From Nesterenkonia ebinurensis (GTDB lineage: Bacteria; Actinomycetota; Actinomycetes; Actinomycetales; Micrococcaceae): a DNA stretch of 64,000 bases. The stretch's first letter is position 1. Each line of letters opens with the position of its first letter. The stretch is taken from positions 1 through 64,000 of the forward strand of contig NZ_VWNF01000002.1 of assembly GCF_008711175.1 (NCBI RefSeq). The letters run 5' to 3'. Below are positions 1 through 64,000 of the stretch, one piece after another. The position numbers and the translations under genes were made by a program. The notes under the pieces are model-generated. The model had not been told where the DNA came from, did no database searches, and was given only the letters and a program-made list of their open reading frames with translations.

Positions 1-108
1 TGCGGCAATCTCCTCAGGATGTTGACCCTCAGCGACCTGGTCGATAGCCCGAAGCCGCAGCACCTCCAGGGTGTGATGATCGATCTTGCGGCCATCGTTA
101 TTGCGCAT
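1..108 (-). CDS. IS630-like transposase, N-terminal fragment (cut by window edge)
   Basis: The minus strand from the ATG at 108 to the window edge encodes 36 residues beginning MRNNDGRKIDHHTLEVLRLR and continuing AIDQVAEGQHPEEIAA. This resembles the start of the N-terminal helix-turn-helix of IS630-family transposases (LRxRAxxxVxxGxxPEEVA pattern). The catalytic DDE domain lies outside the window, so neither activity nor completeness can be judged. The neighbouring ATPase gene starts without its P-loop domain a short distance beyond, which fits an insertion into it. The family call rests on a short motif only. Confidence 0.55.
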   Translation of the reverse strand, partial: MRNNDGRKIDHHTLEVLRLRAIDQVAEGQHPEEIAA

Positions 109-166
109 ACTCCAGTCTCCCAGAGCATACCCTCAAACAGTCGACATACTTACACGTGTCTTAGTA
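1..166. mobile_element. Probable end of an IS630-like insertion sequence
   Basis: The stretch between the transposase start (108) and about 166 is non-coding. At 162-164 there is a stop codon in the frame of the downstream ATPase, and the frame is open from 165 on. IS630 elements insert at TA dinucleotides, and a TA lies at 163-167 (ttagtatgag), so the element end is placed there. The other end and the terminal inverted repeat are outside the window. The boundary is therefore inferred. Confidence 0.4.
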
Positions 167-194
167 TGAGGCTGAGGAGACTAAGGACGGCTAC

Positions 195-941
195 TTGGAG
201 CGGATCCTGAGGGGAGGGTTCCCCGAGGCAGTGGGACGTAGCAGCCGTCGCCGTGCTCGGTTCTTGGATGATTATGTCTCAGACCTGATCAACCGTGACG
301 TGGTTCAGATCTCCGAGATACAGCGAGGCCCAGAAATGCGGGCTTTGGTGCGGATGCTCGCAGCACGGGCAGGCCAGATCCTGGTGCCGGGAAGCTTGGC
401 CTCAGACCTGGGTTTGCCCAAAAGTACAGTGGACCGCTACATCGTTCTGCTGGAGGAAGTCTTTCTGATCAAACGTATTCCGGCGTGGTCACGCAGCATC
501 AGCGCACGGGCTGTACGTACGCCGAAGCTGGCTTTTGTAGACACGGGCGTGGCTGCCAATCTCCTGGACCTCGATGTGCGGGGTCTGCGCCGGCAGGACA
601 AGGAGCTTGGTGGGCTGATGAAGAACTTCGCAGCTATGGAGATCGCTCGCCAGTTGGAGTGGTCGCAGGCCCGGGTGGAGATGTTCCACTACCGGACCAA
701 GGACAATGTCGAGGTCGATATTGTGCTGGAGAACAGACGTGGCCAAGTGGTGGCGATCGAGGTCAAGTCTTCATCCACGGTTCGAGGTCAGGACTTTTCC
801 GGGATCAAGCACCTGCACGAACGCATCGGCGATGACCTGCTTGCCGGAGTGGTCCTCTACACCGGAACTCAGACGCTACCATTCGGCCCTAATTACCGAG
901 CCCTACCGATGAGTGCACTCTGGGAACTAGGAGCTGGGTAA
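195..941 (+). pseudogene. ATP-binding protein, C-terminal part only (DUF4143), probably IS-disrupted
   Basis: Encodes 248 residues from a TTG. The sequence contains RILRGGFPEAV, the region after the AAA domain in DUF4143 ATPases, then a winged-helix-like segment (GLPKSTVDRYIVLLEEVFLI) and a C-terminal nuclease-like fold with VDIVLE and VVAIEVKSS (PD-(D/E)XK-like Lys). Members of this family are usually about 400 residues, with an N-terminal P-loop that is missing here. The frame remains open upstream to codon 165-167 (YEAEETKDGYLERI), as expected for coding sequence interrupted by the adjacent insertion sequence. Translation of the remnant from TTG is possible, but without the ATPase domain it is probably non-functional. 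Confidence 0.7.
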
Positions 942-971
942 GTGCGTGGGGCGGCGTCGTGGTCTTCGAGC

Positions 972-1922
972 TTATTCAGCCGACCAGGCGTGGGTGATGA
1001 TCTCGTGAAGCGTGTACTGAGGAGACCAGCCTAGAATCCTGCCGGCCTTTGCCGCCGACGCCACCAACACCGGCGGATCACCAGCACGCCGGGGCTTCTC
1101 CACCACAGGCACTTCCCGACCGGTAGCCTGCTGCACAGCCTGGATCACCTCCCGGACGCTGGAGCCAGTGCCAGTGCCCAGGTTGAACACCTCGTGGCCT
1201 CCGGGTGCGACCCACTCCAAAGCCAGCAGATGAGCCTCAGCCAGGTCAAGGATATGGATGTAGTCGCGGATCGCTGTGCCATCTGCGGTGGGATAGTCAG
1301 TGCCGAACAGCTGAGCAGGTTCGCCGCCATGGCGCAGGGTGTTGAGCAGATTCGGAATCAGGTGAGTCTCCGGATCATGGCGCTCACGCAGCCGGCCCGA
1401 AGCGCCTCCCACGTTGAAATAGCGCAGGCTCACCGCCCCCAGCCCGTGAGCCTGGGCCTCGGCCGCCAGCATATGATCAATGGCCAGCTTGGAGGCCCCA
1501 TAGGGGTTGATCGGCATGGTGGGATGCTCTTCAGTGATCAGTCCGCCGGGCAGATCCGGCAGGGGATTGCCGTACACCGCAGCCGTTGAGGAGAACACGA
1601 ACCGGGGCACACCGGCCTCACGCACGGTATCAAGCAGTTTCAAAGTAGCCACGATGTTGCCGTGCCAGTAGCGCTCAGGGTGGGCCACCGATTCGCCCAC
1701 CAGTGATTTGGCAGCCAGGTGGACCACCGCATCGAAACTGGAGTCGAGGACCTGGCCGGCATCGGTGATATCTCCCTGGTGCCACTCAGCCTCTGATGAG
1801 ACGGCGTCGCGGTGCCCCTTGGCGAGGTTGTCCAGAACCACCACATGGTGCCCCCGCCGGAGCAGCTGCTGAGTGACCACCGAACCGATGTACCCGGCCC
1901 CGCCGGTGACCAAAACCTTCAA
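972..1922 (-). CDS. galE: UDP-glucose 4-epimerase
   Basis: Interconverts UDP-glucose and UDP-galactose in the cytoplasm (Leloir pathway, exopolysaccharide and cell-wall sugar supply). It is an extended SDR: the N-terminal Rossmann motif GGAGYIGS is followed by VVVLDNL, the catalytic Ser in the FSSTAAVYG stretch, the YxxxK pair in PYGASK, and a C-terminal substrate region (RDYIHILDLA, EVFNLGTG). I chose the TTG at 1922 (protein LKVLVTGG, about 316 residues) because GGAGG lies six bases upstream and family members begin exactly here. The frame is open further upstream to an ATG at 2039, but that extension has no family character. Transcribed towards the ATPase remnant. Confidence 0.92.
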   Translation of the reverse strand: MKVLVTGGAGYIGSVVTQQLLRRGHHVVVLDNLAKGHRDAVSSEAEWHQGDITDAGQVLDSSFDAVVHLAAKSLVGESVAHPERYWHGNIVATLKLLDTVREAGVPRFVFSSTAAVYGNPLPDLPGGLITEEHPTMPINPYGASKLAIDHMLAAEAQAHGLGAVSLRYFNVGGASGRLRERHDPETHLIPNLLNTLRHGGEPAQLFGTDYPTADGTAIRDYIHILDLAEAHLLALEWVAPGGHEVFNLGTGTGSSVREVIQAVQQATGREVPVVEKPRRAGDPPVLVASAAKAGRILGWSPQYTLHEIITHAWSAE

Positions 1923-2169
1923 CAGGATCCTCCAACTGTTCGGGACTGCTTCCTGATCAAGCATAGCCGCTGAACTGGCTGGGCAGAGGCTGTGCGGCCC
2001 GGCAGTTCGTTTCTCTTCTGTCTGCTGGATCGGAAGCATTTCCGACCCTTGCGGTAGTGTGAACCACAGAAGAACATAACGAAGGTTTACAGCATGGGTG
2101 GAATGAATAACCGAAGAGATATTCGCATAAAACCTTGAATTGTGGTCACTAGAAGGATAGAATTAGACT

Positions 2170-3720
2170 ATGAGCGCGAACCCAGCACTCCTTGAGGCGT
2201 CGGCAACAACCGACCAGCCGCGAGTGCTGCCTGAAGGTTACGAATCCCTGGCAGCGCAGCCAGAGCTTGCCGCGGCCTGGGAAGCGGAGACTGCCAGCCG
2301 ACAGGCCGAAGCGCAGAAGATCACCCACCTGTTGGAGTACCGGGACCGGCGCCTGGCCGAGGATGAACAACGCTTACAGCACACCTTCACACGCGAAGCA
2401 GCTCTGAAAGCGATCCATCACCAGGCCGCAGTGCTTCTCGGAGTCACCGATCATGAAGTGCGCCGAATGCTCAGCACCGCGAGTACCGCACGGGAATGGC
2501 TTCCCCATGTGTGGGAAACCTACTGCACAGGACAGATTGACTTCCTCCGGGTGCAGAAGATCGCCGCCGGGGCAGGTGACCTCATCGAAACTTGCTCTGG
2601 TCACCCTGAAGCACAACGTGGGCTCACCGCAGAGCTGGATGCCCACTTTGCTCCGGTGGCACCCGGAGAGAATAAGAACACCCTGGCCCAGCAGATCCGA
2701 GACTTCGTTGCCCATCAAGACCCAGAAGGGCACCAGCGCCGCTATGAGCGGGCAAAGAATCACCGCAGGGTGGACATCATCCATCATGACAACGGCTTGT
2801 CCACTTTGCGGGCAGTGCTTCCCACCATGACCCTGGCCCCACTGGAGCAGGACCTCCACGCCGCAGCAAAGACTATGCCGCGCAAGCAGAAACTCGCTAC
2901 CGGAACCTACACCGGTGAGGAGGATGTCAAGGTCTCCGAGCGGTCCGGGACTGAGGAAGCGAGCTACCCCAATCGCATGGCAGACATCCTCACAGCATGG
3001 TTAGAAGCCGGGTCCACAGGCGAGACCAGCTGCGCAGAAGGCGCCATCCCCGTCCGGGTAGGAGCCACCATCAACATCACAGTGCCTTTGGATACTCTCA
3101 CCGGCGCCTCTGAAGCACCTGCGGTTGCCAGTGACGGGCGGTTCACCATTCCCGCCGCCGAGGCACGCCGCATCGCCACCGACCCGGCCGCGAAGAACAC
3201 CTACTACCTCACCGGCACTACCGCAAACCCCGGCGGCGCCCAACGGGCGGAACGAATCGTGAAGGTCGGCAAGAAGAACCCACTCACCGGTCTGACAGAG
3301 GGCACCGAAGCTCACGCATCTGCCACTTCTGAACTGGCGGAGCAGATTCTTGCCCTCCCGAACCTGCTGGAGACCTCATCCACCGCCCGATTCGTCACCG
3401 GCAACCTGCGCACCGGAATACTTCTGAGAGACAAACAGTGTCAGGCCCACGGGTGCACAGAACCTGGATTCCGAGCAGAAGTAGACCACAAGACCAGTCA
3501 CGAGACCGGCGGGGCCACTGACGCAGAGAACTCCTGGGTGCTCTGCCACACCCACCACGAGCTGAAAGGCCACGGCCTGCTGCCGGAAGCCGGCCCCGAC
3601 CCGCCGGGGCAAATGGCCCAGCCAGCGCCCGACGCCGGCAGTCACTCTTTGGGGCAGACATCACCAGACCCGCCGCCTGCCTGGGCAACCGCAGATGCCA
3701 CCTGCTCAGATGCAGCCTGA
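2170..3720 (+). CDS. DUF222 / HNH endonuclease-domain protein (13E12 repeat family)
   Basis: A 516-residue protein with a long helical N-terminal DUF222 region (about residues 20-330) and a C-terminal HNH motif: CQAHGCTEPG, then EVDHKTSHETGG, then LCHTHHELKGHG. This architecture is typical of the 13E12 family, which is multicopy in actinobacteria. Its cellular role is not established. A mobile-element or DNA-processing role is usually assumed. The tail after the HNH motif (about 45 residues, rich in Pro, Ala and Ser) shows no similarity I recognise and may be divergent or reached through a small frameshift. A hairpin separates the gene from the convergent rpe operon. Confidence 0.85.
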   Translation: MSANPALLEASATTDQPRVLPEGYESLAAQPELAAAWEAETASRQAEAQKITHLLEYRDRRLAEDEQRLQHTFTREAALKAIHHQAAVLLGVTDHEVRRMLSTASTAREWLPHVWETYCTGQIDFLRVQKIAAGAGDLIETCSGHPEAQRGLTAELDAHFAPVAPGENKNTLAQQIRDFVAHQDPEGHQRRYERAKNHRRVDIIHHDNGLSTLRAVLPTMTLAPLEQDLHAAAKTMPRKQKLATGTYTGEEDVKVSERSGTEEASYPNRMADILTAWLEAGSTGETSCAEGAIPVRVGATINITVPLDTLTGASEAPAVASDGRFTIPAAEARRIATDPAAKNTYYLTGTTANPGGAQRAERIVKVGKKNPLTGLTEGTEAHASATSELAEQILALPNLLETSSTARFVTGNLRTGILLRDKQCQAHGCTEPGFRAEVDHKTSHETGGATDAENSWVLCHTHHELKGHGLLPEAGPDPPGQMAQPAPDAGSHSLGQTSPDPPPAWATADATCSDAA

Positions 3721-3732
3721 AGCTGGGCGCAT

Positions 3733-3749
3733 CCACCAGCCAGTGGTGG
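3733..3749. terminator. Candidate bidirectional terminator hairpin between HNH gene and rpe
   Basis: CCACCA at 3733-3738 and TGGTGG at 3744-3749 form a perfect 6-bp stem with a 5-nt loop. A second potential hairpin follows at once (two GGCGCC hexamers within 3750-3769). It sits between convergent genes. There is no T-run, as is common for GC-rich actinobacteria, so the role is inferred from position. Confidence 0.4.
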
Positions 3750-3799
3750 GGCGCCAGAACGCGGGCGCCACCGGCTGCCAGGGGATGGGTGCCAGCTGG

Positions 3800-4456
3800 T
3801 CACCTCAGCTCACCAGTCAGGCCGCGGAGGTCAGCGATGGCGGCATCGGGGTCATCTGCGGCATAGACCGCGGAGCCGGCCACAAAGGTATCCGCCCCAG
3901 CCTCGGCAGCACGGCGAATGGTCTCCGCGTTGATGCCCCCGTCCACCTGCACGGCAATCCGGCCGCCGAGATCGTCGGAGGCCTTTCGGGCAGCGGCGAT
4001 TTTAGGCAGCATCTCATCAATGAAGCTCTGCCCGCCGAAACCCGGTTCCACAGTCATGATCAGCAGCATGTCCAATTCGCCCAGCAGACCCAGATGCGGC
4101 TCAAGCTCGGTGCCCGGTTTGACCGCCATCGCTGACTTGGCACTATTGGAGCGCAGATCCCGGGCCACCTGAGCAGGCTTGGCCGCAGCCTCCACATGGA
4201 AAGTCACCGACTCAGCACCAGCTTGGGCGTACTGAGGAGCCCAGCGGTCGGCGTCCTCGATCATCAAATGGATATCCAGCGGCAGGTGGGTGACCCTGCG
4301 GATCGCCTCCACCACCGGCAGCCCGATCGTCAGGTTGGGTACAAAATGGTTATCCATCACATCCACATGGACCGCATCGGCCGAAGGGATGCGGGTCAGT
4401 TCGGCGGCCAGGTTGGCGAAGTCAGCACTGAGGATACTCGGATGGATAGCCGTCAT
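3800..4456 (-). CDS. rpe: Ribulose-phosphate 3-epimerase
   Basis: Converts D-ribulose 5-phosphate to D-xylulose 5-phosphate in the pentose phosphate pathway. The 218-residue protein matches the family length. It begins [13 protein letters not shown] and contains [17 protein letters not shown] (metal-binding His and Asp), [18 protein letters not shown] and QVDGGI, all family signatures of this TIM barrel. The ATG overlaps the rsmB stop (ATGA at 4453-4456), so it is the last gene of the leftward operon def-fmt-rsmB-rpe, an order known from other actinobacteria. Confidence 0.97.
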
Positions 4457-6060
4457 GGTGCCTCTCTCCTGAACAGCGCAAAGAACATGGCATCAGTGCC
4501 GTGGATATGCGGCCAGAGTTGGACAGTCTTGGCCACGATCTCACCAACCGGCTCAGGCCGGGAGCGGATCAGCTCCTGGCCGGCAGGTAAGGCGACATTC
4601 TCCATCAGCTCGTGAGCATCTAACAGCTCCAGGTCAGGATGCCGCTTCAACGCGTCCTCCACCTGGACCAGAGTCTCAGCGGCATGCGGAGAACAGGTCA
4701 CATAGGCCAGCAGACCATCCTCGGCCAGCACCGAGACCGCTGCATCCAGCAGCTGCTCCTGCAGCACAGTCAGCTCTGCCAAGTCACCAGGCTGCCGCCG
4801 CCAGCGGGATTCAGGACGACGCCGCAGCGCACCCAGACCGGTACAAGGGGCATCGACAATGATCCGATCAAAGCTGGGGCCATACTCACTGATCCTGCGG
4901 CCATCCTCAACGCGGACACTCCAGGCCTCCTGCGGGATAGGGGCCAGTGCCTTCTGCACCAGTTCCGCCCGGTGCGGTGCCGGCTCATTGGCCAGCAGAT
5001 GTACCTGATACTCCGCGGCCAGGGCAGCCAGCAGAGCAGCCTTGCCGCCAGGACCGGCGCAGAGATCGAGCCACCGCTCATCAGGGGCCACCGCTGGCTC
5101 AGCCAGTGCCCGGGCGATCCACTGGGAACCGATGTCCTGCACCCGCAAAGTGCCCTCAGCCACCCCGGGAAGCCGGCCGATATCGCCGCCGCGGAACATC
5201 GCCGCACCCTCAATCAGCTCCGAAGGCTTGGCCCCAGCCTCAGCGGCCTGCTCCAAGGATTCTCCGCCCCCGGGCTGCAGCTGACCGGGCAGACCCACCA
5301 GATGCACCACAGGGGCAAGATTGTCGGCCTGAAGCAGCTGCTCCAGATCATCGCTGCGGCCGGCACTGTGCTCACTGCCCTCAGCCACCTCGGAAGACTC
5401 AGAATGCGTTCCGGGCTTGTCTTGGCTCAATCGGCCGTGCAGCTTCAGCGACTGGCGCAGGGCGCGGACCACCCACCGCGGATGGGCATAGCGCAGTGCC
5501 AGGGAATCCACCTCCCCAGTCTCAGCGGTCAGCTGATCCAGCCAGCCCTCCAGGCTCTTCTCACTGACCCTGCGCAGCACCGCGTTGACCAGCCCAGAAG
5601 GGCCCGTGCCCACCTGGTCGCGGACCAGGCCCACGGTCTCATTGACCGCAGCATGATCATCCACCCGCATCGCCAGCAGCTGATGAGTCCCCAGCCGCAG
5701 AGCGTTGAGCACCGGGGGATCCAACTCAGCCAGTTCGCGGTCCACATTCTGGGTCAGGATCGCATCATAGGTGCCTTGGGCGCGCAGTGCGCCATAGGTC
5801 AGTTCAGTGGCGAAAGCAGCATCGCGCTTATCGAGCTTCGCTCTGCGGATCTCATGGGGCAGCACCAGGTTGGCGTAGGCATCATCCATCGCCACAGCCC
5901 GCAGTACCCGGAACGCCACCAACCGGGCCGGATCAGCCCGCCGGGTCCGCTGAGAAGGCGCAGAGCGGCTGAAGTCACGCTTACCACCGCGGTTCCTCTG
6001 GCGGCCCTTGGCATTGCGCCGGTCCTGGCTGCGTTCCCCACGGCCCTGCTGCCCGCTCAC
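4453..6060 (-). CDS. rsmB: 16S rRNA m5C967 methyltransferase
   Basis: 535 residues. A basic, disordered N-terminus (about 1-45) is followed by a NusB-like RNA-binding domain (AFRVLRAV...LTYGALR) and a C-terminal SAM-dependent RsmB/NSUN methyltransferase domain. The domain carries [14 protein letters not shown] (SAM loop), [15 protein letters not shown] (motif IV Cys) and [10 protein letters not shown] (motif VI catalytic Cys). It methylates C967 of 16S rRNA. An acidic, Ser/Glu-rich insert of about 35 residues (near [14 protein letters not shown]) lies between the NusB-like and methyltransferase parts. I take it for a lineage-specific loop. Start and stop both overlap neighbouring genes by four bases. 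Confidence 0.95.
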
Positions 6061-7043
6061 CCGATGCCTCCCAGACGCACATCGCCCTGCTGGCCGCGCA
6101 GCCAGTCAACGGCACGCATCATCTGCTTGCCGGCCGGCTGCACCCGGGTCAGTGCAGCACCCTTGCCGTTGCCGGCGGTCATCACCACAACCTGCTCCCC
6201 AGAGTGCCGGTCTGAGCTGATCAGCTGAACAGCTCCCGGCTGAGTCTCCAAACTGCCGTGGAAGATCCGGGCCACACCCAGTTTGATCCGGCTCTGCCCG
6301 TTCAGCGTCCAGGCGCCGGGCTCGGGGATAGTCGCATTGATCCGGTTCACCACCTGCTCGGCAGGCTGAGCAGGATCGATGAAGGCATCCTCCCGGCGCA
6401 GCTTCGGGGCGAAGCTCGGCTTCCCGGTCTGCGGCACCGGCTGTGCCGAGCCGTCCAGCAGGTTCGGGATCAGCTCCTGCAGCATCCGTGAGCCCAAGGA
6501 GGTGAGATCCTCCAGCACCTCACCAGCCGAAGTCAGCTCCGGAATCTCATAGGTGCGTGCAGCATGAATAGGACCGGTGTCCATGCCCTTCTCCAGCTGG
6601 AAGATAGTGGCCGCGGTGGTCGGCTCCCCGTTGAGAATCGCATGCTGCACCGGCGCCGCCCCCCGGTACTTAGGCAGATCCGAATAGTGCAGGTTCACCC
6701 AGCCGCGGGACGGGACAGCCAGTGCGGCCTGCGGGAGCAGGGCACCATAGGCGACCACCACCCCCAGCTCAGGTTTGAGGGCACGCAGGGCAGCGAGCAC
6801 GCCGTCGTCGATTGATGCCGTTTTGATCAGCGGAAGCCCGGCATCGGTGGCCACCTGCGCCACCGGGGAAGGAGTCAGGGTGCGGCGGCGGCCCACCGGG
6901 GCATCCGGACGGGTCAGCACCCCGGCGATACTGGCGTCCACATTGCCGCTGGCAATGGCGGTGATCAGCTCATGGAGCACATCGGCAGCAATCTGCGGGG
7001 TGCCGGCAAAGACAATCCGGTTCAAAGGCTTCAATCTGCTCAT
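6057..7043 (-). CDS. fmt: Methionyl-tRNA formyltransferase
   Basis: Formylates the initiator Met-tRNA with 10-formyl-THF. The 328 residues match family length. The N-terminal formyltransferase domain begins RIVFAGTPQIAADVL and contains GWVNLHYSDLPKYRGAAPVQ, where the catalytic Asn is NLHYS (canonical NLHxS) and the following His and Asp lie in the ILNGEPTTAATIFQLEKGMDTG stretch. The C-terminal OB-like tRNA-binding domain follows from about residue 205 (FAPKLRREDAFID). It overlaps def by four bases upstream and rsmB by four downstream, so translation of the three is coupled and functionally matched: formylation, deformylation and ribosome methylation. Confidence 0.97.
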   Translation of the reverse strand: MSRLKPLNRIVFAGTPQIAADVLHELITAIASGNVDASIAGVLTRPDAPVGRRRTLTPSPVAQVATDAGLPLIKTASIDDGVLAALRALKPELGVVVAYGALLPQAALAVPSRGWVNLHYSDLPKYRGAAPVQHAILNGEPTTAATIFQLEKGMDTGPIHAARTYEIPELTSAGEVLEDLTSLGSRMLQELIPNLLDGSAQPVPQTGKPSFAPKLRREDAFIDPAQPAEQVVNRINATIPEPGAWTLNGQSRIKLGVARIFHGSLETQPGAVQLISSDRHSGEQVVVMTAGNGKGAALTRVQPAGKQMMRAVDWLRGQQGDVRLGGIG

Positions 7044-7576
7044 ACCGCGGCCCCGCTCCGCAGGGCGCGGAAAGCCTGCTTCTTATGCTCACCGGTCAGC
7101 CGATCCAGGAACAGCTTGCCGTCCAGGTGGTCGAGCTCATGCTGGAAACAGGCGGCCAGCAATCCGGTGGCCTCCACACGCAGCGGGCTGCCATCCTCCC
7201 TAAGACCGGTGAGCACCGCCTGCGGGCAGCGGGCCACCGGGCCATAGATGTGGCCGGGCACCGAGAGGCAACCCTCACGCAGCACTGCATCCGGCTCCTG
7301 ATCCCGGGGACGGGGAACGAATCCGGGGTCTCCGGAGAGCTCCACACGCGGGTTGATCACCGCACCCCTGCTGCCTTCTACATCCCAGGTAAAGATGCGC
7401 AGCCCGACCCCCACCTGAGGTGCAGCAATGCCGATCCCACCGGCTTTCTCATTGGTCAGATACATATCCTGCACCAGCTTACGGATGCGCCCATCGATCT
7501 CAGGGACTTCGGAGGCGGGACTGCGCAGGACCGGATCGCCGATCTGCCGGATATCAAGAACGGGCATGGTCTTCAT
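7040..7576 (-). CDS. def: Peptide deformylase
   Basis: Removes the N-formyl group from nascent proteins. The 178 residues carry all three motifs: GIGIAAPQVG (motif 1, with Ile for the usual Leu), EGCLSVPG (motif 2, Cys metal ligand) and QHELDHLDG (motif 3, HExxH metal site with Leu for Ile). It is the first gene of the def-fmt-rsmB-rpe operon. Two in-frame ATGs (residues 1 and 4) are possible starts. MPVLDIRQIGDPVL is the usual family beginning, so the true protein may be three residues shorter. Confidence 0.97.
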   Translation of the reverse strand: MKTMPVLDIRQIGDPVLRSPASEVPEIDGRIRKLVQDMYLTNEKAGGIGIAAPQVGVGLRIFTWDVEGSRGAVINPRVELSGDPGFVPRPRDQEPDAVLREGCLSVPGHIYGPVARCPQAVLTGLREDGSPLRVEATGLLAACFQHELDHLDGKLFLDRLTGEHKKQAFRALRSGAAV

Positions 7577-7598
7577 TCTGTCATCACTGCAACCGGCA

Positions 7599-8459
7599 TC
7601 ACTGCGGCGGCGGACCGATCGGACGCAGCGCCCGGCCCTGCTCGGTCACCGTGCGCGAATGCTCCCACACCTGGCGCAGCGCCCAGAACTTCCGCCAATG
7701 GGCCCGCAGACAGGACGGATCAGCCTGTACCGGCACCACCTCGGCCTCGGAGATCGCCACCGCCAGCAGCACCGGCTGATCACCCTCTCGGTAGGGCCAA
7801 GGTTCCCACGCCCCGGAGGCGGCATCAACCAGCTGCTCCTCAGCGCGCATCCCAGCCACCAGCTGCATCACCACCGAATCCCGCACCGGCTTGGCCCGAC
7901 CGTCCCGGCCCACCCCCTTGGTCTTGAAATCCAGGATGCACCTGCGCCCACCGATCTCAGCCACCAGGTCCAGGGTCCCGGCATAGCCCACCGTCTGGTT
8001 CCAGACAGTGACCTCCGCGGCCAAGGGCCGCACACCAAAGAGCTCCCACCACTGATCAAACCGGTCAGCGAAACCGGACTCTCCGTGCTCTGCCAAGGTA
8101 GCGCGGGCGGTGTCGTGATCATTCTGCTGACCCAACGCAGCCAGCGCCACCTGCTCGGCATAGTGATGCACCCGATCCCCGCGGGCCGCGGCGGCATCCC
8201 GGAACCGCTCCGCAGCCGAGGAGGCCTGGCGGGCCAGGTTCCGCAGCTCCGTGGGAGAGGCCCCGTTCAGCCGGGTGTCATTGATCAGCTCAGTGGCGGC
8301 CATATGCCCCGCCCAACCGGTCATATCCTGAGCCTCCTGGGCGATCACCGTAGTGATCGAGGGAACCTCCGGGGCAGTGGAGAGCGAACGCGAATACATC
8401 CGCCCGAACTCGGTGGCATGGGCAAGCTGCGGGTCAGTCATAGTGAAACAGTCTGACAT
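7599..8459 (-). CDS. RecB-like PD-(D/E)XK nuclease family protein
   Basis: Up to 286 residues. The recognisable part is YAGTLDLVAEIGGRRCILDF followed by KTKG: the GxLD acidic residue and the D-x-K pair of RecB/Cas4-like PD-(D/E)XK nucleases. A downstream Gln-rich helix (VVMQLVAGMRAEE) is in the QxxxY position of that fold. The family suggests DNA end processing. The substrate is unknown. The ATG at 8459 has GAGGA only one base upstream, so the ATG at 8441 (MTDPQLAHATEFG) is an alternative start. Only 22 bases separate it from def, so it may be cotranscribed as the first gene of that operon. Confidence 0.7.
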   Translation of the reverse strand: MSDCFTMTDPQLAHATEFGRMYSRSLSTAPEVPSITTVIAQEAQDMTGWAGHMAATELINDTRLNGASPTELRNLARQASSAAERFRDAAAARGDRVHHYAEQVALAALGQQNDHDTARATLAEHGESGFADRFDQWWELFGVRPLAAEVTVWNQTVGYAGTLDLVAEIGGRRCILDFKTKGVGRDGRAKPVRDSVVMQLVAGMRAEEQLVDAASGAWEPWPYREGDQPVLLAVAISEAEVVPVQADPSCLRAHWRKFWALRQVWEHSRTVTEQGRALRPIGPPPQ

Positions 8460-8491
8460 GTCCTCAGGAGACGGGAACCTGGCTGCTGCGA

Positions 8492-8522
8492 TTGGACCAT
8501 TCGAGCCGACCTGGGTTAGAGT
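8492..8522 (+). promoter_or_regulatory. Candidate promoter of the tRNA cluster
   Basis: TTGGAC at 8492-8497 and TAGAGT at 8517-8522 are separated by 19 bases and lie about 40 bases upstream of the first tRNA-Gly. The spacer is slightly long. The call rests on position and partial consensus. Confidence 0.4.
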
Positions 8523-8563
8523 GTCATGTCGTCGAACCGGCGCTTCAGACGGTTCAACAACAT

Positions 8564-8637
8564 GCGGATGTAGCTCAGCTGGCTAGAGCATCACCTTGCC
8601 ATGGTGAGGGTCGCGAGTTCGAATCTCGTCATCCGCT
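8564..8637 (+). tRNA. tRNA-Gly(GCC), copy 1
   Basis: 74-nt cloverleaf. The acceptor GCGGATG pairs with CATCCGC, the anticodon stem TCACC/GGTGA encloses the loop TTGCCAT (anticodon GCC), and the T-arm carries GTTCGAAT. CCA is not encoded. It is base-for-base identical to the copy at 8847-8920. Confidence 0.97.
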
Positions 8638-8659
8638 CGAAGGACACGAATCCCAATAT

Positions 8660-8730
8660 GGTGGGGTGGCCGAGTGGTTAGGCAGCGGTCTGCAAAACCG
8701 TATACGCGGGTTCGAATCCCGTCCTCACCT
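8660..8730 (+). tRNA. tRNA-Cys(GCA)
   Basis: 71-nt cloverleaf. The acceptor GGTGGGG pairs with CCTCACC (one G-U), the anticodon loop CTGCAAA gives GCA, and the T-arm carries GGTTCGAATCC. It lies 22 bases after tRNA-Gly. Confidence 0.96.
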
Positions 8731-8751
8731 CGAGGCTCAACAGGCCTTAAG

Positions 8752-8823
8752 GCGTGATTGGCGCAGCGGTAGCGCGCTTCCCTGACACGGAAGAGGTCAC
8801 TGGTTCGATCCCAGTATCACGCA
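8752..8823 (+). tRNA. tRNA-Val(GAC)
   Basis: 72-nt cloverleaf. The acceptor GCGTGAT pairs with ATCACGC, the stem CTTCC/GGAAG encloses loop CTGACAC (anticodon GAC), and the T-arm carries GGTTCGATCC. Third tRNA of the cluster. Confidence 0.96.
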
Positions 8824-8846
8824 CGGAACCTCGCAAGAGGAACCAC

Positions 8847-8920
8847 GCGGATGTAGCTCAGCTGGCTAGAGCATCACCTTGCCATGGTGAGGGTCGCGAG
8901 TTCGAATCTCGTCATCCGCT
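8847..8920 (+). tRNA. tRNA-Gly(GCC), copy 2
   Basis: Identical over 74 nt to the tRNA at 8564-8637. It ends five bases before the first paired base of the FMN riboswitch, so 3' processing of this tRNA and the riboswitch leader are closely linked if the cluster reads through. Confidence 0.97.
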
Positions 8921-8925
8921 CGCAA

Positions 8926-9045
8926 GCGCTACGGGATCGGTGAAACTCCGAACCGGCGGTCACAGTCCGCGACCCCCTCGCCGTCCGAGGGGTTGAGCTG
9001 GTGGAACTCCAGCACCGACAGTCACAGTCTGGATGGGAGTAGCGC
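8926..9045 (+). promoter_or_regulatory. FMN riboswitch (RFN element) controlling the rib operon
   Basis: The conserved RFN core is present: GGTGAAACTCCGAACCGGCG, AGTCCGCGACC, a variable arm (CCCCTCG...CGAGGGG), GGTGGAACTCCAGCACCGAC and GTCTGGATGGGAG. The P1 helix is GCGCTAC (8926-8932) with GTAGCGC (9039-9045). In this family FMN binding represses downstream rib genes. Here P1 closes three bases before the AAGGAG ribosome-binding site of ribD (9048-9053), which favours control of translation initiation. There is no obvious terminator between aptamer and gene. Confidence 0.95.
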
Positions 9046-9058
9046 AGAAGGAGTTGCA

Positions 9059-10156
9059 GTGGGCCCCGCCCAGACATCCAGCGCCATCATGGCCACTGCC
9101 CTCAACGCAGCCCTGGCCGGCCCTCGCGGAGCGAACCCTCTGGTCGGCGCCGTGCTGGTGGACCACACAGAGTACGACGGCGCCGGCTCACCCCAGCGCG
9201 TCCTGGCCACCGGATACCACCAGGGTGCCGGCACCTTCCACGCCGAACGCGACTGCCTCACCAAGGCACAGGCGGCCGGGATCACCGACTTCTCCGGCAC
9301 CACCCTCTACACCACCCTGGAACCCTGCACCCACTACGGGCGCCAACCGGCCTGCACCGACCTGATCAGTCAGGCCGGAATCCCCCGGGTGGTGGTCGGG
9401 GCCACCGACCCCTCACCCAACGGCGGCGGAGCCGAGCTGCTACGCGGCAGGGGAGCAGAGGTCGCCCTCGGGGTACTGGGGGAAGAATGCACCCAGCTCA
9501 ACCACCGGTGGAACCGGGCCGCAGCCCAGCGCCGCCCCTTCGTCACCGTGCACCTGGCCCAGAGCATCGACGCGCGGATCGCCGCCGCCGACGGCACCAG
9601 CCAGTGGATCACCTCGGCAGTCTCCCGACAGCACACCCACAGCATCCGGCAGCGGGTGCACGCCGTCCTGGTGGGCACCAACACCGCCGAGATTGACGAC
9701 CCGCGGCTCACCGCACGGGACTCCAACGGCAGCCCCACCGAGCACCAGCCGCTGCGCACCGTGATGGGCCTGCGGGAGATCCACCAGACCGCCCAGCTGA
9801 AACAGGGGCAGGCTGAGGGGCAGGGCTGGCTGCAGCTGCGCACCCGTGACCCCCTGACGGCCCTGCAGACCCTGGCCGGCACCAGCCACCACGGCCACCC
9901 GGTCAAACACGTGCTGGTGGAGGGCGGCCAGTCGGTGCTCTCCGCGTTCTTCACCGCAGATCTGGTGGACGAGATCTTCCTCTACACCGCCCCGCTGATC
10001 CTGGGCGCAGGCCGGGCCAGCCTGGGCGACATCGGGGTCACCACCCTGGCCGAGGCCCGGCAGTTCGCCCTGGACACCGCCGATGGCGGACCCACCACCA
10101 TCATGGACAACGACGTCTGCATCCACCTTCAGCCAGACCCGAAAGGAGCCCGCTGA
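9059..10156 (+). CDS. ribD: Bifunctional riboflavin deaminase/reductase RibD
   Basis: Catalyses the second and third steps of riboflavin synthesis: deamination of the pyrimidine, then reduction of the ribosyl side chain. The N-terminal CMP/dCMP-deaminase-type zinc domain has TFHAERDCL (HAE) and LEPCTHYGRQPAC (PCxxxGRxxxC). A C-terminal DHFR-like reductase domain follows from about residue 160 (PFVTVHLAQSIDARIA). I placed the start at GTG 9059 because AAGGAG lies five bases upstream and directly after the riboswitch. The frame is open to 8993, but that part is riboswitch. 365 residues. The stop is directly adjacent to the next start. Confidence 0.94.
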   Translation: MGPAQTSSAIMATALNAALAGPRGANPLVGAVLVDHTEYDGAGSPQRVLATGYHQGAGTFHAERDCLTKAQAAGITDFSGTTLYTTLEPCTHYGRQPACTDLISQAGIPRVVVGATDPSPNGGGAELLRGRGAEVALGVLGEECTQLNHRWNRAAAQRRPFVTVHLAQSIDARIAAADGTSQWITSAVSRQHTHSIRQRVHAVLVGTNTAEIDDPRLTARDSNGSPTEHQPLRTVMGLREIHQTAQLKQGQAEGQGWLQLRTRDPLTALQTLAGTSHHGHPVKHVLVEGGQSVLSAFFTADLVDEIFLYTAPLILGAGRASLGDIGVTTLAEARQFALDTADGGPTTIMDNDVCIHLQPDPKGAR

Positions 10157-12232
10157 ATGTTCACCGGCATCATCACCGGCACCGGGCGCATCATCGAACG
10201 CAGCCCCGACCCGGCCAAAGGCGTGGAGCGACTCAGCTTCCAAGCCCCCGGGCATGTGGCAGAGCTCGCCCTGGGCGGATCCATCGCAGTCAACGGGGTC
10301 TGCGTCTCCGCGGTGGAGATCAGCGGCGAGCAGCTCACCGTGGAGCTGATTCCCGAAACCCTGAAACGCACCACCTTCGGCGAGCTGGGCGCAGGCGACT
10401 GGGTCAACCTGGAACGCTGCCTGCCCGCCGGCGCCCGGCTGGACGGACATGTGGTCCAAGGCCATGTGGACGGCATCGGCGCCCTGACCGACCGGGACCT
10501 CAACGACGGCCGCCATCGCTTCAGCGTGCCAGCCCATCTGGCCGGGTACATCGCGGAGAAAGGCTCCATCGCCATTGATGGCGTCTCCCTGACGGTGACC
10601 GCGGTCGGAGCAGATCAGACCGCCGGGACCAGCACCGCATGGTTCGAGGTGGGCCTGATCCCCGCCACCCTGGCCGAGACCACCCTGGGAGAGAAACAGA
10701 TCGGCAGCAACGTGAACATCGAGGTCGATGTGCTGGCCAAGTATGTCAAGCGGATGCTCGGCTTCAGCTCGGCGCCGAATGCCCAGCCATCCCCGAGCTT
10801 CCCGGACTTTTCGGAACTGCACCGTCTGATCGCCCGTAGTGATTCCGAAAACGCGGGGTACTCCGAAGATTCTGCCGCTGTGCAGCTGCCTGTGGTGCCC
10901 CAACCCCGCACCCCCGCGCCCATCCTGGACCCGGTGGAAGTCGCCCTGAACCAGCTGGCCGCAGGCCGCCCCGTAGTGGTGGTGGACGACGCCGACCGGG
11001 AGAACGAAGGCGACCTGATCTTCCCCGCCGCAGCAGCCACACCGGAACTGATGGGCTTCACCATCCGATACAGCTCCGGGGTGATCTGCCTGCCGATGAC
11101 CGGCGAACGGGCCCGCCACCTGAACCTGCCGCCCATGGTCACCGAGAACCAGGACCCCAAGGGCACCGCCTACACCCTCAGCTGCGACGCCGCCGCAGTC
11201 ACCTCCACTGGGATCAGCGCCGCTGACCGGGCCATCACCGCCCGCGCGCTCGCAGACCCCGAGACCGCAGCAGCCGACCTCACCCGGCCCGGACACATGT
11301 TCCCGCTCATCGCCGACCCCGCAGGAGTGCTGGGCCGTGACGGGCACACCGAGGCCGCCGTAGACCTCTGCCGACTCTCCGGGCACCCGGAGGTCGGAGT
11401 CATCGCCGAACTGGTCCACGACGACGGATCCATGATGCGCCTGCCCGCCCTGCGCGAATTCGCCGACACCCACGAGCTGGCACTGATCAGCATCGCCGAT
11501 CTCATCGAGTACCGCGGCGGCACCCCCAGCCCGCAGGCGGTCCGCGAGTCCTACCTCACCTCCTGGGAGGCACCGAAGCAGGAGGCCGCCAAACTGGTCA
11601 CCGGCGGCCCGGTGGTCACCCTGCCCACCGACTTCGGCATCTTCACCGCCCAGGTCTGGACCGAGCACACCACCGGGCATGAGCACCTGCTGCTCAGCGC
11701 CCCGCCCCGGACTGCCGCAAGCCCCACCGCCCGGCACCCGGAGAAACCCCTGGTCCGGCTGCACTCGGAATGCCTCACCGGCGATGTGCTGCACTCCCAC
11801 CGCTGCGACTGCGGCTCCCAACTGGCCTCCGCACTGGAGACCATCCACGAACACGGCGGCCATCTGCTCTACCTGCGTGGGCACGAGGGCCGAGGCATCG
11901 GACTGGCCAATAAGCTGCGCGCCTATAAGCTCCAGGAGCAGGGCGCAGACACGGTGGAGGCCAATGAGATGCTGGGCCTGGCCGCCGAGCTGCGCGACTT
12001 CACCGGAGCCGCTGCCATCCTGCACTCAGCCGGAATCACCAGCCTGCAGCTGCTGACCAACAACCCGGCCAAAGTCCAAGCCCTGGCGGCAACCGGGCTG
12101 GCTGTGGAACAACTGCCCAGCAGCGGCGCCGTCGGGCCCCACAATGAACGCTACCTGCGCACCAAACGTGACCGGATGGCCCATATGCTCGATCACCTGG
12201 TCCTCAACGAACAAGGAGAAACCCAGCCATGA
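10157..12232 (+). CDS. ribE-ribBA: RibE-RibB-RibA trifunctional fusion (riboflavin synthase / DHBP synthase / GTP cyclohydrolase II)
   Basis: One 691-residue frame with three domains. Residues 1-205 are riboflavin synthase alpha, with two lumazine-binding halves ([38 protein letters not shown]). Residues 206-255 are a Ser/Pro-rich linker. Residues 255-460 are 3,4-dihydroxy-2-butanone-4-phosphate synthase ([15 protein letters not shown] near 277, [22 protein letters not shown]). Residues 470-690 are GTP cyclohydrolase II ([10 protein letters not shown], zinc ligands in [18 protein letters not shown]). RibB-RibA fusions are common, but RibE is normally separate. All key residues I can see are kept, so the protein should supply both pathway entry steps and the final step. 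An AAAGGAG site precedes the ATG, and the 3' end overlaps ribH by four bases. Confidence 0.93.
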
Positions 12233-12726
12233 GCGGAGCCGGAGCCCTCGCCATCGACCCCGCCGAGCTGACCCGGCTGCGGCAGGCGGCCCAAGACTTC
12301 CGGGTCGCCATCGTCGCCTCCCGCTGGCACACCCAGGTCATGGACGGGCTTACTACCGGTGCCCGCCGGTTCCTGGCAGAGATCGGCATCCCCGAGGACG
12401 CCCTCACCCACCTGAGTGCCCCCGGCAGCTTCGAACTGCCGGTCCTGGCAGCCGGGGCTGCGAAGACCCATGAGGCGGTGATCGCCCTGGGGGTGGTGAT
12501 CCGGGGCGGCACCCCGCACTTCGACTACGTCTGCTCGGCGGCCACCCAGGGGCTGACCACTGTTTCGGTGGAGACTGGAACCCCGGTCGGATTCGGTGTG
12601 CTCACCTGCGATGATGAGGCCCAGGCCCTGGACCGGGCCGGACTGGAAGGCTCCAAGGAGGACAAGGGCTACGAGGCCGCCCACGCCGCAGTCGCCGCCG
12701 CGGCAGAACTGGCCAGACTGCGCTGA
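12229..12726 (+). CDS. ribH: 6,7-dimethyl-8-ribityllumazine synthase
   Basis: Condenses the RibD product with dihydroxybutanone phosphate to make lumazine, the substrate of riboflavin synthase. The 165 residues match the family: [44 protein letters not shown] and [16 protein letters not shown], followed by the [10 protein letters not shown] helix. The C-terminal tail is short. Its start overlaps the RibEBA stop (ATGA), which puts it under the same FMN riboswitch. The stop codon is followed at once by a GC-rich dispersed repeat. Confidence 0.96.
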
Positions 12727-12827
12727 GCTGGTCCCGGCCGCAGGTGACCCCGAGCCAGGCCCGCACCGGCGCCGACCGGCTGCACCGGCGCCGACCTGCA
12801 CGCCTCAAACCGGCTCCGCCGGGGGAG
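12727..12827 (+). repeat. GC-rich dispersed intergenic repeat, copy R1
   Basis: It begins GCTGGTCCCGGCCGCAGGTG directly after the ribH stop and ends CACGCCTCAAACCGG before the hisE ribosome-binding site. It shares head and tail with five other intergenic copies in this window (near 34.2, 35.9, 36.1, 51.6 and 51.9 kb). The middle is more divergent (repeated ccggcgccgac). Function unknown. Confidence 0.5.
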
Positions 12828-12835
12828 ATAAGCTA

Positions 12836-13105
12836 GTGACAATGAAAAGTTTTGAGGATCTCTACGCCGAACTGGCCCGCAAGGCCGCCGAACGCCCGGA
12901 GGGTTCCGGCACTGTCGCAGCCCTGGATGCCGGGGTGCACCAGATCGGCAAGAAGATCGTTGAGGAGGCCGCCGAGGTCTGGATGGCCGCCGAATACGAA
13001 TCGGAGGCCGCCGCCGCCGAGGAGATCTCCCAGCTGCTCTACCATCTGCAGGTCATGATGCTCGCCAAGGGGATCAGCCCCGCCGACGTCTACCGCTACC
13101 TTTGA
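12836..13105 (+). CDS. hisE: Phosphoribosyl-ATP pyrophosphatase
   Basis: Second step of histidine synthesis: hydrolysis of phosphoribosyl-ATP to phosphoribosyl-AMP. About 89 residues in the MazG-like fold, with [16 protein letters not shown] and [15 protein letters not shown] carrying the metal-binding Glu and the conserved helices. GTG at 12836 has GGGGGAG eight bases upstream. The ATG two codons later (12842) is an alternative giving 87 residues, the size usual in actinobacteria. It is followed by hisG, hisF and hisI in one transcription direction. Confidence 0.92.
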
Positions 13106-13120
13106 GAGAGGCCCGCACCT

Positions 13121-14029
13121 GTGACTGAACCACTGATGGCACCGCGCAACGGGGACATGCTGCGGGTGGCCGTACCCAATAAGGGCGCGCTCTCCGAGGC
13201 AGCCATGGCCATGCTCTCCGAGGCCGGCTACCTGCAGCGCCGCGACCGCAAAGAACTGGTGCTGGTGGACGATGAGAACGGCATCGAGTTCTTCTACCTG
13301 CGCCCCCGCGATGTGGCCGTCTACGTAGGCTCCGGCATCCTGCATGTGGGCATCACCGGCCGCGATCTCTTCCAGGACGCCCGGGTGGAGACCGGTGCCA
13401 GCGAGATCATGGGGCTGGGCTTCGGCCGCTCTACCTTCCGGCTGGCCGGACCCCGCGGACAGTTCAGCACAGCCGCTGATCTGGCCGGCAAATGCGTGGC
13501 CACCAGCTATGACGCCCTGCTCACCCACTGGTTCCAGACCCAGGGCATCCCCAATGTGGACGTGGTCCACCTGGACGGGGCCGTGGAGTCCGCGGTGCGG
13601 CTCGGGGTGGCCGATGCCATCGCCGATGTGGTGGAGACCGGCAATACGCTCAAGGCCGCCGGGATGGAGACCTTCGGGGACCCGGTGATGCTCTCAGAGG
13701 CGATCCTGATCTCCGGAAAAGGCGCCCAGAACGACGACGCCGAGGCTATTGAGCGTGCCACCGGCCGCCTCATCCGCCGGCTCCAGGGGGTCCTGGTGGC
13801 CCGCCAGTACGTGATGATGGACTATGACATCCGCCGCACCGACCTGGAGGCCGCAGCAGCCATCACCCCCGGCCTGGAATCGCCCACCATCTCGCCGCTG
13901 GCCGATAAGGACTGGGTGGCGGTGCGCTCCATGGTCCCGGCCAAGAAGACCAACCAGCTGATGGACGAGCTCTACGACCTCGGCGCTCGGGCCATCCTGG
14001 TCACCACCATCCACGCCTGCCGGGTATAG
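13121..14029 (+). CDS. hisG: ATP phosphoribosyltransferase (long form)
   Basis: First committed enzyme of histidine synthesis. The 302 residues fit the long, homohexameric form with a C-terminal ACT-like regulatory domain where histidine feedback acts. Visible motifs are [40 protein letters not shown] and [18 protein letters not shown] (the PRPP-binding signature). The C-terminal region ([14 protein letters not shown] ... [14 protein letters not shown]) is the regulatory domain. GTG start 15 bases after hisE. Confidence 0.96.
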
Positions 14030-14031
14030 CG

Positions 14032-14796
14032 ATGAGCCTTGCCGTACGAGTCATCCCCTGCTTAGACGTGGACGCCGGCCGGGTGGTCAAAGGCGTGAAC
14101 TTCGAGAAGCTGCGCGATGCCGGGGACCCGGTGGAGCTGGCCCAGCGCTACAACCTGGCCGGGGCCGATGAGCTGACCTTCTTAGACGTCACCGCCTCCA
14201 CCGACAGCCGTGAGACCACCTACGAGGTGGTCACCCGCACCGCGCAGGAAGTGTTCATCCCGCTGACCGTAGGCGGGGGAGTGCGCCGCGTGGAGGATGT
14301 GGACCGGCTGCTCAAGCACGGTGCGGATAAAGTCTCCATCAACACCGCTGCGGTGGCCCGGCCGGCGGTGATCAACGAGATCGTCGCCCGGTTCGGCAAC
14401 CAGGTGCTGGTGCTCTCTGCTGATGTCCGGCGCAGCCTGAACACCGAATCCGGGTTCGAGGTCACCACTCACGGCGGAGGCAAGGGCACCGGTATCGACG
14501 CCCTGGACTGGATCGCCGAGGCAAGCCAGCGTGGGGTGGGGGAGATCCTGCTCAACAGCATTGATGCCGACGGCACCCAGTCCGGATTCGATCTGGAGAT
14601 GATCGCCGCGGTCCGGGCGGTGACCCGGGTGCCGCTGATCGCCTCCGGCGGGGCCGGTGAGCCCGAGCACTTCCCACCGGCCATCGCAGCCGGAGCCGAT
14701 GCGGTGCTGGCCGCCAGTATGTTCCACTTCGGCCCGGTGGATATGATCGCCCGGGTAAAAGACGAGATCCGGAAAGCGGGGTACCCGGTCAGGTGA
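14032..14796 (+). CDS. hisF: Imidazole glycerol phosphate synthase, cyclase subunit
   Basis: Cyclase half of IGP synthase, working with HisH (not in this window) to form the imidazole ring and release AICAR. It is a 254-residue (beta/alpha)8 barrel: [18 protein letters not shown] carries the first catalytic Asp and VLSADVRR the second, with phosphate loops at [11 protein letters not shown] and [11 protein letters not shown]. The ATG follows two bases after the hisG stop. The end overlaps hisI by four bases. Confidence 0.97.
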
Positions 14797-15110
14797 TCCC
14801 AGAAGTCAACTACAACAGTGCGGGCCTGGTGCCGGCCATCGCCCAGGATGCTGAGACCGGCGCGGTGCTCATGCTGGCCTGGATGAACGCCGAGGCGCTG
14901 GCCGCCACCCTGGAGACCCGCCGCGGCACCTACTGGTCACGCTCGCGCAACCAGCTATGGGTCAAGGGTGAGACCTCCGGGCACATTCAGCACGTGCGCT
15001 CGGTGGCCCTGGACTGCGATGCTGACACCGTGCTGCTGCAGGTCGAACAGATCGGACCGGCCTGCCACACCGGTCAGCCCACCTGCTTCACAGAGGGGGA
15101 GATCAGCTGA
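14793..15110 (+). CDS. hisI: Phosphoribosyl-AMP cyclohydrolase
   Basis: Third step of histidine synthesis. The 105-residue, HisE-less form has [34 protein letters not shown], the zinc and magnesium ligands in [11 protein letters not shown] and the final [13 protein letters not shown] start (14793) inside the hisF stop region, and a one-base overlap with trpE, so translation is probably coupled through the whole his-trp junction. HisE and HisI are separate genes here, unlike the enterobacterial fusion. Confidence 0.96.
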
Positions 15111-16672
15111 TGAAGTCCTTAGGCGTTGTGGTGCCCGCCCAGAAGGAGTTCCTCCAGCTGGCCGGGGCGCACCGGGTGATTCCGGTGACCATGACCCTGC
15201 TGGCCGATAGGCACACCCCGCTGAGCATCTACTGGGCGCTGGCCACCGATGAGACCGGCGGCAGCAAACCCGGCAGCTTTCTCATGGAGTCCGCCGCCCC
15301 CGGGGCCGCCTGGTCCCGGCACAGCTTCATCGGGGTGAACTCCCTGGCCACGCTGAGTGAGCAGAACGGGCAGGCCCGCTGGATCGGCACCCCGCCGGCC
15401 GGGGCCCCCACCGAGGGGCCCAGCGCTGAGGTGCTGCGCCAGACCCTGGAGTTCTTGGGCAGCCGGGCCTTCGCAGAGGAACTGCCGCACCTGGCCTCCG
15501 GATTAGTGGGCTATGTGGGCTGGGACGTGGTCCGCCAGTGGGAGAAGCTGCCGAACCCACCGGAAGACGGTTTGGGGCTGCCCGAGCTGGCCATGAACCT
15601 GGTCTCCGATCTGGCGGTGCACGATAACCGTGACGGCACCGTGACCCTGATCGCAAACGCCATCAACAAGGATGGTCAGCCCACCGGGGCCGAGAGAGCA
15701 TACCGCGACGCGGTGGCCCGGCTGAGGGCCATGCGCGAGAAGCTCTCCCGCCCGGTGGAACCCGGGCTGGCCGCCGCTGAACCCGACTGGACCCAGCAGG
15801 TGGAACAAGACTTGCAGGAGAAGGTGCAGCTGAGCTGGGGCCAGAACGAATACCTGGCCACCCTGGGCAAGGCCAAACAGGCCATTGTGGACGGTGAGGT
15901 CTTCCAGATTGTGGTCTCCCGCAGGTTCGAGGTGGCCACTTCGGTGGATGCGCTCTCCGTGTACCGCATGCTGCGGCTGCTCAACCCCAGTCCCTATATG
16001 TACCTGATGCACTTCCAGACTCCCACCGGGCAGCCCTACCAGGTGGTGGGCGCCTCCCCAGAGGCCCTGGTCACCCTGGATGCTGACCGGCAGGTGGTCT
16101 CCCACCCGATCGCCGGCACCCGGCCGCGCGGCAAGACTCCCGCCGAGGACGTGGAGCTGGCCGAGGACTTACTGGCCGATGAGAAGGAACGCGCTGAGCA
16201 CATCATGCTGGTGGACTTAGCCCGCAACGATTTGGCTAAGGTGTGTGTGCCCGGCTCTGTGGAGGTCACCAAGTTCATGGCCGTGGAGCACTTCAGCCAC
16301 GTGATGCACCTGACCAGCCATGTCCAAGGGGAGGTGGCGGCGTCGTCGTCCCCCTATGACGTGCTGGCAGCCACCTTCCCGGCAGGCACCCTCTCCGGGG
16401 CGCCCAAGCCGAGGGCCCTGCAGCTGCTGGACGAATGGGAGCCGCACACCCGCGGGGTCTACGGCGGAGTGGTGGGCTATTTTGACCTCTCGGGACGGAT
16501 GGATGCGGCCATCGCGATCCGCACCGCAGTGCTCACCGGCGGCAAAGCCTATGTGCAGTCCGGCGGCGGGATCGTAGCCGACTCCGTGGATGAGTCCGAA
16601 CGCCTAGAGACCGTGAACAAGGCCGCTGCCCCGCTCAGAGCGGTTCTGGCCGCTGATAGATTAGTGGGCTAA
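15110..16672 (+). CDS. trpE: Anthranilate synthase component I
   Basis: Makes anthranilate from chorismate with the glutaminase TrpG (not in this window). 520 residues. The C-terminal chorismate-binding domain is complete: FQIVVSRRFE, AGTRPRGKT, RAEHIMLVDLARNDLAKVC, HVMHLTSHVQGEV, GTLSGAPKPRALQLL, GGVVGYFDLSGRMDAAIAIR and VQSGGGIVADS. The N-terminal regulatory part (FLMESA region) carries the Trp-binding Ser of the family. The ATG overlaps the hisI stop by one base. The EVAASSS stretch (near 16.33 kb) uses gcg and tcg codons, reading as the 11-mer GGCGGCGTCGT. Confidence 0.97.
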   Translation: MKSLGVVVPAQKEFLQLAGAHRVIPVTMTLLADRHTPLSIYWALATDETGGSKPGSFLMESAAPGAAWSRHSFIGVNSLATLSEQNGQARWIGTPPAGAPTEGPSAEVLRQTLEFLGSRAFAEELPHLASGLVGYVGWDVVRQWEKLPNPPEDGLGLPELAMNLVSDLAVHDNRDGTVTLIANAINKDGQPTGAERAYRDAVARLRAMREKLSRPVEPGLAAAEPDWTQQVEQDLQEKVQLSWGQNEYLATLGKAKQAIVDGEVFQIVVSRRFEVATSVDALSVYRMLRLLNPSPYMYLMHFQTPTGQPYQVVGASPEALVTLDADRQVVSHPIAGTRPRGKTPAEDVELAEDLLADEKERAEHIMLVDLARNDLAKVCVPGSVEVTKFMAVEHFSHVMHLTSHVQGEVAASSSPYDVLAATFPAGTLSGAPKPRALQLLDEWEPHTRGVYGGVVGYFDLSGRMDAAIAIRTAVLTGGKAYVQSGGGIVADSVDESERLETVNKAAAPLRAVLAADRLVG

Positions 16673-17256
16673 TGGGCTATCTCGCGTACTTCTTCCAGCG
16701 CCGCAACACGATCCTGGTCGTGCAGCTCGGCGCCATCCTGCTGCTGGTCTCCACCGCCCTGACCTGGGTGCGGGTCACCGGACTGCCGGAGACTGCCACC
16801 ACCAGCTCAGTCTCCCTGGTGGGCGCGGAGATGTCGCCAGCACTGGGCACCATGGGTCTGGTGGGTGTGGCCGGAGGCGTGGCCGCCAGCATTGCGCGGC
16901 GCTGGGTGCGCGGACTGATCGCCGCAGTGCTGCTGGGTGCCGGGGTGATGGCCCTGTTCGGCACCTTCGGTGCGATCATCTCACCGGCCGATGCCGCCGC
17001 CTCCGCCCTGGCCGAGCACACCGGCACCACCGAGCGTGCCGGGCAGTACTCAGTGGGCTGGGCGGTCTGGATGGGCTTAGCCGGCTCCGGGCTGCTGAGC
17101 CTGGGCTCACTGGCCATGCTGCTGTTCTCACCCGGTTGGTCCGATGAGAAGACCACCAAGAAGTACTCCCGCGGGGAGGCCCAGGCCGAGAACCCCGATG
17201 AGATCGACATGTGGGACGACCTCTCCGACGGCGATGACCCCACCGATAAGAAGTAG
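16672..17256 (+). CDS. Trp biosynthesis-associated membrane protein
   Basis: 194 residues with four predicted membrane segments (about 13-33, 58-78, 80-105 and 130-152) and an acidic cytoplasmic tail (NPDEIDMWDDLSDGDD). This is the conserved actinobacterial Trp_oprn_chp family, always beside trpE or trpC. Its biochemical role is unknown. Its ATG overlaps the trpE stop by one base. In related genomes the HGxxPAAW gene and trpC follow within a few hundred bases. Here 6.2 kb of accessory DNA intervenes. Confidence 0.88.
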   Translation: MGYLAYFFQRRNTILVVQLGAILLLVSTALTWVRVTGLPETATTSSVSLVGAEMSPALGTMGLVGVAGGVAASIARRWVRGLIAAVLLGAGVMALFGTFGAIISPADAAASALAEHTGTTERAGQYSVGWAVWMGLAGSGLLSLGSLAMLLFSPGWSDEKTTKKYSRGEAQAENPDEIDMWDDLSDGDDPTDKK

Positions 17257-17467
17257 CTGTTCGGGCAGGGGCCAGGTGGGAACTTCCATCGGAACCTGTT
17301 TAAAGCCTGGCCGGGTCAGCCTGCGGAGGCGATGGAACTTCTAGGGTGGGCCGACCCGCTGACAAGGAGTAGCTGAGACTCAGCTTTCGGCCCATTATTG
17401 CAAAGCTTCCGGGTATGGAATCTTAGGAGAGTAGTAGACTGAGGTCATCAGCCATAGGAGGTCTGAA
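17257..17467. other. Intergenic junction between the trp run and the accessory island
   Basis: No gene is visible. An inverted pair TTCCATCG (17284-17291) and CGATGGAA (17330-17337) could form a long-loop hairpin and, with the flanking GGCCGGGTCAGC / CGACCCGCTGAC, may act as the terminator of the truncated rib-his-trp transcript. From about 17.38 kb the sequence becomes less GC-rich as it approaches the parD-like gene. Confidence 0.35.
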
Positions 17468-17767
17468 ATGACTGCGAGGCGCCAGTACTCGGTGACTTTG
17501 AGTGCAGAAGTGGCCGAAGCCCTGGAGGAATGCGTACGTGCGGGTGTCTATGCCGACATCAACGATGCCATCAGTCAAAGTGTGGACCACGAGCTGGAGG
17601 AAGCAGGAGACACCCCGGGGTTCACCAGGTTCGTTGAGGTTGAAGTTCATGCTGCTGCTCAGGAACTGGATGAAGACCCCGACGCTAGGCTTACCACTGA
17701 GCAGGTCTTTGCTCGCGTAGGGCAGCGTAAGCGTGAGCTGCTTGCGCGCCGCGCCGAAGTGACATGA
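17468..17767 (+). CDS. ParD-like antitoxin
   Basis: 99 residues. RQYSVTLSAEVAEALEECV followed by AGVYADINDAISQSVDHELE is the ribbon-helix-helix pattern of ParD/CopG-type antitoxins, with an acidic C-terminal toxin-binding tail. AGGAGG lies seven bases before the ATG. Its stop overlaps the ATG of the toxin frame (ATGA at 17764), the usual arrangement of a TA operon. The toxin partner is frameshifted, so this antitoxin may persist alone or counter related toxins elsewhere. Confidence 0.8.
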   Translation: MTARRQYSVTLSAEVAEALEECVRAGVYADINDAISQSVDHELEEAGDTPGFTRFVEVEVHAAAQELDEDPDARLTTEQVFARVGQRKRELLARRAEVT

Positions 17768-18070
17768 GCGAATACGACCTTGTGCTGGTCGCTCCGTGCC
17801 GAGAATCATATCTTTGACCATTGGTGCTATGTGGCGGACGTAGGTGGGATCAGCGCTGCTGATGCGTGGGAAGCTAAGTTTCGCACTTTCTGCGACAAGC
17901 TGACCTACTCGGCTGGCTCATACCGACAGCGTGAAGATCTCGGTCCTGGGTACAGGACCGTGACTTTCAGGAAGCAGGTCAAAGTCATTTACCGAGTCCG
18001 CGGTTCCCGAGTGGAAGTGCTCGGCGTGTACAGCACCAGACAGGATTGGGAAGCAAAGCTGAGGGACTGA
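17764..18070 (+). pseudogene. ParE/RelE-like toxin, inactivated by a +1 frameshift
   Basis: The ATG at 17764 opens MSEYDLVLVAP, then the frame runs into a stop. The next frame, one base on, continues AENHIFDHWCYVADVGGIS and ends GYRTVTFRKQVKVIYRVRG plus VEVLGVYSTRQDWEAKL, which is a RelE/ParE toxin with its typical C-terminal strand. A single extra base in ccgtgccgag (about 17791-17802) accounts for the shift. All the rest is intact, so the mutation looks recent. Loss of the toxin is consistent with a relic TA module at the edge of the island. Confidence 0.75.
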
Positions 18071-18073
18071 CTA

Positions 18074-18242
18074 CGGATCTGGCAGAATAGAGCAGAAGAA
18101 CTTCGACACTGTGTAGAAGGAGCCTCGCGCATGGCCACAGCCCAGAGCCAGACTGCAGTCCGCGATGTGGAGCAGCAGCCCGCATCAGCCGATGAATTCA
18201 TCCACTACGACCACATCGGCCACGGCTCCACCCCGGCTGCCT
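18074..18242. repeat. Left copy of a perfect 169-bp direct repeat
   Basis: Identical base for base to 23422-23590 (offset 5348). It contains the 57 bases upstream of the HGxxPAAW gene, including its AAGGAG site, and the first 37 codons. It ends within the codon after TPAA. It starts four bases after the toxin pseudogene stop and ends directly at the HigB fragment. The two copies bound 5.2 kb of accessory DNA. Confidence 0.97.
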
Positions 18243-18274
18243 CCGGGGAACCGCTTGGAACGGCTGAAGGGTGA
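18131..18274 (+). pseudogene. Truncated duplicate of the HGxxPAAW gene
   Basis: Same ATG and ribosome-binding site as the intact gene at 23479, but after [10 protein letters not shown] the frame leaves the repeat and ends seven codons later ([10 protein letters not shown], then stop). The 47-residue product lacks the Trp of the HGxxPAAW motif and both membrane segments. It is a by-product of the duplication that created the island boundary. Whether the peptide is made is unknown. Confidence 0.85.
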
Positions 18275-18377
18275 CCGGGCGGGACAGTACAGCATCAGAA
18301 TCAATGACCAGTGGCGGATCTGCTTCGTGTGGACCGCAGCCGGTCCTGAGGAGGTTGAGATCGTTGACTACCACTGA
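18243..18377 (+). pseudogene. HigB-type toxin, C-terminal fragment
   Basis: Directly after the repeat the sequence reads [20 protein letters not shown] and then [10 protein letters not shown]...EEVEIVDYH, the conserved C-terminal half of HigB/RelE-like toxins ([11 protein letters not shown] and the terminal DYH). The first half of the gene, some 45-50 codons, is missing, cut off at the repeat junction. It is out of frame with the truncated HGxxPAAW gene and cannot make a functional toxin. The cognate HigA remnant follows five bases later. Confidence 0.85.
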
Positions 18378-18381
18378 CCAC

Positions 18382-18677
18382 ATGGACAAGTTGGTACCTA
18401 TCCACCCCGGGGAAGTTCTCATGGAAGATTTCCTGGAGGGGTTCGGCATCACGCAGCACAAGCTGGCTGTATAGACATTGGTGTGCCACCGCGTCGCATC
18501 AATGAGATCGTCCACGATAAGCGGCGCATCACCGCTGATACTGCACTACGGCTGGGAAAGTACTTCGGCGTCTCTGCCCAGTTCTGGCTCAATCTCCAGA
18601 CCCACTATGACCTCGACGTTGCAGAGGACGTGGCCGCCGAGCAGATCCAGACCATCCGGCCTCTGGAGGTAGCATGA
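18382..18677 (+). pseudogene. HigA-type antitoxin with frameshift
   Basis: Frame 1 reads MDKLVPIHPGEVLMEDFLEG, then FGITQHKLAV and a TAG stop (18472-18474). Two bases further on, the protein resumes as IGVPPRRINEIVHDKRRI and continues LGKYFGVSAQFWLNLQTHYD to the end, the HigA helix-turn-helix and C-terminal helix. Thus the sequence tagac replaces one codon (+2 shift). The 5' truncation of HigB and the shift in HigA show a dead module. The stop overlaps the ATG of the following HIT-like gene. Confidence 0.8.
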
Positions 18678-19168
18678 GTGACTGGCGTGGCGACCGTGTG
18701 GGTGCGGCGCTTCAAGGACGTAATCCCACCGTAGTAGCAGAGTTAGATGCCGCGTTTGCCGTAATTGGGGACGTTCAGTTCCTGCCTGGCTACAGCCTGG
18801 CACTGACGAAGGTGCCTGGCGTTGATCGCCTCTCGGATCTTCCACGGGCTGAACGGCTGAGCTACCTTGCAGACGTCGACCTCCTTGCGGCGGCCGTAGA
18901 GACGGTATGCGCTCGCTTCGACAGCGCCTATCGCCGAGTGAATGTGGAGATTCTGGGAAACACGGATGCCTTCCTGCACACTCATATCTGGCCGCGATAC
19001 GACTGGGAACCCCCAGAGATCATCGGAAAGCCTGTCTGGCTCTATCCGCACGAATACTGGAAGGATCCCGCCAAGGCGCTCCGCACCCAACATGACGACC
19101 TTCGCGCGGCGCTGACAGAAGAGGTTGCTCGGCTTCGAGACTCGATCGAGTTCCAATTCCACGTCTGA
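18674..19168 (+). CDS. HIT-superfamily protein (dinucleotide polyphosphate hydrolase-like)
   Basis: 164 residues. RRVNVEILGNTDAFLHTHIW followed by PRYDWEP aligns with the HIT motif by its PR. The second and third His of HxHxH are kept (H-T-H), but the first is Phe. A conserved N-terminus (AVIGDVQFLPGYSLAL) and VWLYPHEYW are typical of an actinobacterial subfamily often annotated as diadenosine tetraphosphate hydrolase. Substrate not established. ATG overlaps the HigA remnant stop. No membrane or signal segment. It looks intact, unlike its upstream neighbours. Confidence 0.7.
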   Translation: MSDWRGDRVGAALQGRNPTVVAELDAAFAVIGDVQFLPGYSLALTKVPGVDRLSDLPRAERLSYLADVDLLAAAVETVCARFDSAYRRVNVEILGNTDAFLHTHIWPRYDWEPPEIIGKPVWLYPHEYWKDPAKALRTQHDDLRAALTEEVARLRDSIEFQFHV

Positions 19169-19261
19169 ATCACCGATCAGGCACTCAGTTTGGCATGTAA
19201 CTCGACCGGTTGCCCTCTCTAACCGGTGCGGAGTCGCCGAGCACCGGACTAAGCTCAGTGG

Positions 19262-19582
19262 ATGATTACTGTGCATCTGCGTTATGAGATCGATCCGGAT
19301 AAGATCGAGGAGTTCGCCGAGTACGGCAGGCGATGGATTCGGCTGGTCAATAAGTTCGGCGGCACCCACCACGGTTACTTCCTGCCCAGCGAAGGTGACA
19401 ATGACGAAGCCTTCGCCCTCTTCAGCTTCGATTCGTTAGCCGCTTACGAGCAGTACCGGATTGAGGCCGCGCAGGATGAAGAGTGCATCACCGCGTACGA
19501 GTTCTCACAGGAGACGAAGTGTATCCGCCGATATGAGCGCCGATTCCTTGCCCCACTCTTCGGAGATACTTCAGCATCCTGA
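19262..19582 (+). CDS. NIPSNAP-family protein
   Basis: 106 residues with the ferredoxin-like NIPSNAP fold: MITVHLRYEIDPDKIEEF, GGTHHGYFLP and FALFSFDSLAAYEQYR. Members are small, widespread and of uncertain function. TAAGCT at 19250-19255 ends six bases before the ATG, and no Shine-Dalgarno is seen, so the message is probably leaderless. It stands alone between the HIT-like gene and VapBC. Confidence 0.75.
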   Translation: MITVHLRYEIDPDKIEEFAEYGRRWIRLVNKFGGTHHGYFLPSEGDNDEAFALFSFDSLAAYEQYRIEAAQDEECITAYEFSQETKCIRRYERRFLAPLFGDTSAS

Positions 19583-19641
19583 GCGTCTCCATTTTCCACA
19601 GGCACTTATTTGCAGTGCCCGGCCCGGGGTAAACTGGGCCC

Positions 19642-19848
19642 ATGACAGTAACCCGTGAAGAGCTTCACGACCTCATCGACAGATTGCCTGCCGATGAGTT
19701 GGAGCGGGTTGCCCGCACACTTCAGACAGGTAGTTCGGCGCCACAGGTTTCACCGCCTTGGCCCCAATCATTGGGGATGGTCAAAGCCGCCGACCCCAAA
19801 GCCTCCGAACGGGTGGATGAGCATTTGGCCAAAGGCTTCGGCCGTTGA
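19642..19848 (+). CDS. VapB-like antitoxin
   Basis: 68 residues: an N-terminal helical part (TREELHDLIDRLPADELERV) and an acidic C-terminus. It immediately precedes and overlaps a PIN-domain toxin (stop TGA at 19846-19848, toxin TTG at 19845), which is the basis for the call. The sequence itself is weakly conserved. TAAACT at 19630-19635 ends six bases upstream of the ATG with no Shine-Dalgarno, so transcription probably starts at the ATG itself. Confidence 0.65.
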   Translation: MTVTREELHDLIDRLPADELERVARTLQTGSSAPQVSPPWPQSLGMVKAADPKASERVDEHLAKGFGR

Positions 19849-20273
19849 TCCTTGTTGATACCGGGCTCCTAGTCGCCTTGGTCAGCGAATCCGACGATCA
19901 TCACAGACGGTGCAGAGAATGGTTCTCCACCACAGACAGATCCCGGCTACGTGTCCCAGCATCGATCATTGCAGAAGCCTGCTACATGATTGCCCTACTC
20001 CAGGGCCCAGCGGTGGAAGCTGCTTTCCTGCAGGACTTGGCCAACGGAGCCTACGGACAACTGCTCGACATTACGTCTGCAGATCTGCGCAGGATGAGCC
20101 AGCTCGTCTCGCAGTACGGTGACCTTCCCCTGGGCGGAACAGACGCCTCGCTAGTGGCTGTGGCCGAACGGGTGGACAGTTCGGAAATAGCAACAGTGGA
20201 CCACCGCCATTTCTCCGTGGTCCGGCCACGGCATACGCCGTCATTCACGCTTCTACCGGCCCTGGCGTCATAG
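19845..20273 (+). CDS. VapC-like toxin (PIN-domain ribonuclease)
   Basis: 142 residues with the PIN-domain acidic set: Asp in MILVDTGLL, Glu in IIAEACYM, Asp in LPLGGTDASLVAVAER and Asp in EIATVDHRHF. PIN toxins cleave tRNA or rRNA and are held inactive by VapB. TTG start inside the antitoxin stop gives translational coupling. All catalytic positions are kept and the frame is intact, so this is the only apparently functional TA pair of the three in the island. Confidence 0.85.
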   Translation: MILVDTGLLVALVSESDDHHRRCREWFSTTDRSRLRVPASIIAEACYMIALLQGPAVEAAFLQDLANGAYGQLLDITSADLRRMSQLVSQYGDLPLGGTDASLVAVAERVDSSEIATVDHRHFSVVRPRHTPSFTLLPALAS

Positions 20274-20288
20274 CACCCGACGGGACCC

Positions 20289-20347
20289 GCCCAATCCTGC
20301 CTAGGCTATTTACGCCCACCAGAGGTTAATCCGCTTTTGAACTCGAC
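20289..20347. repeat. Left copy of an imperfect 59-bp direct repeat flanking the SDR cassette
   Basis: Matches 23067-23125 with three mismatches (offset 2778). It contains the palindrome GCCTAGGC. On the minus strand it encodes the end of a reading frame, VEFKSGLTSGGRK and stop (20306-20308). The copies bound the SDR/TetR/NmrA-like/DUF4260 genes. Two of the three differences fall in that coding stretch (one conservative, one silent), so the copies may come from two related genes rather than one recent duplication. Confidence 0.85.
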
Positions 20348-20382
20348 CGATTTCAGGGGTGCCTAGTCCGCCGAGGCTGCGT

Positions 20383-21165
20383 CTACGTTTGAGCTGGGCG
20401 AGTCTCCATCAGGCGCAGCACAGTTGATCTCGGCAGTGCTGCCACCAGTCTTTTGATCCAGCGGTTAAGCCCTCCGGAGATGACGCTGTGCGGCGGATTC
20501 TTTCGGCACAGGGCACGCAGTGCTGTGGTGACGACATCCTCCGGAGTTTGGAACCGCACTCCGCTCTCGGAAGTGCCGGAGGCGCTGTAGAACTCTGACG
20601 CGGTAGGTCCAGGAGATAACGCCATAACAGTGAGGCCGGTTGAGCGCACTTCATGAGCCAGCGCCTCGGTGAACCGCACCACGAACGCCTTTGACGCTGC
20701 GTATACGGCCATACCTGGCACCGGCATATACGCAGTCAGACTGGCGACGTTGACCAGTGCACCCCGCCCAGACTCCAAGAGCTGAGGCACAAAAGCATGA
20801 GAGATATCGACTGTGGCAATGATGTTGACCCGCAGCTGCCGCTCGATCTCTTCGTCTGTGGAGTTCCCGAAGCTGCGAGTCACCCCGACCCCGGCACAAT
20901 TGATGACGGCGTCGATCACGATCCCAGCTTCCGCCAGTTGCTCGGCCAAAACAAAGCCCGCCCGCTCAGCTGACAGGTCGAGTGGAACGACGTGCACCTG
21001 CCTGCCGGTGGCAGCACGAATGCCGACGGCCAGCGCTTCGAGCGTGGCTGCCCGCCGCGCTACCACGACGACGTCGGCTCCTTCCTGGGCCAGGCGGCGG
21101 GCGAATTCAGCACCGATACCTGAGCTCGCCCCGGTCACCAGGGCTGTGGTTCCTTCGTACTTCAT
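20383..21165 (-). CDS. Short-chain dehydrogenase/reductase
   Basis: 260 residues. TALVTGASSGIGAEFARRLA is the classical SDR cofactor motif (TGxxxGIG), with NCAGVG (NAG motif), the catalytic Ser in LVNVASLTAY, YAASK (YxxxK) and LSPGPT. The Arg-rich segment VVVARRA after beta-2 suggests NADP(H). ATG at 21165 has AGAGG five bases upstream. The open frame extends seven codons further without support. Divergent from the TetR gene across a shared 105-bp region, so the two are probably co-regulated. Substrate unknown. Confidence 0.88.
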   Translation of the reverse strand: MKYEGTTALVTGASSGIGAEFARRLAQEGADVVVVARRAATLEALAVGIRAATGRQVHVVPLDLSAERAGFVLAEQLAEAGIVIDAVINCAGVGVTRSFGNSTDEEIERQLRVNIIATVDISHAFVPQLLESGRGALVNVASLTAYMPVPGMAVYAASKAFVVRFTEALAHEVRSTGLTVMALSPGPTASEFYSASGTSESGVRFQTPEDVVTTALRALCRKNPPHSVISGGLNRWIKRLVAALPRSTVLRLMETRPAQT

Positions 21166-21202
21166 GTGAACCTCTCGTTTCAGCAAGCCTGCCCGCCTCC
21201 CT

Positions 21203-21247
21203 CAATGTGAGAGCTTTACACATTAGAGTAGACTAGCAATGTGAGAG
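21203..21247. promoter_or_regulatory. Candidate TetR operator in the SDR/TetR divergent region
   Basis: CAATGTGAGAG occurs twice (21203-21213 and 21237-21247), and the first copy forms a dyad with CACATT (21219-21224): AATGTG, nine bases, CACATT. It lies midway between the two divergent starts, where a TetR-family repressor would control both. Binding is inferred. Confidence 0.5.
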
Positions 21248-21270
21248 ACTGCAACATAGGAGGTTTGACG

Positions 21271-21867
21271 ATGTCTGGACGTGGTTATCATCATGGCAAT
21301 CTGCGCAACGCGCTGTTGGCTGCTGCATCGGAACTGGTGCGTGAGCGCGGCGCCCGGGGGTTCAGCGTGTCCGAGGCCGCCAGGCGCGTCGGGGTTTCCT
21401 CCTCCGCTCCCTACCGTCACTTCCCCGATCGTGACGCGATGCTCGCCGCAGCAGCTTTGACAGGCTTCGTTGAGCTGGAAGAACGATTCGAGAGCCTGCC
21501 CGTTGTGCAGACGTTCACGGACACAGCAGCGCACATCGCCGCCGAATATGTGCGCTTCGCACGCGAGGACCCCTCCCGGTTCGAGATGATGTTCGCCCAC
21601 GGGATCGACAAGTCCAAGCACGCCGACCTGCTCCAGCAGACTTTCCGGGTCCAAGAGCGCTTTGAAGCTGCACTGGCCCAGCATCTGCAGCCCACAGAGT
21701 CCATCCGACGATACTCAGCCGAACTCTGGTCAATTGCCCATGGTGCAGCCACCCTGGCTATCGGAGAGAACATGCAGCATCTAGTACCTGACACGCAGAT
21801 CAGCGAACTCGCCAGCTCAACAGCCACAGCCTGGGCACAGGGCATCACCGAGGCGTCCGGGAGCTGA
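21271..21867 (+). CDS. TetR/AcrR-family regulator
   Basis: 198 residues from ATG 21271, chosen because AGGAGG lies seven bases upstream. The N-terminal helix-turn-helix is clear: GNLRNALLAAASELVRERGA, FSVSEAARRVGVSSSAPYRH and FPDRDAML. The C-terminal ligand domain has ELWSIAHGAATLAIG near the end, the WxxxHG pattern of the TetR_C_33/WHG type. It probably represses the divergent SDR gene and itself, and may also control the downstream NmrA-like and DUF4260 genes. Inducer unknown. Confidence 0.88.
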   Translation: MSGRGYHHGNLRNALLAAASELVRERGARGFSVSEAARRVGVSSSAPYRHFPDRDAMLAAAALTGFVELEERFESLPVVQTFTDTAAHIAAEYVRFAREDPSRFEMMFAHGIDKSKHADLLQQTFRVQERFEAALAQHLQPTESIRRYSAELWSIAHGAATLAIGENMQHLVPDTQISELASSTATAWAQGITEASGS

Positions 21868-21944
21868 GACTGCGACGAAGTCGCGGCAGCGGTTCTTACC
21901 CAATCCTGCTTGGGCTTTTGGCCTCTCCATAGAAAAGGAATCAC

Positions 21945-22583
21945 ATGAAGTTTCTCGTTCTCGGCGCTACAGGCGCCACCGGTACGCTGTTCACCGACAC
22001 CGCCATCGTCGCTGGCCATCAAGTGGTCGCACTGGTGCGCAACCCGCAGAAACTCCCCGCACGCGAGGGCCTCCAGGTCGTTTCTGGCGACGTCCGCGAC
22101 ACCGAGGCGATCGCACACGCCGGGGATGGAACCGACGCGGTCATCAGTACTCTCGGAGTCGGGAACACCCGACAACCGGACAGCCTCATTCACGATGCCA
22201 CGCGAGCGGTCATCGACGCCGCGGCTCATACTGGCCTACAACGTATCGTGTGGCAGTCAGCCCTCGGCGTGGGCGAGTCCTACCCCAAGGTTTCCTTGCT
22301 GATGCGCCTGGGCTATCGAGCAGCACCCGAGGTGTTCCGTGACAAAGCCCGCGCAGAACAGCTCCTGCGCGCCTCCACCCTGGACTGGACAATCGCCTAC
22401 CCCGGAGTGCTGACCAAGGGCCCGGGCACCAAACAAGTCAGAGCCACCAACCTCGATGACATCGACAAGATCAAAGGCATGCCCCGAATCGCCCGGGCTG
22501 ACGTCGCCGACTTCCTCCTGACTGCCGCGACCACCACCACATGGAACAAACGCATCGCCGTCCTCACCACGAGATCACGGTAA
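21945..22583 (+). CDS. NAD(P)-binding NmrA-like / SDR-atypical oxidoreductase
   Basis: 212 residues. MKFLVLGATGATGTLFTDTA gives the GxxGxxG dinucleotide motif, followed by VVALVRNPQKL and GDVRD, typical of NAD(P)H-binding NmrA-like or flavin-reductase-like proteins. The segment RAEQLLRASTLDWTIAYPG is the family's substrate-side signature. AAAAGGA precedes the ATG by five bases. Lies 77 bases after tetR in the same direction. May act in redox or quinone stress with the other cassette genes. That role is inferred from context only. Confidence 0.8.
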   Translation: MKFLVLGATGATGTLFTDTAIVAGHQVVALVRNPQKLPAREGLQVVSGDVRDTEAIAHAGDGTDAVISTLGVGNTRQPDSLIHDATRAVIDAAAHTGLQRIVWQSALGVGESYPKVSLLMRLGYRAAPEVFRDKARAEQLLRASTLDWTIAYPGVLTKGPGTKQVRATNLDDIDKIKGMPRIARADVADFLLTAATTTTWNKRIAVLTTRSR

Positions 22584-22620
22584 GCGCGGGAATATTGACC
22601 ACGAAACAGAGAGGCACAAC

Positions 22621-23028
22621 ATGCCTGCAGAGAGTTCACAACCCCAGGCATATGGCTGGCAGCGGTCGGAAAACGCGCTGATCGCTGCTGCGATCCTCCT
22701 GGCCATGATCGCCTGGAGCCAGTCATGGTGGGTGCTGCTACTGGCCTTCCTCGTCTTCGACCTCTCTGCCCTGGGCTATATGGTCAACCAGCGGGTGGGA
22801 GCGTTCTGCTACAACCTGGTGCACAACTACACTGCTCCGGCCCTCCTCATGGCAGGCTGGGCAGCGTTGAGCCTCCGTGCGGTGAACGCTGAGTGGATGA
22901 TGGTGCTTGCGGCCTGCTGGGGCTTCCATGTCGCTGTTGACCGCGCCTTGGGCTTCGGGCTGAAACTCGGCCCATTCACTCACACCCACCTCGGCCTCAT
23001 CGGAAACGCCCGATCCACAGGGTCGTAA
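22621..23028 (+). CDS. DUF4260 membrane protein
   Basis: 135 residues with about three hydrophobic segments (residues 18-50, 70-88 and 92-105). Typical of DUF4260: VFDLSALGYMVNQRVGAFCY, a Tyr/Asn/His-rich strip (NLVHNYTAPAL), WGFHVAVDRALGFGLK and FTHTHLG. Function unknown. Membrane location is inferred from hydrophobicity. Last gene of the cassette, 38 bases before the right-hand 59-bp repeat. Confidence 0.75.
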   Translation: MPAESSQPQAYGWQRSENALIAAAILLAMIAWSQSWWVLLLAFLVFDLSALGYMVNQRVGAFCYNLVHNYTAPALLMAGWAALSLRAVNAEWMMVLAACWGFHVAVDRALGFGLKLGPFTHTHLGLIGNARSTGS

Positions 23029-23066
23029 CGGGTTCCGACTGTCGAAAGTTCAGGGAGGAGCCTCTT

Positions 23067-23125
23067 GCCCAAGCCTGCCTAGGCTATTTACGGCCACCAG
23101 AGGTTATTCCGCTTTTGAACTCGAC
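23067..23125. repeat. Right copy of the imperfect 59-bp direct repeat
   Basis: Three mismatches against 20289-20347. On the minus strand it encodes VEFKSGITSGGRK plus stop (23084-23086), and here the reading frame continues upstream into the gene remnant that follows, so this copy is the better preserved 3' end. Confidence 0.85.
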
Positions 23126-23335
23126 GAGGTTCTCGGCGTACAGGTCAAAGTCGTTGTCCGTCGGTGGGTCTCCGCCGGGCGGTCAGGTCACCTTTTGCCG
23201 TCAGCCACGCCAGGGCCCCTGCGTCCAGGGCGTGACTGGAAGCGAAAGCGGTGTCGCCGGTGATGATCTCGGGTTCTCGTTCGGCGAGGTAGTCGATGGA
23301 GACCGAAATGATGCTGGCCCAAGGCCATGACGCGG
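23084..23335 (-). pseudogene. Remnant of an unidentified gene
   Basis: Minus-strand translation gives DYLAEREPEIITGDTAF followed by ALDAGALAWLTAKGDLT, which looks protein-like. After a frameshift near 23165 it gives TDNDFDLYAENLVEFKSG to a stop at 23084. No start is visible upstream, and the segment meets non-coding DNA before the right 169-bp repeat. I do not recognise the family. An antitoxin or toxin remnant would suit the neighbourhood, but nothing in the sequence proves it. Confidence 0.4.
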
Positions 23336-23421
23336 TCAGCTGGTGTTAGCCGCAAAGATTCTGACCCTGCTGGGCAGGATTGGCGAATAAGAGTCAGGCG
23401 TGAGGGTACAGACTGAACACC

Positions 23422-23590
23422 CGGATCTGGCAGAATAGAGCAGAAGAACTTCGACACTGTGTAGAAGGAGCCTCGCGCATGGCCACAGCCCAGAGCCAGA
23501 CTGCAGTCCGCGATGTGGAGCAGCAGCCCGCATCAGCCGATGAATTCATCCACTACGACCACATCGGCCACGGCTCCACCCCGGCTGCCT
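23422..23590. repeat. Right copy of the perfect 169-bp direct repeat
   Basis: Identical to 18074-18242. Here it runs into the intact HGxxPAAW gene, so this copy keeps the functional 5' end, ribosome-binding site and leader. Any promoter inside it now drives the trpCBA part of the operon. Confidence 0.97.
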
Positions 23591-23871
23591 GGACGCTGTC
23601 GATCATCCTGATCACCGGCAGCGTGGTCGCCGGGGTCGGCTTCATCGGGCTCTACTGGTCTGACGCCTGGTGGATCGCCATCTGGATCGGTGCAGCCTGC
23701 GTGCCGCTGGCCCTCATCATGGGCATCGTGCTGAAGAAGGCCGGCTACGGGGTGGAAATGGACTCCGACGCCGTGCTGAAGCAGGGTGCTGACCCGCGCG
23801 CCCACTCCGGTCCGGCCACCCCGGACAACACCTCCGGCGGCGCGCAGAAGCGCGAACCTAGTCAGAGCTGA
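23479..23871 (+). CDS. HGxxPAAW-motif membrane protein
   Basis: 130 residues. [11 protein letters not shown] is the family signature, followed by two membrane segments (about residues 38-58 and 65-85) and a hydrophilic tail. It is conserved in actinobacteria between the trp membrane gene and trpC. Function unknown. AAGGAG precedes the ATG by eight bases. The stop is directly followed by the trpC ATG. The first 37 codons and leader exist in a second, truncated copy at 18131. Confidence 0.88.
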   Translation: MATAQSQTAVRDVEQQPASADEFIHYDHIGHGSTPAAWTLSIILITGSVVAGVGFIGLYWSDAWWIAIWIGAACVPLALIMGIVLKKAGYGVEMDSDAVLKQGADPRAHSGPATPDNTSGGAQKREPSQS

Positions 23872-24762
23872 ATGAGCACCGTCCTCGACTCCATCATCGA
23901 AGGGGTCCGCGAAGACCTCGCCGGGCGCAAAGCCGCCGTTGCGCTGCATGAGCTTGAGCAGCGGATCGCCACCACGCCAGCCCCCTTGGACGCCCATGCC
24001 GTCCTAGCCGGCGGCCGCAGCGATCCCGCCGGGGTGCGAATCATCTCCGAGGTCAAACGCAAATCCCCCTCCAAGGGTGACCTGGCGGAGATCACCGACC
24101 CCGCCGAGCTGGCCCGCGCCTACCAGGCCGGCGGAGCCAGCGTGATCTCCGTACTCACGGAGGCCCGCCGATTCAGCGGCTCACTGGCCGATCTGGAGGC
24201 AGTCCGCGCAGCAGTGGACATCCCGGTGCTGCGCAAAGACTTCATGGTCGATGACTACCAGTTCTACGAGGCCCGGGCCTACGGTGCTGATCTGGTGCTG
24301 CTCATCGTGGCCGCCCTGGACGATGCCCAGCTGCGCGACTATCTGGCCCTGACCCACCAGCTGGGCATGAATGCCCTGGTGGAGGCCCACACCATCGAGG
24401 AGATCGAACGCGCAGCGGCAGTCGGCGCCAAGCTGGTAGGCGTCAACGTCCGCAACCTCAAGACCCTGGATGTAGACGTCCAGCACTACGCGGCCATGGC
24501 CCGCCACCTGCCTGAGCATGTGGTGCGGATCGCCGAGTCCGGAGTCGAAGGCCCCCAGACAGTCCGGGACTACGCCGCACAGGGTGCCGATGCCGTGCTG
24601 GTGGGCGAAGCCCTGGTCCGGCACGGTGATCCGGAGCTGGCAGTCAAGGAGTTCCGGGCGACCTCGCTTGACTCACGCCCTTCAATCGCCTCAGGAGATT
24701 CGGAACAAGCTCCGGTCTCCGCTCGGCTCAATCGGTCGTCGTTGGCAGAGGAGACAGTGTGA
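23872..24762 (+). CDS. trpC: Indole-3-glycerol phosphate synthase
   Basis: Ring closure step of tryptophan synthesis. TIM barrel with [14 protein letters not shown] (phosphate and catalytic Lys), [58 protein letters not shown] and [14 protein letters not shown]. The enzyme proper ends near residue 262. A further 30-35 low-complexity residues ([17 protein letters not shown]) extend the usual length to 296. ATG immediately after the HGxxPAAW stop. Overlaps trpB by four bases. Confidence 0.96.
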
Positions 24763-26009
24763 GCACAGGCTTTCGTGAAGCATCCGGACCCTACTTCGGG
24801 GACTACGGCGGGCGCTGGATGCCAGAATCCCTGGTCGCCGCCCTGGACGAGCTCGCCGATGCCTTCGGCAAAGCTAAGGCCGATCCGGAGTTCACCGAGG
24901 AGTTCGAGCGGCTGTCCCGTGAGTACACCGGCCGGCCCTCCCTGCTCACCGAGGTGCCGCGCTTCGCCGCCGAGTCCGGTAAGGCCCGGATGTTCCTGAA
25001 GCGGGAGGACCTCAACCACACCGGCAGTCACAAGATAAACAATGTGCTGGGCCAGGCGCTGATCGCCCGCCGGCTGGGCAAGACCAGGCTGATCGCTGAG
25101 ACCGGAGCTGGCCAGCACGGGGTAGCCACCGCCACCGCAGCCGCCCTGTTCGGCATGGACTGCATGGTCTACATGGGCGCTGAGGACACCCGTCGTCAGG
25201 CACTCAACGTCGCCCGGATGCAGCTGCTGGGTGCCCAGGTGGTGCCTGTGGAACACGGGGCACAGACCCTCAAGGACGCCATCAACGAGGCGCTGCGCGA
25301 CTGGGTGGCCTCAGTGGAGACCACCCACTATGTACTCGGCACCGTGGCCGGCCCGCACCCATTTCCGGAGATGGTCCGCTGGTTCCACCAGGTCATCGGC
25401 GAGGAGGCCCGCGCCCAAATCCTGGAGGCCACCGGCCGGCTGCCCGATGCGGTCACCGCCTGTGTGGGCGGCGGCTCCAACGCGTTAGGCATCTTCCACG
25501 GGTTCCTGGACGACCCCAGTGTTGCCCTCTACGGCTATGAGGCCGGCGGGGAGGGCCTGGAGACCTCACGGCACGCCGCAGCCATCACCCTGGGACGCTC
25601 CGGGGTGCTGCACGGGGCGCGCAGCTACCTGATGCAGGACGAGGACGGCCAGACCGTAGACTCACACTCCATCTCCGCCGGACTGGACTACCCATCGGTA
25701 GGTCCCGAGCACGCCTACCTGGCCGATGCCGGACGGGTCACCTACGAGCCGGTCACCGATGCCGAATGCATGGCCGCCTTCGAATCCCTCTGTCGCACCG
25801 AGGGCATCATCCCCGCCATCGAATCCGCCCACGCCCTGGCCGGAGCCGCCCGGCTTTCCGCCGCCTGGGGTGAGGACGGCGCCGAACGGCTCATCATCGT
25901 CAGCCTCTCCGGCCGCGGCGACAAAGACGTGGCCACCGCCGCCAAATGGTTCGACCTGCTCCCGGCAGAGGGGAACACCGAGGCTCCGCAGGAAGGCGTC
26001 CAGGCATGA
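24759..26009 (+). CDS. trpB: Tryptophan synthase beta chain
   Basis: PLP enzyme joining indole and serine. 416 residues with [13 protein letters not shown], the PLP lysine in [35 protein letters not shown], the phosphate loop [12 protein letters not shown], and the catalytic-region [11 protein letters not shown] start overlaps the trpC stop. The stop overlaps the trpA ATG, so the alpha and beta subunits are made in a coupled way for the alpha2beta2 complex with its indole tunnel. Confidence 0.97.
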
Positions 26010-26791
26010 GCGCCGAAGCATCCAAAACAGCAGCAGCCATCGACGCCGCCAGGGCCCAGGGACGTGCCGCCTTCGTGGGCTATCTGCCGGCCTGCTACCC
26101 GGATCAGCAGACCAGCATCGAGGCGGCCGTGGCCCTGGCCGAGCACGCCGACATCATCGAGATCGGCGCCCCCTACTCCGACCCGGTGATGGACGGGGCA
26201 GTCATCCAGCAGGCCACCACTGAGGCCCTGGCGGGCGGCTTCCGGATGGACCAGCTCTTCGAGGTGGTCCGCGAAGTCAGCTCCCGCACCCAGGCGGCCG
26301 TGGTGGTGATGATCTACTACAACCTCATCGACCGGATGGGCGCTGAGGAGTTCGCCCGCCGCCTGGCCGAGGCCGGGGGAGCAGGCGCGATCACCCCTGA
26401 CCTGATCCCCGATGAGGCCCAGCCCTGGATCACCGCCGCTGAAAAGTACGGCCTGGACCGGATCTTCCTGGCCGCCCCCACCTCCAGTGCCGAGCGGCTG
26501 GCCGCCATCGCCTCCGCCTCCCGCGGGTTCGTCTACGGGGTCTCCCTGATGGGGGTCACCGGCCAGCGGGCAGCAGTCTCCAGCGCAGCCCAAGAAGTGG
26601 TCACCGCCGCCAAGGCCGCCGGAGCCCAACGGGTCTGCGTAGGCTTAGGCGTTTCCACCCGCGCCCATGTGGAGGAGATCGGCAGCTATGCCGACGGAGT
26701 GATCGTGGGCACCGCCCTGGTCGCCGCCCTGCGTGAGGGCGGTCCAGAGGCTGTGGGACAGCTTGCTTCGGAACTCTCCGGAAACTCCTGA
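26006..26791 (+). CDS. trpA: Tryptophan synthase alpha chain
   Basis: Cleaves indole-3-glycerol phosphate. 261 residues from the ATG that overlaps trpB (ATGA). [16 protein letters not shown] and [20 protein letters not shown] carry the catalytic Glu and Asp, followed by [47 protein letters not shown] and [11 protein letters not shown]. The frame is open further upstream inside trpB, but those residues do not belong to the family. Confidence 0.96.
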
Positions 26792-26795
26792 TACG

Positions 26796-27863
26796 GTGCC
26801 TGCTGTGTTGACTTCTGCTCTGACCAGTCCCGCTGCGACCACTGCTGCCGGTGCACTCGCCGGCTTCCCCCCGCCCCCGGCCCGCGGCATCGACCTGCCC
26901 GGCCCCTTCTTCATCGCCTTCTACACCCTGGCCATCATCGCCGGAATCGTGCTGGCCGTAGTGGTGGCCACCAAACTGTGGAAGTCTCGCGGCGGCAACA
27001 GCGACGATGTCTTCTCCGCGATGCTCTGGGCGGTGCTCATCGGCATCGTCGGCGCACGCCTCTACCACGTGATCAGCTCCCCGGACGGCTACTTCGGCGA
27101 GGGCGGGGACCTCACCCGTATCCCGCAGCTCTGGCAGGGCGGACTCTCCATCATCGGTGCGGTGATGGCCGGCTCCCTGGCCGTGTGGTACTTCTGCCGC
27201 AAACAGGGCATCAAATTCGGCGCCTTCGCCGACGCGGTGGTGCCTGGGGTGATCCTGGCCCAGGCTGTGGGCCGCTGGGGCAACTGGTTCAACCAGGAGC
27301 TCTTCGGCCGGCCCACCGACCTGCCCTGGGGCCTGCGCATCGACACCGACCAGCAGCACCAGCCGCTGCCGGCCACCACCATGGAGGACCCCACCTTCCA
27401 CCCCACCTTCCTCTACGAATCGGTGTGGAACCTGATCGGCTTTGCTGCTCTGCTCTACCTCTTCCGCCGCTTCCAGTTCCGCCAGGGACTGGTGGCCTGG
27501 ACCTATGTGGCCTACTACGCCCTGGGCCGGTTCTGGATCGAATCCATGCGGATCGACGAGTTCAATAAGTCCACCCAGTACCCGCTGGCCGACCTGGGAC
27601 TGGACTGGCGGCTCAACCAGATCATCGCCTTCATCATCTTCGTAGTGGCCGTAGTCGCCCTGGTCTGGCTCTTCCAGAAGCGCCCAGTCACCGAGGAGGC
27701 CATCGCCGAGGAGGCTGAGATCTATACCCCAGACTCGCCCCACCGGGCAGGGCCGCCTGAAGAGACAGAGACCGACGACGACGCGGTGACCGTGGCTGCC
27801 GAAGCCGAAACCAACAGCCCGGAGGACTCAGAACCGGATGAGGAGACCACGTCCAAAGACTGA
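26796..27863 (+). CDS. lgt: Prolipoprotein diacylglyceryl transferase
   Basis: Membrane enzyme that attaches diacylglycerol to the lipobox Cys of prolipoproteins. About 355 residues with seven hydrophobic segments. Family signatures are GARLYHVI, GGLSIIGAVMAG, and the Lgt signature GRWGNWFNQELFGRPTDLPW, plus FHPTFLYESVWN. The C-terminus is a 60-residue acidic, disordered tail beginning after LFQKRPV. The start is uncertain: GTGs at 26796 and 26805 and a TTG at 26808 all lack a good Shine-Dalgarno. Directly follows trpA, as in related genomes. Confidence 0.93.
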   Translation: MPAVLTSALTSPAATTAAGALAGFPPPPARGIDLPGPFFIAFYTLAIIAGIVLAVVVATKLWKSRGGNSDDVFSAMLWAVLIGIVGARLYHVISSPDGYFGEGGDLTRIPQLWQGGLSIIGAVMAGSLAVWYFCRKQGIKFGAFADAVVPGVILAQAVGRWGNWFNQELFGRPTDLPWGLRIDTDQQHQPLPATTMEDPTFHPTFLYESVWNLIGFAALLYLFRRFQFRQGLVAWTYVAYYALGRFWIESMRIDEFNKSTQYPLADLGLDWRLNQIIAFIIFVVAVVALVWLFQKRPVTEEAIAEEAEIYTPDSPHRAGPPEETETDDDAVTVAAEAETNSPEDSEPDEETTSKD

Positions 27864-28069
27864 AACCTTCAGTCACGGACTTGCACCTGGTCAGTCACAG
27901 GCGCAATATAGAAAACTGGTCGCCTGCAGCTCGCACCCACGAATGAGCCAGGGGTTCCACACAAGTACCCACCCATGGTGCTGATGTCATAACGACGCCG
28001 TCACATCTGGTCAGCGGCCAGAACGCTGTGTAGACGCTGTGCCCCCTCTCGAGGAAGGAACCGACGCCT

Positions 28070-31000
28070 GTGATGCCTGAGAAGGTGATCTCCCCCTACG
28101 AGCGTTTCGCCGCCTTCCCCGCCAAAACCGGGCTCTACGACCCGGCCAAGGAGCATGAGAACTGCGGTATGGCCGCCATCGCCACCCTGCGCGGCGAGCC
28201 CGGCCATGACATTGTGGACCACGCGCTGCACGCGCTGCGCTGCGTCGAGCACCGCGGCGCGGTCGGTGGAGACGTAGGCACCGGCGACGGGGCAGGAATC
28301 CTCACCCAGATCCCCGACGACCTGTTCCGCGACGTCGTTGATTTCGATCTTCCTGCGGCCGGAGAATACGCCGCCGGCACCGCCTTCCTGCCCACCGAGC
28401 TTCAGGAGCGCGAAGAGCTCATCGTCAGCTTCGAGCAGATGGCCGCCGAACAAGGACTGGTAGTGCTGGGCTGGCGCGATGTGCCGGTGGACGACTCCAT
28501 GATCGGCAGCCTGGCCCGCGACGCCAAGCCCTTCTTCAAGCAGGTCTTCCTCACCCTGGCCGATGAGGACTCCATCGAGTACCAGGAGTCCGCCGAGGGC
28601 ACCCTGGACCAGCGGGCCTGGAGGCTGCGCAAACGCGCCCAGGTGCGGCTAGGCGTCTACTTCGCCTCCCTGTCCTCGAAGACCATCACCTATAAGGGCA
28701 TGCTCACCACCGCCCAGCTGGAGCCCTTCTACCCCGACCTCTCCGATGAGCGGTACAAGTCCACCCTGGGCATTGTGCACTCCCGGTTCTCCACCAACAC
28801 CTTCCCCTCCTGGCCGCTGGCCCAGCCGCTGCGCTATATGGCCCACAATGGGGAGATCAACACCGTGGAGGGCAACCGGAACTGGATGCGCGCCCGGCAG
28901 GCCACCATGTCCGGCCCGGTGCTCGGTGATGACCCCGAGTACCTCTTCCCGATCTGCACCCCCGGGGCCAGCGACTCCACCAGCTTCGACGAGGCCGCTG
29001 AACTGCTGATGCTCTCCGGCCGGCCGCTGTCCCAGGCCATGCGGATGATGATCCCCGAGGCCTGGGAGAACCACGAGTCCATGGACCCGGACCTTCGAGC
29101 CTTCTACGAGTACCACTCCACCATGATGGAGGCCTGGGACGGGCCGGCCGCGATCGCCTTCACCGACGGCAACCAGCTCGGTGCAGTCCTGGACCGCAAC
29201 GGCCTGCGCCCAGCCCGCTGGTGGGTCACCGAGGACGGCCTGGTAGTGCTCTCCTCCGAGGTGGGAGTCGCCGAGATCGAACCGGCCAAGGTAGTCCGCA
29301 AGGGCCGGGTAGCCCCCGGCATGATGTTCCTGGCCGACACCAAAGAGGGCCGGATCATCGAGGATGAGGAGATCAAGGCCGACTTCGCCTCCAAACAACC
29401 CTGGCGCGAATGGGTGGAGGAGAACCGCATCACCCTGAACGAGCTGCCCGAACGCCTGCACGTGAAGCACCCAGCAGGATCAGTGCGGCTGCGCCAGCAG
29501 ACCTTCGGCTACACCCACGAGGAGCTGAAGATCCTCATCGGCCCGATGGCCGCCACCGGGGCTGAGCCGCTGGGCGCGATGGGCACCGACACCCCCATCG
29601 CCGTGCTGGCCGACCGGCCCCGGCTGCTCTTCGACTACTTTGTGCAGACCTTCGCCCAGGTCACCAACCCGCCGCTGGACGCCATCCGCGAGGAGCTGGT
29701 CACCTCCCTGGGCCGCCATGTGGGCCCCGAGGGCAATCTGCTGGCTACCGGCCAGGTGCGCTCCAAGCAGATCCAGCTGGACTTCCCGGTGCTGACCAAC
29801 GACCAGCTGGCCCGCATCGCCAACCACCGCAACGCAAGAGAGGACGCAGCCGACCCGCAGAATCCGCAGGATTCCGGGGGCAGCGGCCGCACAGGCGTCA
29901 AAGCCGCCCTGCGGGTCCGGGGCCTGTTCCGGGTGGGTTCCACCGAGGATGAGTTCCGTCAGCGCCTGCGCACCCTGTGCGAACAGGTCTCCGCCGCAGT
30001 CAACCGCGGGGTCGGCTACATTGTGATCTCCGACCGGGACTCCAACGCCCAGTGGGCACCGATCCCCTCCCTGCTGCTGGTCTCCGCCATCCACCACCAC
30101 CTGCTGAAGTCGGCCAACCGCACCCGGGCCTCCCTGCTGGTGGAGGCCGGCGACGTCCGTGAGGTCCACCATGTGGCCTGCCTGATCGGCTACGGCGCCT
30201 CCGCAGTGAACCCCTACCTGGCCATCGAATCCGCCGAGGAGATGGTCCACCGCGGAGAGATTACCAATGTCACCGAGGAACAGGCGGTGGCCAACCTCAT
30301 CAAGGCCCTGGGCAAGGGCCTGCTGAAGATCATGTCCAAGATGGGCATCTCCACCGTAGGCTCCTACTGCGGTGCCCAGACCTTCGAGGCCGTAGGCCTG
30401 GCCCAGAACGTGGTGGACCAGTACTTCTCCGGCACCCACTCCCTGATGGGCGGCGTCGGGATCGATGTGATCGCCAAAGAGGCGATGACCCGGCACGCCA
30501 AGGCCTACCCGGCAGACGGCAACGATTTGGGCCGCGGCAACGAGCTGGAGGTCGGCGGCGAGTACCAGTGGCGCCGCGAAGGTCCCCCGCACCTGTTCAA
30601 CCCGGAGACCGTGTTCAAGCTCCAGCACGCCTCCCGGACCCGCCGCTACGACATCTTCAAGTCCTACACCAAGGCGGTGGACGATCAGTCATCAGCGCTG
30701 ATGACCCTGCGCGGACTCTTCAAACTCAAGGGCACCCGCACACCGGTGCCGATCAGCGAAGTGGAGCCGGTCAGCGAGATCGTCAAACGGTTCAACACCG
30801 GGGCGATGAGCTACGGCTCCATCTCCCAGGAGGTCCACGAGACCCTGGCCATCGCCATGAACCGACTAGGCGCACGCTCCAACACCGGTGAGGGCGGGGA
30901 GCACCCAGCCCGGCTGGTGGACCCTGAGCGGCGCTCGGCGATCAAACAGGTCGCCTCCGGCCGGTTCGGCGTGACCAGCCAGTTCCTCACCCACGCCACT

Positions 31001-32725
31001 GACCTGCAGATCAAGATGGCCCAGGGCGCCAAACCCGGCGAGGGCGGTCAGCTGATGGGCAAGAAGGTCTACCCCTGGGTGGCTGAGACCCGCTACTCCA
31101 CCCCCGGAGTCTCCCTGGTCTCCCCGCCCCCGCACCACGACATCTACTCCATCGAGGATCTCAAGCAGCTCATCTACGACCTCAAGCGCGCCAATACTGG
31201 TGCTCGGGTCCACGTGAAGCTGGTCTCCCTGCACGGGGTGGGCACTGTGGCAGCCGGGGTGGCCAAAGCTGCCGCCGACGTCGTGCTCATCTCCGGGCAC
31301 GACGGCGGCACCGGCGCCTCCCCGCTGAACTCGCTGAAGCATGCCGGCACCCCCTGGGAGCTCGGGCTGGCGGAGACCCAGCAGACCCTGATGCTCAACG
31401 GGCTGCGTGAGCGGGTCACCGTACAGGTGGACGGCCAGCTGAAGACCGGCCGCGATGTGGTCATCGCCGCCCTGCTGGGCGCGGAGGAGTACGGCTTCGC
31501 CACCTCCGCACTGGTGGTCTCCGGCTGCATTATGATGCGGGTCTGCCACCTGGACACCTGCCCGGTGGGTGTGGCCACCCAGAACCCGGTGCTGCGCGAG
31601 CGCTACACCGGCAAGGCCGACCATGTGGTCAACTTCTTCGAGTTCATCGCCCAGGAGGTCCGCGAGTACCTGGCCGAGCTGGGCTTCCGGTCCCTGGACG
31701 AGGCCATCGGGCACATTGACGCCCTGGACCTCGACGATGCCAAGCGGCATTGGAAGACCGAAGGGCTGGACCTGACCCGGGTGCTCACCGGCTGGGACCC
31801 CAACGATGAGAACACCGCCCGCCAGCTGCGCCGCACCACCGAGCAGGACCACGAACTGGAGAAGCACTTTGACATCACTCTGATCGAAAAGGCCCAGGAC
31901 GCCATCCACAACGGCGAGCGGCTCACCGTTGAGGCCCGCATAGTCAACACCGACCGGGCGGTGGGCACCATGCTCGGTCACGAGGTCACCAAGGCGCTGG
32001 GACTGTCCACCCTGGAGCAGAACACCATCCAGCTGAACCTCACCGGACAGGCCGGCCAGTCCCTGGGCGCCTTCATGCCCCAGGGCATCACCATCCGGCT
32101 GGCCGGGGACGCCAACGACTACGTGGGCAAGGGCCTCTCCGGCGGGCGGATCATCATCGCCCCCGAGCCTCAGGCCCCCTTTGACGCCGCAGCAAACGTG
32201 ATCGCCGGCAATGTGATCGGCTACGGCGCCACCGGCGGAGAGATGTTCCTCTCCGGACAGGTGGGCGAACGGTTCCTGGTCCGCAACTCTGGGGCCACCG
32301 CCGTGGTCGAGGGTGTGGGCGACCACGGCTGCGAATACATGACCGGCGGCCAGACCCTCATCCTGGGCCCGGTGGGCCGGAACTTCGGGGCCGGCATGTC
32401 CGGCGGCACCGCCTACGCCCTGGACTTCCAGGCGGCCAAACTCAACACCCAGGCCGCCAAGGCCGGGGAGCTGCTGCTGCTGGACCTGGACGAGGAGGAC
32501 AAGCAGATTGTGCTTGACCTGCTGCGCCGCCACCAGGATGAGACCGGCTCTGCGCTGGCCGCCGGGCTCTTGGAGAACCCGGAGGACACCCTGGGCCGGG
32601 TCACCAAGATCCTGCCCCGCGACTATGACCGTGTGCTGGCCGCGCGCAGCGCCGCCCTCGACGAGGGGCTGGACCCCGACGGCGACGCCGCATGGCAGAA
32701 GATTCTGGAGGTGACCAGTGGCTGA
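28070..32725 (+). CDS. gltB: Glutamate synthase, large subunit
   Basis: Forms glutamate from glutamine and 2-oxoglutarate with GltD. 1551 residues. The N-terminal glutaminase begins at Cys32 ([10 protein letters not shown]) after a propeptide. The central and FMN domains contain [17 protein letters not shown] and [10 protein letters not shown]. The 3Fe-4S cluster is [15 protein letters not shown]. The C-terminal beta-helix has [10 protein letters not shown] and [10 protein letters not shown] repeats. GTG 28070 (next codon but one is ATG) follows GAGGAAGGA. The 206-bp upstream region has no gene. A weak promoter-like pair, TTGCAC 27881 and TATAGA 27907, has a 20-bp spacer. Confidence 0.97.
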
Positions 32726-34181
32726 CCCGCGCGGATTCCTCAAACACCGCGAACGCCAGGACCGGCCGTCCCGACCGGTTCCGGTGCGCATCATGGACTT
32801 CAAAGAGGTCTACGAGCGCCAGCAGCGCAGCGTGACCCAGACCCAGGCATCCCGCTGCATGGACTGCGGCATCCCGTTCTGCCACACAGGTTGCCCGCTG
32901 GGCAACCTCATCCCTGAGTGGAACGACCTCATCTGGCGCGACCAGTGGGAAGAGGCCTCCCAACGGCTGCATATGACCAATAACTTCCCGGAGTTCACCG
33001 GACGGGTCTGCCCCGCCCCCTGCGAAACCTCCTGCGTGCTGGGCATCAACCAGCCTGCGGTGACCATCAAGCAGTCCGAGGTGGAGATCGCCGATGAGGC
33101 TCTGGAAGCCGGCTATGTCGAGCCGATCCCGCCGCACCGGCTCACCGGCAAGACTGTGGCGGTGGTCGGCTCCGGACCGGCCGGCCTGGCCGCGGCCCAG
33201 CAGCTGACTCGTGCCGGGCACACGGTGGCCGTCTACGAGCGTGAGGACCGGCTGGGCGGGCTGCTGCGCTACGGCATCCCGGACTTCAAGATGGAGAAGG
33301 GGCTGGTGGACAACCGGATCACCCAGATGGAGGCCGAGGGCACTCGGTTCTACCCCTCCACCGAGATCGGTTCAGACATCGGCTGGGACACTCTGCGTGA
33401 ATCCTACGACGCGGTCATCGTCGCCACCGGCGCCCTGGTTCCCCGTGACCTGCCCGTGCCCGGACGCGGCCTGGGCGGCATCCACTTCGCCATGGAGTAC
33501 CTGGTGCAGTCCAATAAGGCTGTGGCCGGGGATTCCGTGCCCGAACAGATCCACGCCAAGGACAAGCATGTGGTGATCCTCGGCGGCGGGGACACCGGCG
33601 CCGACTGCATCGGGACTGCGCACCGTCACCAGGCCAAGTCGGTGACCACCCTGGCCATCGGCAAAGAGCTGCCCGCTCAGCGCCCCGAGTATGAGCCCTG
33701 GCCCATGGACCCACGGGTCTTCGAGGTATCCAGCGCCCACCAGGAGGGCGGCGAGGTCAAATGGCTGGCCTCCACAGTGGAGTTCTTAGGCGATGAGAAC
33801 GGCCAGGTGCGTGCCCTGAAGGTGGCTGAGACCCAGTACAACCAGGACGGCACCCGTACCCCCAAGCCCGGCTCTGAGCGGGAGATCCCCGCAGACCTGG
33901 TGCTGCTGGCCCTGGGCTTCACCGGGGCCGAGCAGGAGACCCTCACCGAGCAGCTGGACGTGGCGTTCACCTCCCGCGGGAACATGGACCGTGCCGAGGA
34001 CTACCAGACCACTGCAGAAGGAGTCTTCAGCGTAGGCGATGCCGGCCGCGGCGCCTCCCTGGTGGTCTGGGCAATCGCCGAGGGCCGGGCTGTGGCCGCC
34101 AAAGTGGATGAATACCTCGAAGGATCCACCCGGCTGCCCGCCCCGGTGGCACCCAGCGATCGTGCGATAAGCTTGAGCTGA
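32718..34181 (+). CDS. gltD: Glutamate synthase, small subunit
   Basis: NADPH-oxidising partner of GltB. 487 residues. Two N-terminal 4Fe-4S motifs are [20 protein letters not shown] and CPAPCETSC. The FAD site is [17 protein letters not shown], the NADPH site is [16 protein letters not shown], and the final FAD motif is [14 protein letters not shown] start overlaps gltB by eight bases, so expression is coupled. The stop is followed after a few bases by a reversed copy of the dispersed intergenic repeat. Confidence 0.97.
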
Positions 34182-34184
34182 TGA

Positions 34185-34292
34185 GGCGCAACGCGAAGCG
34201 GATGCGCCGATTTGAGGTGTGAAGCTCGGCGTAGGCCGAGCCAGAGGTGAGCGGGAGATATGCCCGCCGCCGGAACCAGCGCCGCCGGCCCA
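34185..34292 (-). repeat. GC-rich dispersed intergenic repeat, copy R6 (reversed)
   Basis: Read on the minus strand it begins GCGCTGGTTCCGGCGGCGGG and ends CTTCACACCTCAAATC...CCGCTTCGCG, matching head, tail and the CCGCTTCGCG extension of copy R3. It is the only copy in this orientation. It fills the gltD-pyk gap. Confidence 0.5.
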
Positions 34293-34337
34293 AAGTCGTG
34301 CCATGAATTTTCCACCCCACAACCAGTGAAGGTAGGC

Positions 34338-35870
34338 ATGAGACACGCCAAGATCGTCGCCACATTCGGCCCCGCCACCGCAGGCTATGAGAAGACCCGC
34401 GAGCTCATCGAGGCTGGGGTGGACGTTGTCCGGGTCAACATGAGTCACGGCGACTACTCCGTTCACGAGGCCACCTACAGCACCGTGCGTGAGGTGGCCA
34501 AGGACATGCGCCGCGCAGTGGCCATCTTCGCAGACCTGCAGGGCCCCAAAATCCGGCTGGGCCGGTTCACCGCAGGCCCGTACTACCTGGCCGTCGGCGA
34601 TCGGTTCACCATCACCACCCGGGAGGTGGAAGGCACCCAGGAGATCTGCTCCACCACCCTGAAGACCCTCACCGCGGACGTCGAGGTGGGCGACACTCTG
34701 CTCATCGACGACGGCAAAGTCAGCCTCAAAGCCCTGGAAGTCACCGACACCGACGTGCTCACAGAGGTCGAGGTGCCAGGTGCGGTGTCCAATAACAAGG
34801 GCATCAACCTGCCTGGGGTGGCCGTTTCGGTACCGGCGCTGAGCGAGAAGGACCAAGAGGATCTGCGCTGGGCGCTGCGCACCGGCTTCGACATGATCGC
34901 CCTCTCCTTTGTCCGCGATGCCGCAGACATCGAAGTGGTGCACCGGATCATGGACGAAGAGGGCCGCCGGGTCCCAGTGATCGCCAAGATCGAGAAACCG
35001 CAGGCGGTGGACGCCCTGCAGGATGTCATCGACGCCTTCGACGCTGTGATGGTCGCCCGAGGCGACCTGGGCGTGGAGCTTCCCCTCGAGGAGGTCCCGC
35101 TGGTGCAGAAGCGCGCTGTGGAGCTGGCCCGCCGCTGGGCTAAGCCGGTGATCGTGGCCACCCAGGTGCTGGAGTCCATGATTGACAACCCCCGGCCTAC
35201 CCGGGCTGAGGCCTCCGACTGTGCTAACGCCGTGCTCGACGGTGCTGATGCCGTGATGCTCTCGGGGGAGACCTCGGTGGGCAAATACCCCACCGAAACA
35301 GTCAAGACCATGGCCTCGATCATCCAGGCCACCGAGGTCAAGGGCCTGGAGCGGATCCCCCAACTGGGCACTAAGCCCAAGACCCGCGGCGGGGCGATCA
35401 CCCGGGCCGCCAATGAGGTCGCCGAGCAGCTGGAGGTGGAGTACCTGGCCACCTTCACCCGCTCCGGAGACTCCGCGCGCCGGCTCTCCCGGCTGCGCCC
35501 CAAGCAGCCCATCTTCGCCTTCACCCACGTGGAGCACACCCATCACATCCTCTGCCTGAGCTGGGGGGTGCAGCCGCGCTGGGTGGAGTTCGCCTCACAC
35601 ACCGACAAGATGACAGCCCAGGTGGACAAGCTGCTGCTGGAAGAGGGCATCGCCTCCGACGGCGACCTGGTGGTCATCGCCGCCGGTTCACCCCCCGGAC
35701 AGGCCGGCACCACCAATATGGTCAAGGTTCACCGGATCGGCGACCTGCCTGACGGCGGGGTCTCTGTCGAGGCTCTGGCCCGCGGCGAGGACCTGCCCAT
35801 CAAGGAACCGGTGGGTCCCTGGCCCTCGGCCAGCGCCTCAAGTGCGGTCAGCGCCCACTCCGCGCTGTAG
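34338..35870 (+). CDS. pyk: Pyruvate kinase
   Basis: Last step of glycolysis (PEP to pyruvate). 510 residues. MRHAKIVATFGPATAGYEKT and VNMSHGD open the barrel, followed by FADLQGPKIRLG, the signature VIAKIEKPQAVDAL (catalytic Lys), VARGDLGVELPLEEVP, ATQVLESMI and DAVMLSGETSVGKYP. The C-terminal allosteric domain includes ATFTRSGDSARRLSRLRP. The ATG at 34338 follows GAAGGTAGG. The frame is open to 34260, but this is repeat sequence. The last 35 residues are a family-atypical Ala/Ser tail. Confidence 0.96.
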   Translation: MRHAKIVATFGPATAGYEKTRELIEAGVDVVRVNMSHGDYSVHEATYSTVREVAKDMRRAVAIFADLQGPKIRLGRFTAGPYYLAVGDRFTITTREVEGTQEICSTTLKTLTADVEVGDTLLIDDGKVSLKALEVTDTDVLTEVEVPGAVSNNKGINLPGVAVSVPALSEKDQEDLRWALRTGFDMIALSFVRDAADIEVVHRIMDEEGRRVPVIAKIEKPQAVDALQDVIDAFDAVMVARGDLGVELPLEEVPLVQKRAVELARRWAKPVIVATQVLESMIDNPRPTRAEASDCANAVLDGADAVMLSGETSVGKYPTETVKTMASIIQATEVKGLERIPQLGTKPKTRGGAITRAANEVAEQLEVEYLATFTRSGDSARRLSRLRPKQPIFAFTHVEHTHHILCLSWGVQPRWVEFASHTDKMTAQVDKLLLEEGIASDGDLVVIAAGSPPGQAGTTNMVKVHRIGDLPDGGVSVEALARGEDLPIKEPVGPWPSASASSAVSAHSAL

Positions 35871-35882
35871 AACCGAGAGACT

Positions 35883-35972
35883 GTGCTGGTCCCGGCCGCG
35901 GGTTCACACCCCCGGTGGTCGCTCGGCCGGCTTGCCCGGGCCTTCACGTCTGAAGTCGTCGCTGCGGCTGCT
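35883..35972 (+). repeat. GC-rich dispersed intergenic repeat, copy R2
   Basis: GTGCTGGTCCCGGCCGCGGG, then GTTCACACC, CTCGGCCGGC and CTTCACGTCTGAAG. It starts 13 bases after the pyk stop and ends just before tRNA-Leu. It has the conserved head, the CGGCCG palindrome and the small tail hairpin (TTCA...TGAA). Confidence 0.6.
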
Positions 35973-36002
35973 CACCGGGTAGACTTGGCCGGTGCCTGAA
36001 AG

Positions 36003-36085
36003 GCCCGCGTGGCGGAATGGTAGACGCAGCAGACTCAAAATCTGCCGACCGCAAGGTCGTGTGAGTTCGAATCTCACCGCGGGCA
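36003..36085 (+). tRNA. tRNA-Leu(CAA)
   Basis: 83-nt class II tRNA. The acceptor GCCCGCG pairs with CGCGGGC, the anticodon stem GCAGA/TCTGC encloses CTCAAAA (anticodon CAA), there is a variable arm CGACCGCAAGGTCG, and the T-arm carries GTTCGAATC. It lies between two copies of the dispersed repeat. Confidence 0.96.
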
Positions 36086-36086
36086 C

Positions 36087-36249
36087 AGTGCTGGCCCCGG
36101 CGGCGGGTTCACGCCCCGCTCGCCTCTCGGCCGGCAGCAGCGGCGCCGGCCTTCGCGCCTCAAGCCGCTGCTCCCTGACGGGGCCCGCACAACCGCTTCG
36201 CGTGTGTTCGGGCCACCGACGTCAGGGGCCCTACTCCGCTCGCAGCTTA
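36087..36249 (+). repeat. GC-rich dispersed intergenic repeat, copy R3 (long form)
   Basis: GTGCTGGCCCCGGCGGCGGG, TTCACGCC, CTCTCGGCCGGC and CTTCGCGCCTCAAG, then an extension CCTGACGGGGCCCGCACAAC...CGCTTCGCGTGTG that is also present in copy R4 after ilvC. It begins two bases after tRNA-Leu. Confidence 0.6.
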
Positions 36250-36266
36250 GGGGATCTCCAATACCA

Positions 36267-38363
36267 GTGACCGACCAGATAGACCTCTCCGATGCGGCGT
36301 TCATCGTCAGCCGTGAGCCCTCCGGGGCAGGTGAGCGTATCGAAGCGGTGGTGGCCGCAGGTGTTTCCGGAAAATGGTACGAGCGCGTCGTCGTGCTCTC
36401 CACAGTCGATGAGTCCGCCATCACCTGCAGCTGCCCGGACTCACCAGCCGATGCCGGTGCCGAGTGCGCCCACGCCCAGGCAGCACTGACAGCCGCCGGA
36501 CTGGCCCTGCCTCCGCTGGGCCCCGGCCACCGCCGCGCTAAGGAAGCTCCACAGATCCAGATAGGCACTGCAGAGGAGGGCTCGCTGAACATCGGTGCCT
36601 CCAGCGCCGAGGGCGATTGGTTCGACCTCCAGGTGAAAGTGAGCATCGAGGGCGAACAGGTCGACTTCGAGGAACTCTTCGCCGCCCTGGTACGTGACGA
36701 GCAGATATTTGTGCTTCCCTCCGGAACCTACTTTCCGCTGATCACCCCGGAGCTGGAGCAGCTGCGCCGGATCATCGGCGAAGCCCGTGAGCTCAACGAC
36801 CCCCGGGGCCGGAGCCTGCGGATCAGCCGCTACCAGGTGGATCTGTGGGAGGAACTGAGCGGGCTGAACAACGTGCAGGCTAAGCGCGAGGCCTGGTGGC
36901 AGAACCTGGCCCAGCTCAGCGAGCAGGCACAGCTGGTGCACCTGGATCCTCCCGCACAGGTTCAGGCGGAGCTGCGCGACTACCAGCGCTACGGCTACAG
37001 CTGGCTGAGCTTCCTCTACGACCACAGCCTGGGCGGAGTGCTGGCCGATGACATGGGGCTGGGCAAGACCCTGCAGACCCTAGCGATGGTGCAGCGTGCC
37101 CGAACCGCCCCGGATCCGGAGCGCCCCGGTTCCCCATTCCTCATCGTGGCGCCGACTTCCGTAGTGGGCAACTGGGCAGCAGAGGCCGCCCGGTTCACCC
37201 CGGACCTTAGCATCACCACCATCAGCGCCACCCAAGCCCGCCGCGGAACCAGCCTCAGCGCTGAGGTGGCAGGTGCTGACATGGTGATCACCAGCTATTC
37301 GCTGTTCCGGATGGAGGCCGAGCAGTACCAGCAGCTGGACTGGTCAGGACTGATTCTGGACGAGGCGCAGATGATCAAGAACCACACCTCCCGGGGCTAC
37401 CGTGCGGCCCGCGACCTCTCCGCCCCGTTCAAGCTGGCGGTGACCGGAACTCCTATGGAGAACAGCCTGCAGGAGCTGTGGGCCCTGTTCTCCATCACCT
37501 GTCCCGGCCTGCTCGGCGGCCGAGAACAGTTCAACCGGGTCTACCGCAATCCCATCGAGAAAGAACAGCACGCTGCCCGGCTCGCCCAACTCAAGCGGCG
37601 GCTGAGCCCCTTCTTGCTGCGGCGGAAGAAGGAGGAGGTGGCAGCCGAGCTGCCGCCCAAACAGGAACAGGTGCTCGAGCTTGAGCTGGACCCCGAGCAC
37701 CGCCGGATCTACGACCGCAGACTGCAGCGGGAGCGGCTGAAGGTGCTGGGTCTGGTGGATAATATGGCCGCCAACAGGTTCGAGATCTTCCGCTCACTGA
37801 CCCTGTTGAGACAGCTGGCCCTGGACTCCTCGCTCGTGGAGGAAGAATCTGCCCCCTCGGTCAAACTTCAGGCACTGTCCTCGCTGTTGGGCGAAGTGGT
37901 CGGGGAGGGGCACCAGGTGCTGGTGCTCAGCCAGTTCACCCGGTTCCTGACCAAGGCGCGCCAGGCGGCGTCGTCCTCCGGCATCCCCAGCGCCTATCTG
38001 GATGGCTCCACCACTGACCGGGAGTCGGTGATCAGGCAGTTCCGCGCAGGTGCTGTGCCGGTCTTCTTCGTCTCCCTGAAAGCCGGGGGCTTCGGCCTGA
38101 ACCTGGTGGAGGCCGACTACGTGGTGCTGCTGGACCCCTGGTGGAACCCAGCTGCGGAGGAGCAGGCCATCGACCGGACGCACCGGATCGGCCAGACCCG
38201 CCGCGTGATGGTCTACCGACTGGTGTCCAAGGACACCATCGAATCGAAGGTGATGACGCTGAAAGAGTCCAAACTGGAGCTGTTCAACCGGGTGCTCGAC
38301 GGTGCCGGTGCGACCGACTCGGCCCAGCTGACCGCAGAGGATATCCGTGGGCTGCTGGAGTGA
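36267..38363 (+). CDS. SNF2-family helicase with SWIM zinc finger
   Basis: About 698 residues from GTG 36267. An N-terminal SWIM-like finger (CSCPDSPADAGAECAHAQAA, pattern CxC...CxH) precedes a helicase core: VLADDMGLGKTLQTL (Walker A), LILDEAQMIKN (DEAQ), VTGTPMEN, LVLSQFTRFL, VFFVSLKAGGFGLNL and DRTHRIGQTRRVMVYRL (motif VI). These proteins are ATP-driven DNA translocases thought to remodel nucleoprotein. Homologues I know of with this layout often exceed 1000 residues, so the region between the finger and the core is short here. The upstream open frame to 36204 overlaps repeat R3 and is not supported. Confidence 0.88.
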   Translation: MTDQIDLSDAAFIVSREPSGAGERIEAVVAAGVSGKWYERVVVLSTVDESAITCSCPDSPADAGAECAHAQAALTAAGLALPPLGPGHRRAKEAPQIQIGTAEEGSLNIGASSAEGDWFDLQVKVSIEGEQVDFEELFAALVRDEQIFVLPSGTYFPLITPELEQLRRIIGEARELNDPRGRSLRISRYQVDLWEELSGLNNVQAKREAWWQNLAQLSEQAQLVHLDPPAQVQAELRDYQRYGYSWLSFLYDHSLGGVLADDMGLGKTLQTLAMVQRARTAPDPERPGSPFLIVAPTSVVGNWAAEAARFTPDLSITTISATQARRGTSLSAEVAGADMVITSYSLFRMEAEQYQQLDWSGLILDEAQMIKNHTSRGYRAARDLSAPFKLAVTGTPMENSLQELWALFSITCPGLLGGREQFNRVYRNPIEKEQHAARLAQLKRRLSPFLLRRKKEEVAAELPPKQEQVLELELDPEHRRIYDRRLQRERLKVLGLVDNMAANRFEIFRSLTLLRQLALDSSLVEEESAPSVKLQALSSLLGEVVGEGHQVLVLSQFTRFLTKARQAASSSGIPSAYLDGSTTDRESVIRQFRAGAVPVFFVSLKAGGFGLNLVEADYVVLLDPWWNPAAEEQAIDRTHRIGQTRRVMVYRLVSKDTIESKVMTLKESKLELFNRVLDGAGATDSAQLTAEDIRGLLE

Positions 38364-38450
38364 CCAGCGGCGCCGGTGACTGTAGGATCAGGGCGACTGA
38401 TAATCCGCGGCGCAGCTGCGCCGCACCCACGCAGCCTGATGAGGAGCCCT

Positions 38451-39074
38451 GTGAGCGAGGAGAACCTGGAAGCAGCCCATGACGCCTCCGGCAGCACTGC
38501 CGGTGAGCAGCGAAGGGTGCTGGTGGCCGAGGACGAAACCCTGATCCGCCTGGACATCGTCGAGATCCTCACCGGCGCCGGCTACCAGGTGGTCGGTGAA
38601 GCCGAAAACGGCGAACGAGCCGTGGAGCTGGCCAGGGAGCACCAGCCCGACCTGGTGGTGATGGATGTGAAGATGCCGGTGATGGACGGGATCACCGCGG
38701 CGAAGACCATCGCCGAGGAGAAGATCGCCCCGGTGGTCATGCTCACCGCCTTCTCCCAGCGCGACCTGGTCGAGTCAGCCCGTGAGGCCGGTGCGATGGC
38801 CTATGTGGTCAAGCCCTTCGGGGAGAACGATCTGGTCCCTGCCATTGAGGTGGCCGCCGCCCGGTTCGAAGAGCTGCGCGCCCTGGAGCAGGAAGTCTCA
38901 TCCCTGGCCGAGAAGTTCGAGACCCGCAAACTGGTGGACCGGGCCAAGTCCCTGCTGATCTCCACGATGGGACTCAGCGAGCCGGAGGCCTTCCGCTGGA
39001 TCCAGAAGACCTCCATGGACCGCCGCCTGACCATGCGCGAAGTCGCCGAAACCGTGGTCGATCAGATGGGCTGA
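38451..39074 (+). CDS. pdtaR: ANTAR-domain response regulator (PdtaR-like)
   Basis: 207 residues from GTG 38451 (TGAGGAG four bases upstream). The receiver domain RVLVAEDETLIRLDIVEIL has the acidic pocket, the phosphoacceptor Asp in DLVVMDVKMPVMDG, Thr in MLTAFSQRD and Lys in VVKPFGEND. A coiled-coil linker leads to the C-terminal ANTAR RNA-binding domain (RAKSLLISTMGLSEPEAFRW). ANTAR proteins bind two-hairpin RNA motifs to prevent termination. The cognate PdtaS-type kinase is not in this window. A long inverted repeat follows the stop. Confidence 0.9.
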   Translation: MSEENLEAAHDASGSTAGEQRRVLVAEDETLIRLDIVEILTGAGYQVVGEAENGERAVELAREHQPDLVVMDVKMPVMDGITAAKTIAEEKIAPVVMLTAFSQRDLVESAREAGAMAYVVKPFGENDLVPAIEVAAARFEELRALEQEVSSLAEKFETRKLVDRAKSLLISTMGLSEPEAFRWIQKTSMDRRLTMREVAETVVDQMG

Positions 39075-39100
39075 GCGAGGCGGTCCCAGCCCCTCATACG

Positions 39101-39170
39101 TTGAGTGCGTGATCTGTGCAGCGGTTTGGCCGGTTTCACGCCCGAAAAACTGCACAAATCATGCACTCAG
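39101..39170. terminator. Long inverted repeat between convergent genes
   Basis: Two 21-nt arms (39101-39121 and 39150-39170, starting TTGAGTGCGTGATCTGTGCA) pair with three mismatches around a 28-nt loop. The element lies between pdtaR and the convergent DUF1648 gene, so a bidirectional terminator is the simplest reading. The arms are longer than most terminators, so a mobile repeat is the alternative. Confidence 0.5.
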
Positions 39171-39178
39171 CGGGAGTT

Positions 39179-40195
39179 TTAGCTCTGCCGGGCGCGAGCT
39201 GCCTTGGTGTTGAGCAGGGCAGCTGCGGTGGCGGCGTCGTCGACGGTGACCACCACCTTCCGGCCGCCCGAGCGGGAGACCACCAGCGCCTCGCCGCCGC
39301 GGATCACCACCCCGACGGTCCCGTCCGGCTCAGACAGCGAGCTGCGGATACCCCAGCCTCCGAACTCACCCATCGGGCTTTCTACCCGGCCGGCCTCGGC
39401 GCCTTCGACCTCGTCGGCCGGCACGTGCAGCTTCGGCCAGCCCAGTGCGCTGGAGGCGGTCAGCCCGCGCGAGTCCACCCGCACCCGCCAGGCGAACATC
39501 ACCGCAGTCAAGGGCACCGGGAGCAGTGAGACCAGCAGGGTGAACCACGACTGGGCCCACCATGCCATCGCGCCCATCAGCGAGAAATACACCACCGCTA
39601 CTGCGGCGAACACGCTCAGGAACCTTCCTCCCGGGGTGAGGCCCTTGACCCACACCGCGCGCTCGTCCGGTGCCAGTTCAGCCTGCTCACCGGTGACCGG
39701 GCGATCGGAGGGCTGCCGCGGATCCGCCCCCGCCAACGTCGCGGCCAGAATTCCCCCGGCCAGCGCCACTGTCAGCACCATCAGGAGGCCCCACTCGCTG
39801 TACGCCGGAGCATCACCTTCGGGCAGGTCCAGCTGGTGGGCTAGGGGATCGACCATGATCCCGGCGAAGAGCAGTGACTGCCCGGTGGCCAGGCCCAGCA
39901 CAATCCGCCGGATGAACCCGGTGCGCCCGGTGAACAGCGCGCATCCGGCTAATACCAGGGAGCTCAGCACCGCGAAGCTGCCGCTGATCCCGATCAGCTC
40001 CCACACCGAGCCGAGCCGGCTGGGCGTCCCCTCCGGCCCCCACTGCAGCACCACCTGGTCAGGCAGCCGCGGCAGCCAGCTGAGCAGCAGGGCAAACGCT
40101 CCAGCGGTGATGGCAAAGGGGACGACGACGCCCCACAGGACTCTGCGCCCACGGTAGGGGATAGGCGGCCTCAGCTCAGCAGCGCCAGCAGTCAT
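39179..40195 (-). CDS. DUF1648-domain membrane protein
   Basis: 338 residues. The N-terminal DUF1648 part has a membrane segment (about 20-41) and [20 protein letters not shown], the family's signature. Further hydrophobic segments lie near 68-88, 100-115, 135-157, 190-210 and 215-232. The last 100 residues are soluble. The partner GntR regulator overlaps its start by four bases, an arrangement common for ytr-type operons in actinobacteria. Function unknown. A role in sensing cell-envelope stress is only inferred from similar gene pairs. Confidence 0.8.
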
Positions 40196-40554
40196 GCGGT
40201 CTCCTCCACAGGTTGTTCGATCATTGCGGCCACTGCATGGAGCGGAAGGCCGAGCTTGCGCGCCTCGGTGTGCACGGCAGCAACAGCCTGCTGCAGCTGC
40301 CGGTACTGTTGGGCCGACTGGGCGGTCACCACTGCTCCGCGGCCGCGGCGCAGCTCCACCAGGCCCTCATCGCGCAGGATCTGATAGGCGTGCAGCACGG
40401 TGTGCTGGTTGACCTCCAGGGACTCGGCCAGCTCGCGTGCGGCGGGCAGGCGCTCGCCGTCGGCCAGCTCCCCGGTCAGTACGGCACGGCGCACCTGGGC
40501 TGCCAGCTGTTCGAACAGCGGCCGCTGAGAGCTGGGGGCGATCCGGAAGAGCAT
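40192..40554 (-). CDS. GntR-family regulator (YtrA subfamily)
   Basis: 120 residues. Winged helix with [62 protein letters not shown], and only a short C-terminal helical dimerisation tail, as in YtrA-type regulators. It heads the operon with the DUF1648 gene. The palindrome upstream (40559-40585) is a likely autoregulatory site. Confidence 0.9.
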
Positions 40555-40558
40555 ACAC

Positions 40559-40585
40559 CTAGTTTACTTGCTCTATTTGAACTAG
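40559..40585 (-). promoter_or_regulatory. Candidate GntR/YtrA operator
   Basis: CTAGTT (40559-40564) and AACTAG (40580-40585) form a dyad with a 15-base spacer, five bases upstream of the regulator ATG. The AT-rich interval (tacttgctctatttg) fits a promoter overlapped by the site. Inferred from position and symmetry. Confidence 0.5.
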
Positions 40586-40613
40586 AACAATTGGTGATCG
40601 GGCTGACTGAGAT

Positions 40614-40687
40614 TAGGCGGACGGCTTCGTGCACTTTCGCGTTTTTGGGTGGGGCTAGGCGGACCACCGCGTGCACTTTCGCGTTTT
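40614..40687. repeat. Two 32-nt direct repeats with 42-nt period
   Basis: 40614-40645 and 40656-40687 both begin TAGGCGGAC and end CGTGCACTTTCGCGTTTT, with four mismatches in between. The second copy ends exactly where the 23-bp hairpin begins. Nothing in this 430-base gap between the GntR gene and the xylanase looks coding. Confidence 0.85.
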
Positions 40688-40745
40688 CAGGTGCTTATTG
40701 GAATGTCTGCCCTTCATGAGGTGCAGACATTCCAATAAGCACCTG
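40688..40745. repeat. Perfect 23-bp inverted repeat (hairpin)
   Basis: Left arm 40688-40710 and right arm 40723-40745 are exactly complementary (CAGGTGCTTATTGGAATGTC at the start of the left arm) around a 12-nt loop. The right arm is followed by ATTTTTGG. It could be a terminator for rightward transcripts, but no rightward gene precedes it, so a structural or mobile role is also possible. Confidence 0.9.
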
Positions 40746-40912
40746 ATTTTTGGGCCGGGCGGGGGTGGAAGGGTGGAGGGTGAATTGTGCGGTGCGTGGG
40801 GTCGGCAGATGCGTGGTGTGGCGTGGCGGCAGGCTGTTCGGGGCGTGGGGTTGAGAGATGCGCGGTGAGGCGTGGCGTCGTCGTGATGTGTTGTTCTAGC
40901 GCGCGCGAGCAC

Positions 40913-40972
40913 TTGAACTTGTGACTCCAATCACACTATGATCGGGGTCAAGAACCTGGTAAACGTTTGCCC
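40913..40972 (+). promoter_or_regulatory. Candidate xylanase promoter with LacI-type operator
   Basis: TTGAAC (40913-40918) and TATGAT (40938-40943) are spaced 19 bases. GGTAAACGTTTGCC (40959-40972), centred on the palindrome AAACGTTT, lies about 15 bases downstream of the -10 box and resembles LacI-family operators that control sugar-utilisation genes. A LacI-type regulator is not in the window. Confidence 0.45.
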
Positions 40973-41019
40973 GGCTCGGCATGAACAGGCAACAGATCAC
41001 TCGAACCGTGAGGGACACT

Positions 41020-44000
41020 ATGCGTACTCGCAGACCATTCGCCCTGGCCACCGCCGCCGCACTGGCCGGCTGCACACTGGCAGCAGCACCGGCCGCAGCA
41101 GAAGACGAGGGCGCCACCGAGACCGAGCTGCTCAACACCGAGTTCAGCAGCGGGGAGCTCGCAGAATGGTGGGACAACGACGCCGCGGAGCGGATCGACT
41201 TCCCCGAGGTGGACGGTGAGACCGTCCTGGCTGTCGACCGAGCGCAGGATCACCAGGGCATCCAGTCCCCGCATGGCCTGCTGGCCGATGAGGGCCTCGA
41301 GGTGGTCCCCGGCGACACCGTGGTCTACACCGCAGAGATCCGGCTCAGCAATGAGGTGGAGGATACCGCCGATGCGCGCTGGGTCGCCCACGACGACGGC
41401 GCCGGCCACAACTACCAGTGGGGCCAGGCCACGGAGGTCAGCGCCGAGGACTGGACCGAGGTGACCTCCAGCTTCGAGATCACTGAGGAGACCGACCTGG
41501 AGGCTTTCCGCGCCTACACCGGCCTGCCGGATGTGAACGGCCTGGAGGACTACACCTACTACATCCGCTCCGCCTCCCTGATCCTGCAGCACACCGGTGA
41601 GGCAGACCCTGGCAATGGGGATGAGGGCGACGGCGAGGAGGACATCGCCGACAGCCCCGAAGCCCTCAGCCACGACTTCGAGGACGGCGAGCTGGGCCCC
41701 TGGGGTCCCCGTTATGTCAGCGAGGAGCAGCACACCGTGGAAGTCACCGACGCCGCAGCCCACCAGGGCACCTACTCCGCAGCTGTGACCGACCGGACCC
41801 ACCAGGGCCAGGGCATCGGCGCAGAGGCCGGCGAGGCGTTGGCAGCCGGCCAGCAGTACGACCTCAGCGCCTGGGTGAAGTTTGCCGAGGGTGAGGAGAC
41901 CGACAATATCTGGCTCTCTGCGGCCAGCACCGCCGACGGCTCCACCAGCTACTCCACCCTGGGCCAGTTCAGCGGCCTCTCCGACACCGAATGGGTCCAG
42001 ATCGAGCAGCGGTTCACCGCTCCCAGCGCTGATGAGCTGCAGATCTACTTCGAGACCACCTGGGACAATGACAACCCCGGCGTCACCTCCAACTTCTACA
42101 TCGACAGCATCCAGATCACCCGCGTTGAGGATGATTACGACTCCGATCTCACCCCATTGAAGGACACCGTGGGCTTCCCGCTCGGCGTGGCCATCGACGA
42201 ACGCGAGACCACCGGCACCGCAGCACAGGTGGTCAACCACCACTTCGACCGGATCACCGCCGAGAACCACATGAAGCCCGAGGCCTGGTACTCCGGCGAG
42301 GGGCTCGACACCTTCGGCATGCACCCCCAGGCTGAGGCCATCCTGGACTACGCCGCAGCCAATGACCTCGGCGTCTACGGGCACGTGCTGGTGTGGCACT
42401 CCCAGACGCCCGCCTGGTTCTTCGAGGTCTCATCCCAGGCCGAAATGGATGAGCGCATGGAGTTCCACATCCGCTCGGTGGCCGAGGCCATCTACGAGCA
42501 GTACGGGGCTTTCGGCTCCGAGACCAACCCTGTGGTGGCCTGGGATGTGGTCAACGAGGTCATCGACGACGGCTCCTCCTACGAGGACGGCATGCGCCGC
42601 TCCAACTGGTACCAGGCCTGGGGTGATGAGAGTTATGTGGACGCCGCCTTCGAATACGCCGAGCACTACTTCAACGGTGTCTACGCCGACCCGAATGTGG
42701 ACCGTCCGGTGGCGCTCTACATCAACGACTACAACACCGAGCTCTCGGCCAAGCGCAGCCGCATGATCGCGCTGACCGAGCGGCTGGTCGAGCGCGGTGC
42801 TCCGGTGGACGGCTTCGCCCACCAGTTCCACCTCAACCTCTCGATGCCCATCGAGAACCTGCGCCAGGCGTTCCAGGACGTGGAGGCTGCCCTCCCCGGT
42901 ATGCCGCAGCTGGTCACTGAGCTGGATATCACCGTGGGAGACAGTGTCACCGAGGGCGCGCTCATCGACCAGGCCTACCACTACCGGGACGCCTTCGCTC
43001 TCTTCCGCGAGTGGTCAGCAGAGAATCAACTGGATGCGGTGGCAGTCTGGGGCCTCAATGACGGTCGCAGCTGGCGCTCAGCTCAGGCTCCGCTCATCTT
43101 CAACGATGACTTCAGCCCTAAGCTGGCCTACACCGGCATTGTGGGCGGGGAGCTGCCCCCGCGGGAGAACCGTGCGGTGGTCTTCGCCCATAACGACGAG
43201 ACTGCCGCGGCAGACCCGGAGAACTACTGGACCCAGCTGCCCCTTCACACCACAGAAGAGGGAGTCGCCGAATTCCAGCTGCGTTGGTCCGAGGACGGCC
43301 TAGTCTTCTACGTGGAGTCCGCGGCCGATTCAGTCACCGTGGAGCACGAGGGGCAGACCTACCAGCTCAGCCCTGAGGGGGAGAGCCTGGCCGAGATCGA
43401 GGGCCTCAGCCAGGGCGACAGCCTCGCTGTGGACCTGCACGCAGACGGCGACTCCTGGCTCAACGCCACACTGACCCTGGTTGAGCCGCTGAGCTACCAC
43501 CAGGCGCCTGAGGCAGAGCAGGCCCCTGAGCTGAATGCCGAGCTCACCGATGCCTGGGCGGATGCCACCACGCTGACCACCGGGGTTGAGATCGAGACCG
43601 GTCCCCGCCAGGGTGCCACTGCCGAGGTCTACACCCTCTGGGAGGGCGAGACCCTGCACCTGCTGGCCGATGTCACCGACCCGGATGTGGACGTCTCCGC
43701 CTCCGACCCGTGGGTGCAGGACTCCGTGGAGTTCTTCCTGGACCTGGGCAACCACCGCAACGGTCCCTACCGGACCGCATCCCGCGACGGCCACCACCTG
43801 CTCTCCGAGCAGTACGACTTCCAGTTCCGCATCTCCGCGGAGAACGAAGTCTCGGTGGGCTCCGGTGATGAGCAGTTCCAGCTCGAGCAGCTTCAGTCCG
43901 CCACCTCCACCACCGAGGACGGCTATATCGTCCAGGCCGCCATCAGCCTGCGCGAGTACGGCGGAGCCGGGTCCATCCACGGCTTCGACGTCCAGGTCAA

Positions 44001-44628
44001 CGACTCTCATGAGGGCTCCCGCCTGGTCACCACCTGGGCTGACCCCACTGGCAACGGCTACCAGGACACCGAGCGCTGGGGCACGCTGCGCCTGGTCACC
44101 GAGACGGGGGACGACCCCACCGACCCGGGCGAGGAGATCTGGCCCCCCGACCCGGAGGAGCTGAGCGAGGACAACCGCGGGCAAGTGGAGATCCTCACCG
44201 ACCCCGCTGTGGAAGGGGAGGACATCGAGGCCTTCATCGGTGAGGACAATGCTGACCAAGAGGTCCGCACCTGGCTGTTCTCCGACCCCGCCGACCTGGG
44301 TTCGGCCACAGCTGACGCCGATGCCGTGATCACCGTGACCCTGCCTGCAGACAGTGCAGGCGACCACCGATTCGCCGTCTACACCCCCGAGGGGGAGCTG
44401 CTGGGCTGGACCGAGATCACCATAGTGGCAGCAGATGACGACGCTGCCCCCTCACCCACTCCGACGGAGCAGCCCACCGAGAGCCCCGCCCCTGATGAGG
44501 ACGAGGACGGCCTGGCCATCACCGGTGCGACCATCGGCGCCCTCCTGCTCGGCGCGCTGATCCTGCTCGGGGCAGGCACCCTTATCCTGAGAACCTCTCG
44601 CCGCTGTACACAAGAAGAGGTAGACTGA
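41020..44628 (+). CDS. Modular GH10 endo-beta-1,4-xylanase with sortase signal
   Basis: About 1202 residues from ATG 41020 (GAGGGA five bases upstream. ATG 40981 is the longer alternative). An N-terminal signal peptide (RTRRPFALATAAALAGC...AAPAAA) is followed by two CBM22-like modules (about 35-195 and 215-365) and a GH10 catalytic domain (about 375-715) with TAENHMKPEAW, the acid/base Glu in WDVVNEV (about residue 513) and the nucleophile Glu in LVTELDI (about 634). CBM9-like modules (about 830-1035), an Ig-like domain and a Thr/Pro linker come next. It ends LAITG, a hydrophobic segment and RTSRR, a LAXTG-type wall-sorting signal. It degrades xylan at the cell surface. Confidence 0.9.
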   Translation: MRTRRPFALATAAALAGCTLAAAPAAAEDEGATETELLNTEFSSGELAEWWDNDAAERIDFPEVDGETVLAVDRAQDHQGIQSPHGLLADEGLEVVPGDTVVYTAEIRLSNEVEDTADARWVAHDDGAGHNYQWGQATEVSAEDWTEVTSSFEITEETDLEAFRAYTGLPDVNGLEDYTYYIRSASLILQHTGEADPGNGDEGDGEEDIADSPEALSHDFEDGELGPWGPRYVSEEQHTVEVTDAAAHQGTYSAAVTDRTHQGQGIGAEAGEALAAGQQYDLSAWVKFAEGEETDNIWLSAASTADGSTSYSTLGQFSGLSDTEWVQIEQRFTAPSADELQIYFETTWDNDNPGVTSNFYIDSIQITRVEDDYDSDLTPLKDTVGFPLGVAIDERETTGTAAQVVNHHFDRITAENHMKPEAWYSGEGLDTFGMHPQAEAILDYAAANDLGVYGHVLVWHSQTPAWFFEVSSQAEMDERMEFHIRSVAEAIYEQYGAFGSETNPVVAWDVVNEVIDDGSSYEDGMRRSNWYQAWGDESYVDAAFEYAEHYFNGVYADPNVDRPVALYINDYNTELSAKRSRMIALTERLVERGAPVDGFAHQFHLNLSMPIENLRQAFQDVEAALPGMPQLVTELDITVGDSVTEGALIDQAYHYRDAFALFREWSAENQLDAVAVWGLNDGRSWRSAQAPLIFNDDFSPKLAYTGIVGGELPPRENRAVVFAHNDETAAADPENYWTQLPLHTTEEGVAEFQLRWSEDGLVFYVESAADSVTVEHEGQTYQLSPEGESLAEIEGLSQGDSLAVDLHADGDSWLNATLTLVEPLSYHQAPEAEQAPELNAELTDAWADATTLTTGVEIETGPRQGATAEVYTLWEGETLHLLADVTDPDVDVSASDPWVQDSVEFFLDLGNHRNGPYRTASRDGHHLLSEQYDFQFRISAENEVSVGSGDEQFQLEQLQSATSTTEDGYIVQAAISLREYGGAGSIHGFDVQVNDSHEGSRLVTTWADPTGNGYQDTERWGTLRLVTETGDDPTDPGEEIWPPDPEELSEDNRGQVEILTDPAVEGEDIEAFIGEDNADQEVRTWLFSDPADLGSATADADAVITVTLPADSAGDHRFAVYTPEGELLGWTEITIVAADDDAAPSPTPTEQPTESPAPDEDEDGLAITGATIGALLLGALILLGAGTLILRTSRRCTQEEVD

Positions 44629-44647
44629 CGGCTTGAAATACCATCCA

Positions 44648-45409
44648 ATGAGGGAAGAAATCAAGGTTCTTCTGGTCGATGATCACCCGGCTTTGCGTGC
44701 GGGACTCCGTGGCCTGATCGAAGATCAGGAAGATCTATCCGTTGTCGCTGAGGCTGAGGACGGAGCCGAGGCTGTGGTCATGACTGAGCGCCATCACCCG
44801 GATGTGATTCTGATGGATGTTGTGATGTTTCCCGTAGATGGCATTGAAGCCACTGCCCGAATCACTGCTGTGGACCCGAACTTACCGGTGCTGATGATTT
44901 CGGGCGATATGAGTGTGGGCCATGTTGCTCATTCTTTACGAGCTGGCGCAGTGGGGTATCTGGTCAAGGGTATTGAGGTTTCAGAGATCGCAGATGGGAT
45001 CAGGAAAGCATACGCCGGAGAATTGGTTCTCAGTGATTCGGTCCGTAGGCAGATAAATAGCCAAGTTGGGCGTGACTTGCCGTTCGAATCCCGCGTGACG
45101 CTTCTTCGAGAACTTGGGGATACTGTGGAGCTTTCAACCCGTGAACTGCAGGTGCTTTGAAGCCTGGCTGAAGGGATGAGTAATCAACAGATTGCCAAAG
45201 CGATGTACCTCTCCGAGGGGACGGTGAAGTCGTATCTTTCCAGAGCAGGTCAGAAGCTTGGGTCTACAGGAACTCGTGACAATACGCTGGTGCAGGGAGT
45301 TCGACAAGGCTTGGTGGAGATCCGCAGGGTTTTCCTTCGGGGACTGCTGACTAGGGGGCAGGCCAATGAGATGTGGCGTCAATTCGCTGAAAACGTGAGG
45401 TTTGGGTAG
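44648..45409 (+). pseudogene. LuxR/NarL-type response regulator split by one in-frame TGA
   Basis: The receiver domain is intact (IKVLLVDDHPALRAGL, phosphoacceptor in DVILMDVVMFPVDG, Lys in GYLVKGIE). The LuxR helix-turn-helix starts LSTRELQVL, then TGA (45158-45160), then continues in the same frame as SLAEGMSNQQIAKAM and LSEGTVKSYLSRAGQKLG. The stop takes the place of a residue that is often Arg, so CGA to TGA is plausible. A receiver-only protein could still be made. No histidine kinase is nearby. A TTG at 44633 is an alternative start. Codon use is less GC-biased than in the neighbours. Confidence 0.85.
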
Positions 45410-45414
45410 TCCGG

Positions 45415-45861
45415 ATGTGCGCCGGACAGGAAGTTGCGCGCAGAGTGCGAATGATCCTAGGGGCAGTGGCGGCAGGCCTGAGTGTACTGTTTGTCCTGGC
45501 GCTTCACCTTGCGCATGGCGCGCCGCTGTCAGAGGCCGTGGGGTTGCTCCTGCTTGGCACGTTGGACACTATCTTTATTGTCCTTCTCCCTTCTGTTCTC
45601 GGAACGTTCCTGGGGATCTGGGTCGGCTGGCGGGTTACTGATGAGCCTTCGGCAGGTGCGCGTGTGCTACGCGGCTTCTGCTATGCAACCGGCTGTTTCT
45701 CCCTGAACTTCGCTGTGGTTGCCTTCCTTGCCCTTGATCTGGCGGTAATCCAAGCATTTGTGATGGCTCTGGGTATTCTCGCGTCAGGTCTGCTCCTGGA
45801 GTGGAGGTTCTCTAGGAAGGCGGAACTCGAGAACCCGGCACCAGGTCCAGGCTCCGCCTGA
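45415..45861 (+). CDS. Small membrane protein, family not recognised
   Basis: 148 residues with four hydrophobic segments (about 12-30, 38-64, 85-108 and 110-128) and a short charged C-terminus. It starts five bases after the end of the broken response regulator and shares its lower-GC codon use, so the two probably arrived together. No domain I recognise. ATG 45451 is an alternative start. Function cannot be given. Confidence 0.6.
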   Translation: MCAGQEVARRVRMILGAVAAGLSVLFVLALHLAHGAPLSEAVGLLLLGTLDTIFIVLLPSVLGTFLGIWVGWRVTDEPSAGARVLRGFCYATGCFSLNFAVVAFLALDLAVIQAFVMALGILASGLLLEWRFSRKAELENPAPGPGSA

Positions 45862-45968
45862 GTGAAGGTCTGCACCGTTGACCCGGCGCCGTCGCACAGC
45901 TGACCACGTTGTGAGACGGCGCCGGGGCGCAGACTGGGGTGAGGAGGCGGCGTCGTAATATGGAGCAC

Positions 45969-47720
45969 ATGTCCGCCCCCACTGAGGAAACCACCCACAC
46001 CCCGCCCAAGGCAGTCACCGGACCCTCCAACCCGGAGAAGCCGCGATCCTGGCAGGTCACCGACGGATACACCCGGGCCCCGGCCCGCGGCATGCTGCGC
46101 GCAGTCGGCATGGACGACCAGGATTTCGGCAAAGCCCAGATCGGCATCGCCAGCTCCTGGAACGAGATCACCCCCTGCAACCTCTCCCTGGACCGGCTGG
46201 CCCAGGCCTCCAAGGAGGGCGTGCACGCCGGCGGGGGATACCCCCTGGAGTTCGGCACAATCAGCGTCTCCGACGGCATTTCCATGGGGCATGAGGGCAT
46301 GCACTACTCCCTGGTGAGCCGCGAGGTCATCGCCGACTCGGTGGAGACCGTGATGCAGGCCGAGCGGCTGGACGGCACCGTGCTGCTGGCCGGCTGCGAC
46401 AAATCCCTGCCTGGCATGCTCATGGCCGCCGCCCGGCTGGATGTGGCATCTGTGTTCCTCTACGCCGGGTCCATCATGCCCGGCATCGCCCGGTTCTCCG
46501 ACGGCACTGAGCGCGAGGTCACCCTGATCGACGCCTTCGAAGGGGTCGGGGCCTGCGCCCGCGGCACCATCAGTGAAGCAGATCTGGAGGTGATAGAACG
46601 TGCCATCTGCCCAGGCGAGGGCGCCTGCGGCGGCATGTACACCGCCAACACCATGGCCTGCATCGGCGAAGCGCTGGGCCTCTCGCTGCCCGGCTCCGCC
46701 GCCCCGCCCTCGGCCGACCGGCGCCGCGACGCCTACGCCCGCAAGTCCGGCGAAGCCGTGGTGGAGCTGCTGCGCAAAGGCATCACCACCCGGGAGATTC
46801 TGACCAAGGAGTCCTTCGAGAACGCCATCGCGGTCACCATGGCTTTCGGCGGCTCCACCAACGCGGTGCTGCACCTACTGGCCATTGCCCGTGAGGCCGG
46901 GGTGGACCTGCAGCTGGAGGACTTCAACCGGATCGGTGAGAAGGTCCCCCACCTGGGCGACCTCAAACCCTTCGGCAAGCATGTGATGGTCGATGTGGAC
47001 CGGGTAGGCGGAGTGCCCGTAGTGATGCGCGCCCTGCTGGACGCAGGACTCCTGCACGGCGATGCGCTCACCGTCACCGGCAAGACCGTGGCCGAGAACC
47101 TCGCCGAGATCAACCCGCCGGACATCGACGGGACCATCATCCGCCACCTGGACAACCCCATGCACCACAACGGCGGCATCACCGTGCTGCGCGGCTCGCT
47201 GGCACCGGAGGGAGCCGTGGTGAAGTCGGCAGGCTTCGACGCCGAGATCTTCGAGGGCACCGCCCGGGTCTTCGAACGTGAACAGGCCGCGCTGAAGGCC
47301 CTGGAGGACGAAGTCATTCAGCCCGGCGACGTGGTGGTCATCCGTTACGAGGGCCCCAAGGGCGGGCCCGGCATGCGCGAAATGCTGGCCATCACCGGTG
47401 CCATCAAGGGTGCCGGCCTGGGCAAAGACGTGCTGCTGATCACCGATGGCCGATTCTCCGGCGGCACCACCGGACTGTGCATCGGCCACATCGCCCCCGA
47501 GGCGGTGGACGGCGGACCCATTGCCTATATCGCTGACGGCGACCGGATCAGGGTGGACATCGCCGGCAAGACCATCGACCTGCTGGTCGATGAGGGGGAG
47601 CTGACCGCCCGGAAGTCCAGCCCCGACTGGAAGCCGCTGCCGCCCTATGTCACCACCGGGGTGTTGGGCAAGTACGCCAAACTGGTCCGCTCCGCCGCCG
47701 AAGGCGCCTACTGCGGCTGA
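45969..47720 (+). CDS. ilvD: Dihydroxy-acid dehydratase
   Basis: Third common step of isoleucine and valine synthesis. 583 residues. Fe-S ligands are in [22 protein letters not shown] and [14 protein letters not shown]. The C-terminal domain has [25 protein letters not shown] at 45956-45961 is seven bases before the ATG with no useful Shine-Dalgarno, so the message is probably leaderless from 45969. An upstream open frame gives [10 protein letters not shown], which has no family support. It stands alone upstream of the ilvBNC operon. Confidence 0.95.
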
Positions 47721-47904
47721 GCGCCAGTGCGGGTCCTGGTCAACCTCTCGGTTTTACCCTGCCGTTGTTTCATATATGGATGATTCTGGCCTACCGGTGA
47801 AACAAACGCTGGGTAGATGGCTGGAGCACCCGGTAGTCAGTTCAAATAGTGAGACGGGTGGGGTGTGAGTTGACGCAGATCACGCGAGACGAAAACATAG
47901 TCAT

Positions 47905-47958
47905 ATGCGCCAGATGCTAGTGGTAGTAGTACCCGTCATTGCCCCCGCCGGGGCATGA
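47905..47958 (+). CDS. ilv leader peptide
   Basis: A 17-residue open frame, MRQMLVVVVPVIAPAGA, lies 120 bases upstream of ilvB. Six of eight consecutive central residues are Leu, Val or Ile, the hallmark of attenuator peptides of branched-chain operons. A hairpin (GCCCC/GGGGC, 47942-47954) overlaps its 3' end, and a stronger hairpin follows before ilvB. No clear Shine-Dalgarno is visible, so start use is inferred. Comparable leaders precede ilvBN in corynebacteria and other actinobacteria. Confidence 0.8.
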   Translation: MRQMLVVVVPVIAPAGA

Positions 47959-48001
47959 ACGGTCTGCTCACCATGACAAGCTGACGCGAACCGATCGATC
48001 A

Positions 48002-48044
48002 CCCCGGCACGAGGGCCCCTGACAAGGGACTCCGGCGGCCGGGG
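48002..48044 (+). terminator. ilvB attenuator terminator
   Basis: CCCCGGC (48002-48008) pairs with GCCGGGG (48038-48044), with further internal pairing (GAGGGCCCCT / AGGGACTC), followed by TTTCGTC. It lies 34 bases before the ilvB ATG and downstream of the Val-rich leader peptide. Stalling at Val/Leu/Ile codons would be expected to favour an alternative fold using the earlier GGGGC. The antiterminator pairing is inferred. Confidence 0.65.
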
Positions 48045-48078
48045 TTTCGTCTGTGCAGGGGCAGATAAGGGATTGGAC

Positions 48079-49902
48079 ATGCTGACCACAACAACAGCTG
48101 AGACGCGGCTCTACGGGCCAGGGCACATCGTTGCGCCCGAACAGGTCACCGGCAGCCAGGCCATCATCCGCAGCTTGGAGGAACTCGGCGTCACCGACGT
48201 CTTCGGCATCCCGGGTGGAGCAATCCTGCCCACCTACGACCCCCTGATGGACTCCGAGAAGATCAACCACATCCTGGTCCGCCACGAACAGGGCGCCGGC
48301 CACGCCGCCCAGGGTTACGCCATGGTCACCGGAAAGGTAGGGGTCTGCGTCGCCACCTCCGGCCCCGGCGCCACCAACCTGGTCACCGCCATCGCTGATG
48401 CCCATATGGACTCGGTGCCCCTGGTGGCCATCACCGGGCAGGTCAACGCCGCAGTGATCGGCACCGACGCCTTTCAAGAGGCCGATATCGTAGGCATCTC
48501 CACCCCCATCACCAAGCACACCTTCTTAGTCACCGATGCTGATGAGATCCCACGGGTGATGGCCGAGGCCTTCCACATCGCCTCCTCCGGCCGCCCGGGG
48601 CCCGTGCTGGTGGACATCACCAAATCCGCCCAGGCCGCGCAGACCACCTTCAGCTGGCCGCCGCAGATCGGACTGACCGGCTACAAGCCCACCGCCAAGG
48701 GCCACCCCAAGCAGATTCGCGAGGCCGCCAAACTCATCGCCGCCAGCCACCGTCCGGTCTTCTACGTGGGCGGGGGACTCATCAAAGCCGAGGCCGCCGA
48801 GGAGTTCCGGACCCTGGCCGAGCAGGTCGGGGCACCTGTGGTGAACACCCTGATGGCCCGCGGCGCCTTCCCCGACTCCCACCGGCTTAACGTGGGCATG
48901 CCCGGTATGCACGGCTCGGTGTCGGCAGTGGCCGCCCTGCAGCAGTCCGACCTGCTCATCACCCTGGGCGCCCGGTTCGATGACCGGGTCACCGGGCAGC
49001 TGGACAGCTTCGCCCCGGAGGCCAAAGTCATCCACGCCGATGTGGACCCCGCCGAGATTTCCAAGAACCGGTTCGCCGATGTGCCGATCGTCGGGTCCCT
49101 GAAGTCCATCATCCCCGAGCTGACCACAGCCGTGCAGGAGGTCTTCGCCAGCACCGACCGGCCGGACCTGAATCCTTGGTGGACCCGGCTGAACCGGCTG
49201 GTGAGCACCTACCCGCTGGGCTGGACCGAGCCCGAGGACGGTGCCATCGCCCCGCAGAAGGTCATCCAGAAGATCGGCGCAGCCTCCGGGCCAGAGGCCG
49301 TCTACGTGGCCGGAGTCGGACAGCACCAGATGTGGGCCGCCCAGTTCGTCGGCTACGAACGCCCCCGCCAGTGGCTGAACTCCGGAGGGCTGGGCACCAT
49401 GGGCTACTCCGTGCCGGCCGCCATGGGAGCGGCGGTGGGCAACCCCGAGCGCACGGTCTGGGCCATCGACGGCGACGGCTGCTTCCAGATGACCAACCAG
49501 GAACTGGCCACCTGTGCGATCAACAACATCCCGATCAAGGTCGCGGTGATCAACAACTCCTCCCTGGGCATGGTCCGCCAGTGGCAGACCCTGTTCTACG
49601 AATCCCGCTACTCCAACACCGACCTCAACACCGCGCTGAACCCCTCCGGCGAGGAGGTGGTGCGCATCCCGGACTTCGTGAAGCTCGCCGAGGCCTACGG
49701 CTGCGTGGGCCTGCGCTGCGAACGCGATGAGGACATCGACTCGGTGATCGCGCAGGCTCTTCAGATCAACGACCGGCCAGTGGTCATCGACTTTGTGGTC
49801 TCCCGGGACTCCATGGTCTGGCCGATGGTCCCGTCAGGGGTCTCCAACAGCGATATCCAAGTCGCAAGGGGACTGACTCCAGATTTTGAGGGGGAAGAAT
49901 GA
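48079..49902 (+). CDS. ilvB: Acetolactate synthase, large subunit
   Basis: ThDP enzyme making acetolactate or acetohydroxybutyrate. 607 residues. [20 protein letters not shown], the ThDP Glu in [16 protein letters not shown], the FAD region [11 protein letters not shown], and the ThDP motif [15 protein letters not shown] with following INN. ATG 48079 has AAGGGA six bases upstream. Works with IlvN. Controlled by the leader/attenuator just upstream. Confidence 0.97.
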
Positions 49903-50007
49903 GGCACCCGCAAGAGAGCGAGCAGGGGACCAGCACCGTGCAGAAGCAGGGTGCTGGAAGTGACCGAACGCATACCCAGGACTTCGACGGAGAGGATGAC
50001 TGAAGCC

Positions 50008-50538
50008 ATGGCAACCACCCCAGCTTACGGCGTCGCCCGTCGCACCCTCTCGGTTCTGGTCGAAGACGTCCCCGGCGTGCTGGCCAAAGTCGCCGGGCTC
50101 TTCGCTCGCCGCGCCTTCAACATCCACTCACTGGCCGTGGGCCCCTCCGAAATCCAGGGCCTGAGCCGGATCACCGTAGTGGTGGACGCCGACGCCGAGC
50201 TGCTTGAGCAGATCACCAAACAGCTGAACAAGCTGATCAACGTCATCAAGATCATCGAGCTGCAGCCCGGCAACTCCGTGCAGCGCGAGCACCTGCTGAT
50301 CAAGGTCAAGGCCGATGCCGCCGCCCGCCTGCAGGTTACCCAGGCGGTGGAGCTCTTCCGCGCCAAGATTGTGGACGTCTCCACCGATTCGCTCACCGTG
50401 GAGGCCACCGGGGCCGCCGATAAGCTGGATGCGCTGCTCTCGGTGCTCGAGCCCTTCGGGGTGCGCGAGATCGTCCGCTCCGGCTCGCTGGCGATCAGCC
50501 GCGGTGCTAAGTCCATGACCGACAAAGCTTTCAAATAA
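50008..50538 (+). CDS. ilvN: Acetolactate synthase, regulatory small subunit
   Basis: Binds valine for feedback control of IlvB. About 176 residues. The N-terminal ACT domain ([35 protein letters not shown]) is followed by a second ACT-like half ([15 protein letters not shown]...GVREIVRSG). The ATG at 50008 gives the family start. ATG 49996 sits directly after GGAGAGG with no gap and is less likely. It lies about 100 bases after ilvB in the same operon. Confidence 0.95.
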
Positions 50539-50564
50539 GAACCCCCACCTCGAGGAGAACTCAA

Positions 50565-51590
50565 GTGACTGACCTCTATTACGACGACGACGCCGACCTG
50601 GGCCTGCTGTCTGACAAGACCGTGGCCATCATCGGCTACGGCTCCCAGGGCCACGCCCATGCCCTGTCCCTGCGCGACTCAGGTGTGGACGTTGTTGTCG
50701 GTTTGAAGGAAAGCTCCACATCCCGTGCCAAGGCTGAGGAGCAGGGCCTGAAGACCGCCACGGTGGCTGAGGCTGCCAAGGCCGGCGACATCGTGATGAT
50801 CCTGGTGCCTGACCAGTACCAGGCCGATGTCTACACCGCGGAGATCGCCCCCAATCTCCAGCCAGGCAACGCGATCTTCTTCAGCCACGGTTTCAACATC
50901 CGGTTCGGATACATCCAGCCCCCCGCAGAGGTGGACGTGGCCATGGTGGCACCCAAGGGCCCCGGCCACGTAGTGCGCCGCGAATATGAATCAGGCCGTG
51001 GCGTGCCCGCCCTGATCGCTGTGGAGCAGAACCCCTCCGGGCAGGCCAAGGAGCTGGCCCTGGCCTACGCCAAGGGCATCGGCGGCACCCGCGCCGGGGT
51101 GATCGAGACCACCTTCACCGAGGAGACCGAGACCGACCTGTTCGGCGAGCAGGCCGTGCTCTGCGGCGGCGCCTCCCAGCTGGTCCAGTACGGCTTCGAG
51201 GTGCTCACTGAGGCCGGTTACAAGCCCGACATCGCCTACTTCGAGGTGCTCCACGAGCTGAAGCTGATTGTGGACCTGATGGTTGAGGGCGGGCTGACCA
51301 AGCAGCGCTGGTCCATCTCCGACACCGCCGAGTTCGGTGACTATGTCTCCGGCCCGCGGGTGATCTCCCCAGAGGTCAAGGAGAACATGAAGGCCGTGTT
51401 GGCAGATATTCAGTCGGGGGCCTTTGCCGAGCGGTTCATGAACGACCAGCGCAACGGCGCCAAGGAGTTCCAGCAGTTGCGCGAGAAGAACCAGAACCAC
51501 CCGATTGAGCCCACCGGCCGTGAGCTGCGCAAGCTCTTCAGCTGGATCCCTACTGACGACGACTACACCGAGGGCACTGCCGCGCGCTAG
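50565..51590 (+). CDS. ilvC: Ketol-acid reductoisomerase (class I)
   Basis: NADPH enzyme converting acetolactate to dihydroxyisovalerate. 341 residues. [20 protein letters not shown] and [12 protein letters not shown] form the NADP site (Ser/Arg loop). The C-terminal knotted domain carries the metal-binding Asp/Glu in [16 protein letters not shown] and [12 protein letters not shown] start with GAGGAG upstream, 26 bases after ilvN. The stop is followed after two bases by a dispersed intergenic repeat. Confidence 0.97.
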
Positions 51591-51592
51591 CA

Positions 51593-51775
51593 GTGCTGGT
51601 CCCGCCGACGGGGGACCCCGCTCAGTTCCTGACGTGGCCCGCACAATCGCTACGCGTTTGCACCGGTCCCCAACGTCAATGCTCCGCCTCGGCCGGCGGA
51701 ACCGCTGACTTCACGCCTGAAGTCGGCCCGGAGGCTTCGTTCGGGCCTCACGGCCTGAAGCGGGCACCGGAAGTC
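51593..51775 (+). repeat. GC-rich dispersed intergenic repeat, copy R4 (long form)
   Basis: GTGCTGGTCCCGCCGACGGG, then CCTGACGTGGCCCGCACAAT...CGCTACGCGTTTG (shared with R3), CTCGGCCGGCGG, and the tail hairpin CTTCACGCCTGAAG repeated as CTCACGGCCTGAAG. It starts two bases after the ilvC stop. The rest of the 408-base ilvC-serA gap holds copy R5 and a serA-like leader frame. Confidence 0.6.
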
Positions 51776-51859
51776 GTACTAAAGTGAGTGGGGGCCAGGC
51801 GGCGGCGTCGTCATCGGCCCCCACTCGCTATTTACCAGTGATTCGAGAAGAAGGAACCT

Positions 51860-51988
51860 GTGAGCACTTGCCCTGTCGTAGTCCTAGCCGAAGAACCAGT
51901 GCTGGTCCCGCCGACGCGTTCACGCCGCGTTCGGCTCTCGGCCGCGTTGCCGCGGCCCTCGCATCTGAAGACCGCGGTCTCGAACTGA
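51860..51988 (+). pseudogene. serA-like 5' fragment interrupted by repeat R5
   Basis: GTG 51860, preceded by AAGGAACCT, opens MSTCPVVVLAEEPV and then runs through repeat R5 to a stop at 51986-51988 (42 residues). The real serA, starting ten bases later, opens MTRPVVVLAEELSP. The shared PVVVLAEE and the matching DNA (cctgt-gt-gt-ct-gccgaagaac) suggest that a repeat copy entered the original 5' end of serA and a new start arose downstream. The short frame may still be translated as a leader. Confidence 0.6.
51899..51985 (+). repeat. GC-rich dispersed intergenic repeat, copy R5
   Basis: GTGCTGGTCCCGCCGACGCG, TTCACGCCG, GGCTCTCGGCCGCG and CTCGCATCTGAAG. It has the same head and tail as R2-R4. 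It lies inside the serA-like leader frame, 14 bases before the serA start. Confidence 0.6.
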
Positions 51989-51998
51989 AAGGGAATTC

Positions 51999-53591
51999 GT
52001 GACTAGACCTGTAGTTGTTCTTGCCGAAGAACTCTCACCGGCTACCGTGGAGGCCCTGGGGCCCGACTTCGAGATCCGTCAGTCCGACGGCACCGACCGG
52101 CCACGGCTGTTCGCCGATATCGCCGATGCTGAGGCACTGATGGTCCGCTCGGCCACCACCGTCGACGCCGAGGTGTTCAGCCACGCCAAGAAGCTCAAAG
52201 TGGTGGCCCGCGCCGGGGTGGGCCTGGACAATGTGGACATCCCCGCAGCCACCTCCGCAGGTGTCATGGTGGTCAACGCGCCCACCTCCAACATCATCTC
52301 CGCGGCCGAGCTGACCTGCGCGCACATCCTCGGTTTGGCCCGGAACATCTCCCCGGCCCATCAAGCGCTGAAGGCAGGGGAGTGGAAGCGGTCCAAGTAC
52401 ACCGGCGTGGAACTGTCCGAGAAGACCCTCGGGGTGATCGGACTGGGCCGGATCGGCGGACTGGTCGCTGAGCGGATGTCCGCCTTCGGCATGGAGATCC
52501 TGGCCTATGACCCCTATGTCACCTCGGCCCGAGCGCATCAGCTCGGCGCCCAGCTGGTCACCCTCGAGGAGCTCTACGCCAAGGCCGATGTGATCACCAT
52601 CCATATGCCCAAGACCCCGGAGACGGTGGGCATGCTCAACGCGGAAGCCTTCGCCAAGATGAAGGATTCGGTGTATCTGGTCAACGTGGCCCGCGGCGGA
52701 CTGATCGATGAAGCAGACCTCGAGGTGGCCCTTGCCGCCGGCACCGTCGGCGGGGCCGCAGTCGATGTGTTCGCTACCGAGCCCTCCACCGACCTGCCCT
52801 TCTTCCCCCGGGAGAACGTGGTGATCACCCCGCACCTGGGAGCCTCCACCCGAGAGGCGCAGGAGAAGGCCGGGGTCTCGGTGGCCCGCTCGGTCCGGCT
52901 GGCCCTGGACGGCGAGCTGGTCCCGGATGCGGTCAATGTGGCAGGCGGTGCCATCGACGAGCTGGTCCGCCCCGGAATCCCGCTCATTGAGAAGCTGGGC
53001 CGGGTGCTCACCGCGTTGAGCTCTGAGGCGCTCACCGATATCGAGACCGAGGCTGCCGGGGAGATCGCCGAGCTCAACGTCTCCGCCCTGCAGCTGGCTG
53101 CCCTCAAGGGCGTGTTTACCGATGTGGTCAACGACCCGGTCAGCTACGTCAACGCCCCGGTGCTGGCTCAGCAGCGCGGCATCTCCACCAGGCTGACCAC
53201 CACCACCGATGTGGAGGACTACCGCAACGCGCTGACCATCCGTGCCTCCACCTCTTCGGGACAGAACCTCTCGGTGCGCGGCACGCTCACCGGGCCCAAG
53301 CAGATCCAGAAGATCGTCGGCATCAACGGCTACGACCTGGAGATCACCCTGACCGACCACCTGGTGGTCTTCGAATACGCCGACCGGCCCGGTGTGGTCG
53401 GCGCACTGGGCAGGATCCTGGGCGAGCACAATGTGAACATCGCCGGTATGCAGGTCAGCCAGAACACCAAGGAGGGCCGGGCGCTGTCAGTGCTGGCCAT
53501 CGACTCCGCCCTGCCCACCGGAGTGCTGGAGGCCATCGCCGCCGAGGTCGACGCCGCGCTGGCCGCCGAAGTGGACCTCGAAGAGAACTGA
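51999..53591 (+). CDS. serA: D-3-phosphoglycerate dehydrogenase
   Basis: First step of serine synthesis. 530 residues, the long type with regulatory domains. NAD site LGVIGLGRIGGLVAERM, substrate and catalytic residues in VNVARGGLIDEADL, the Glu in DVFATEPSTDLPFF and His in ITPHLGASTREAQEKAG. An allosteric substrate-binding (ASB) domain follows (about 315-450), then a C-terminal ACT domain (VVFEYADRPGVVGALGRILG) for serine feedback. GTG start after GAAAGGG. The upstream region carries an older-looking copy of its 5' end. Confidence 0.97.
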   Translation: MTRPVVVLAEELSPATVEALGPDFEIRQSDGTDRPRLFADIADAEALMVRSATTVDAEVFSHAKKLKVVARAGVGLDNVDIPAATSAGVMVVNAPTSNIISAAELTCAHILGLARNISPAHQALKAGEWKRSKYTGVELSEKTLGVIGLGRIGGLVAERMSAFGMEILAYDPYVTSARAHQLGAQLVTLEELYAKADVITIHMPKTPETVGMLNAEAFAKMKDSVYLVNVARGGLIDEADLEVALAAGTVGGAAVDVFATEPSTDLPFFPRENVVITPHLGASTREAQEKAGVSVARSVRLALDGELVPDAVNVAGGAIDELVRPGIPLIEKLGRVLTALSSEALTDIETEAAGEIAELNVSALQLAALKGVFTDVVNDPVSYVNAPVLAQQRGISTRLTTTTDVEDYRNALTIRASTSSGQNLSVRGTLTGPKQIQKIVGINGYDLEITLTDHLVVFEYADRPGVVGALGRILGEHNVNIAGMQVSQNTKEGRALSVLAIDSALPTGVLEAIAAEVDAALAAEVDLEEN

Positions 53592-53604
53592 GAGACTGGA
53601 CTTC

Positions 53605-55182
53605 ATGGCAGACAAGCCCACCTACTACATCACCACCGCGATCACCTACCCCAATGGTGTGCCGCATATCGGTCATGCCTATGAGTACATCTCCGCCGAT
53701 GTGATGGCCCGGTTCAAGCGGCTCGACGGCTATGAGACCTTCTTCCTCACCGGCACCGATGAGCACGGCCAGAAGGTGCAGCAGAACGCCGAAGCCCAGG
53801 GACTGACGCCGAAGCAGCTGGTCGATAAGAACACCGCGGTGTTCAAACAGGTCGACGACGAGGTGCTCGGCATCTCCTACGACCGGTTCATCCGCACCAC
53901 CGATCCCGACCATTATCAGGCCTCCCAGGACATCTGGCGGCGCATGGTGGAGGCCGGAGACATCTACCTGGACAAGTACTCCGGCTGGTACTCGGTCCGC
54001 GACGAGGCCTACTACGCAGAGTCTGAGACCGAGGTCCGTCAGGACGGGGAGCGGTACAGCATCGAGACCGGCACCGAAGTGCACTGGGTGGAGGAGGAAT
54101 CCTACTTCTTCCGGCTCTCGAAGTACCAGCAGCCGCTGCTGGACTTCTACCGGAAGAATCCCGACTTCGGAGGCCCGCGCAGCAGGTTCAACGAGGTCAT
54201 CCGTTTCGTAGAGGACGGGCTGAATGACCTGTCTATCTCTCGGTCCACTTTCGACTGGGGCGTCCCCGTGCCGGGAAATCCAGAGCATGTGATGTACGTC
54301 TGGGTGGATGCCCTCACCAACTACCTCACTGGTGTGGGATTCCCGGACACCGACTCCGCGGCCTTCGGAAAGTTCTGGCCCGCTGACCTGCACCTGATCG
54401 GCAAGGACATCTCCCGGTTCCACTGCATCTTCTGGCCGGCGTTCCTGATGAGCGCAGGCATTGAGCTCCCCAAGCGGGTCATCATCCACGGGTTCCTGCA
54501 CAACGCAGGGGAGAAGATGTCCAAATCGGTGGGCAATGTCGTCGCGCCCGGTGCCTGGGTGGACACCTACGGGCTAGACGCTGTGCGGTTCTTCCTGCTG
54601 CGCGAGTTCCCCTACGGCCAGGACGGCTCCTACACCCACGATGCCGTGGTGGGCCGGAAGAACTCCGATCTGGCCAACAACCTGGGCAACCTGGCCCAGC
54701 GCAGCTTGAGCATGATCGCGAAGAACTGTGCAGGTGTGATCCCGGAACCGGGGCAGCTGACCGAGGCTGATCAGGCGATCCTGGAGCAGACCGACTCCCT
54801 GCTGGAGATCTCACGGGAGGCCTACCAGGTCCAAGAGTTCCACCGCGCCCTGGAGCGCACCTGGTACGTGCTCGGCGAGGCCAATGCATACTTCGCCGAC
54901 CAGGCCCCCTGGCAGCTGAAGAAGACCGACGAGGCCCGCATGCGCACGGTGCTCTACGTCACCGCTGAGGTCATCCGGAAGGTGGCGCTGCTCATCCAGC
55001 CGGTGATCCCTGGATCGGCGTCCAAGCTGCTCGATGCCCTGGGCGTGGAGATCGGAGGGGATGCGGGACGTACCAACGCCTCCAACGACGGACCGCGCTC
55101 CTTCGCCGCCTTCGGAGAACCACTGGCCCCCGGCACGCCGATCGACAAGCCCCAGCCCATCTTCCCGAGACACGAAGACTGA
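53605..55182 (+). CDS. metG: Methionyl-tRNA synthetase
   Basis: Class I synthetase. 525 residues. YITTAITYPNGVPHIGHAYE carries the HIGH-type signature, and GEKMSKSVGNVV the KMSKS loop. The connective peptide lacks zinc-binding Cys clusters (GWYSVRDEAYYAESE), the form seen in actinobacteria. The C-terminal anticodon domain has NLGNLAQRSLSM, and there is no C-terminal tRNA-binding extension. ATG 14 bases after serA. The link to serine/methionine genes is positional only. Confidence 0.96.
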   Translation: MADKPTYYITTAITYPNGVPHIGHAYEYISADVMARFKRLDGYETFFLTGTDEHGQKVQQNAEAQGLTPKQLVDKNTAVFKQVDDEVLGISYDRFIRTTDPDHYQASQDIWRRMVEAGDIYLDKYSGWYSVRDEAYYAESETEVRQDGERYSIETGTEVHWVEEESYFFRLSKYQQPLLDFYRKNPDFGGPRSRFNEVIRFVEDGLNDLSISRSTFDWGVPVPGNPEHVMYVWVDALTNYLTGVGFPDTDSAAFGKFWPADLHLIGKDISRFHCIFWPAFLMSAGIELPKRVIIHGFLHNAGEKMSKSVGNVVAPGAWVDTYGLDAVRFFLLREFPYGQDGSYTHDAVVGRKNSDLANNLGNLAQRSLSMIAKNCAGVIPEPGQLTEADQAILEQTDSLLEISREAYQVQEFHRALERTWYVLGEANAYFADQAPWQLKKTDEARMRTVLYVTAEVIRKVALLIQPVIPGSASKLLDALGVEIGGDAGRTNASNDGPRSFAAFGEPLAPGTPIDKPQPIFPRHED

Positions 55183-55188
55183 CCACCG

Positions 55189-55258
55189 GAACTTCCACAG
55201 CATAGGACACTTCCATAGCGCCAGTGGGCGTGGAAAGCCTAAGACACCGTGGAGGTTC
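55189..55258 (+). promoter_or_regulatory. Nested hairpin in the metG-leuB gap
   Basis: The outer arms GAACTTCCAC (55189-55198) and GTGGAGGTTC (55249-55258) pair with one mismatch. An inner stem TTCCA...CGCC / GGCG-TGGAA (55211-55235) lies between them. It ends 14 bases before the AAAGGAG of leuB. It could be the metG terminator or a leuB leader structure. No leader peptide rich in Leu codons was found. Confidence 0.45.
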
Positions 55259-55285
55259 GAACGACAGACGTAAAGGAGCAGCTCT

Positions 55286-56347
55286 GTGCAGACATTCAGC
55301 ATCGCGGTGATCGGCGGAGACGGCATCGGCCCCGAGGTCACCGCTGAGGCACGCAGAGTTCTGGACGCCGCCCTGGCCGAGGACTCCGCGACCCTGGAAT
55401 ACACCGAATACAGCCTGGGCACTCAGCACTGGGTGCAGACCGGGGAGACCCTCCACGACGAGACCCTGGAGAGGCTGCGCACCCACGATGCGATCCTCTT
55501 CGGCGCGGTCGGCGCCGACCCGCAGGACAAGCGCATCCCCTCCGGAGTGATCGAACGTGACCTGCTGCTGAAGCTGCGCTTCGAGCTGGACCACTACATC
55601 AACCTGCGTCCCACCCGCACCTATCCCGGAGTGAGCACCCCGCTGGCCTCAGCGGAGGGCTTCGACTTCGTGGTGGTCCGCGAGGGCACCGAGGGGCCCT
55701 ATGTGGGCAACGGGGGCAGTCTGCGGAAAGCCACCGCACAGGAGATTGCCACTGAGGTCTCGGTCAACACCGCCTACGGGGTGCACCGGGTGGTGCTGGA
55801 TGCTTTTGAGCGTGCCCAGGCCCGCCGCGGGCACCTGACCTTGGTGCATAAGCACAACGTGCTCACCCACGCCGGCGGCCTCTGGCGGCGCACCGTGGAA
55901 GCCGCCGCCGCTGACTACCCGCAGGTGACCTGGGACTATATGCATGTTGATGCGGCCACCATCCACATGGTCACCAGCCCGCAGCGCTTCGACGTGATCG
56001 TCACCGACAACCTCTTCGGCGATATCCTCACCGATCTGGCCGGAGCTGTCTCCGGGGGGATCGGGCTGGCGCCCTCGGCCTCGATCAACGGTGCGGGCAC
56101 TGCGCCCTCCATGTTTGAGCCGGTGCACGGTTCCGCCCCGGACATTGCCGGTCAGGGCATCGCTGATCCCACCGCCGCAGTGCTTTCAGCCGCCCTGATG
56201 CTTGACCACCTAGGAGAGCACGACGCCGCCACACGGATTGAGCAGACAGTACTCACCCAGCTCACCGAATGGGCGCAGCAAGGCACCGGTGCTTCACTGA
56301 GCACCGAGGAGAAGGGCCAGGCCTACGCCGCCGCCGTGGCCCGTTAG
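55286..56347 (+). CDS. leuB: 3-isopropylmalate dehydrogenase
   Basis: Oxidative decarboxylation step of leucine synthesis (NAD, Mg2+). 353 residues. [51 protein letters not shown], the catalytic Lys in [14 protein letters not shown], the metal Asp in [25 protein letters not shown] and [14 protein letters not shown] start has AAAGGAG seven bases upstream. ilvE follows after 46 bases. Confidence 0.96.
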
Positions 56348-56393
56348 ACTGAACGGCACACCTGCGAAGCTGCTTCACGAAGGGACACCGAGC

Positions 56394-57470
56394 ATGACCA
56401 AGTTCTCCCACTCCAAGCACCCCAGCCCCACGTCCAAAGAGCGGATCGCTGAGATCCTCAAGGACCCGGGGTTCGGCACCAATTTCACCGATCACACTAC
56501 TGTGATCGACTGGAGCGAGTCCGAGGGCTGGCACAACGCGCGGGTGGAGGCCTACGGACCGATCATCCTGGACCCGGCAGCGAGCGTACTGCACTACGCC
56601 CAGGAGATCTTCGAGGGCCTGAAGGCCTATAAGCATGCCGACGGCGGAATCTACACTTTCCGGCCTTTCGCCAACGCGGAGCGTATGCGCAAGTCTGCGC
56701 GTCGGCTGGCCTTGCCCGAGCTCGACGAGCAGGCCTTTGTGGAGTCCTTGGAAGAGCTGGTCGCAGCCGATGCCGACTGGGTGCCCACCGGCGAGGGGGA
56801 GGCCCTCTACCTGCGGCCCTTCATGTTCGCCACCGAGTCATTCCTAGGGGTCCGTCCCTCAAAGGAGGTCACCTACCGGGTGATCGCCTCCCCGGCCGGC
56901 AACTACTTCGGCGGGGAGCTGAAGCCAGTGCGGATCTGGGTCTCCCGGGACTATGTGCGTGCAGCCCCCGGCGGCATGGGCGATGCCAAGACCGGCGGCA
57001 ACTACGCCGGTTCTCTGGTCGCCCAGCAGCAGGCCACCGAGCACGGCTGCCAGCAGGTGCTGTTCCTGGACCCGCTGCACGAGAACGCCATCGAGGAGCT
57101 CGGCGGCATGAACGTCTTCCTGGTCACCAATGACGGCCGGCTGCTCACTCCGGCTCTGACCGGCACCATCCTGGAGGGAGTGACCCGCTCCTCAGTCATC
57201 CAGCTGGCCAAGGACCGCGGGCTTGAAGTGGAAGAACGCCGCATCACTCTGGACGAATGGGACCGCGGTGTCAGTGATGGCACCATCACCGAGGTCTTCG
57301 CCTGCGGCACCGCCGCAGTGGTCACCCCGATCGGCGAGCTGGTGGACGGAGACAAGGTCATCGCCTCCACCGGCACCGGAGAGATCACCCAGTCCATTCG
57401 TGAGGAGCTCCTAGGCATCCAGACCGGCACGGTGGAGGATCGGCACAACTGGCTGCACAAGCTGGGTTGA
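56394..57470 (+). CDS. ilvE: Branched-chain amino acid aminotransferase
   Basis: Final transamination to Ile, Val and Leu. 358 residues, fold-type IV PLP enzyme: VLHYAQEIFEGLKAYKHADG, FRPFANAERMRKSARRLALP, the PLP Lys region DAKTGGNYAGSL (KxGGNYA) and EELGGMNVFLV. The C-terminal signature spans ITEVFACGTAAVVTPIGEL. GAAGGGA precedes the ATG by nine bases. The stop is only three bases from the convergent Atu4866-type gene. Confidence 0.96.
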   Translation: MTKFSHSKHPSPTSKERIAEILKDPGFGTNFTDHTTVIDWSESEGWHNARVEAYGPIILDPAASVLHYAQEIFEGLKAYKHADGGIYTFRPFANAERMRKSARRLALPELDEQAFVESLEELVAADADWVPTGEGEALYLRPFMFATESFLGVRPSKEVTYRVIASPAGNYFGGELKPVRIWVSRDYVRAAPGGMGDAKTGGNYAGSLVAQQQATEHGCQQVLFLDPLHENAIEELGGMNVFLVTNDGRLLTPALTGTILEGVTRSSVIQLAKDRGLEVEERRITLDEWDRGVSDGTITEVFACGTAAVVTPIGELVDGDKVIASTGTGEITQSIREELLGIQTGTVEDRHNWLHKLG

Positions 57471-57473
57471 GTC

Positions 57474-58121
57474 TTATCCTGACTCACCCGGGCGCAGGAT
57501 ATATCCGGCGTGGTGTAGCACTCCTCGGTGATACTGGCCGAATGCCCAGAACCCGGTATCGTCCAGATAGGTGATGCGATCCCCGTTGAGCCAGAAGTGT
57601 CCGGTGTAGGCATGGCGACGCCCATTGCGCGTTTCGGTGTAGCGTCCGTCCTGAGTCAGATACTGGGTCATTGCACGTCGCCTGTCGGTCCACGGACCCA
57701 GCCGCGGATCGCCGGTGTCCAGCCTGTCGGTGCCCGCTGCCCTCTGTGGTGCGCCAGCGAAGGCGATGAGCTCTCCGTCGATGACGAGGGCCACAAGGTC
57801 CTGCGGCTGGACCACCAGCATCTGTGTGATCTGGGCGCTGCTGACCCTGCCCCTGACCACTGCGAAGGTTGCGGGCCTGCCGGGCTTCAGATCGAAGGCG
57901 TCCGGCGCCGGTGGCTCAGGATCCTCGAAAACGGTGTTGACCAGTAGTGGCACCACTGAGGCTCCTGCGGCATTGATCAGATATGCAGAATCCTGCGAGA
58001 TCTCATGGATTGAGATGCGGGTTCCTACTACCTGCAGATCAGTCTGAACTCTCTGCCCTGTGCTGGTCTGCCCAGCGTTGGTGTGGACGTGGGCTCCGGT
58101 GATGCTCAGCGCAGAGGTCAA
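57474..58121 (-). CDS. Atu4866-domain protein with amidohydrolase-like N-terminus
   Basis: 215 residues. The N-terminal half resembles the opening of amidohydrolases (LSITGAHVHTNAGQ, INAAGASVVPLLVNTVFEDP) without the metal-binding barrel. The C-terminal half (about 140-215) is an Atu4866 domain: YTETRNGRRHAYTGHFWLNG, ITYLDDTGFWAFGQYH and VLHHAGYIL. Function unknown. The ATG lies 83 bases inside the upstream regulator gene. No better start exists downstream and the N-terminus has family character, so the overlap appears real. Confidence 0.65.
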   Translation of the reverse strand: MTSALSITGAHVHTNAGQTSTGQRVQTDLQVVGTRISIHEISQDSAYLINAAGASVVPLLVNTVFEDPEPPAPDAFDLKPGRPATFAVVRGRVSSAQITQMLVVQPQDLVALVIDGELIAFAGAPQRAAGTDRLDTGDPRLGPWTDRRRAMTQYLTQDGRYTETRNGRRHAYTGHFWLNGDRITYLDDTGFWAFGQYHRGVLHHAGYILRPGESG

Positions 58122-58950
58122 TGGTCTCGGTGCTCCCTAGATGTGTGCTGTGTGCCTGAAGCCGCAGTAAGGCGAAGGACTCTGCGGAGGAGGTACCCGG
58201 TTCGGCGTCATAGATCACCACCTGATGCCCCGGAGTGCCTGGAATGTCCAGGGCGGTGAACTCCAAGGTCAGCTCGCCGACCTCAGGGTGTCGCATCCGC
58301 TTGGCCGCATGGGTCTTGCCACGCACCTGCTGGCGCGACCACAGCGTGCGGAAGTGATCGCTGGCTGTGCTCAGCTCCTCAACAAGTGGCTCGAAGCTGG
58401 CTGCCGGGACCAAGGTGGAGTTGTGCCGCAGCACTGCAACGGTGTCCTGGGCGACATGTTCCCAATCCAGGTAGAACGTCTGGGCTGCCGGGTCCAGGAA
58501 TACTATCCGGGCCAGATTCTTCGATTGTGACAGCGGATGGAAGAGCATCTGGGCTACAGCGTTCGGCACCAGCACATCGAGGGTCCCCGTGAGTACGAAG
58601 GCCGCCTGGTCATGCCAGCGGCTGAGCAGCCGGGCGAGTTCGGGCCGGACCGTGTCGACCGCTGCCTGGACCGGCGGGCTATAGCCAGCCAGTCTGAACA
58701 GATGCCGCCGTTCCTCCGTGGAGAGGTTCAGGCCCCGGGCCAGGGCCTCGACGATCTGAACGGAGGGATTTCGCTCCCGGCCCTGCTCCAGCCGGCGGTA
58801 GTAGTCCACGCTGATGCCCGCCAGCACAGCGACTTCTTCGCGACGCAGCCCGGTCACGCGGCGGTGCCCGGTCCCTGGCAGCCCGAGGGCCTCAGGCGCC
58901 AGCCGTGCGCGCAGGCTGCGCAAGTACTCACCGATCTCCATGCTCACCAA
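58039..58950 (-). CDS. XRE-family regulator (MmyB-like)
   Basis: 303 residues. N-terminal helix-turn-helix (RRVTGLRREEVAVLAGISVD then YYRRLEQGRERNPS) and a C-terminal MmyB-like ligand domain (LLSRWHDQAAFVLTGTLDVL, DWEHVAQDTVAVLR, HPEVGELTLEF). This class commonly controls a neighbouring SDR or oxidoreductase gene. Here a divergent SDR starts 130 bases away and the Atu4866-type gene follows in overlap. ATG 58941 (MEIGEYLRSLRARL) may be the true start. Confidence 0.9.
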   Translation of the reverse strand: MVSMEIGEYLRSLRARLAPEALGLPGTGHRRVTGLRREEVAVLAGISVDYYRRLEQGRERNPSVQIVEALARGLNLSTEERRHLFRLAGYSPPVQAAVDTVRPELARLLSRWHDQAAFVLTGTLDVLVPNAVAQMLFHPLSQSKNLARIVFLDPAAQTFYLDWEHVAQDTVAVLRHNSTLVPAASFEPLVEELSTASDHFRTLWSRQQVRGKTHAAKRMRHPEVGELTLEFTALDIPGTPGHQVVIYDAEPGTSSAESFALLRLQAHSTHLGSTETIDLCAEHHRSPRPHQRWADQHRAESSD

Positions 58951-59080
58951 GCTTAGGCAGAACCACGGCGATCAGCCTGGCCCTGCCACAGCCCCTCTCG
59001 CGCAGCCAGGTGGAGTGCGGCCTGGTCCGGCTGCGATGATCCCGGAATTGTGGGGCCTGTCCCACCGAGAAAGGAACGCC

Positions 59081-59857
59081 ATGATCAGAAATCCTGCGAC
59101 CAGAAATACCGCGACCGGAAATACTGCTCACACAACGAAGACCGTGCTCATCACCGGAGCTTCCAGCGGCATCGGATCCGCTGCCGCCGAACAGCTTGCC
59201 CAGGACGGGCACACTGTAGTCCTCGGCGCTCGTCGTACCGACCGGCTTGATGAGCTGACGCACCGGATTCGTGAGGCTGGCGGGACAGCCGAGGCCCTTC
59301 ATCTTGACGTCACAGATGCTGACAGCGTTCAGCGGGCCGTTGATGAGGTCCTTGCTCGGCATGGCCGGCTGGATGTGATGATCAACAACGCCGGGGTCAT
59401 GCCACTGTCCACCCTGGCTGAGAACAGAGTCGAGGAATGGAATTGGATGATCGATGTGAACATCCGCGGGGTGCTTCACGGGATCGCTGCCGCGCAGCCT
59501 GCCATGCACGCCCAGGGATCAGGCCACATCATCACCGTGGCCTCAGTCGGAGCGCATGAGGTAGTCCCCACAGGAGCGGTCTATTGTGCGACCAAGTATG
59601 CCGCCTGGGCGATCAGCGAAGGCTTGCGGATCGAATCCGACCCTTCGCTTCGGGTCACCACCATCACCCCGGGTGTCACCGAATCGGAACTTGCGGAGAC
59701 CATCACGGACTCGCAGGCACGTGAAGCGATGCGAGAATACCGCGCCAACGCGATTCCTGCCTCAGCGATCGCCGAGGCGATCAGCTATGCGATCAACGCT
59801 GACCCGAGCGTCGACGTCAATGAGATCATCGTGCGTCCGGTCAGGCAGCGGCCGTGA
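59081..59857 (+). CDS. Short-chain dehydrogenase/reductase
   Basis: 258 residues from ATG 59081 (AAAGGA six bases upstream). KTVLITGASSGIGSAAAEQL is the cofactor motif. Also present are VLGARRTDRL (Arg pair, NADP preference), MINNAGVMPLS, the catalytic Ser in ITVASVG, YCATKYA (YxxxK) and TPGVTESEL. The first 17 residues are a threefold 15-nt repeat (RNPAT, RNTAT, GNTAH) preceding the fold. Divergent from the MmyB-like regulator, which probably controls it. Substrate unknown. Confidence 0.88.
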   Translation: MIRNPATRNTATGNTAHTTKTVLITGASSGIGSAAAEQLAQDGHTVVLGARRTDRLDELTHRIREAGGTAEALHLDVTDADSVQRAVDEVLARHGRLDVMINNAGVMPLSTLAENRVEEWNWMIDVNIRGVLHGIAAAQPAMHAQGSGHIITVASVGAHEVVPTGAVYCATKYAAWAISEGLRIESDPSLRVTTITPGVTESELAETITDSQAREAMREYRANAIPASAIAEAISYAINADPSVDVNEIIVRPVRQRP

Positions 59858-59858
59858 G

Positions 59859-61550
59859 CTATAGCTCAGCGAGAGCCTCTTCAAGATCGTCGAGGCCCAG
59901 GGCTCCCAGGCTCAGCGCCTTCATATGCCAGGCCTTCAGATCGAAGTCCTCCCCGCGTGACTCATAGGCCGCGCGAGCGGCCTCACGACCGTTGAGCCAG
60001 GCGCGCTCGCCGAGCTTGTAGCTGATTGCCTGACCGGGCCAGCCCAGATAGCGCACAATCTCGGAGTCGATGAAGTCCTTCGGCCGCCCGGAATGCATGG
60101 CGAAGAAGTCTCCGGCCAGCTCAGGGGTCCAGGTCTGTCCTGCGGCGAGCGGGGAGTCCTCCGGGATTCTCAGCTCCAAGTGCATGCCGATGTCGATCAC
60201 GACCCTGATGGCGCGCATCATCTGGGCGTCCAGGTACCCCATCCGTTCCTCGGGGTCCAGATATCCCAGCTCGTCCATCAAGCGTTCGGCATAGAGCGCC
60301 CAGCCCTCGGTCATCCCGGAGGAGGAACCCAGGGTGGTCTGGTAGATGGAAAGCTCCCCGGAGACATGCGCCCACTGGGCGAACTGCAGGTGATGGCCCG
60401 GCACGCCCTCGTGATACCAGGTGGAGACCAGGTCGTAGATCGGGAACACGGTCCGCCCCAGCGTGGGCAGCCACGTGCGGCCCGGGCGCGAGAAGTCCAC
60501 TGACGGGCGGGTGTAGTACGGGGCAGCCGCTGAGCCCGAGGGCGCGATCATCGCCTCCACCTCCTTGATCGGCTCGGCGATGTCGAAATGCGTGCCGTCG
60601 AGCTCGGCGATGGCGTTGTCCATCATGTTCTGCAGCCAGTCGCGGACCTCCTCGACACCCTCCACCCGGCGGCCGTGCTCATCCAACCAGGCCATGGCCT
60701 CCACCGGGGTGGCGCCCGGCCTGATCTGCTCGGCCAGTTCTCGCATCTCGGCGTCGATCCTCGTGAACTCCTGCCAGCCCCAGGCATAGACCTCCTCGGG
60801 GTCGATGCTGGCCCCCATGAACCGGCGGGTGCTCAGCAGGTAACGCTCCCGGCCTGCGGCATCTGGGGTGCCCTGAGCATCGGGCAGATACTCCTCCTTC
60901 AGGTAGCGGCGCATCTGTGCCACAGCCTCGGCAGCGCCGTCGGCGGCCGCAGCCAGCTCAGCCTGCAGAGCCTCCGGGCCCTTGGCCGCGAACTGGTTGA
61001 ACCAGGACTGCTCGCCCTGAAGCCACTCGCCCAGCTGTTCGATGACCGTCTCCACCTGCAGCGGTGCGGAAGTGATGCTGCGGCGTCGTCCCTCGTCCAG
61101 AGTTTTCTGCAGCGAGGCGTAGCTGTCGCCGAATTTGGCCAGCCGGCGGGCGATCACCGTCCAGTCCTCCTCAGTGGTCTGCGGCATCAGCAGGAAGAGC
61201 GACCGGGCCGCATGGACCGGGGAGCCGATATTGCGCAGCACCCGCAGGTTCTCCCCGGCCTCGTGGGCTTCGAGCTCCACCCCGATCCTGTTCCGCAGCA
61301 GAGCCGCACACCGGGCTTCGACCTCCTCGAAACCTTCGGGGGAGGCAGCCTGGAGAACATCCAGGTCCGCCAGCACCTTGGCGCCCAGCTCAGCCCGGGC
61401 CGTCGACTTGGCAGGGGAGTAGTCGGGCATCCGGTCATCGCCAGGCTTCAGGCCAAGCATGGTGGCCACTGAGGGCTCCAGCTCGGCGAGCTCATGGACG
61501 AACGCATCGGCCAGCTGACGGGGAGTGGAGACAGAAAAATGGTTGCTCAT
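59859..61550 (-). CDS. DUF885 family peptidase-like protein
   Basis: 563 residues from ATG 61550. DUF885 proteins are helical zinc-peptidase-like enzymes of uncertain substrate. The motif WYHEGVPGHHLQFAQWA gives the HExxxHH metal site, and MTEGWALYAERLMDELGYL the downstream Glu. The N-terminus (LADAFVHELAELEPSVATML) is typical. The frame stays open for 305 more codons upstream, but that part is antisense to the FAA hydrolase and is rejected. Convergent with the SDR gene with a one-base gap. Confidence 0.88.
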   Translation of the reverse strand: MSNHFSVSTPRQLADAFVHELAELEPSVATMLGLKPGDDRMPDYSPAKSTARAELGAKVLADLDVLQAASPEGFEEVEARCAALLRNRIGVELEAHEAGENLRVLRNIGSPVHAARSLFLLMPQTTEEDWTVIARRLAKFGDSYASLQKTLDEGRRRSITSAPLQVETVIEQLGEWLQGEQSWFNQFAAKGPEALQAELAAAADGAAEAVAQMRRYLKEEYLPDAQGTPDAAGRERYLLSTRRFMGASIDPEEVYAWGWQEFTRIDAEMRELAEQIRPGATPVEAMAWLDEHGRRVEGVEEVRDWLQNMMDNAIAELDGTHFDIAEPIKEVEAMIAPSGSAAAPYYTRPSVDFSRPGRTWLPTLGRTVFPIYDLVSTWYHEGVPGHHLQFAQWAHVSGELSIYQTTLGSSSGMTEGWALYAERLMDELGYLDPEERMGYLDAQMMRAIRVVIDIGMHLELRIPEDSPLAAGQTWTPELAGDFFAMHSGRPKDFIDSEIVRYLGWPGQAISYKLGERAWLNGREAARAAYESRGEDFDLKAWHMKALSLGALGLDDLEEALAEL

Positions 61551-61628
61551 AGCAACTAGTTTGTCATGGGCGGCGTCGTGATCAAATCCACCCCGGCGCC
61601 GCGCGGCCCAGAGCGATAGAGTGTCACC

Positions 61629-62402
61629 ATGCGCATTGCACGTTTCGTCACTGATTCCGATCCTGCCTACGGAGTAGTTACCGGTGAGCCCGGCGAGGAG
61701 ACCATCAGCCAGCTGGTCGGTGATCCCTTCTACCAGGGCATCCAGGAGACCGGGCAGAGTCATAAGCTGGAGGATGTGCGGCTGGTCGCCCCGATCATCC
61801 CGCGCTCCAAGCTCATCGGGGTGGGCAAGAACTACGCCGATCACGCCAAGGAGATGGGCGGCGAACCCCCGGCCTCCCCGCTGCTGTTCCTGATGCCCAA
61901 CACCGCGGTGGTCGGGCCCAACGAGCCGGTGAGCCTGCCCAGCTTCTCCGAGGAGGTCAGCTATGAGGCCGAGCTGGCCGTGGTGATCGGGCGGATCTGC
62001 AAGGATGTGCCCCTGGAGCGGGTCAATGAGGTGATCTTCGGCTACACGGTAGCCAATGACCTCACCGCCCGCGACGCCCAGCGCACCGACAACCAGTGGG
62101 CCCGCGCCAAAGGCTTCGACGGCTCCGCACCCCTGGGACCCTGGATCGAGACCGAGCTTGACCCCGAAGGCCTGCGCATCACCGGCACCCATAACGGAGA
62201 GCTGGTCCAGGACGGCAACACCTCCCAGATGATCTTCGGGGTGCCCGAGCTGATCACCTATATCTCCCAGGCGCTGACCCTGCTGCCCGGCGATGTCATC
62301 CTCACCGGCACCCCCGCTGGGGTCGGCCTGCTCTCTGACGGCGACACTTTCGAGGCTGAGGTGGAGGGCATCGGAGTGCTGCGCAACACCTTCCGCGCCT
62401 GA
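61629..62402 (+). CDS. Fumarylacetoacetate hydrolase family protein
   Basis: 257 residues. N-terminal short domain, then the FAH fold: IGVGKNYADHAKEMGG, LLFLMPNTAVVGPNEPV, the metal ligands in SYEAELAVVIGR, GYTVANDLTARDAQ, KGFDGSAPLGPW and LTGTPAGVGLL. Members act as acylpyruvate hydrolases, oxaloacetate decarboxylases or 2-hydroxyhepta-dienedioate isomerases, so the substrate is open. TAGAGT at 61617-61622 ends six bases before the ATG without a Shine-Dalgarno, so probably leaderless. It usually precedes gltX in this group. Confidence 0.88.
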   Translation: MRIARFVTDSDPAYGVVTGEPGEETISQLVGDPFYQGIQETGQSHKLEDVRLVAPIIPRSKLIGVGKNYADHAKEMGGEPPASPLLFLMPNTAVVGPNEPVSLPSFSEEVSYEAELAVVIGRICKDVPLERVNEVIFGYTVANDLTARDAQRTDNQWARAKGFDGSAPLGPWIETELDPEGLRITGTHNGELVQDGNTSQMIFGVPELITYISQALTLLPGDVILTGTPAGVGLLSDGDTFEAEVEGIGVLRNTFRA

Positions 62403-62467
62403 TTCTCGGTGCAGAGCACCACGCCGCCTAAGCCACCATTTCTGACCAGGAGACTCGTTCACCACTT

Positions 62468-64000
62468 ATGAGCACCCCCACTGCTGCTCCCGCTGATGTT
62501 CCCGCTGCTGACGCGACCACCGATGTGCGCGTGCGGTTCTGTCCTTCACCCACCGGCACTCCGCATGTGGGGCTGATCCGCACCGCCCTGTTCAACTGGG
62601 CCTACGCCCGGCACACCGGAGGAAAGCTGATCTTCCGGATCGAGGACACTGATGCCGCTCGCGACACCGAGGAGTCCTACCTCCAGCTGCTGGAGGGTCT
62701 GCATTGGCTGGGCATCAGTTGGGACGAGGGTGTGGAGACCGGCGGGCCGCATGAGCCCTACCGGCAGTCCCAACGCGCCGAGATCTACCAGGACGTGATC
62801 GCCAAGCTGAAGGATGCTGGGTTCATCTACGAGTCCTACTCCACTCCGGATGAGATCGAGGCCCGGCATCGGGCCGCCGGGCGCGATGTGAAGCTCGGTT
62901 ACGACAACTTTGACCGGGATCTGACCCCGGAGCAGGTAGCGGCCTTCCGCGCGGAGGGTCGTGAGCCGGTGCTGAGGCTGCGGATGCCGGATGAGGACAT
63001 CACTTTTACCGACTTGGTGCGCGGAGAGATCACCTTCAAAGCCGGTTCCACCCCTGACTTTGTGGTGGTCCGCGCCAACGGTCAGCCGCTCTACACTCTG
63101 GTCAACCCGGTGGATGATGCGCTGATGGAGATCACCCATGTGCTGCGTGGTGAGGACCTGCTGTCCTCCACGCCCCGCCAGATTGCCCTCTACCGGGCGC
63201 TGCATGCGGTAGGGGCGGCTAAGCACATGCCAGCCTTCGGCCACCTGCCCTATGTGATGGGGGAGGGGAACAAGAAGCTCTCCAAGCGGGATCCGGAGTC
63301 CAATCTGTTCCATCACCGCGACCGCGGCTTCATCCGTGAAGGACTGCTGAACTACCTGGCCCTGCTGGGCTGGTCGCTGAGTGCCGATGAGGACATCTTC
63401 AGCGTGGATGAGCTGGTGGAGCACTTCGATATTGCTGATGTGCTCGGCAACCCGGCCCGGTTTGATGTGAAGAAGGCCGAGGCCATCAACGGTGTGCACA
63501 TCCGGCGGCTGGAGGCCGGTGATTTCCGCGACCGGCTGGTGCCCTACCTGCAGGCACTGGGCCTGGTGGGTCAGGAGCTCTCTGAGCGGGAAGCCTACCT
63601 GCTGGACGGTGCGGCACCTTTGGTCCAGGAGCGGATCGCACTGCTGGGTGAGGGTGCGGACATGATGGCTTTCCTGTTCGTGGCTGACGATGAGCTTCAG
63701 GTTGAGGACAAGGCGTTCAGCGGCCTGGGGGACCAGGTGCTGGAGACGCTCGACGCCGCCACCTCGGCTCTGCGGAGCATAGGGGACTCTGAGTGGACTA
63801 CCGAGAACATTGAGACTGCGCTGCGGGAGGCCCTGATTGAGGGGCTTGAGCTGAAGCCGCGGAAGGCCTTCGGCGCGGTGCGCTCTGCAGTCTCCGGCCG
63901 GAGGGTCTCGCCCCCGCTGTTCGAGTCCATGGAGCTGCTGGGCCGGGAGTCTTCGCTAGCTCGCTTGGCCCGCTTCCGAGGCCTGGTGGAGGCCCGCAGC
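62468..64000 (+). CDS. gltX: Glutamyl-tRNA synthetase (3' end outside window)
   Basis: Charges tRNA-Glu. 511 codons are visible and the frame is open at the window end. [20 protein letters not shown] is the HIGH-type motif, with [51 protein letters not shown] (KLSKR loop) and [17 protein letters not shown]. The C-terminal anticodon-binding domain is under way. A short disordered leader ([15 protein letters not shown]) precedes the fold. ATG 62468 is weakly supported by AGGAGA 16 bases upstream. Confidence 0.97.

Follow-up and report, generated by a model that had tools for sequence, protein, structure and literature searches.

In Escherichia coli, 56 of 60 clones are reported to have arisen when linear donor DNA was trimmed at its ends, closed into a circle again and integrated through a single crossover, the 14 sequenced single-crossover clones carrying duplications of 109–950 bp and the remaining four being products of homology-facilitated illegitimate recombination (HFIR) (PMC3240628, PLoS One 2011). 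The same report describes HFIR joints as having mostly 3–10 bp of micro-homology, and HFIR as very rare in E. coli conjugation, at 3x10^-10 per recipient (PMC3240628). Here we describe a locus in a 64,000-nucleotide stretch of Nesterenkonia ebinurensis DNA (henceforth referred to as the window) in which an accessory island lies between two copies of a leader within the trp gene run. An ordinary accident of recombination or repair, and not a dedicated mobile element, is the most likely origin of this arrangement.

The interrupted trp locus

The repeat copies R1 and R2 (Table 1) form a direct repeat of 169 nt with 100% identity at a spacing of 5348, and its ends are exact, since the copies differ in the bases immediately adjoining them on either side. 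Each consists of a 57-bp leader and the first 37 codons of a gene of the HGxxPAAW type (NCBIfam NF041681). As the initial annotation had described, the repeat is perfect, with the right copy running into the intact gene, behind which lies trpC (Pfam PF00218), and the left copy joined to half a higB gene. Both are on one 97.8-kb contig and are the sole matches to the repeat at E <= 0.001 in their own assembly (3.74 Mb, 50 contigs), while a single pair of tRNA-Gly genes accounts for all the other exact direct repeats of at least 40 bases in the window. The identity of the copies had also been read as pointing to a recent event. It is a weak sign of recency, because exchange between the copies would preserve it too, and 0 differences in 169 positions cap divergence at <1.8%. 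Recombination between R1 and R2 would join the flanks and restore one intact HGxxPAAW gene, as the initial annotation had implied, and RecA-mediated excision of the island by this route is possible.

Of 29 leaders compared, this one among them, 27 share a conserved promoter-like motif, TGGCAGAATRG. Since R2 carries it, the downstream trp genes should stay expressed if the motif indeed acts as a promoter.

The insertion proposed initially was corroborated by N. alkaliphila, in which an empty site of 61 bp with a single leader copy separates the membrane gene from HGxxPAAW, with 6 bp from the stop codon to GATCTGGCAG. The island was found at the trp gap in none of the 27 relatives with a readable gap (28 examined, from collections holding one genome per species). 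The gap was short in 22, held another gene in five (by eye, PanE-like in three and rhodanese-like in two) and was cut by a contig end in one. The membrane gene was upstream of HGxxPAAW in 27 of these 28 loci, the 28th being cut by the contig end.

The same 6.2-kb interruption includes, to the left of R1, a parDE-type segment that the initial annotation had overlooked, so that the trp locus holds two inserts, this one and the main island. The GC content of the first insert is 0.57, versus 0.67 for trpE and the membrane gene together and 0.65 for the window. Read from the ATG at 17764, the parE frame meets a stop, so that the gene either has a broken start or begins with the TTG at 17780. Both parDE and the island end at the identical leader base, six bases before the TGGCAGAATRG motif. 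Given that both repeat copies begin with one and the same base despite different preceding DNA, separate inserts in one tight slot are the simplest explanation.

Table 1. Features of the trp locus and its inserts (coordinates within the window)
Feature	Coordinates	Strand	Remarks
trpE, anthranilate synthase component I	15110..16672	+	left flank; Pfam PF00425, PF04715
Trp-associated membrane protein gene (Trp_oprn_chp)	16672..17256	+	left flank; Pfam PF09534
First insert, parDE-type toxin-antitoxin segment	17257..18073	+	from membrane gene stop codon to leader; absent in N. alkaliphila
ParD-like ORF	17468..17767	+	named by position before parE; no Pfam/NCBIfam match
ParE toxin	17780..18070	+	Pfam PF05016, 29.8 bits
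R1	18074..18242	+	leader and 37 HGxxPAAW codons; promoter-like TGGCAGAATAG at 18080-18090
Truncated HGxxPAAW ORF	18131..18274	+	37 codons, 10 new codons and stop
higB toxin gene, 3' half	18243..18377	+	joined to R1; PF05015 profile 46-91 of 91
higA antitoxin, broken	18382..18677	+	extra 2 bp relative to homologues, in-frame stop; TIGR02607 on 3' part
HIT-domain protein	18674..19168	+	Pfam PF01230, 22.2 bits (cut-off 21.5)
NIPSNAP family protein	19262..19582	+	Pfam PF07978
VapB-like antitoxin ORF	19642..19848	+	by position; no Pfam match
VapC-type PIN-domain toxin	19845..20273	+	Pfam PF01850
D2 copy 1, 59-60 bp	20289..20348		antisense of ychF 3' tail (VEFKSGLTSGGRK-stop)
Short-chain dehydrogenase (SDR)	20383..21168	-	Pfam PF00106
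TetR-type regulator	21241..21867	+	Pfam PF00440, PF13305
NAD(P)-binding protein	21945..22583	+	Pfam PF13460
DUF4260 protein	22621..23028	+	Pfam PF14079
D2 copy 2	23067..23126		95% identical to copy 1 over 59 bp
Right end of island, remnant	23127..23421		two ORFs without Pfam match
R2	23422..23590	+	promoter-like TGGCAGAATAG at 23428-23438
Intact HGxxPAAW gene, 130 aa	23479..23871	+	NF041681; trpC then trpB downstream

Cargo of the island and its resemblance to ychF regions

The left end of the island is wreckage, half a higB gene followed by a stop-bearing higA. Ten of the 15 higBA matches start at 18234-18240 and five further right, with none further left. From the HGxxPAAW sequence (GCTGCCTGG), the R1-higB joint (GCTGCCTCCGGGG) and the higB genes of relatives, taken in place of the real donor, we infer that there is room at the joint for 3–5 bp shared with a stretch of higB codons for Val-Pro-Pro-Gly. 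The genes named initially between the repeats (HigA, HIT, NIPSNAP, VapBC and SDR/TetR) were all recovered, VapB by position, and the NAD(P)-binding and DUF4260 proteins can be added to them. The island ORFs searched with Pfam and NCBIfam contained no integrase domain, equally in line with the initial annotation, and no transposase domain. The genome has eight Phage_integrase matches, and the seven among the matches listed are all on other contigs. At the right end (23127..23421), the fetched loci gave short matches only, of 32 bp for both G016 and the G002 ychF region and of 22 bp for G020.

Other sources of the island were considered and rejected. A composite transposon would have insertion sequences at both ends, where this island has the leader and the beginning of the HGxxPAAW gene. 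Against a plasmid origin, 67 of 72,556 plasmid records matched the island, all at 60–80% identity and none covering 80% of the query; the 20 matches listed corresponded to single genes or gene pairs, and one right-end ORF had no plasmid match. Viral contigs gave no exact match to the R1-higB joint or to the D2 core, and Rfam models over 15000-25000 gave nothing at gathering score.

The cargo does resemble accessory DNA located downstream of ychF in Nesterenkonia genomes. A second repeat, D2, likewise overlooked by the initial annotation, flanks the SDR-TetR-NAD-DUF4260 block (20289-20347 and 23067-23125, aligned over 59 bp), far from the ychF gene of this genome, which is on contig C5. The tails preceding higBA also look like ychF 3' ends. 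Genomic islands can integrate at the 3' end of a gene and replace its tail, and D2 and these tails are alike in resembling ychF 3' ends; unlike in such islands, D2 in the window is remote from ychF and was not seen to be accompanied by an integrase. In a pneumococcus, a satellite prophage has been described upstream of ychF, and ychF was absent among the matches listed from the literature on att sites and tyrosine recombinases.

In genome G017 a tyrosine integrase adjoins a D2, and G017 and G003 have in common a stretch on the integrase side with a 17-bp match to D2. Attributing D2 to this 453-aa integrase is a lead only; no D2 was found at E <= 0.05 in the three other fetched loci (L141-L143) with a relative (87–89% identical) of the enzyme. 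Nor did D2 behave as an integron attC site, folding z-scores against shuffles being 1.01, 0.93, -0.29 and -0.19 for the two copies on both strands. It is conceivable, though rather unlikely, that D2 in one orientation marks the boundaries of an unrecognised Nesterenkonia cassette system, in which small units would be collected at the ychF 3' end by a tyrosine integrase and spilled elsewhere, for example into trp, by illegitimate events. Units counted under this reading are SDR-TetR-NAD-DUF4260 here and LOG/NUDIX, GNAT-SDR-TetR and MFS elsewhere. The dispersed 60-bp element may bound small gene cassettes, and the ychF 3' end is indicated as an integration hot spot in Nesterenkonia.

Routes to the present arrangement

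The account that we favour, with about even confidence, is that a homology-anchored accident put two accessory pieces in series in the narrow space with the trpE-membrane gene unit on its left and the promoter-like motif of HGxxPAAW-trpC on its right. A lineage P would have acquired parDE right behind the stop codon of the membrane gene, and a lineage Q an island, largely of ychF-downstream type, at the same place. A fragment of Q, extending from a point within higB across the island and leader to HGxxPAAW codon 37, would then have entered a P cell, where its ends would be trimmed and joined into a circle and the circle would recombine once through the 169-bp leader (RecA). The product would be membrane gene, parDE, R1, half higB, island, R2 and intact gene, as seen here. 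HFIR could give the same product if a P fragment entered a Q chromosome and its illegitimate joint fell within higB. Both marks of a single-crossover scar are found at this locus, in that duplicated target homology lies on either side of the insert and one joint is new and illegitimate. The initial annotation had listed single-crossover integration among its alternatives, and it is now the favoured one, modified to a trimmed and circularised fragment. Several observations go against it: P and Q are unseen in the collections (one genome per species), the overlap at the joint comes from relatives and not from the real donor, two earlier inserts at one site are needed, the E. coli precedent involved a selectable construct and HFIR is very rare in conjugation there, and higA is already decayed while R1 and R2 are identical, so that either the decay predates the event or exchange keeps the repeats identical.

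The best placed of the alternatives, although an unlikely one, is break repair, in which the leader would have undergone a staggered break or a template switch, end joining or micro-homology would have captured foreign DNA there, and fill-in would have duplicated the 169 bp. It would account for the foreign-looking cargo and the gene truncated at the joint, no recombinase was found, and Ku is encoded in this genome as in 25 of 30 genomes of the genus (own included). However, a random left break would be expected within parDE or the leader and not exactly at their boundary, and 169 bases would be a long stagger for such a break.

We attach little probability to site-specific integration, in which an integrase, since lost or acting in trans, would use the HGxxPAAW leader as attachment site and the element would bring a replacement 5' end. 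The right end does restore the gene start, and direct repeats at both ends together with a single-copy empty site in a relative, as expected of an integrative element, were found. The leader also contains a conserved imperfect dyad, CTTCGACACTGTGTAGAAG, but insert-free relatives have it too, so it looks regulatory. The initial annotation's comparison with an element entering the 5' end of a gene does not hold up against the left joint inside higB, the ruined higBA, the island ORFs searched without a recombinase domain, and parDE, which separates R1 from the membrane gene. Moreover, use of the same site by related elements was not seen among the 28 relatives, and none of these, all with a match, showed a duplicated leader.

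Equally doubtful is a tandem duplication of leader and island in one lineage followed by loss of one island copy. Two identical leaders would also result, but the deletion would have to restore the exact leader start beside parDE, and no second copy of island DNA was seen except for the 59-bp D2. Least probable of all is an assembly artefact: short-read assemblers can be misled by a perfect 169-bp repeat, and this draft of 50 contigs could have been misjoined through it, the other resolution being one true leader in an intact locus and the island elsewhere or free as a 5348-bp circle, but the ORFs searched on such a circle included no recognisable replication gene, the R1-higB and island-R2 joints place the repeat beside the island in either resolution, and both copies are within the one 97.8-kb contig.

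Comparison with known systems

The locus offers a clear natural example of the way in which accessory genes may join a conserved run of genes with no dedicated enzyme involved. Two gene units meet precisely where the insert is placed, and the promoter-like motif and the gene start are both restored by the duplicated leader. In the orphan immunity gene arrays of the Vibrio cholerae T6SS, new modules behind a conserved anchor likewise displace older genes and leave remnants, although the present locus differs in having a trp-linked leader as its anchor and a cargo other than an effector array, and in being known from a single genome (PMC5361080). With HFIR, as described in Streptococcus, Acinetobacter and Pseudomonas, the locus shares one homologous anchor, one low-homology joint and the loss of recipient DNA at the joint, in this case the 5' half of higB (PMC3240628, PMC5361080). 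Unlike here, HFIR usually gives insertion plus deletion; a direct repeat would arise under HFIR at this locus only because a leader was already present in the recipient on the far side of the joint. As for single-crossover integration in E. coli, a selectable laboratory construct was involved there, whereas the event proposed here would be natural and in another phylum, but in both the foreign DNA lies between duplicated stretches of target homology and one joint is inside a homologous gene (PMC3240628).

A 6.2-kb interruption and its direct repeat

A repeat search of the window returned two copies of a 169-bp stretch (R1, left; R2, right) with zero mismatches, as the initial annotation had described. 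The bases just outside the copies differ at both ends, and no third match was found in the N. ebinurensis assembly (3.74 Mb, 50 contigs). R2 is the 5' start of the intact HGxxPAAW gene, followed by trpC and trpB; R1 runs into a 47-residue ORF and adjoins the 3' half of a HigB toxin gene. The suggestion that the event was recent agrees with 0 differences in 169 positions (divergence bound 1.8%), but identity alone is no proof of recency. An assembly error at the repeat is a possible, though unlikely, source of the second copy.

The interruption outgrows the repeat-bounded part, extending over 6.2 kb from the stop of the Trp-associated membrane protein gene (membrane gene), which follows trpE, to the intact HGxxPAAW start. 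Its pieces have a GC content of 0.57–0.62, lower than that of the trp genes on either side (0.67–0.68) and of the window (0.65), and higA is damaged by 2 extra bp and an in-frame stop.

Features of the interrupted trp run and of its surroundings
Feature	Position	Content
tRNA-Gly(GCC), two identical genes	8564-8638; 8847-8921	flank tRNA-Cys and tRNA-Val; ordinary
Membrane gene stop	17256	left limit of the interruption
Part of the membrane gene-parD interval	17270-17351	76% match over 82 bp in G016; imperfect inverted repeat (by eye)
parDE segment		first 817 bp of the interruption; ParD-like ORF, ParE gene with broken start
169-bp repeat (R1; R2)	18074-18242; 23422-23590	57-bp leader and first 37 codons of the HGxxPAAW gene
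Imperfect dyad CTTCGACACTGTGTAGAAG	18101-18119; 23449-23467	between promoter-like motif and HGxxPAAW start
Order after parDE		R1, higB remnant, higA, HIT, NIPSNAP, VapBC-like pair, SDR, TetR, NAD(P)-binding, DUF4260, right-end remnant, R2
D2, 59-bp repeat	20289-20347; 23067-23125	antisense reads as ychF C-terminal tail VEFKSGLTSGGRK-stop
Intact HGxxPAAW start	23479	right limit of the interruption

The uninterrupted site in relatives

A search with the HGxxPAAW protein matched 29 of 30 genus genomes, including that of N. ebinurensis, and gave no match in G028. One of the relatives' 28 loci (L009) ends at a contig end, leaving 27 readable gaps. The membrane gene lies within about 0.4 kb of HGxxPAAW in 22 of the 28 and about 1.1 kb away in five, whose gaps are occupied by other genes: an ORF that we take to be PanE-like (L005, L012, L014) or a presumably rhodanese-like one on the opposite strand (L016, L030). 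The empty site anticipated by the initial annotation was indeed found, the island occurring in 0 of the 27 readable gaps and N. alkaliphila having only 61 bp between the two genes, with a single copy of the leader that matches the repeat at 92% identity. Among the matches listed in the protein search, the relatives showed no further HGxxPAAW 5' end; the multiple matches in G001 and G014 were split or overlapping pieces plus one weak distant hit. When the relatives were searched with the island DNA (best 10 candidates per genome), the whole island was not found, only single pieces elsewhere (higBA, SDR-TetR, DUF4260, NIPSNAP, vapBC, D2). Two loci, in G020 and G009 (L007, L011), carry the membrane gene in two adjacent copies.

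ychF-type accessory DNA

D2 brackets the SDR-to-DUF4260 block of the island. The ychF gene of G002 ends in VEFKSGLTSGGRK-stop, with similar endings in G020 and G015; in G027 ychF has a broken end, which matches D2. Twenty-nine ychF C-termini (L092-L120) comprised RFNV/KFNV (22), RFAV (3), KSGLTSGGRK-like (3) and one broken end, and the DNA downstream was mostly unlike between these genomes, the pattern that an integration hot spot at the ychF 3' end would give. By pattern, D2 occurs at 10 places in 6 of the 30 genus genomes; of 395 family genomes sampled from a larger group, 6 carry it, belonging to 1 of 32 genera. BLAST added weaker copies, including one on contig C22 of N. ebinurensis and one in G003. 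G002 has two copies, 2.4 and 3.6 kb downstream of ychF; the stretch from ychF to the nearer copy carries SDR and TetR genes that share 79% and 64% identity with the island's. This unit has an extra GNAT gene and lacks the NAD and DUF4260 genes. By pattern, a second ychF-type tail precedes higBA in 6 of 30 genomes, with 8 occurrences: two are ychF ends (N. ebinurensis, G016), five share the strand of ychF and lie 2.7–13.7 kb further downstream, and one is on another contig. A higBA match follows all eight; at the other 7 of 15 higBA matches (best 10 candidates per genome) the pattern did not find this tail.

Since D2 reads as a ychF tail, and SDR/TetR and higBA are linked to ychF in relatives, the trp island looks largely assembled from ychF-type accessory DNA. 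Against such an origin, the ychF locus of N. ebinurensis itself (contig C5) lacks the trp island, several D2 copies are on other contigs or distant from ychF (in G005, 56 kb away on the opposite strand), and this origin does not account for the right-end remnant.

A D2-like 60-bp element surrounds small gene blocks, in one orientation, in the window, G002 and G027 (L072, L073, L074, L076-L081). D2 is a possible cassette boundary, a reading based on five units in three genomes: one in the window, two in G002 (one ending at ychF itself) and two in G027, where a degenerate copy bounds one of them. In L076:4470-6797 one copy lies less than 1 kb from a tyrosine integrase of 453 aa and from two small ORFs, one of which matches HTH_17 below threshold; around the relatives of this integrase in three loci (L141-L143), D2 was absent. 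Downstream of ychF in G010, accessory DNA carries an aminoglycoside adenylyltransferase-type gene (L090:2887-3786) directly before a ychF-tail-like sequence and higBA.

Insertion slot, joints and route

The motif TGGCAGAATRG, present in 27 of 29 leaders including that of N. ebinurensis, begins six bases inside the repeat. We take it to resemble a -10 element, and its conservation and position suggest a promoter. The dyad, which N. alkaliphila shares unchanged and several further relatives have in similar form, is perhaps an operator. The membrane gene stop and GATCTGGCAG are only six bases apart in N. alkaliphila; an insert sparing both genes must fall there. R1 and R2 have the same start base although parDE precedes one and the island's right end the other; a leader duplication that took place after the arrival of parDE should have extended into parDE or begun inside the leader. 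We therefore favour two independent inserts in one slot, combined later, as the least coincidence.

At the left joint, 10 of 15 higBA matches (best 10 candidates per genome) start at 18234-18240, five further right and none further left; three plasmid matches, among those listed, also start there. HigB homologues have Val-Pro-Pro-Gly at this position, and the joint reads GCTGCCT-CCGGGG against GCTGCCT-GGACG in the intact gene, so an overlap of 3–5 bp is possible, as judged from homologues rather than the actual donor. The element entering the 5' end of a gene, as first envisaged, was not supported: the joint lies in mid-gene, the island ORFs tested contained no recombinase domain and the relatives showed no duplicated leader, all of which disfavours site-specific integration at the leader.

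With two separate inserts, a lineage carrying parDE (P) and another carrying the island (Q) would have used the same slot, and a circular form of the Q fragment would then have entered P by one crossover through the leader. A one-sided event of homology-facilitated illegitimate recombination (HFIR) would give the same product. Ku is encoded in 25 of 30 genus genomes, including that of N. ebinurensis, so end joining is available. In an excerpt of an E. coli study (PMC3240628), linear donor DNA that was homologous at one end had been trimmed, circularised by ligation and inserted through a single crossover in 56 of 60 clones; HFIR explained the remaining four. HFIR is reported there to be very rare in E. 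coli conjugation, and most of its joints have 3–10 bp of micro-homology. The structure of the window fits either route; in the excerpt, the duplications in the 14 sequenced clones measured 109–950 bp, against 169 bp here.
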